Made by a program: the position numbers and the translations under genes. A stretch of 25,949 nt of DNA from a virus, in IMG/VR virus record IMGVR_UViG_3300042319_002693, positions 1-25,949 of that record. The stretch is one strand, 5' to 3'. How positions within the stretch are numbered: position 1 is the stretch's first letter; each line of letters starts with the position of its first letter. This document shows, piece after piece, positions 1 to 25,949 of this stretch. Below the pieces are notes generated by a model that did not search any database, was not told the DNA's origin, and was given only the letters and a program-made list of their open reading frames with translations.

Positions 1-557
1 AGGTCTGGAATCTCAAACTTAGACCAATCAAACTTTTCTTCATCTTGCTTAGTTGGAATTAGAATATAAGTTGTCTCAGTTCCTTTTCCATTTCGCTTTA
101 GCTTCCATGTCATGTTAGAAAGGCTTTGTGAATCTTGAACATATTCACGAATTGTATCAAATGTTGCAGACTTTGCTACACCCATGCTCCAGACAGCAAT
201 GTATGGATCATTTACACCATCATCAACTAATACGTTAATGTAGAAGCGTAGACGTGCTCTCCATCCAGCCTTCATATCTTTTCTGTGCATTTCGCAACCA
301 AAGCAACGACCTTCGCTTTCAGCAGAACAGGCTGCCTTACGCTTGTAGTCTTTTGGATTTGTATGCTCAGAAACAACAATTGCTAGACCATTTTTTTCGT
401 CATAGCTTGGGGAGTCTCCATCAAGTTCGTTTACAAAACGAACGGATACACTCTGATTGTCTTCTAGCTTTAGCCACGTTACTCGTGGACCATTATTTTC
501 GAACTTTGGCTTATCGAGCATTGCTTCGATGTTTTTTAGCCCTTTTACAATTGCCAT
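1..557 (-). CDS. Single-stranded DNA-binding protein, T4 gp32-like (partial, C-terminus beyond left edge)
   Basis: The frame is open from an ATG at 557 to the left edge (185 full codons), so the C-terminus is missing. The protein begins MAIVKGLKNIEAML. It has a putative zinc site His65, Cys77, Cys85, Cys88 (H-X11-C-X7-C-X2-C), close in spacing and position to the zinc site of T4 gp32 (H-X12-C-X9-C-X2-C). It also has a basic/aromatic segment after the zinc site (KAGWRARLRFYINVLV), as expected of an OB-type ssDNA-binding fold. By family it would coat single-stranded DNA at the fork and organise replication and recombination. It is the last replication gene seen here, 41 nt after the primase. 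A good Shine-Dalgarno (AGGAGAA) precedes the ATG, and a candidate promoter lies just upstream. The assignment rests on the zinc motif and context, not on a search. Confidence 0.72.
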   Translation of the reverse strand, partial: MAIVKGLKNIEAMLDKPKFENNGPRVTWLKLEDNQSVSVRFVNELDGDSPSYDEKNGLAIVVSEHTNPKDYKRKAACSAESEGRCFGCEMHRKDMKAGWRARLRFYINVLVDDGVNDPYIAVWSMGVAKSATFDTIREYVQDSQSLSNMTWKLKRNGKGTETTYILIPTKQDEEKFDWSKFEIPD

Positions 558-580
558 AATATTTCTCCTAATATTTGTCC

Positions 581-608
581 TATATATGGACGATTTAACT
601 ATTGTAAC
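581..608 (-). promoter_or_regulatory. Candidate promoter for the ssDNA-binding protein gene
   Basis: On the minus strand GTTACA (603-608) is followed after 16 nt by TATATA (581-586). This would start transcription near 574 and give a 17-nt leader containing the AGGAGAA ribosome site. The -10 lies inside an imperfect palindrome GTCC-TATATAT-GGAC (577-591) that could be an operator. In so AT-rich a genome such matches occur by chance, so support is moderate at best. Confidence 0.33.
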
Positions 609-1552
609 ACATTTGCTATAAGATCGTCAAACTGTGACACAAACTTTTTTAATTCATCATCAGATAGTTCTGATACATCTTTTACTGATTCTGGAAGACT
701 TGCATTTATTGCACTTGATCCAAGAATGTTGGATAGTTTTTTAGCCATTTCTTTTCCTGCTTCATCATTATCTCCTAAAATAATTACATTATTAAAATAC
801 TGTTTTAATAGTTCCCTTTGTTTACCTGACACAGACGCTCCCAAAGTTGCTACAGCGTGTGCTCCTACCTGCTCTAAGCGTATTGCATCAAAGGATGACT
901 CAACTACAAATACTTTGTCAAATCTTTTTGCTCTAAATAAATTAAACATTGTTTTTGCTTTTGGAAGTCCTGGAGTATTCTTGAACTCCTTTCCTTCTAC
1001 AGACCTGCCTACAAATCCTAAGCACATTCCATCAGGGGAGTGAACTGGAATTGTAACCATGTCCTGATTCTCAGAGTATCCAAGCAAATACCTTTCAACG
1101 CTTTCTTTTGTAATTCCTCTGCCAAGATAGTACTGAGCAGCCCTTTGTGAATTTAGTGCTGACTGATTTAATTTTTTAATAAGATTGGAATCAAACTCTA
1201 TAAACTCTGGTTTTTTGTCAAGCTTTGTTTCAAGGGATTCCATAAAGTTAAGGTTGTCTGATTTAGAATCAACCATTCTTGCAGATTCAAAGTATGACCG
1301 TTTTGTAACGTGCATAATTACTTCAATTAAAGAATGAGACTCTTGACATCCAAAGCAGTAAAACAATCCGTTTTCTTTCGATATTTCTGCAGCAGGAGAT
1401 CTATAGTTATTGTGATAAGGACAAAAAATTATAAAGTCAGATTCAACTTCATATACAACATCAATACCTGCTGCTAACAGACTTCTTCTGACTTGATCCT
1501 CTGAGTAGAAGAAGCCATTACTGGCTTGTTTTTGTCCATTCCCTCTATACAC
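599..1552 (-). CDS. DnaG-type DNA primase (CHC2 zinc finger plus TOPRIM)
   Basis: The 317-residue protein should synthesise RNA primers at the replication fork, working with the helicase encoded upstream. A CHC2-type zinc ribbon is visible at Cys44-Pro-Tyr-His47 and Cys66-Phe-Gly-Cys69. A TOPRIM domain follows, with the conserved acid in VFVVESSFDA (Glu218) and the metal-binding GDNDEAG (Asp261, Asp263). It is about half the length of bacterial DnaG: the C-terminal helicase-binding domain is short or absent, as is common in phages. The only plausible start is a GTG at 1550-1552, because the next in-frame ATG is codon 80, inside or after the zinc finger. This start makes the gene overlap the preceding one by 79 nt in another frame. 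The Shine-Dalgarno is weak, so translation may depend on the upstream gene. Confidence 0.87.
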   Translation of the reverse strand: MYRGNGQKQASNGFFYSEDQVRRSLLAAGIDVVYEVESDFIIFCPYHNNYRSPAAEISKENGLFYCFGCQESHSLIEVIMHVTKRSYFESARMVDSKSDNLNFMESLETKLDKKPEFIEFDSNLIKKLNQSALNSQRAAQYYLGRGITKESVERYLLGYSENQDMVTIPVHSPDGMCLGFVGRSVEGKEFKNTPGLPKAKTMFNLFRAKRFDKVFVVESSFDAIRLEQVGAHAVATLGASVSGKQRELLKQYFNNVIILGDNDEAGKEMAKKLSNILGSSAINASLPESVKDVSELSDDELKKFVSQFDDLIANVLQ

Positions 1553-1815
1553 TCTGCTGTTCTCTTTCCTACATAAACGCCATAAATTGATATTTCAAAA
1601 TTAAATGTCTTACCATTATAACTAATTGTAAAGTCTGTGTCAATATCATACCTTGGAACATATCCATCAGACCTCATTCCAGCAATAATCATAGCGGCGT
1701 ACTGCTCTTTCAGTCTTACAATATGAGCATCGTCATAAATCTCACCATCAAGGCTAAATCTTTTTATTGACTTATGAGCGTACATACCATCAATTATATC
1801 AATGGAATTAGCCAC
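1474..1815 (-). CDS. Hypothetical 113-residue protein between methyltransferase and primase
   Basis: I do not recognise this protein. It has an N-terminal part rich in helix formers (residues about 25-47) and then a likely beta-strand section (DFTISYNGKTFNFEISIYGVYVG) near residues 60-82. No signal peptide or membrane segment is seen. The start is a GTG whose G is the last base of the methyltransferase TAG stop (TAGTG), so it is probably translated by reinitiation. Its last 79 nt overlap the start of the primase gene. Tight coupling to both neighbours suggests a role in replication or DNA modification, but that is only guilt by association. Confidence 0.7.
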   Translation of the reverse strand: MANSIDIIDGMYAHKSIKRFSLDGEIYDDAHIVRLKEQYAAMIIAGMRSDGYVPRYDIDTDFTISYNGKTFNFEISIYGVYVGKRTAECIEGMDKNKPVMASSTQRIKSEEVC

Positions 1816-2777
1816 TATATCATTTTTTCTAGTCTTTTTACTGCTTTTTCATAGAACTTATGTTCTCTTTCAATTAACACTGGAACTCTTTTTAGTATTA
1901 TTGATGCCTCTCCAGTTGACCCAGACCCAGCAAATGGATCAAGAACTACATCTCCTACTTTTGAATATAGCGAAAGAAGGTATTGTAATAGGTATACTGG
2001 CTTTTCTGTTGGATGTATTCTATTTCCAGATTTTGATGGCAAAGATATATGATTTGGAATACAAGCTTGAAGATACCTTTCTCCATCTTTATATTTATAC
2101 ATATTATTTACTCTATCTAAAATAATTTGATTACCATTTACTAGAACATCTTTTACTAAATTAATTACTGAGTCTATATGAGTATCATCTTCAAAATTAC
2201 TTTCTAACAAAGATTGGCGGACTAAGCTATTTACTATAGATGATGCCTTTTCTGCAACCACTACTGCTTCTATAATTTTATTATCAATATTTTGATTTAC
2301 TATTTCAACATCAGAGTTAAATGTAGCCTTGCTTCCTTTAACCCCAACAATTATATACTCAACAGCAGATGTTGGCATATATGCTCTATTAATTGGAACA
2401 GCATTTGGTTTGGTCCAACTTATAACACGCCTTGGAGAAAGACCATTTTCTTTAAGTGCATCAATAAAATAAGATATGTAAGAATCTGCACAAAATATTG
2501 CAAAGTTTCCACCTTTTTTAAGAACACGATTAAACTCACTAGACCATTTATAAAGCTCTTTAATAAAATCTTCGTGACTAAAAGTATCCCATTCTTCTTG
2601 TGTATCTGAGTCAAACTTATAAGAATGAATTGTGTTGTCTTTATATGTATGGAAATTTGTTTCTCTTGCTATGTTAAATGGTGGATCTGTTAAGATAAAA
2701 TCAATGCTATTATTTTTAATATTATTGTAATTGTCATCATTAAATATGATATTCTCAATTTTTAAAAGATCATCCAT
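1815..2777 (-). CDS. DNA N4-cytosine/N6-adenine methyltransferase (beta-type order)
   Basis: The 320-residue protein transfers a methyl group from S-adenosylmethionine to an exocyclic amino group in DNA. The catalytic motif DPPF is at residues 31-34 and the cofactor-binding motif DPFAGSGST at 280-288, preceded by HPTEKP at 255-260. Having the catalytic motif before the FxGxG motif marks the beta class. Residues about 150-240, between the two halves, lack family motifs and probably form the target-recognition region. Its start overlaps the stop of the HNH gene by 8 nt, and its stop overlaps the next gene by 1 nt. It may protect phage DNA from host restriction, from the neighbouring nuclease, or both. 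DPPF does not by itself separate N4 from N6 methylation. The target sequence cannot be read from the sequence. Confidence 0.9.
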   Translation of the reverse strand: MDDLLKIENIIFNDDNYNNIKNNSIDFILTDPPFNIARETNFHTYKDNTIHSYKFDSDTQEEWDTFSHEDFIKELYKWSSEFNRVLKKGGNFAIFCADSYISYFIDALKENGLSPRRVISWTKPNAVPINRAYMPTSAVEYIIVGVKGSKATFNSDVEIVNQNIDNKIIEAVVVAEKASSIVNSLVRQSLLESNFEDDTHIDSVINLVKDVLVNGNQIILDRVNNMYKYKDGERYLQACIPNHISLPSKSGNRIHPTEKPVYLLQYLLSLYSKVGDVVLDPFAGSGSTGEASIILKRVPVLIEREHKFYEKAVKRLEKMI

Positions 2778-3489
2778 TGTATTCTACTTTTTCTAAAAAC
2801 TTTTCTGGATATGCAAATGGACAGCTTGTACAATCATTTTCATTCTTAACAAACTCTAGTCCTCCACCAATTTTTTCTGGTATTTTTATTCCTAAAAACA
2901 TATTTGGCTTTTTATTACTGCTTATACATCTTTCACAAACTCTTGACTTATACAAGTTATTATCTCTTGATAATAGCTGATACTGATTTTTTACTTCAGA
3001 TACACTTTTTATGTCCACCTTTTTTTCAATACTTTCATCACTAATTAACATTCTTGCGACTGGAATTCTATGATCAATTTCTGGATTAGTTGTAACTCTT
3101 ATTTGAGTAAAAGAGTCTTTTCTATCAAGAATGCTTCTAATGCTTGATATTTCTTTTGGAGTATACTTGGCTCTAGCATAATCATTTCCAGTAATGTACG
3201 GATAAACAACTGTGTCAACAGTGTCAGTTCTTTTATGAATAAGGCATTTTCTTTTTTTACTTTTTGGAATATTTACCCCAGCATTTCTTAATTCACGAAC
3301 CTGTCCAGCTATTTGACCAATGTCTATGCCCTTACTTATTAACTCACCTCTAAGGCAGCATCTAGTTATGCCATTTGAATTCTGAAGTATTATTTTTAAA
3401 ACCTCTTGAGATTTAAATCCTTGTGCAAAGTTTGACTCTTTTAAATAGTTTAACAAGTCTTGGTGTGTTAATACCTTAATGTATGTCAT
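2770..3489 (-). CDS. HNH (beta-beta-alpha metal) endonuclease, possible restriction enzyme partner of the methyltransferase
   Basis: The 239-residue protein starts at the ATG at 3489, with AGGAA 6 nt upstream. A longer frame reaches 3558, but that would overlap the helicase gene by 50 nt. The N-terminal 75 residues are helical and resemble a winged-helix/HTH unit (ELISKGIDIGQIAGQVRELR). The C-terminal half carries EIDHRIPVARM (Asp139-His140) and NQYQLLSRDNNLYK (168-181). Two Cys pairs follow (Cys185/Cys188 and Cys220/Cys223) that fit a zinc-braced HNH fold. By family it would cut or nick double-stranded DNA. Placement directly before a methyltransferase suggests a type II restriction enzyme. 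A free HNH nuclease used in packaging, recombination or homing is the alternative. Confidence 0.7.
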   Translation of the reverse strand: MTYIKVLTHQDLLNYLKESNFAQGFKSQEVLKIILQNSNGITRCCLRGELISKGIDIGQIAGQVRELRNAGVNIPKSKKRKCLIHKRTDTVDTVVYPYITGNDYARAKYTPKEISSIRSILDRKDSFTQIRVTTNPEIDHRIPVARMLISDESIEKKVDIKSVSEVKNQYQLLSRDNNLYKSRVCERCISSNKKPNMFLGIKIPEKIGGGLEFVKNENDCTSCPFAYPEKFLEKVEYNG

Positions 3490-3508
3490 ATATGTTCCTA
3501 AATTATTT

Positions 3509-4723
3509 CTATTCAAAATCTTTATAAATAAAGCGACCTGAATCAAAGTCAATGTCAATCATAAACTCTCCACAAAATCCATGACGATTCTTTCTAAATA
3601 TGCACTCTAAAATGCTACTACCAGCAGCACGACCAAGTGCAAGTACCCAGTCAGCATCATAGGCTAGTTGCTTAGACCATGCAACTTGACCAAGTGATGG
3701 AACGCTGTTCATATCTGTAGCATCATCTGGTGTTGCAGAGGCAATAGCAATAACTGGAACTTGAGAAGAAATTGCAAGAACCTTTAACTCTCTAGAAATA
3801 TTCTTAATCTTAACAACTTCGTTGTCATTTCCTTGATTAGAATTCATAAGCTGGATATAGTCAATAAATACAACATCTGGAGAATACTGATCAATTTTAC
3901 CTCTAACAATAGAGGGAGTTACTTCTCCAAGACCGTCATTAGAAACAATGTAAAATGGTGGTTTATCTTTTAAATGCTGCTTTGCCCAATTTTCAAAACC
4001 CTCAATGTCAACTGTCCCTGCACTTAGTTTTCTATGAGAAAAATATCCTTCTGCCATAATAGTGTAGACACGATTTCTAACTTCTTTTTCTGTCATTTCA
4101 AGAGAAACAACTAGTGGTACTTTTCCAGCTTTCCACGCTTGTACAGCCATAAAAATAGCGAGCCAAGACTTGCCAATGGCAGGGTAAGCAAGAAGAATAC
4201 CAAACTGACCAGGAGTAATGCCACCAGGTAAGTAGTTATCAAAACCTGCCAAATTTGTTCTAACACCATGAATTCCTTTCTCACTTAATTCTTTAATGTG
4301 CACAAAGTGTGCAGCAGCATCTTCAATATCTGTTGCATCAATATCTCTTACATCTGCACTAATTCTTTTAAGGTCTGATGTTTTAGAAATAATTGTATTC
4401 AAAGCCTCTACTGGCTGATTATCATTTAATTGTTTTGCACTTGACATTAAAACATTTCTTAAATTATCTTCAAGATACTTAGTTCTAAGTTCTTCCAAAT
4501 GGTGCTTTGTTGAACCAATTTCTCCAACTGGTTGAAAATCTCTAAACTTTTCTACAAGTAGTGACTGTGTTGGTACATTAGAATTTTGCTCATAATAATT
4601 CTTTACAAAATCCCAAACGTCTCTGTGTGTTCTAAATAGACTATCTGGGTTTGCTTGAAAAAGAACGTGTATCTGCTTATCATTTAATACAGCAGACAAC
4701 ACCTTTGCTTCTAAATCAACCAT
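3509..4723 (-). CDS. DnaB-like replicative helicase
   Basis: The 404-residue protein should unwind DNA ahead of the phage fork as a RecA-fold hexamer. The Walker A is AYPAIGKS (residues 179-186), the Walker B is VVFIDY (284-289), and QVPVIAIASAT (321-331) lies in the position of the later helicase motifs. The first 120 residues look like a reduced DnaB N-terminal helical domain (IHVLFQANPDSLFRTHRDVWDF). Length fits phage members of the family. The ATG overlaps the stop of the 102-residue gene as TAATG. Gene order helicase, nuclease, methyltransferase, unknown, primase, ssDNA-binding protein shows that replication and DNA modification share a transcript. Confidence 0.9.
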   Translation of the reverse strand: MVDLEAKVLSAVLNDKQIHVLFQANPDSLFRTHRDVWDFVKNYYEQNSNVPTQSLLVEKFRDFQPVGEIGSTKHHLEELRTKYLEDNLRNVLMSSAKQLNDNQPVEALNTIISKTSDLKRISADVRDIDATDIEDAAAHFVHIKELSEKGIHGVRTNLAGFDNYLPGGITPGQFGILLAYPAIGKSWLAIFMAVQAWKAGKVPLVVSLEMTEKEVRNRVYTIMAEGYFSHRKLSAGTVDIEGFENWAKQHLKDKPPFYIVSNDGLGEVTPSIVRGKIDQYSPDVVFIDYIQLMNSNQGNDNEVVKIKNISRELKVLAISSQVPVIAIASATPDDATDMNSVPSLGQVAWSKQLAYDADWVLALGRAAGSSILECIFRKNRHGFCGEFMIDIDFDSGRFIYKDFE

Positions 4724-5031
4724 TACTTATTTAGCCATTCCCTTGCTTGCTCTCGTAGCAACACTCTTGTTGCATCGTCTTCTTCTTTTAATCTTTTAGA
4801 ATCATACACCTTGTCTGCATTATTTACAAACCACTTCCAAGTTGGAGATGCTGAAACTCTAACATAATATTCAATTAGATCATAACACTTGTCTACCCCA
4901 TAAGACTCAATTAAAGAATCTGCTGCCCACTGCTGGGCATGTATATTAATGTTTTCATCTTTTTTTGTTTTTTCTTTAATTAATTTCTTATATCTAGATA
5001 TTAGTGCAAAGCGATCTTTCTTATCCGCCAC
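4723..5031 (-). CDS. Small replication-region protein, possible helicase-associated factor
   Basis: This 102-residue protein is charged and mostly helical. Its most distinctive part is the aromatic block at about residues 39-78 (ESYGVDKCYDLIEYYVRVS, then SPTWKWFVNNADKVYD). I do not recognise a named family with certainty. Its position immediately before the helicase, joined to it by a 1-nt TAATG overlap, suggests a helicase loader or other helicase partner; that is inference. The start is a GTG inside TAGTG, overlapping the stop of the preceding gene. Confidence 0.72.
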   Translation of the reverse strand: MADKKDRFALISRYKKLIKEKTKKDENINIHAQQWAADSLIESYGVDKCYDLIEYYVRVSASPTWKWFVNNADKVYDSKRLKEEDDATRVLLREQAREWLNK

Positions 5032-5234
5032 TAGTCCTCTAATTCTTTTTTAGCTTCTTCTACTTTTTGAATTACTTTATTTTCTACAAACTCATACACT
5101 CTATCAAGTGCTTGATCTGTATTCTCTCCACTACGAACAAAATCTGTAATTCCCAAATCAATTCTAAGACTCTGAAAATTTCCAAGATTTAGTGTGTATC
5201 CAAGTGTTACTGAAACATTTGTTGTTTCTGACAT
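5031..5234 (-). CDS. Hypothetical 67-residue protein
   Basis: The chosen start is the ATG at 5234, with TAGGAG about 8 nt upstream. A longer frame to 5285 would run 41 nt into the preceding gene and has no better ribosome site. The protein has a beta-like first half (SVTLGYTLNLGNFQSLRIDLGI) and a charged helical second half (about residues 35-67) rich in Glu and Lys. The function is unknown. The stop codon TAG of the preceding gene lies within the Shine-Dalgarno of this one, so translation is probably coupled. It sits between a DNA-binding regulator and the helicase-associated genes. Confidence 0.7.
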   Translation of the reverse strand: MSETTNVSVTLGYTLNLGNFQSLRIDLGITDFVRSGENTDQALDRVYEFVENKVIQKVEEAKKELED

Positions 5235-5244
5235 ATCTGGTCTC

Positions 5245-5757
5245 CTACCATGTCTCTTCTTGCCAAGTTGGGATAAAACGCCCATCTTTTGTCTTCGTAT
5301 AAAGCATTATAGCATCTCCCATCTTGGAACGCAAGTCTTGCTCTGTTAATACATTTCTGGGAGTGATTCTTCCATCTTTTCTTGGTCTTCCACCGTGAAC
5401 AGTTGTCATAATTTCCCTAATTTCAAAAACATGGTCTTCAGAATAATAAGCATTAATTTGAAAACCTCTTTCTCCACCAATACTATCACCTATTGGTGCA
5501 GGAATCAAGCCATTAGCAATAATTCTTTGAAATTGAACTCTTGACCTATTTAAAAGCCTTGCGGTATTTGCTATAGTATAAGCTCTTTTTCTATGCTTTT
5601 TAAAATCAGAGTAGAGCATACTTTGCTCTTTATCCTGAGTTACATTAAAAAAATTAACAATATTGCTACTTTTATTAATATGAAAAACTTTTACAAGGTC
5701 TCCATTTAAAAAGAATATTTTTTTACAAGGATTTATTTTATCCTGTGGTTGAGACAT
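5245..5757 (-). CDS. MerR-like helix-turn-helix DNA-binding protein
   Basis: The 170-residue protein has a MerR/excisionase-like winged HTH at about residues 58-118. It reads YTIANTARLLNRSRVQFQRI for the helices, and then an R-G-F-Q-I-N-A-Y-Y-S-E-D-H wing-and-helix section typical of these domains. A GGRPRKDGR segment (122-130) resembles an AT-hook. The N-terminal 45 residues are strand-like and unassigned. It opens the run of replication genes just after the tail-tip genes, 8 nt behind the preceding gene, so it could regulate the late/early boundary or act at an origin. Neither role can be shown from sequence. Start: ATG at 5757 with a modest TAGGT ribosome site. Confidence 0.75.
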   Translation of the reverse strand: MSQPQDKINPCKKIFFLNGDLVKVFHINKSSNIVNFFNVTQDKEQSMLYSDFKKHRKRAYTIANTARLLNRSRVQFQRIIANGLIPAPIGDSIGGERGFQINAYYSEDHVFEIREIMTTVHGGRPRKDGRITPRNVLTEQDLRSKMGDAIMLYTKTKDGRFIPTWQEETW

Positions 5758-5765
5758 TTTACCTA

Positions 5766-6200
5766 CTAAGAGCTAATTCTTTCACCAATTGCTATGATTG
5801 AAACATCAGCAGAAAAAGCACCACTAGTTGCGGAAGAAAAAACATTTACATTACATCCATTCTGTGTTACTCTTTCTAAAACTGCATATAGACTTGAAAC
5901 TCCAGTTACAGCAGTTACTGAACAAAGTACTACTGGAGTTGTTTTAAAAATTCCAGAGAAATCGAATGTCGCTGGAGCGTTTGGCTGTACAGAAAGGTTT
6001 GCATCAACAATTTTTAAAGTTTCTGCATAGAAAGCCAAGTCTCCAGTTCTAGGCTGTGAAGGTGTGGCAGTATCTCTATATTTAATTTTTGATATACCCT
6101 TACTTATAACCTGAGAAATGTTATTAATTTCATTTACTATTCTATATAGATAGGATATGTCAAGTGGTTGACCCCTATCTGGTGTTTCAATTTGTGCCAT
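5766..6200 (-). CDS. Tail-tip protein with H-type-lectin-like C-terminal domain (putative)
   Basis: The 144-residue protein has an N-terminal helix (about residues 14-40, DISYLYRIVNEINNISQVIS) that could trimerise or anchor it to the tail. Its C-terminal beta domain starts near residue 80. The pattern of that domain (FSGIFKTTPVVLCSVTAV, then alternating hydrophobic strands to the end) resembles the small lectin folds often found on phage tail fibres. It is the last structural gene before the replication block. AGGAGA lies 6-7 nt before the ATG, and a perfect extended -10 lies just upstream. A receptor-binding or base-of-fibre role is inferred from fold pattern and position. Confidence 0.62.
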   Translation of the reverse strand: MAQIETPDRGQPLDISYLYRIVNEINNISQVISKGISKIKYRDTATPSQPRTGDLAFYAETLKIVDANLSVQPNAPATFDFSGIFKTTPVVLCSVTAVTGVSSLYAVLERVTQNGCNVNVFSSATSGAFSADVSIIAIGERISS

Positions 6201-6215
6201 TTTTTCTCCTACTTA

Positions 6216-6224
6216 ATTATATCA
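6216..6224 (-). promoter_or_regulatory. Extended -10 promoter at the tail/replication boundary
   Basis: The minus strand reads TGATATAAT, a perfect TGNTATAAT extended -10. Its TGA is also the stop codon of the upstream gene (6222-6224). Predicted transcription start is near 6209, giving a leader of about 9 nt that begins with the GGAGA ribosome site. No clear -35 was seen. It would drive the 144-residue protein, the HTH protein and the replication genes independently of the tail operon. Confidence 0.45.
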
Positions 6225-6803
6225 GGTAGTTAGCTTGACTACTTCTGTATCAAAAACTTTAAATAAATCAAATACTCCCTGAACAGACCCAGAAATTCCT
6301 AAATAATTATTTAACCTAAACTGATAGTCCACAAGATCTTCAAAAATATTTTGTCTAGGAATATCTTTTAATGCAACTAATCCAATAACTCTTACTGATG
6401 CAGATCCAGGATCTATCAAAATGCTTGTAGAATCGTCCTCTGATCTTTCATGGTATTGAAAATTTCCCATAGCTGAGCCAGAGCCCCATTGAATAAATAT
6501 GTCTGTAGGGTGCTGTTTAAAGTTTTGAGAGTGATTGTGTGCAATTGACGCACTTGTAATAGAAGCAGAGTCATAGTTATAAATTGTTGGAGTATCCCAA
6601 GTTACAGTAACCTCATCAGTTGCAATTATTGAGGTAACATCTGATTCAAGTGGTCTATACTGCCCAATACTTTTAATTATATAAAGTTGTGACCAGGCTG
6701 ACCACTGGTTTTTGTCTACAGCTATAATCCTAAACTGAAAAGCATGATCTCCATTTTTATCTGGTGGAGATAATTTTTCTACAGGGATTCTTATCTCTGC
6801 CAT
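6222..6803 (-). CDS. Minor tail protein with fibronectin-III-like segments (putative)
   Basis: The 193-residue protein begins with a strand pattern typical of a fibronectin type III repeat (FQFRIIAVDKNQWSAWSQLY, residues 22-41). A second strand-rich section follows (EVTVTWDTPTIYNYD). Such Ig/FN3 modules decorate phage tails and are thought to make weak contacts with cell-surface glycans. The ATG overlaps the preceding stop (TAATG), and a GGAG ribosome site lies inside the preceding gene. The C-terminal 60 residues (EDLVDYQFRLNNYLGISGSV and onward) are unassigned. Tail function is supported mainly by position among tail-tip genes. Confidence 0.62.
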   Translation of the reverse strand: MAEIRIPVEKLSPPDKNGDHAFQFRIIAVDKNQWSAWSQLYIIKSIGQYRPLESDVTSIIATDEVTVTWDTPTIYNYDSASITSASIAHNHSQNFKQHPTDIFIQWGSGSAMGNFQYHERSEDDSTSILIDPGSASVRVIGLVALKDIPRQNIFEDLVDYQFRLNNYLGISGSVQGVFDLFKVFDTEVVKLTT

Positions 6804-7954
6804 TAAGAAACTCCTACGCCAAACCTATACTCTACATAACTTGTTGAGTTTTCTTTCTTTGAAACTGGATTAGTATCTAATGTTTTTACATATTCAGCTG
6901 CAACTAAAGAATATAATGGATTATAACTAGACACATTTTCAAACCTTATTCCATCATAAAATACAAAATGTTCTCCAGTAGGGACATGTGAATTATTATG
7001 GACACAAGTATATATTCTTATAGAATTAATTGACGACCATGAAAAATTTTCTTCTGTTGTAAAATCAGAAATACTTTTTGTAATAACTTGATATCTCATT
7101 GAAGATATATCGTCATACCCTAGTGCCATATCTACATATGCTTTTGGAGGACTAGCCCCTACATTGTTTAACAACTCTAGTCTAATTTTAACATTACTTG
7201 GTGCAACAGATCCCACATCATCTCTAGCAAGACTAACTACTGAAAGAGCTAACTTAATTTTATCACTTGGTAAATTTTTTCCCAAATTTAAATTTATAGA
7301 ATTGTTTTCAATGTAATAAGAAGAAGCACTAGAAATGTTGATTGAAGCAGAGCTTGCTGGCATTAGACTATTAACAACAGAAGTGCTTCCTGAAACAGAA
7401 AGACTTCTATTTAAATATCTTGGTGGCTCACCTCTATTTACTCTATCTGAATATTCAAATATAGGAGAGTTGCTGTTTATAAAAATAAAATCTTTCCAAT
7501 CAGGATTATAAATATCGACATCTCCAATATTTGGAGCACCAGCAACTGGAACTGGTCCTATATATAAAACAGTTCCAGAATCATTTAAATTATTAGAGTA
7601 AGACCAAGGCTCTGAGTTACTAAAAGTTGAAACAATTCTACTGTCAAAATTTCCAGCAACTGCATTTGCTGCAGCTGGATAAAGACCTATCTCAGTAATT
7701 TGATACCTTTGTTCGATTGGAAGCTCTGCTTTAAAAACAATTTTTTCCTGACCATTTTCTTTAAGTAATCCTTTTGATAAAACTGGAACTCTGGCAACTT
7801 CAAACACTAAAGAATCTGCATCTGAGGCAAAAGTAACTGAAGAAGATGTTGGCAAAGCTTCTCCACCAACACCTATTGCAATATGACTTGCAAACTCTGG
7901 AGCTTGATTTAAAAGATATTTGGCTACGATATTTTTGCCATTTGTTGTAATCAT
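6803..7954 (-). CDS. Tail fibre/receptor-binding-type protein with GpH-like N-terminus
   Basis: The 383-residue protein begins MITTNGKNIVAKYLLNQAPE and shows the pattern of tail-fibre N-terminal attachment domains. Within residues 1-95 the signature RYQITEIGLYPAA lies near 83-95. From about residue 195 onward the protein is strand-rich and resembles a jelly-roll carbohydrate-binding module (YYIENNSINLNLGKNL; VFYDGIRFENVSSYNP). This arrangement fits an adhesin with a tail-binding head and a glycan-binding body. It is linked to both neighbours by TAATG overlaps, with a GAGGTGG ribosome site for the gene itself. No chaperone gene or enzymatic motif was recognised. Confidence 0.68.
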   Translation of the reverse strand: MITTNGKNIVAKYLLNQAPEFASHIAIGVGGEALPTSSSVTFASDADSLVFEVARVPVLSKGLLKENGQEKIVFKAELPIEQRYQITEIGLYPAAANAVAGNFDSRIVSTFSNSEPWSYSNNLNDSGTVLYIGPVPVAGAPNIGDVDIYNPDWKDFIFINSNSPIFEYSDRVNRGEPPRYLNRSLSVSGSTSVVNSLMPASSASINISSASSYYIENNSINLNLGKNLPSDKIKLALSVVSLARDDVGSVAPSNVKIRLELLNNVGASPPKAYVDMALGYDDISSMRYQVITKSISDFTTEENFSWSSINSIRIYTCVHNNSHVPTGEHFVFYDGIRFENVSSYNPLYSLVAAEYVKTLDTNPVSKKENSTSYVEYRFGVGVS

Positions 7955-8805
7955 TATTCCACCTCTTCTATCTTATATATTGTACCATTTGTGTCTATTA
8001 GAACTTCTACTTCCTGATTTTTTTCTAAATTTATTAGCTCTATTACTAAATCTCCATTAGTATCAATATAGTAATATCCTTTTTCACGATTAACTATTTG
8101 ATTATTTTCATCAAGATACTGATAAGTTGAGTTTAAGCCTTCTAGTCTTATGTAATCCTCTTGAGGAATTTTACTTTCAATATTAATAGTAAAAATATCA
8201 GTTAATGGCTTAAACTTATCCATAACTGTTAACTGTTTTGTTATCTCATACTTTTTTCTTATTTCAGAAAGATTAGATATAATTGAATACCTTTGATTAA
8301 TTCCTTCAATTGTGTCGTGTCTTTCAATCCTTGACAGTTCTACTGCAGAAAGACTTTCAAAAAGTATTTTTTTAATATATTCTGGATCAAGTTGTGGAAC
8401 TAATGAAGATATGTCAGTAATATTTCTTGTTGGAGTTTTTACTGGAGGGGTAGTGGTAGTAGTAGTACTTTCAGTTGGTGCTGGCGTTGATGACATCTTG
8501 GAATTTTCTTTTCCAGCAGTCTCTATCTTTTTTACTTGTTGTTTTAAATATTTTCCAGGATCACGCAATGCAGCTTTTGAAACAATGTTATTCTTATCTT
8601 TTGTTTGCTTTAATATTTCTTTTTTAATAACTGCTAGTTCATTTTTTGACACGTCTCCGTCTTTTTTTGCGGCAGATATCAATTTTGAAACAAACTTAGC
8701 TTCTGTTTTACTAAAACCTTTTTTGCCTAAAGATGCTGTAAAAATTTTTCTTAACTGTGTAGCTTCTTTATCTTTTTTATTAGATCCTGTATCCTTTGGT
8801 GGCAT
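7954..8805 (-). CDS. Tail-region protein with lysine-rich helical N-terminus and Thr/Pro linker
   Basis: The 283-residue protein has three parts. Residues 1-105 are helical and very Lys-rich and include a half EF-hand/TerB-like loop (KKDGDVSKNELAVI) that lacks the first two acidic ligands. Residues about 106-128 form a low-complexity linker of Pro, Thr and Ser. Residues 129-283 mix helix and beta strands and end in a strand-rich acidic tail (GYYYIDTNGDLVIELINLEK). There is no recognised family. A strong GGAGG lies in the last codons of the preceding gene, 9 nt before the ATG. Its place between the tail hub and the fibre gene suggests a structural tail-tip or fibre-connecting role, by inference. 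Confidence 0.6.
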   Translation of the reverse strand: MPPKDTGSNKKDKEATQLRKIFTASLGKKGFSKTEAKFVSKLISAAKKDGDVSKNELAVIKKEILKQTKDKNNIVSKAALRDPGKYLKQQVKKIETAGKENSKMSSTPAPTESTTTTTTPPVKTPTRNITDISSLVPQLDPEYIKKILFESLSAVELSRIERHDTIEGINQRYSIISNLSEIRKKYEITKQLTVMDKFKPLTDIFTINIESKIPQEDYIRLEGLNSTYQYLDENNQIVNREKGYYYIDTNGDLVIELINLEKNQEVEVLIDTNGTIYKIEEVE

Positions 8806-8808
8806 TTT

Positions 8809-11800
8809 TTAAACCTCCATAACCCTTAGTTGACTTTTAACATTTGAAGAAGATCTTCCATACTGGGCAGATATTACAACAAACCTTTTATTTTCATCTA
8901 CCATTTTTACTCCTTCTGGCAAGTCAAAATTAATTTTAACAATGTCTCCAAGTTGAACGTGTGCCGTTCCAAAAGTATCTATTTCAAACACCTTTCTTGG
9001 TCTAATTGTTTTATCTAAAATCCATTTCATAATATCTTTTGCAGAATCTTCATTTTGAATATAAACAGAGTCAATTGAAAATGATTTACTACCATAAATA
9101 GCCCTGCTATTTCTAACGCTATCATAAACTTTTTCAGACCTTCCTGGAGAAATAATTAAATTGCTGCTTGTAATAACTGGATCAGAGAAATTTGATAGCT
9201 CTTTGAAATAATCATCTACCGTTAATACGTTAGAAATATTTTGAGTGAATGTAATTCCCTGAATCATAATTCTATTTGTTGAGCTTTCACTTAAGTTAAT
9301 AGCCTTATCTGTTGTATTAAATATTAAAAATTCAGCCCCATAAGATCCTGGCAAAAATCCAGAAACTTCATAAGATTTTTCAAAAGTAAATGGTGGCACA
9401 ATTTTTGCAATAATAGCTGGATATGCTTGATCATATTTAATATTAAAATATGCACACTCACGAAGGATTGTTCCAAATTCTTCAAAGTAAAAGTCTACAG
9501 TTGGTCTTGTTTCAGTTCCAATAGAAGACAAATACGTTCTTTGAATAGCAGCTGGAACAGAATACTTTCTTAAAGATTCTGCAGAAACAGCCTCACTAAT
9601 TTTTTCAGATATAGGAGTATCTGTTTCTTTTATATTCTTTATAGCATAAATATTTTCAAACATACACTTACTTGATCCTCTTGTGAAAAGTCCAGTCTTT
9701 AGTCCAGACTGCGGCATTTGCAAAGGATTTGTATCACTAACTATTCCAATCAATCTATTATTTAAATATATAGAAAAGTCTATTCTATATATGCCAGAAG
9801 CGTTCCTATATGTTTGTGCATCAAGTGCTAAATCATAAACTGGTATATCTTGAGAAGTAAGTCTATCAGATCCTACAAACTTTCCTTCATCTACAAGGAT
9901 TCTTGCAAGGGATCCCCAAAGTTTTCTAGGAACTGCAATATTTTGTTTTCCAGCAATTTGAGGAGAGTATGTAGTTTTTTCAACTTTATAAAAGATAATG
10001 TTTTCAACAACTTCTGTAAAGTTAGCAGATGAACTTACAGATGCCGAACCTTTATCAAAATAGGATAAAATGTCTGAAGATAGTGATGCTATTTCAAGAT
10101 AATATCCAGAATTTGTACTTGGATCAAGCATATACCCTATGCCTCCAGCTCCTCCAGATAGCTCAGTTATGTCTGTGCCTAAACTTTCTATTTTAAAAAG
10201 AGGTATAGAATTTAATGCAGACTGATTCTTATCGTCTTTTTGTTTTCCAATAATTCTCATTCGAGTTCCAACGTGCCTGTAATCTGTATCTAAATCTTTA
10301 TAGATGCAGTTAACTAAATCTGTTGCAGTTAATCCTGAATAAGGTGGAACTGGATATGGTCCATTAAAAATTAATGCAGATGATTGAATTCCTCCAACAC
10401 TTTTTTGATCATAGCTAGAGAATCCTTCTGACCTTGAAGACTGCTTCATAAAGTTAGCAATTTTACTAGTTATTGAACTTTTATTTTTAGACTCTACATC
10501 ATTTCCAAGTGGGGTACCTAAAACTGAATTTGATACTGGTAAGTTTTCTATCAACTCTAGTGGTTTTGTGCTAAATATCTTACTTGAGTCCATTCTAAAA
10601 GATTGTCTATTATTAATGTTTTCCCAGTATGGATCTAGACCTGCAAAATGGCTTGCAACCTTTGTTCCAAACTGACCTCTACCGTGAGATCTTACTGGAC
10701 CATTCTTGTATCTAACATTTTCTTCCAGCTCTTCAAAGTTTGCTCCAGAAGCATTTTCATAATAAGGCTCTGTATAAATTCTAAGTAGTCCAGTTAGTGT
10801 CATTTTTCCATTAAATACTAGCTGAGAAAAATATTTTTGATACTCATTGTTGTTTGTTATCCAAACAAGACCATTTGTAGCAGATGCAGATGGTGCGTCA
10901 ACTTGATACTGCTGTGCATCATATCTTATAATTTCTCCATTTGCATATAAATATCCCTGAAATCTTGGAAGCCAAAAAGCACTTTCTCCAACATCTATCG
11001 TGTTATTTATAACCTGATGATTTACAACAGTTGGCACAACACTTCCAAGACTGGTTCCAAGTGGAACTGCTCCAAGTGCATAACCAACATTTCCTGTTGG
11101 TTGATTAATTGTCCTTAACTCAGGCTGGTCTCCAATTTCCCATAAAATAGAACTTTTATATCCGTAAGTTCTTTCACTTAAACTTAAACTTGCCTGTTCT
11201 AATTTTGAAACTTCTCTTTGAATATATCTTGTTGTATAGTTAATTTGTCCATCATTTAAAATTTTTGTTTCAAATCCAGCAATTGCTTCGATATTAGGAA
11301 CAATGTTTTCAACCCTTTGTCCATAAAGAGTTGTTAGTCTTTCAGCAATGGCTGAATTTTCGTCTCTTACTGAAATGTCTGGCATTAAATATTCTTTTGG
11401 CATAACTACAAAATTATTGTACTCGTCAAAAAACATTGCTGTTTGAGTTGCTTTTGCAAGTCTTTGCAAAACTTCTGCGACTGATATATCTGGCTCAATA
11501 AAGAAAAATGGAACTACTGGATCATTAGCAGTGTTTATATTTTTAAATACATAATTACTAAAACCAATATTGTCTAATAGTAGTGCAACTGCCATGGTAA
11601 GGGTACAGCTTTGTAAAAATATTGGCGTAGCTTTATTTGACTCTAAAATAAAATAAGCATCTCTTAAAGTTAGTGATACATCTTGTAAACCACTTGTTGC
11701 AATAGCAGAGTTTTCTGAGTAAAAAGTTTTTAGTGGGACAAACTTGTCAAATCCATTTACATCAAAGATAGCTTCGTAAAAATCAAATTTAATTTGTGGC

Positions 11801-13281
11801 TTAAGAATATTTGATATAAGGCTTCCAGTATTAGTAGTTTTATTAAATACATTTAATTCTGTAAATACTCCGTCATGGTTTGATAAATTAACTGCTCCAG
11901 TAGAAGCTACAAGTCCTCCTACTGGCAATCCAAAATCTGTTGCCATAATATTCTTATTAATGTCATAATCCAAAACGTAGTCTGTTATGTCAACTTTTAG
12001 TCTTGGAGATATTTCAATTAAGTCAAATGGCTTATTTGGGGCATTCATTGTTTCTACAACAACTCTAACACCTTTAATGAAAACAAAATCTCTATATGTG
12101 TTAAGACCTTCTACAATAAAATAATCTGGATTTAATATTTTTTTAATTAACCCTATTCTTTTTGTATCATCATCTTCTAATAGTGAAAATCCATATTCTA
12201 CTTCATAAGTTTCCCAATCTTGATCTGTTGCATTCCAAACAAAAAGTGTACCAGCTTGAGATGTTGAACTTCCAACTACATAGGAATCTCCATCTACAAT
12301 ATTTCTATTTACATAGATTGGATCTGGTAGCTGATCTTCTGAGTCTAAGTATTGATATAGATGAAAATTTGTTTTAAATTTTTCAGGTACTTTGATTCCA
12401 TAATATAGTTCTACATGACCATCCCATGGGACTATTCTTGAACCGTCTCTTCTTGTAGAACTTTCATTAAATACTGTTGCATCTATCCAGTTGTTACTTG
12501 AATTAAGATATTGAATCTTCCATTTTTTTGGAACAGAAGACTTTGTTATATCTTGCAATGGGTCTGGAAATAAATTATTATTGCTTCTAATTGTTCCAGG
12601 AACCAAAAATTCTCCATTAATTCCCACTGCTGTTGGATCTGCTAAATTAGTTTGCATCTTTACAACTATTCTATTTGTTGCAACTTCTTCTTTATATACT
12701 ACAAATGGTGCACAGTCATCTATTTTATATGAAACTTCTCCTGGAATAATAGATGTTGAAATAGCACTTGATATTCCAAATTCTTGTCCAGACTCTTTTC
12801 TATAAGAATTCCAATATTTAAACTTATCAAATCTTGAAGAAAAATAGTATCTTGGTCTTTTTCCAGACCTGATGCTGTCTACAAACTTTGTATTGTTTAT
12901 ATTTGATTCTCCAAAATAAATAATTTTATTAATTCCAGACCTTGGTCTGAAAGGATTTAAGCAATCTTTTAAAGAATAGTAAAGCTCTCTATTACTTTCT
13001 GTTGTAAGAAAGGTAAGAGGCTCATTTGGATCTTCTGTTTTGTATTGAGAAATTGAATTTGACTCTAAAGCATCAGTATAGACATTTGCATTGTCTTGTG
13101 AGTCATATTCTGGATATAAAGTTCTATAAACAACACTTGCACTATCTGGTCTATATCTATAGTTTCCATAATTTTCAAGGTTTAACAAATCATTTTGATT
13201 CCATTCAGCAATAATTAAAGAGTCTATGGATATACTATTTTTTGTTTGAAGGTGGTTTATTAAATCATTATCTAAAAACAT
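8809..13281 (-). CDS. Large tail hub/tip protein (minor tail protein, 1490 residues)
   Basis: This is the second largest gene. The central part (about residues 405-640) has the pattern of tail-hub/baseplate proteins: LIEISPRLKVDITDYVLDYD at 421-440, and IEPDISVAEVLQRLAKATQT at 595-614, followed by FFDEYNNFVVMPKEYL. Residues about 985-1215 look like a LamG/concanavalin-like sandwich (YRIDFSIYLNNRLIGIVSDT; GLKTGLFTRGSSKCMFENIY), often a glycan-binding or cell-wall-contacting module. The C-terminus (VFEIDTFGTAHVQLGDIVKI) is strand-rich, as in tail-hub beta-barrels. It follows the tape measure and a small tail protein, the usual place for the hub through which DNA exits. No peptidase or lysozyme motif was found. 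The start overlaps the preceding stop (TAATG) with GGAGG upstream. Confidence 0.8.
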   Translation of the reverse strand: MFLDNDLINHLQTKNSISIDSLIIAEWNQNDLLNLENYGNYRYRPDSASVVYRTLYPEYDSQDNANVYTDALESNSISQYKTEDPNEPLTFLTTESNRELYYSLKDCLNPFRPRSGINKIIYFGESNINNTKFVDSIRSGKRPRYYFSSRFDKFKYWNSYRKESGQEFGISSAISTSIIPGEVSYKIDDCAPFVVYKEEVATNRIVVKMQTNLADPTAVGINGEFLVPGTIRSNNNLFPDPLQDITKSSVPKKWKIQYLNSSNNWIDATVFNESSTRRDGSRIVPWDGHVELYYGIKVPEKFKTNFHLYQYLDSEDQLPDPIYVNRNIVDGDSYVVGSSTSQAGTLFVWNATDQDWETYEVEYGFSLLEDDDTKRIGLIKKILNPDYFIVEGLNTYRDFVFIKGVRVVVETMNAPNKPFDLIEISPRLKVDITDYVLDYDINKNIMATDFGLPVGGLVASTGAVNLSNHDGVFTELNVFNKTTNTGSLISNILKPQIKFDFYEAIFDVNGFDKFVPLKTFYSENSAIATSGLQDVSLTLRDAYFILESNKATPIFLQSCTLTMAVALLLDNIGFSNYVFKNINTANDPVVPFFFIEPDISVAEVLQRLAKATQTAMFFDEYNNFVVMPKEYLMPDISVRDENSAIAERLTTLYGQRVENIVPNIEAIAGFETKILNDGQINYTTRYIQREVSKLEQASLSLSERTYGYKSSILWEIGDQPELRTINQPTGNVGYALGAVPLGTSLGSVVPTVVNHQVINNTIDVGESAFWLPRFQGYLYANGEIIRYDAQQYQVDAPSASATNGLVWITNNNEYQKYFSQLVFNGKMTLTGLLRIYTEPYYENASGANFEELEENVRYKNGPVRSHGRGQFGTKVASHFAGLDPYWENINNRQSFRMDSSKIFSTKPLELIENLPVSNSVLGTPLGNDVESKNKSSITSKIANFMKQSSRSEGFSSYDQKSVGGIQSSALIFNGPYPVPPYSGLTATDLVNCIYKDLDTDYRHVGTRMRIIGKQKDDKNQSALNSIPLFKIESLGTDITELSGGAGGIGYMLDPSTNSGYYLEIASLSSDILSYFDKGSASVSSSANFTEVVENIIFYKVEKTTYSPQIAGKQNIAVPRKLWGSLARILVDEGKFVGSDRLTSQDIPVYDLALDAQTYRNASGIYRIDFSIYLNNRLIGIVSDTNPLQMPQSGLKTGLFTRGSSKCMFENIYAIKNIKETDTPISEKISEAVSAESLRKYSVPAAIQRTYLSSIGTETRPTVDFYFEEFGTILRECAYFNIKYDQAYPAIIAKIVPPFTFEKSYEVSGFLPGSYGAEFLIFNTTDKAINLSESSTNRIMIQGITFTQNISNVLTVDDYFKELSNFSDPVITSSNLIISPGRSEKVYDSVRNSRAIYGSKSFSIDSVYIQNEDSAKDIMKWILDKTIRPRKVFEIDTFGTAHVQLGDIVKINFDLPEGVKMVDENKRFVVISAQYGRSSSNVKSQLRVMEV

Positions 13282-13865
13282 TATACCTCCTCAAGAGCAA
13301 TAGAAACATCCCAAAGGTCGTGATTTGTTTGACCTCTTTTTACAACATTATAACTAAAATCTGAAAAGAAAACTTCTAAAACATCGGAGTACTTATCAAG
13401 TTTGCCATAAACATCTACAGAAAAATTCTGAGGTTTATCATAAGATATAAATACATAAAAGGATCCAGGATTAGACTCGTACCAGTCTAAGAGTTCTGAC
13501 CCACCAGCTCCACCATCAGCAGTATATTCAACTAAGTTACTAACATACTGACCACTTGCACTAAAAGACTGTTCTCCACTGAAAGATCTGGAAGGGAGAA
13601 GGCTGTAAGAAAAAGAAATATTTACTTTATCTGCAATATGGTAAGAACGCATATGACCATTTACCATTCTTTTTCTGTTTTCAAGTCTATTAGTGCTAAA
13701 AGAAATGTCACTTCTATTATGATCAGATAAGATTATAAAGTCTTCCCCTTCAGTTCCAATAATCTGTGGAACACCGTCTATAATTCCTCCAGAGTTGTTG
13801 GAAAAAATAACTGCTTGAGGTCTTGTATACTTTTTTCTACCAGACAAATATGCACTGCTAACCAT
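13281..13865 (-). CDS. Tail protein directly after the tape measure (distal-tail-like, putative)
   Basis: The 194-residue, beta-rich protein (for example VNISFSYSLLPSRSFSG; DVLEVFFSDFSYNVVKRG) ends with LWDVSIALEEV, a pattern typical of tube-like tail proteins. It lies between the tape measure and the large hub gene, where siphoviruses usually encode the distal tail (Dit) protein or a minor tail protein that closes the tube and anchors the hub. It is coupled to both neighbours by TAATG overlaps. The name is positional; no diagnostic motif was recognised. Confidence 0.65.
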   Translation of the reverse strand: MVSSAYLSGRKKYTRPQAVIFSNNSGGIIDGVPQIIGTEGEDFIILSDHNRSDISFSTNRLENRKRMVNGHMRSYHIADKVNISFSYSLLPSRSFSGEQSFSASGQYVSNLVEYTADGGAGGSELLDWYESNPGSFYVFISYDKPQNFSVDVYGKLDKYSDVLEVFFSDFSYNVVKRGQTNHDLWDVSIALEEV

Positions 13866-16800
13866 TAATATCTACTACTCCTTAAATTTCCTCTATTTTG
13901 ACTTGAAATTTTTGCCATAACTACATTTGCAATCTCATCTGGTGAAGCATTAGTTCCAGAAACATTTACATTTACGTTATATGTACTATTATACATTGGT
14001 GAAGAGTTTGAAACATTGTTTAAGTTGCTAACTGGAACATCTGGTGCTGAGTTTTCTGGAATAGAGTATCTTGGAGAACCAATTCCTTCTAAGAAATTAT
14101 TTGTAGGAACTTGAGAATTACCACCAATTTCAGGGAATACTTGACCATTTAGTTTTTCTAAAAAGCCTCCATATTGTTTTGCAACAGGCTTTCTTACAAC
14201 AAATTCTCCAGGGGTAAGGAGTGCAGGAACTTTATCAATCATACCTACTCCTGGGACAGTACTTCCATAGTTCATTCTTAATGCTGGAGGATTTTCTGTT
14301 GAACCTTTATAAGCAACTCCTCCAAAAGCCATTTTTGAAACGGGACCTCCATAATTTTGCATTGCAAAGTCTCCTGCAGTTCCAGGAGAGTCTGCATTAT
14401 AAGATTTTGCTCCTGCATTAAAATCTTTTATAAGAGTTGCTAAAATCTTTTCTTGCGCCTTAGTAAGCTTTCCTTGAGCTTCTAATTTTTTAAGATCTGT
14501 AATCAATTGTTTTTGCTGTATTAAAAGAAGTTTTTCTTCTTGTCTGGCACGTTTTTCTGCTAAGCCTAGTCTAGCTGTTTCAATCTTATACAGACTATCT
14601 TCAATTACTTCAATTTCATCAGAAAGTTTTTTATTTCTACCTTGAATCTGTTCTCTTGTTAAAAGTTGACCATTTACAAGAACTGTTATTGATTCAAGAT
14701 CTTTTTGCCTTTGCTCTTCTAAAGCTGCTCTAGCATCTTCAATTCTATACTGTGCCTCTTGTTGCTGTATTTCTCCAGATATTGTTGCTGCAGCTGCAAT
14801 GTCTCCAGAAGCTAAAGCTGATGCAAGGCTTATTCTTGAACTTTCTTGCTCTGCAAGTCTATCATTTGCTTGAGATACCTTATCTAAAGCCTCTGCTCTC
14901 TTGTCATATTCTTTATTTATTGCATCTTCTTTTTCTGAAATTTCATCAAGGGCTCTATTATTAAGTTCTACCTCTCTTTGCTTACTTCTTAAAAGCTTTT
15001 GTTCTTTGTTTGCCTTTTTATCCAAAGCCTTTTCTTGTAAATCTAATCTTTGAAGTTCTCTTTCTCCTGCAGACATAGAAAGAAATGCTGTTGCTCTAGC
15101 AACTGACATCTGTTTTTCTGCAAGTTTTATAAGATCTGCAAGAATCTTCTTTCCTTCTTTTCTTATTTTACTATTCTTAGATTCTATCATTGCATTAGCT
15201 TCTAAAAGTCTTTTTTGATCAATTAGTGCAACTGCTTCCATTTTTGCAGTTCCAAGATATTTTAAAGTTACTGCTAAATATTTTTGTTTTTCTCTTGTAG
15301 CTGCTTTAAATTCTGCAACATATTCTTGAAGAGTTTGTTTAGCTTCTTTTGTTCCACCAGTTCCAGTGGTTCCAGTAGTTCCAGTCGTTCCAGTGGTTCC
15401 AATGGAGCTAAACTGAGCAAGAAATTCTCTAGCATTTTCTCCAGTTCTTTCAAAATCATTCTTTGCTCCTGGTCCACCTTTTATTTCTGTTTTTGCTCTA
15501 ATTTCTACTAAAATATCAACAGTTTTTATTACATTAACAATTTCATTATCTGGAAGTGCCAAAATAGCTTCATAAGAAAGTTTGAACTCTTTTAAATAAT
15601 CTGCAGTAACATTACTTTTAACTTCTAAACTTTTTTCACTGTCTGAAAGACTTTCAAATCTCAAGTATTCGTTAACTAGATCTTGAATTCTTACAGGATC
15701 TGGATTTTTTATATCAATTATTAAATCAATGTTTGGAACTGATTCTAAAACTCTTAAGTTTGAAAACAAGGAATCTATTTCTTTTGTAGGAATTCCCTTT
15801 TTTATCATTTTTTCTAGTAGTGGAAGTTGGTCAAGTGAAATTTGATTAGAAAGTAGTTTGTCAAATATTTGTGGATCAACTAATGCAATTCCTTTTTCTA
15901 TTTCAGAAACTATAGACTCTGCCATAGTTGCATCCATGTCATCACTAATAAAAGCTTGCTTTAAAGCTTCCTTGCCTTCTGTTACTATTGCTTTATACAC
16001 TGCCTTACCCTTAGAGTCTTCTCTTGCTCTAGCCTCTCCAAGAGCCTGTGCTTGACTAGCTTCAAGCGTTGACATTCCAGTTGTATCAACGTTTAAGTTA
16101 GACAACTGTTCTTGTAGTTTTAATTGCATTGCTGCAGTAGAATCAAACCCTAAAGCTTTAGCATTTGCATTATCTACAAAGCTAGACCCTTGTTTTGCAT
16201 TAGATCCAAGCTTTGTCTCTTGTTCTAAATATTCCTTTAGTTTAATTGTTCCTTCTTGATATGCAAGATTTAGTAGTGCTCTTGACTCTGCTTCTTTTGT
16301 TAAGGATGAAGCATTTTCTTCAGAAATTTTATCAATTGCAAATTGTTCAATAAAGCTTTCTTTCCCACCTGTAAAAATCTCTCCAAATTTTTCTGCAACA
16401 TTTAAATTACTATAAGCCTTTTCTGCATCTTTTTGAATTTTTTGACTATTAATTTTTGGACTAATTTCTGCAGTTATCTCTACAATGTTGTTAACAATTT
16501 TTTCACCATTAGGACCAAGAAGTGATGATAGTTGTCCAGAAACTTCTACTGAAAGATTTTCATCATTTAAAGCTTTTCCAATATCTATTGAAATTGCTTT
16601 TGCTTCTTCTGGAGTTATGGCTCCTGCTATTATTGAAGATGCAAGTTGATTTCTTAAAGCAACAGAAACATCTTCTCCAGATTTTTTAACAAGCTCTAAG
16701 TCTTTTATAATTTCAGCAGCTGCATCAGTTTTCATAAATTCACTAGAGGCAGCTACAGACTCTTGAGTTATTTCTTGTCCTCCAGCTTTTTCTACAGCTT

Positions 16801-19800
16801 TTCTTCTTAATGCTGAGGCATTTGTTTCTCTTCCAAAAGCATCAGCCATTGCATTTGTAGTTTTTGCAGATCCATACATTGCTTCTGACAATGCTGCCCC
16901 AGATTTTCTTGCTTCTTCTAAACTTTTATTTAACTTATAAATTGCAAATCCTGCAAGTGCTAATGGTGCGGCAACTCCAACAAAGGCTGCTGTAGAGACT
17001 CCTATTGCAGCAGCAGCAGCTGCAGCAGCTTTAGGAAGCATTGGTCCAATAATAGATCCAGCAATTCCAGCCATTTCATTTCCACCAGTCAAAGCTTTTC
17101 CAGCAGAATATCCAGCCATGCCTCCAACCATTGTGCCAGCAAACCCTCCAACTCTAGAGGATGCTACTCTACCAACTCTGCTAGAGATAGTACCTTTTTG
17201 GAATTTTGCAATTTCAGCAGCAGATGCAAATTGTCCATTAGGTCTTCTAAATCTTCCATCTTCTCCTTGAACTAATCCACCTTGTTGATAACCTTGGACA
17301 TTTCCACCATTCATCATTTCAAGAATTCCTTGATTTTGACTAGCTGCTTTTTTATTTACAACAAATTCTCCAGGGGTTAGCATTGCTGGAACAGTGTCAG
17401 TATTTCCAGAACCTGGAACTGGTCCACCTGAATTAAGTTTTATTCTTTTCTTTGTGACAGCACTAAGAAGAAGGCTTAACATTTTTTTAGAATTTTCTGA
17501 AGATCCTAAAGATTTAAGAGTTTTTGGTAAAGAAATGTTTGTCCCCTTTATACCAACTATGCCCTTTGTACCATCATTAAAAGTTACAAGCCTTCCAGAA
17601 CTTCTTACATTTCCCTTATTTGCCCCCTTAGTGGCAATCACAGGCTCATGACTTATTATCTTTCCTTGTTTAACAAGTTCATCAAGGTTTAAAGATCCAC
17701 TTCTTAATGCAGACATTGAACTAGAGTTTATGGTGTTTCCATCAAAAATTTTAAATAACTCACTTATATTTTTTTGATCAATTCCTGAAGATTTTAAACC
17801 TTTAATAACTGCTCTAGGAATTAATCCAGAAGTTAGAGGACCTTTATTTCCATAAAGTATTCTATCAGATATGGTTGTAATTCCTCTACTATGCATTCTT
17901 TGTAGATAGTCTGAAACAGATGCATGAACACTTTGTGAAGCTTTTAATATTTGTCTTTCTGGAACTCCAGAATTTTTTAGCATAGCTTCGTAAGGATTTT
18001 TTCCACTCTTAAACAAATCATCCAACTCTTTTATAAAGTCTAAAGTTTTTACAGTAGGGTTTGCTGACTTAGTTAATGCTGTATTGGTCCTACTACTTAT
18101 CTCAAAACCTAAATTTCCAACAGCTTTCCAATTATTCCAATTATTTAATCTTCCAGCTTCCAAGTCTGCAAGTTTATTAATTTCAGAACTACTTGGATTT
18201 TTTGGAAAATTACTTTTATACTGTTGGTATATTTCTTCAAAGAAATCATTTCTAATTTTTGGATTATCATTTGAAACAATATTTTTTTGCATGTGTGCAA
18301 ATGTCATTCCTGTTTGCTGCTTTGGAGAAGATCTTCTTATTGAAGATACTTTATCTCTTCCAGTAGCACCAAAGCCTATGTTTCTTACAGCGTCTTCCTC
18401 ATTTAAAACATTACCACCTTGACTAAATTTTTGAACTCCACCATCATTTATTGCCTTAAGTAGTCCAAGATTATTTTTAGTTGCTTCTTTATTAACAACA
18501 AACTCACCAGGAGTTAGCATTGCTGGAACAGTATCTGTGTTTCCTACACCAGGAACTCCACCACCAGCATTTCTTCTTATTCCTCTTATTCTAACGTTAG
18601 CACCCTTTGCAGCATTTGTTCCAGCAGCACTAGCAACTCCAAATGATGGAAGTGCTCCTGCAGCACCCTGCGTTGCAATCATTGAACTATATGCCTTTGT
18701 CAAGTTAGCAATTGCTGCTGCTGCTGCATTTGCTGTTCCAACCTGTTGTATAAGAGTTGTATTTAAAACTTGACTTGCCCCAGAAAGTTGTTGGGCAGCC
18801 ATAGCTGCATCCATTTCAGCAAGGCTTAAATATTTAGAACTTTGAGTTAGTGCTCTAAAAGCTCCAATTGGACCACCTGTAATAAAACCCTTTGAAAACA
18901 GTGCCATTCCTTGTGTCATTTTTGCAAGAGTTCCAACAAGGTTTAAGAATAAACCAGCAAGCATTGTTACTGCTGGAACTACAACACCAACAATAACTGC
19001 AGCAATAGCAGCAAATTTCTTTTGACCATCTGAAAGGCTATTAAATCCTTCAACAATTTTTGTAATAAAATTAACAACTGGGATTGCAAGTTGAACAAAT
19101 AGTTGACCAATAGGAGCAATTGCTAGTTTAAATCTTTCTACTGCCCCTGTTAATTGCACACCAAAAGATTCTTCAATTGTTTTTAATTCTTTATCTGCAG
19201 TTGCACCAAGTTGTTCAGTGCTATACCCCATTGTTGCAATTACTTGTTGAGCTTGAGACCCTTCTCTAGAAATATTTTCAAACAATGCTCCAAGTTTTGC
19301 ATATTGGAATTTTCCAAATACCTGCTCAAGAGCCTGTTGTCTTGAAAACTGATCAAGGGATGCTAAGGCTTGTGCAAAAGATTGAACAGTACCCATCAAA
19401 TCTCCACGATTTGCTTGAATAATTGTTTCAAGATTTATACCCATACCATTCAACATTTCAGTTGCCTGTTTTGTTGGGTTAATTAACGAAGCAAGACCAG
19501 ACTTTAATGCGTTAGCACCTTCTGCTGCATCCACTCCACCTTCTTGCATTGCTGCAAGGAAAACTGTAAGATCTTTCACATCTCCACCAAGACCTTGAAT
19601 AACTGGTGCAACACGAGGAATTGCAGCAGCAATATCTTGCAAGGAAACAACAGTTTGGTTTTCAACCATATTTAAAAAGTTAATGGTGTCTGCAAGATCT
19701 TGTCCAGATAATCTAAATGCAGATTGCAAAGATATAGTTGTTTCAAGTGCTGCATTCTGATCCATTTGACCAAGTGTTGCAAGTCTTGTTGCTTGGGAAA

Positions 19801-20611
19801 CTGCATCAGTAAGGTCTGCATTTTGCCTACCAGCAGCGGCAGCTTGAGCAGCAAGACCAATAGTATCTTTTACTGCAATACCATATTTTGTATATTCAGA
19901 TGCAAGACCTTTGACAGCTTCTAAATTTTTATTTAGTTCTGCTGGAGTTGTAAAAATATCTCCATATACCTTTTTAAAAGCTACCGCTTGTTTTTCAAGT
20001 TCCATAAAAGCTTTTCCAGCAGTTGCTCCAAATATTGTAAGTGGAACTGTAAATCCAACCATAAGCTGACGACCAGCCCACTGAACATTTTTACCAAAGT
20101 TAATCAGCTGTGTTGTTCCTTGCTTAAACATGTTAGAAAGAAGTTGAGTTCTTTGTGCAGCTACTGCTGCTTCTGAAGAAAATGCAGCAAGTGGTCTAAC
20201 TGCTAATGCATTTTGAAATCCGTTTGCAGCACCAGATGTGGCTATGAATTGTGTTTGAAGTCTTTTTGCACGTTCTGCAGCGAGTGCCATAGTTTCTGCT
20301 GCCATAGCACTATCTTTATTAAATTTTGCACTAAAAAATTGCCCAAGAGATGTTTTACCCTTGGACAAGTTTTTATCTAAAGTTGCGGCAGCTGTTGAAA
20401 GTCTTACTGTTTCTGCTGTAAATAATCCAGTTTTATTAATTGCACCTTGCAATTCTCTAGAATATTCAGTTGCAAAAGTTCCCTGTGCCTTATTACTCTT
20501 GTTAAGAGCTAAATTAAAAGCATTAATCTGGGTTTGCAAAGCTTGAAGTTGAGACGCAGCACTACCTGTATTAATCTCAATATCAATAATGCCTTTTGCT
20601 ACTTCAGCCAT
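13865..20611 (-). CDS. Tail tape measure protein (2248 residues)
   Basis: This protein sets tail length during assembly and is expelled on DNA ejection. Residues about 200-440 match the TP901-1-type tape-measure core (FMELEKQAVAFKKVYGDIF; TRLATLGQMDQNAALETTIS; FLAAMQEGGVDAAEGANALK). Hydrophobic segments lie near 533-562 and 1190-1224 and could cross the host membrane. Three copies of a module with core VPAMLTPGEFVV occur near residues 685-710, 1064-1087 and 2117-2140. A Gly-Thr-Thr tract near 1737-1754 comes from a 9-bp repeat. Residues about 1760-2080 are Lys/Glu/Ala-rich, long coiled coil. Residues about 720-1060 hold an unrecognised domain. The ATG overlaps the chaperone stop (TAATG) with GAGGTGG upstream. 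Size implies a long tail, a few hundred nanometres at most if mainly helical. Confidence 0.95.
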   Translation of the reverse strand: MAEVAKGIIDIEINTGSAASQLQALQTQINAFNLALNKSNKAQGTFATEYSRELQGAINKTGLFTAETVRLSTAAATLDKNLSKGKTSLGQFFSAKFNKDSAMAAETMALAAERAKRLQTQFIATSGAANGFQNALAVRPLAAFSSEAAVAAQRTQLLSNMFKQGTTQLINFGKNVQWAGRQLMVGFTVPLTIFGATAGKAFMELEKQAVAFKKVYGDIFTTPAELNKNLEAVKGLASEYTKYGIAVKDTIGLAAQAAAAGRQNADLTDAVSQATRLATLGQMDQNAALETTISLQSAFRLSGQDLADTINFLNMVENQTVVSLQDIAAAIPRVAPVIQGLGGDVKDLTVFLAAMQEGGVDAAEGANALKSGLASLINPTKQATEMLNGMGINLETIIQANRGDLMGTVQSFAQALASLDQFSRQQALEQVFGKFQYAKLGALFENISREGSQAQQVIATMGYSTEQLGATADKELKTIEESFGVQLTGAVERFKLAIAPIGQLFVQLAIPVVNFITKIVEGFNSLSDGQKKFAAIAAVIVGVVVPAVTMLAGLFLNLVGTLAKMTQGMALFSKGFITGGPIGAFRALTQSSKYLSLAEMDAAMAAQQLSGASQVLNTTLIQQVGTANAAAAAIANLTKAYSSMIATQGAAGALPSFGVASAAGTNAAKGANVRIRGIRRNAGGGVPGVGNTDTVPAMLTPGEFVVNKEATKNNLGLLKAINDGGVQKFSQGGNVLNEEDAVRNIGFGATGRDKVSSIRRSSPKQQTGMTFAHMQKNIVSNDNPKIRNDFFEEIYQQYKSNFPKNPSSSEINKLADLEAGRLNNWNNWKAVGNLGFEISSRTNTALTKSANPTVKTLDFIKELDDLFKSGKNPYEAMLKNSGVPERQILKASQSVHASVSDYLQRMHSRGITTISDRILYGNKGPLTSGLIPRAVIKGLKSSGIDQKNISELFKIFDGNTINSSSMSALRSGSLNLDELVKQGKIISHEPVIATKGANKGNVRSSGRLVTFNDGTKGIVGIKGTNISLPKTLKSLGSSENSKKMLSLLLSAVTKKRIKLNSGGPVPGSGNTDTVPAMLTPGEFVVNKKAASQNQGILEMMNGGNVQGYQQGGLVQGEDGRFRRPNGQFASAAEIAKFQKGTISSRVGRVASSRVGGFAGTMVGGMAGYSAGKALTGGNEMAGIAGSIIGPMLPKAAAAAAAAIGVSTAAFVGVAAPLALAGFAIYKLNKSLEEARKSGAALSEAMYGSAKTTNAMADAFGRETNASALRRKAVEKAGGQEITQESVAASSEFMKTDAAAEIIKDLELVKKSGEDVSVALRNQLASSIIAGAITPEEAKAISIDIGKALNDENLSVEVSGQLSSLLGPNGEKIVNNIVEITAEISPKINSQKIQKDAEKAYSNLNVAEKFGEIFTGGKESFIEQFAIDKISEENASSLTKEAESRALLNLAYQEGTIKLKEYLEQETKLGSNAKQGSSFVDNANAKALGFDSTAAMQLKLQEQLSNLNVDTTGMSTLEASQAQALGEARAREDSKGKAVYKAIVTEGKEALKQAFISDDMDATMAESIVSEIEKGIALVDPQIFDKLLSNQISLDQLPLLEKMIKKGIPTKEIDSLFSNLRVLESVPNIDLIIDIKNPDPVRIQDLVNEYLRFESLSDSEKSLEVKSNVTADYLKEFKLSYEAILALPDNEIVNVIKTVDILVEIRAKTEIKGGPGAKNDFERTGENAREFLAQFSSIGTTGTTGTTGTTGTGGTKEAKQTLQEYVAEFKAATREKQKYLAVTLKYLGTAKMEAVALIDQKRLLEANAMIESKNSKIRKEGKKILADLIKLAEKQMSVARATAFLSMSAGERELQRLDLQEKALDKKANKEQKLLRSKQREVELNNRALDEISEKEDAINKEYDKRAEALDKVSQANDRLAEQESSRISLASALASGDIAAAATISGEIQQQEAQYRIEDARAALEEQRQKDLESITVLVNGQLLTREQIQGRNKKLSDEIEVIEDSLYKIETARLGLAEKRARQEEKLLLIQQKQLITDLKKLEAQGKLTKAQEKILATLIKDFNAGAKSYNADSPGTAGDFAMQNYGGPVSKMAFGGVAYKGSTENPPALRMNYGSTVPGVGMIDKVPALLTPGEFVVRKPVAKQYGGFLEKLNGQVFPEIGGNSQVPTNNFLEGIGSPRYSIPENSAPDVPVSNLNNVSNSSPMYNSTYNVNVNVSGTNASPDEIANVVMAKISSQNRGNLRSSRY
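14191..14261 (-). repeat. PGEFVV module, copy 3 of the tape measure
   Basis: This encodes VPGVGMIDKVPALLTPGEFV, the most diverged of three copies (Met-Ile-Asp-Lys in place of Asn-Thr-Asp-Thr). It is followed by Arg-Lys-Pro and a Gly-Gly-Phe-Leu motif near the C-terminus of the protein. Confidence 0.8.
15351..15404 (-). repeat. 9-bp tandem repeat, six units, inside the tape measure gene
   Basis: On the plus strand the unit is GTTCCAGTG, and the six units differ at only one to three positions each. It encodes alternating Gly-Thr-Thr on the minus strand (residues about 1737-1754), forming a flexible linker between two parts of the tape measure. Because the unit is 9 bp, gain or loss of units keeps the frame, so this is a natural site for length variation. 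Confidence 0.85.
17351..17420 (-). repeat. PGEFVV module, copy 2 of the tape measure
   Basis: This encodes VPGSGNTDTVPAMLTPGEFV. Nucleotide identity with copy 1 (18491-18560) is high, suggesting duplication or conversion between copies. It precedes the GGNVQGYQQGG tail of the module. Confidence 0.85.
18491..18560 (-). repeat. PGEFVV module, copy 1 of the tape measure
   Basis: This encodes VPGVGNTDTVPAMLTPGEFV, followed by a Gly-Gly-rich tail (GGVQKFSQGG). It marks the N-terminal edge of the unrecognised domain at residues about 720-1060. Confidence 0.85.
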
Positions 20612-20976
20612 TATTTACTTACCACCTCGTAATCCAAGCCATTTCCAATACCAAAGCCAGCACGTTGTGCAGCTTTGCCTTGAAGAGCAAGGATGTCGTT
20701 AGGATTAGATGTAGCACCTTTGCTATAAGCTCTAGCCTTTATCTCTTCCCACTTATTTTCGGACGAAGAAGAATCTATATTAACACCTTGTAATGCTGCT
20801 AAAAACTTTTTATTTTCATAGTCTTGATCGTTTTTAGCTTCTAGTATTGCTACTAGTTCAGGCATTGATATACTTTCTTCCATTTCAGAATAATTCTTCC
20901 AGAACCCCAAAAGAAATACTCTTGATTCTAACTCAGCAAGATCTAGTTCGTCCCAACTAGAGCCGCTGCCAGTGCG
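20611..20976 (-). CDS. Tail assembly chaperone, downstream frame made by -1 frameshift (GT fusion)
   Basis: This frame has no good start of its own: the first candidate is a TTG near 20910, and no Shine-Dalgarno supports it. Read in the -1 frame from the CCCAAAC at 20976-20982, it continues the upstream chaperone through RTGSGSSWDELDLAELESRV to a TAA at 20611-20613, adding 121 residues. The frame is blocked just before the slippery site by a TGA, so the slip must occur at or after that point. The fused product is 222 residues. In siphoviruses the short G and long GT proteins coat the tape measure and guide tail-tube assembly. The gene overlaps the tape measure start by 1 nt. Confidence 0.88.
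   Translation of the reverse strand, partial: RTGSGSSWDELDLAELESRVFLLGFWKNYSEMEESISMPELVAILEAKNDQDYENKKFLAALQGVNIDSSSSENKWEEIKARAYSKGATSNPNDILALQGKAAQRAGFGIGNGLDYEVVSK
20942..20961 (-). promoter_or_regulatory. RNA hairpin downstream of the frameshift site
   Basis: A perfect 7-bp inverted repeat (TCTAGTT/AACTAGA) with a 6-nt GGGACG loop follows the slippery heptamer after a 14-nt spacer. The TAG stop of the upstream frame lies inside the 3' arm. It may stimulate slippage, though the spacer is longer than the usual 5-9 nt. Confidence 0.45.
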
Positions 20977-21278
20977 TTTGGGTCATTCAACTTAATCCCT
21001 GCAGCCACTTCAATCACCTTGTACACAGTTGGGAGATCCATGATTTCCTCTAACTGCTCCTTAGTTGCTAATTCTGAGTTATACTGCTTCATTGCAATAG
21101 TTGCACAGCTTAGCAAAAGATCCATTGACTTGATGTTATCATCTGCAATTTTTGGATCAGATATTTTTTGAAACTCTTTCATAAAGTCTCTAAGTAAAGA
21201 GATCTTTAGTGGTTTCATAGAAATAGTAGAGCCATCTAATAGCTCTACTTCTACAACTTCATATACACTAGTTGCCAT
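20943..21278 (-). CDS. Tail assembly chaperone, upstream frame (G)
   Basis: The 111-residue protein (MATSVYEVVEVELLDGSTIS) has the composition and place of the lambda G-type chaperone: beta-like start, helical acidic middle (DFMKEFQKISDPKIADDN), and a position between major tail protein and tape measure. Translation ends at a TAG in the 0 frame, or continues by -1 slippage at CCCAAAC (20976-20982) into the 121-codon extension. The start has a near-ideal AGGAGG 6 nt upstream and follows a strong promoter candidate. High expression of this gene relative to the fusion would be expected. Confidence 0.88.
   Translation of the reverse strand: MATSVYEVVEVELLDGSTISMKPLKISLLRDFMKEFQKISDPKIADDNIKSMDLLLSCATIAMKQYNSELATKEQLEEIMDLPTVYKVIEVAAGIKLNDPNALAAALVGTN
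20976..20982 (-). promoter_or_regulatory. -1 programmed frameshift slippery heptamer CCCAAAC
   Basis: In the zero frame the codons are GAC CCA AAC, so the site is C-CCA-AAC, the exact X-XXY-YYZ pattern. After slipping, the ribosome reads CGC ACT GGC AGC in the -1 frame. The -1 frame has a TGA directly upstream and stays open for 121 codons after the site. Confidence 0.85.
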
Positions 21279-21292
21279 TTATTCCTCCTGTA

Positions 21293-21302
21293 GAATATAT
21301 TC
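21293..21302. promoter_or_regulatory. Perfect 10-bp palindrome at the predicted transcription start
   Basis: GAATATATTC reads the same on both strands and spans the predicted +1 (about 21297) of the promoter for the chaperone and tape-measure genes. It could be a repressor operator. AT-rich palindromes of this length are also expected by chance. Confidence 0.25.
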
Positions 21303-21303
21303 A

Positions 21304-21312
21304 ATTATAGCA
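21304..21312 (-). promoter_or_regulatory. Extended -10 promoter for tail chaperone and tape-measure operon
   Basis: The minus strand reads TGCTATAAT, a perfect TGNTATAAT. It lies 26 nt after the major tail protein terminator and about 19 nt of leader before the AUG of the chaperone gene, whose AGGAGG is included. No good -35 was seen at 16-18 nt, which an extended -10 can compensate. Confidence 0.6.
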
Positions 21313-21335
21313 TAAAAGGCTTCTATAAAAGAAAT

Positions 21336-21365
21336 TACCCACCCCCAAATTAATGAGAGTGGGTA
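21336..21365 (-). terminator. Rho-independent terminator after the major tail protein gene
   Basis: A 7-bp perfect stem TACCCAC/GTGGGTA is extended by four inner pairs, including G-U (TCTC/GGGG), around the loop ATTAATTT. A T-rich run (ATTTCTTTTATAG) follows on the minus strand. It lies 25 nt downstream of the stop codon. The region on the other side is also T-rich, so it could work in both directions, but no plus-strand genes are seen. Confidence 0.8.
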
Positions 21366-21390
21366 GCTTCTATTATTTAATTATATTGGG

Positions 21391-22062
21391 TTATGCACCC
21401 TTTACACGGTCAACAATCTTTCCGTATGATCCGTTAGATGCTGGAAGCAAACGGAATGATACTTCGTACATAGAAGGAGTATCACGCTTTGCTGACACAG
21501 TTACACTGTCAATAGACAGAGCACGATGAGCAATATAGACACGCTCTACTGTATCTGCACCAGTTGCATTAGGATCACCAGAACCTGGACCAACAGCGAT
21601 AAGTGCACGTTCCAAAGGAACCTCACCTAGATCACCTGCTGATAGATTTAGAGTTAACTCATCTGGATCAGAATCATCATAGTTAGAATCTGAAGTTGCA
21701 ATTGCAACAACAAGGTTCTCCAGAGTAGCCTCAGCAAATGCTGTTACCATGTTTACCTGCATACCTTGCTTGTAAAGTTTAGCAACGTCAAGAAGCTGAT
21801 CAACCTGTACTTCACCAAAGTCTGGCTGGAATTGTACTTCCAGACCGTTCATAGTGTAGCCAACGTTTCTCCAGTTTGCTGAAGCTGATTCTAGAGTGTC
21901 TGCAAATGCAGTTCCAGGAACGAATGCTGGAACACCTGCAGAAGCACCTCCAGTAAACACATAGTCATCAATTCCTGAGTTATATTCTAGTGCGCCAGAG
22001 TTCGAAACGAAGAGCTGGGCTGCACCAACGATAATTTGATTAGAATTTCCACGAGTAGCCAT
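21391..22062 (-). CDS. Major tail (tube) protein
   Basis: The 223-residue protein is the likely subunit of the tail tube. It is beta-rich, begins MATRGNSNQIIVGAAQLFVS, and has a section (NVGYTMNGLEVQFQPDFGEV, about residues 66-85) characteristic of tube proteins that first describe a baseline profile and then a long loop. It lies between the tail terminator/neck genes and the chaperone pair, the standard position. The gene is bounded by its own terminator and by the longest leader of this region, which suggests high and separate expression. A GAGGTG ribosome site lies about 10 nt before the ATG. G+C seems higher than in the neighbouring genes, as is also the case for the capsid gene, fitting selection for strongly expressed codons. 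Confidence 0.88.
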   Translation of the reverse strand: MATRGNSNQIIVGAAQLFVSNSGALEYNSGIDDYVFTGGASAGVPAFVPGTAFADTLESASANWRNVGYTMNGLEVQFQPDFGEVQVDQLLDVAKLYKQGMQVNMVTAFAEATLENLVVAIATSDSNYDDSDPDELTLNLSAGDLGEVPLERALIAVGPGSGDPNATGADTVERVYIAHRALSIDSVTVSAKRDTPSMYEVSFRLLPASNGSYGKIVDRVKGA

Positions 22063-22122
22063 ATTTTTTTACACCTCACTTTTAGTCTTAAAATTTGTAG
22101 GGTATTGGCGTTTCCTAGTTTA

Positions 22123-22128
22123 AGTATA
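22123..22128 (-). promoter_or_regulatory. Weak candidate -10 for the major tail protein gene
   Basis: TATACT on the minus strand lies in the 79-base gap upstream of the gene, giving a leader of about 54 nt. No convincing -35 exists (TTAATG at 18 nt is 3 of 6). The rest of this gap shows only the ribosome site. Confidence 0.22.
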
Positions 22129-22141
22129 CATCTAGTTTTTA

Positions 22142-22732
22142 TCATTCATTAAATTGCTTAGAATGATAGTCATATTTAATAATAAGATCTCTTGTAGGGT
22201 TATATTCCATAAAATCAGAGACATCTTGTTGAGTATCTGTAAATCCAGACTGATATACATTTACACAATGGAAATAGTACTTGTTTAGTTCTGGGTAAGA
22301 AGTGTCATTATAATCTGGAAGATTTTTGGTAAATTCATTGATATCCCTTGCTGCATCATCTTCCCTGTCTAAAATGCTTTGAATAAGGCTTGTAAGGTTT
22401 ATAGTAGTTGCGTATCTATCTTGCTGGTTCCTATTAATGTCGTATAAAGAGCCTCCAACGATAGTGTACCTCATTTGATCAGTTTTTACTGGGTAGAAGT
22501 ACTTATATCCTCCAGAGCCTCCACGGACTCTACTAAACTTATCAAACATAACATATGGAAGATCATTTTCAATTACTGCAGTTGGAAGATTGTTTGCTGG
22601 AGAAGGGAAGAAAGGAACAATGTCTGGACCTCCAGAAGTTGGACCATAAAGATTGTAAAATGCTGGGGCATGAGTTTTAAACTGTTCCCAAACATAAAGA
22701 TTAATGATATTCTCTGGTCTATAAACCACCAT
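22142..22732 (-). CDS. Tail terminator/completion protein (putative)
   Basis: The start is the ATG at 22732, chosen because AGGAGG lies 5 nt upstream; an in-frame ATG at 22750 has no such site. The 196-residue protein reads VVYRPENIINLYVWEQFKTH at its N-terminus. It has a mixed alpha/beta pattern (VENDLPYVMF-like strand, then MRYTIVGGSLYDINR) that fits proteins closing the tail tube at the head-proximal end. It is the last gene before the major tail protein, the usual place for a terminator. It overlaps the preceding gene by 14 nt. The name is from position and overall pattern, not from a motif. Confidence 0.6.
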   Translation of the reverse strand: MVVYRPENIINLYVWEQFKTHAPAFYNLYGPTSGGPDIVPFFPSPANNLPTAVIENDLPYVMFDKFSRVRGGSGGYKYFYPVKTDQMRYTIVGGSLYDINRNQQDRYATTINLTSLIQSILDREDDAARDINEFTKNLPDYNDTSYPELNKYYFHCVNVYQSGFTDTQQDVSDFMEYNPTRDLIIKYDYHSKQFNE

Positions 22733-23411
22733 AACTACCTCCTGGAGCATTCATAATCCATGATAGTGCAGCCTTTTTACCTTTTGCTGAAGCTCCACCC
22801 TTTGTTGCAGAAGCAAAGTATGTTTCAAACACTCTTGGATTCTGAAAGTACTGATAGAATCTTATCGATCTTAAATGAACTTCTGTAAAGTATGATCCAT
22901 AAAATTCATTAAATGCTTTTAAGAAAGATCCCCTTGTTGCTTCTCCACCAGGATTTGCAATAACTATTGGACCACTTCTAAAAAATTCTTCTCCATCAGA
23001 TTCAAAGAATAATGCTTTTGCCTCTACTTGATTAATAGTAACAGTTCTTCCATCTTCCATTATTTCTGCCTTGTCATAAAATGGCTCTGTAGAAGTTGGA
23101 GAAGGTATTCTAGACTCTAAAAATTCAGCATCTATAACTGCAGATGTTTTGTTAACAGACATTGTTAAATCAAATAATCTTCCCATAGGATTTCCAACTT
23201 CTCCCCATTCATAAACGTGATGAAGCATTCCTGGATGAGATCTTGCAAGACCATCAAGGTAGTCGTAAAAAGCTTCAATGGATTCTTCTCCAAGTTTTTT
23301 GTTTAAAATATCTTGATTTTTTTTTAATTCTGCAGCAAAAGCCCCTGAATACTCAACAGAGTTTCTAAGCATTTTTACAACATTGTCGCCTTTAATTCTT
23401 GCCCTTATCAT
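22719..23411 (-). CDS. Neck / tail-completion protein (HK97 gp10-like position)
   Basis: Start at the ATG at 23411, which overlaps the preceding stop as ATGA. A GTG 15 nt upstream is possible, but coupling favours the ATG. The 230-residue protein starts MIRARIKGDNVVKMLRNSVE, a beta strand and then helix as in HK97 gp10-type neck proteins. It has a conserved-looking HHVYEWGEVGNPMGRLFDL segment near residues 63-81, and a Gly/Ala/Lys-rich C-terminus. It probably joins the connector to the tail. No enzymatic motif is seen. Confidence 0.6.
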   Translation of the reverse strand: MIRARIKGDNVVKMLRNSVEYSGAFAAELKKNQDILNKKLGEESIEAFYDYLDGLARSHPGMLHHVYEWGEVGNPMGRLFDLTMSVNKTSAVIDAEFLESRIPSPTSTEPFYDKAEIMEDGRTVTINQVEAKALFFESDGEEFFRSGPIVIANPGGEATRGSFLKAFNEFYGSYFTEVHLRSIRFYQYFQNPRVFETYFASATKGGASAKGKKAALSWIMNAPGGSYGGL

Positions 23412-23881
23412 TCTGGTATATCCCACTTTTGATTTGCTGAACGATTTAAAAATACTCTATACATTCCAATATTATGAAACATATCAAAGGATGGAATGAT
23501 GGTCTTTACTTCATACTTTGTTTTAACAGTCTCAGCTTTTGTTTTAAGATTTTCTGTATTAATCCAAACTGGATCTCCATTTGGATCTCTCATATTTGTA
23601 ACTGCAGTTGCTGTTATTGGATAGTATTTTCCAGAGGTGCTCTTTCTTATGTCTTCATTTGTTCTAAAAAATAGTGAAGATTCATAATCTAAAAATTTAT
23701 CTTTTACTCTTAGTTCTGCAGTTAAGACTCCAGAGGTGGCGGTGATTGCTGAGCAATTAACAGTTCTATCAAACTGCCAAGTCCTTGTCATATTTCCATA
23801 TTCAGACTGGGTTTCTACAGCATAGTAAATATCAGCAGTCATTGGATAAAAAATATCATCAAAGGCTGAATTAAAAAGCAT
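23408..23881 (-). CDS. Head closure (stopper) protein (putative)
   Basis: The 157-residue, mostly beta protein (DIFYPMTADIYYAVETQSEY at 9-28; KYYPITATAVTNMRDPNGDP) fits head-closure proteins that plug the connector after packaging. It directly abuts the adaptor gene (stop TAA immediately followed by ATG, no spacer) and overlaps the next gene as ATGA. Order adaptor, closure, neck, tail terminator, tube is the classic siphovirus order. Confidence 0.58.
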   Translation of the reverse strand: MLFNSAFDDIFYPMTADIYYAVETQSEYGNMTRTWQFDRTVNCSAITATSGVLTAELRVKDKFLDYESSLFFRTNEDIRKSTSGKYYPITATAVTNMRDPNGDPVWINTENLKTKAETVKTKYEVKTIIPSFDMFHNIGMYRVFLNRSANQKWDIPE

Positions 23882-24754
23882 TTATAACACCCCAACACGG
23901 ATGTTATTCTTATACTTTGTTAAAATTCTATCTACCACAAGATTTCCAGTAGAGGCATTGAAGTTCTTTGCAAACTTAATCTTAAAATCATCATTGTCAA
24001 AGGACTCAATATACTTATTAAGATACTTCATATTATCGCTTGAGATATCTGCACACAAAAGTTTTGTAGCTTCTTGAATGTCTTGTGGAACTACCTTATA
24101 TCCAAAGTCTGCATCAATTACATAGTCATATCCGTCAGCAAATGCTCTAGACAGATATCTGTCTCTCCATACCTGTGGATATTCTGTCTTATTATCTTCT
24201 TCGTATACTGGAACAATTGAAGTCTTGTCCTTACTTATTGCAAAGGTTGTTTCATTGGTATTTGATGTTGAATCATACAAAAGAATTCCATTTTCATACA
24301 CCTTGTAAAGTTTATTAATTTTTTCATTAACTACTAAATAGTCAGATCCATTTCCAACAATCTCTTTTTCTTTTCTAACATATGCAAATCCTTGAGAAAC
24401 TTCTGAATCAATAATGTATCTTGCAATTCTTTCCATTTCTTTTACTTGATTAGTAGTTTTATTTAAATCTGTGGCAAGAGTAGAGATGTTTGTATATGGT
24501 CTAATAACATCAATATTTGTAGTAATAACAACTTCATCTAAATAATCATAAACGCTTGCATCTAATACTGCATCATAAGACGCATATTTTTCATCAAGTA
24601 AAAAAGAAACCTCTCCAGATCCATTTGCGGTAGCACTTGCTGAAACCACTATATCTGATAAAATGTCTGAATATTCAATGGTATAAACACCACTTGGGAC
24701 AAGGTCTGAAAACGAAACTGTTGGGACACTCCCATTAATTCTTAAAACTTCCAT
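23882..24754 (-). CDS. Head-tail adaptor (connector) protein (putative)
   Basis: The 290-residue protein has a beta-rich N-terminal part (residues 1-75), then a helical core resembling gp6/gp15-type adaptors (LATDLNKTTNQVKEMERIAR, about 92-111; IIDSEVSQGFAYVRKE). A beta insertion follows, then a C-terminal helical part (DIQEATKLLCADISSDNM). Adaptor proteins bind the portal and form the first ring of the neck. The extra N-terminal beta domain is longer than in the minimal family and may be a decoration. The start overlaps the stop of the small gene before it (TAATG). Confidence 0.62.
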   Translation of the reverse strand: MEVLRINGSVPTVSFSDLVPSGVYTIEYSDILSDIVVSASATANGSGEVSFLLDEKYASYDAVLDASVYDYLDEVVITTNIDVIRPYTNISTLATDLNKTTNQVKEMERIARYIIDSEVSQGFAYVRKEKEIVGNGSDYLVVNEKINKLYKVYENGILLYDSTSNTNETTFAISKDKTSIVPVYEEDNKTEYPQVWRDRYLSRAFADGYDYVIDADFGYKVVPQDIQEATKLLCADISSDNMKYLNKYIESFDNDDFKIKFAKNFNASTGNLVVDRILTKYKNNIRVGVL

Positions 24755-24945
24755 TATTTAACACCGAAAACTTCGGCTACCTCCTCTGGAGATGTGACTC
24801 TAATTTTGGGGAATTTACTAACCCATACATCAGCATCTTTCTTGCTTACAACATTATAACCTTTAGTAAGTTTACCAAGAGTTTTTTCGTAGACACTTGC
24901 ATTTTCTACAAATAAACAAACAAGATCATCTTTAACTTTTGTCAT
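24754..24945 (-). CDS. Small unknown protein after the major capsid gene
   Basis: The 63-residue protein has an N-terminal beta section and ends RVTSPEEVAEVFGVK, which looks like a small helical motif. I do not recognise it. It has no visible Shine-Dalgarno: the predicted transcript from the adjacent extended -10 starts only about 8 nt before the ATG, so it may be translated almost leaderless. It is coupled by TAATG to the adaptor gene, so its translation may set the level of the connector genes. Possible roles are capsid decoration or neck assembly. Confidence 0.62.
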   Translation of the reverse strand: MTKVKDDLVCLFVENASVYEKTLGKLTKGYNVVSKKDADVWVSKFPKIRVTSPEEVAEVFGVK

Positions 24946-24959
24946 AATACATCTATATT

Positions 24960-24968
24960 ATTATATCA
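24960..24968 (-). promoter_or_regulatory. Extended -10 promoter for the head-tail connector operon
   Basis: The minus strand reads TGATATAAT, a perfect TGNTATAAT, 15-18 nt after the capsid-gene hairpin. Predicted start near 24953 gives an 8-nt leader for the 63-residue gene. No clear -35 was seen. Confidence 0.55.
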
Positions 24969-24983
24969 TTTATAAATAGATGA

Positions 24984-25009
24984 AGGGGAGACAAATTAAT
25001 GCCTCCCCT
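24984..25009 (-). terminator. Terminator-like hairpin after the major capsid gene
   Basis: A 9-bp stem AGGGGAGGC/GTCTCCCCT (one G-U pair) closes an 8-nt loop ATTAATTT, 18 nt after the capsid stop codon. The tract after the stem (TCATCTATTT) is only moderately T-rich, so it may be a partial terminator or an RNA-stabilising 3' end. The loop is identical to that of the hairpin at 21336-21365. Confidence 0.68.
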
Positions 25010-25027
25010 CCAACGATAGAGTAAAAA

Positions 25028-25949
25028 TTACTCAGACATGAATGCTACTGCATCGGTTTCTTCGATTGCAACACCAAAGCGTAGGAATACTGTATATTCT
25101 ACAGTGTCTTTCTTTGGCTTGAATTCACGGTGTACTGTTACGTCTCTCTGGAAGCCCCAAATGCGGTTTTCTGGGAATGTAAGGGATACATAACCAGCTG
25201 GCATCAAAGGAACTTCAACTAATGGAAGACCAAGAACACGGTACTGAATTGGTGCACCAAGGGTTGCAGGAGCAACACCATCAATTACACGCTCAACAAT
25301 ACGCTCGGAATTCAAGTTACCCGAAGAACCAAGACCGTTGATAATTGCAGCAACGGTTTCGGTATCTGCGTAGAACTTCATGTTCGAACGAGAGCCACGG
25401 TACTTACGAGGCATTGCAAGAACAAGTCCCTGCAAGTCTTCAATATCTGTACCGTATGTTGCTGAATTACCATCAGCTTCGATTGAAACGAAGCCTTCAA
25501 GGATGTTAAGGAAGCTGTTTGTACCAGTTCCTGTACCATTGATAGCTAGATCTTCAAGATCGTTTGCAAATGCACGAGTCATTGTACGGACCAAGTGATC
25601 CTCAAGACCTGCACCTTCGATATTATCTTCAAGAGCTTCGCTAGATACTTCCCAGTCAAGACGAATCTTCTTGGTGGTTAGTGATACCTTGGTAAACTGA
25701 ACATCAGCATTTGTGTAGGTTGCATCAGCCTGGGCTGCTGCACGAATTACACGCTCTCCAACATTCATCTTTTCAAGCTCAGTTGTATTAGCTCTCATCG
25801 TGACTCTACGTCCGTCTTGTGCTAGTACCTGCTGTTCAAAGATATACTCGATAAACTGACGTGACTGTTCAGGCTGCAAAATACCGCCATCAGACACTAG
25901 ATCACCAACTGGGTTAGTATTGTCAAGAATTCCAGCTGCTGGAGTGCTT
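25028..25949 (-). CDS. Major capsid protein, HK97-fold (partial, N-terminus beyond right edge)
   Basis: A GTG at 25897 could be read as the start, but the same frame stays open for 17 more codons to the right edge (STPAAGILDNTNPVGDLVSD...). There is no stop, so the real start is probably outside the window. The visible part is at least 306 residues. It shows an N-terminal helical segment (EQSRQFIEYIFEQQVL), a section RLDWEVSSEALEDNIEG with the spine-helix character of HK97-type capsids, and a strand-rich C-terminus (ENRIWGFQRDVTVHREFKPK; YTVFLRFGVAIEETDAVAF) typical of the A and P domains. It is followed by a hairpin and a separate promoter, in keeping with very high expression. Whether a protease-cleaved scaffold domain precedes it cannot be seen here. 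Confidence 0.87.
   Translation of the reverse strand, partial: STPAAGILDNTNPVGDLVSDGGILQPEQSRQFIEYIFEQQVLAQDGRRVTMRANTTELEKMNVGERVIRAAAQADATYTNADVQFTKVSLTTKKIRLDWEVSSEALEDNIEGAGLEDHLVRTMTRAFANDLEDLAINGTGTGTNSFLNILEGFVSIEADGNSATYGTDIEDLQGLVLAMPRKYRGSRSNMKFYADTETVAAIINGLGSSGNLNSERIVERVIDGVAPATLGAPIQYRVLGLPLVEVPLMPAGYVSLTFPENRIWGFQRDVTVHREFKPKKDTVEYTVFLRFGVAIEETDAVAFMSE

Follow-up and report, generated by a model that had tools for sequence, protein, structure and literature searches.

The window, by which we mean the whole stretch of DNA analysed here (virus record G000, 25,949 bases), belongs to a tailed bacterial phage from freshwater and carries, on the minus strand within its replication operon, a nuclease gene and a DNA methyltransferase gene that we interpret, with a probability of roughly three in four, as a type II-like restriction-modification (R-M) cassette held as optional cargo, in which the nuclease most likely cuts unmethylated CATG and the methyltransferase most likely methylates the adenine of CATG at N6 (m6A). 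The sequence-only reading of this locus had proposed a phage-borne R-M unit, and that proposal is supported here by the match of the nuclease to restriction enzymes, by the joint gain and loss of the two genes, by the occurrence of the methyltransferase's relatives mostly in bacterial R-M-like loci, and by the erasure of CATG from phages that carry the nuclease alone.

The nuclease gene (2770-3489, 239 aa) reads from an ATG at 3489 down to 2770, with a probable ribosome-binding site, AGGA, about 7 nt upstream of that ATG (3496-3499), and encodes an HNH/Cys4-zinc protein that is a candidate restriction endonuclease. Its stop region overlaps the start of the methyltransferase gene by 8 nt (2770-2777), and this second gene (1815-2777, reading from 2777 to 1815) encodes a 320-aa beta-class N6-adenine/N4-cytosine DNA methyltransferase whose match to PF01555 (E = 5e-41) scores 141.5 bits against a cut-off of 26.7. 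The slot that the two genes occupy is bordered upstream by a DnaB-like helicase gene (3509-4723, phrog_19, E = 1.5e-68) and downstream by a gene for a 113-aa protein (1474-1815, phrog_17515), beyond which lies the primase gene (599-1552, phrog_47, E = 3.1e-49); all of these features, like the motifs and domains given below, are on the minus strand. This is the layout first described for the locus, with the nuclease ahead of an overlapping methyltransferase and both between helicase and primase, and its coordinates are borne out. In relatives both frames are under purifying selection, with dN/dS values of 0.08-0.24 for the nuclease and 0.07-0.14 for the methyltransferase, and since the frames are conserved in this way we take both to be real genes. 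Elsewhere in the window, the tail region contains very long open reading frames of 2,248 aa (13865-20611) and 1,490 aa (8809-13281), and a weak H-type lectin match is found at 5766-6200.

Presence and absence across 80 loci found through the helicase, together with the junction sequences, define the whole cassette as 1815-3508, the stretch that is missing where the helicase gene directly precedes the 113-aa gene. The pair is present in 3 of these loci (L023, L024, and L027, which correspond to pair contigs), neither gene is present in 77, and in no locus does one occur alone. Both genes are present in five contigs, the window, G002, G003, G004, and L004, and L003 is a further carrier found through the nuclease. 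A locus with a 97% identical helicase (L022) lacks the pair, and there the helicase gene is only a few nucleotides from the next gene. At least 3 changes are required to account for the pair on the helicase tree, which argues that both genes are gained or lost together. When the whole records of 27 pair-free relatives were searched, the nuclease was not found and only two PF01555 genes turned up, both elsewhere in their records. Two pair-free loci, L106 (G020) and L107 (G012), have a different PF01555 methyltransferase of 247-249 aa elsewhere in the genome, apparently as an orphan. The junction between the helicase and the 113-aa gene is a place in the replication operon where accessory genes are accommodated, with other cargo in L064, L070, L071, L073, L077, and L079-L084; in more distant relatives this cargo includes GLEYA/PA14, collagen-like or fibre-like genes, an EndoVII HNH gene, and a weak match to a 2OG-Fe oxygenase.

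HNH genes of phages are often mobile, and the nuclease could on this view be a free-standing homing-type HNH enzyme that inserted beside an orphan methyltransferase, the two functions being unrelated and the methyltransferase serving only to evade host restriction. An EndoVII-type HNH gene occupies the same slot in one relative (L077), and other phages carry the nuclease as a free-standing gene, but within the window's phage group neither gene occurs without the other, and the nuclease has no match to homing, NUMOD, HNH, or EndoVII models in Pfam and PHROGs or, by hhalign, to one EndoVII-type HNH. A homing enzyme also has a long and rare target, so the genome-wide loss of a 4-bp site described below would not be expected of it. 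We give this explanation a slim chance.

The sequence-only reading had set its R-M proposal against a match to homing or packaging-associated nucleases alone; what we find is a match to type II restriction enzymes. The window protein matches the PADLOC REase_II model PDLC03537 over residues 131-201 (E = 1.6e-7), and a distant relative (L006) matches it over residues 75-215 (E = 4.5e-8), collinear with positions 70-209 of the 244 in the profile, the name of this model, like that of PDLC03458 discussed below, being tied to no particular enzyme. The C-terminal domain holds the motif E137-x-D139-H140 ... N178xxK181 ... C185xxC188 ... C220xxC223, and in an alignment of the phage family with two IceA-family enzymes 12 columns are invariant, including the E, D, H, N, and K positions and the four Cys. 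These columns, together with hhalign, delimit an HNH catalytic and zinc-binding domain (EIDH, N178, CxxC...CxxC) at residues 133-233 (2791-3093). Over the same columns, 133-233, hhalign aligned the nuclease profile with three IceA/NlaIII-family enzymes at a score of 42.9 (probability 83%), whereas 100 column-shuffled controls reached 22.9 at most, the reversed profile scored 14.4, and an EndoVII-type HNH scored 14.6 (probability 0.3%). The HNH label originally given to the protein is thus correct on the strength of the E-x-DH...N...CxxC...CxxC motif and the PDLC03537 match, with no Pfam model, those for HNH included, matching the window nuclease. The curated cut-off of PF05315 is likewise not reached, there being no match at E <= 1 for the window nuclease or its relatives, and we therefore regard the nuclease as remotely related to the IceA/NlaIII enzymes and do not file it as a member of PF05315. 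Searches of GenBank phages, plasmids, PDB, Pfam, and PHROGs returned no usable match to the nuclease, the sole PHROG match being phrog_29409 (E = 0.005, over 39 residues), and the genome contigs and 396 genomes from each of two actinobacterial samples likewise yielded none that could be used.

In the methyltransferase, the invariant motif IV, TDPPF (2676-2690), precedes the invariant AdoMet-binding motif I, DPFAGSG (1920-1940), which is the motif order of the beta class (IV - insert - X/I), and DPPF in motif IV favours N6-adenine as the base that is modified. Between the catalytic and AdoMet-binding halves, alignments place an insert of ~95 aa (2028-2315), a candidate target-recognition domain, that is common to actinobacterial relatives and is lacking in short DpnA-like enzymes. 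PF01555 is a family common in phages, and the best full-length relatives of the window enzyme are not phage enzymes; they are found in freshwater actinobacterial MAGs (L124-L131), where they are 47-54% identical along their full length, the insert included. An REase-like gene lies beside the methyltransferase gene or convergent with it in L124-L129, and the PADLOC type II REase model PDLC03458 matched in all three of these loci that were scanned (L124, L125, and L128; E from 3e-18 to 2e-17), while L130 has no REase-like neighbour among its listed ORFs. In L131 the methyltransferase relative is followed by a gene for a 206-aa protein, PD-(D/E)xK-like by eye, and then by an IceA-family HNH gene (PF05315, E = 1.5e-24). 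The restriction gene of the actinobacterial loci is usually non-HNH and convergent, whereas the window nuclease overlaps its methyltransferase and is co-directional with it. CATG stands at 0.45-0.85 in the actinobacterial genomes that bear the methyltransferase, which is uninformative.

A second group of phages encodes the nuclease at 53-56% identity, in contigs of 89.8 kb (G001), 49.5 kb (G005), 47.3 kb (G006), and 30.1 kb (G007). In the first three of these the gene sits in a region of small genes, and the copy in the fourth is cut by the contig edge. These contigs are fragments, within which we found no DNA methyltransferase, since searches returned no PF01555 gene in any of the four, no PF02086 gene in G001, and no [DNS]PP[YFW] or C5-type motif in any ORF of at least 100 aa. 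All four have a CATG count of zero where 298, 182, 161, and 89, respectively, would be expected from trinucleotide counts; counting was done on slightly overlapping pieces, and the zeros were confirmed on the joined contigs. CATG is also the site of IceA1 and is most likely what this nuclease family cuts, and we infer that the window nuclease shares this specificity with its 53-56% identical relatives.

CATG has a bimodal distribution in 80 loci related to the nuclease-only group through the terminase, at ~0 in ten of them, clearly lower in three, and 0.6-1.2 in the rest, and the terminase tree places zero-CATG in two separate lineages, one of them a clade and the other G007 elsewhere on the tree. 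Short fragments that have zero CATG and no nuclease say little either way, since in G001 some 20 kb separate the nuclease from the terminase. A zero count is found in 4/4 nuclease carriers and in 0/14 nuclease-free records of at least 40 kb (Fisher p = 3e-4, with kinship uncorrected and, for most of the 14, with CATG counts taken from the locus or from pieces in place of the whole contig). Nested in the zero-CATG clade is G840 (91.7 kb, with a terminase 96% identical to that of G001), in which the genes that flank the nuclease are present, the nuclease is absent from the syntenic place, and CATG occurs 93 times against 291 expected.

If CATG had instead been lost under restriction of this site by the hosts, then the nuclease would have been kept for some other reason, such as replication, repair, or packaging. 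Precedents for such host pressure exist in these same phages, in that CCGG is absent or nearly so throughout many phage contigs and the window group and some terminase relatives lack GGCC; neither follows the nuclease, so both look like host effects, probably of restriction pressure. Most long phage records in which CATG was counted also have somewhat less of it than expected (~0.3-0.9), from which it appears that a host effect also acts on this site. Host pressure does not readily account, however, for a zero count that accompanies the nuclease in at least two lineages, for the reappearance of the site in G840, where the nuclease is missing, or for CATG being the only one of the low 4-mers seen to track the nuclease and at the same time the site of the enzyme family to which homology independently points. 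We consider it unlikely that host restriction explains the loss.

The carriers of the pair, by contrast with the nuclease-only phages, keep CATG, with observed/expected counts of 30/63, 96/148, 49/85, and 25/43 (0.48-0.65). Pair-free relatives, at 0.62-0.63 of expectation on full contigs, resemble them, and none of the 80 helicase relatives is near zero, the minimum being 0.43. An apparent depletion of CATG in pair carriers as compared with non-carriers (0.49 vs 0.85 in a first sample) was gone on full contigs. Since pair carriers are no more depleted than their pair-free relatives, nothing in the composition of the window itself points to CATG. We think it reasonably probable that these phages protect themselves from the nuclease in two modes, one in which a methyltransferase is carried and CATG is kept, presumably methylated, and one in which there is no methyltransferase (G001, G005, G006, and G007) and every CATG has been purged, with the site drifting back when the nuclease is lost, as in G840. 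The cassette at 1815-3489 contains no CATG in the window and 1 in four carriers together, where ~15 would be expected, counts that are not independent of one another; its source may have been a genome devoid of CATG.

AlphaFold, Foldseek, and the Pfam model HTH_39 point to an N-terminal winged-helix domain in the nuclease, at approximately residues 9-92 (3214-3465), as a candidate DNA-recognition domain. In an AlphaFold model built with eight sequences the winged helix is predicted fairly confidently (pLDDT mostly 75-93 over residues 11-100) and confidence is poor in the C-terminal half, where the catalytic domain lies; the best Foldseek matches of this low-confidence model are winged-helix regulators, all weak and none at E <= 0.001, and HTH_39 matches weakly in relatives of the nuclease. 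This N-terminal half is not confidently alignable with the IceA enzymes. It is also more diverged in the window than the C-terminal half (dN 0.19-0.20 vs 0.04-0.07) and more diverged than the neighbouring genes, and the other carriers agree among themselves over this half; the window may hold a recombined allele.

The winged helix would also fit a modification-dependent type IV enzyme of winged-helix/HNH architecture that cuts m6A-methylated host or phage DNA. Known fusions of this kind, of similar size (224-283 aa), are m6A-dependent (PMC11037411), and a virus-borne case is known (PMC10101028). Methyltransferase genes are, however, rare right beside such enzymes, and in the window group the nuclease is paired with one. 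Yet such an enzyme, paired and co-mobile with a probable m6A methyltransferase, would be in conflict with its own partner unless the sites of the two differ, the nuclease-only phages, in which no methyltransferase was found, need not have erased an unmethylated site, and it is with type II enzymes of the IceA family that the catalytic domain can be aligned. This makes a type IV enzyme very improbable in our judgement.

As an R-M cassette, the pair would occupy the slot between the helicase and the 113-aa gene as optional cargo, and its winged-helix/HNH nuclease would cut unmethylated CATG. The co-translated beta-class methyltransferase, which we infer to act on CATG, would add N6-methyl-A at this site on phage DNA, such that replicating phage DNA would survive and unmodified DNA of the host or of rival phages would be cut; in the nuclease-only group no site would be left in the phage genome to cut. 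The benefit to the phage would presumably be degradation of host DNA or exclusion of competitors. Several observations count against this reading: the nuclease falls short of PF05315 and its catalytic domain is modelled with poor confidence, the methyltransferase is of another type than the methylases of the IceA loci L204 and L206, most of its bacterial relatives adjoin another kind of REase-like gene, and CATG is no lower in pair carriers than in relatives lacking the pair. The window helicase is closest to Streptomyces phage helicases (38.8%), and this, together with the freshwater actinobacterial relatives of the methyltransferase, suggests that the host is probably a freshwater actinobacterium.

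The nearest parallel at the level of the whole system is the CviAII R-M system of the Chlorella virus PBCV-1, in which a restriction enzyme and an m6A methyltransferase share the site CATG (PMC7248222). As there, a virus-encoded restriction enzyme would be adjacent to its methyltransferase (m6A in PBCV-1, putative here) with CATG as the proposed common site, and where PBCV-1 DNA keeps CATG in methylated form, the phages with the pair keep CATG with methylation presumed. PBCV-1, however, is one of the giant viruses and infects a eukaryotic alga, while the window comes from a bacterial phage; unlike CviAII, the window cassette is optional cargo in a replication operon and has sister nucleases without a methyltransferase. 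At the protein level, the EIDH...N...CxxC...CxxC catalytic core of the nuclease aligns with IceA1/NlaIII (PF05315), and iceA1 has been reported to encode a functional NlaIII isoschizomer, a CATG enzyme, in work cited in PMC2816704. The window nuclease differs from these enzymes in falling below the PF05315 model and in its N-terminal part, and its partner is a beta-class PF01555 enzyme, as opposed to the D12-like methylases found at the IceA loci L204 and L206. Orphan methyltransferases of phages belong to the same PF01555 family, but the window adds to this a linked, co-mobile nuclease.

According to a standard review, genes for type II restriction enzymes are rare in bacteriophages (PMC4081073). 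A phage with such an enzyme as cargo of its replication operon would have turned a bacterial defence into a weapon against the DNA of its host or of its rivals. More novel than the phage-borne R-M pair is the form in which the nuclease stands alone and its site has been erased, and in the open-access literature, which we covered in part, we found no account of a phage that is protected from its own restriction enzyme by having lost every copy of the target site. These phages suggest that a restriction enzyme can be carried without its modification enzyme if all of its target sites have been deleted. If this is confirmed, a 4-mer with a count of zero that tracks a single gene would be a signature by which such nucleases could be found and their specificity predicted from sequence alone, and the enzymes of uncultured freshwater phages would come with a simple, testable prediction, namely CATG.
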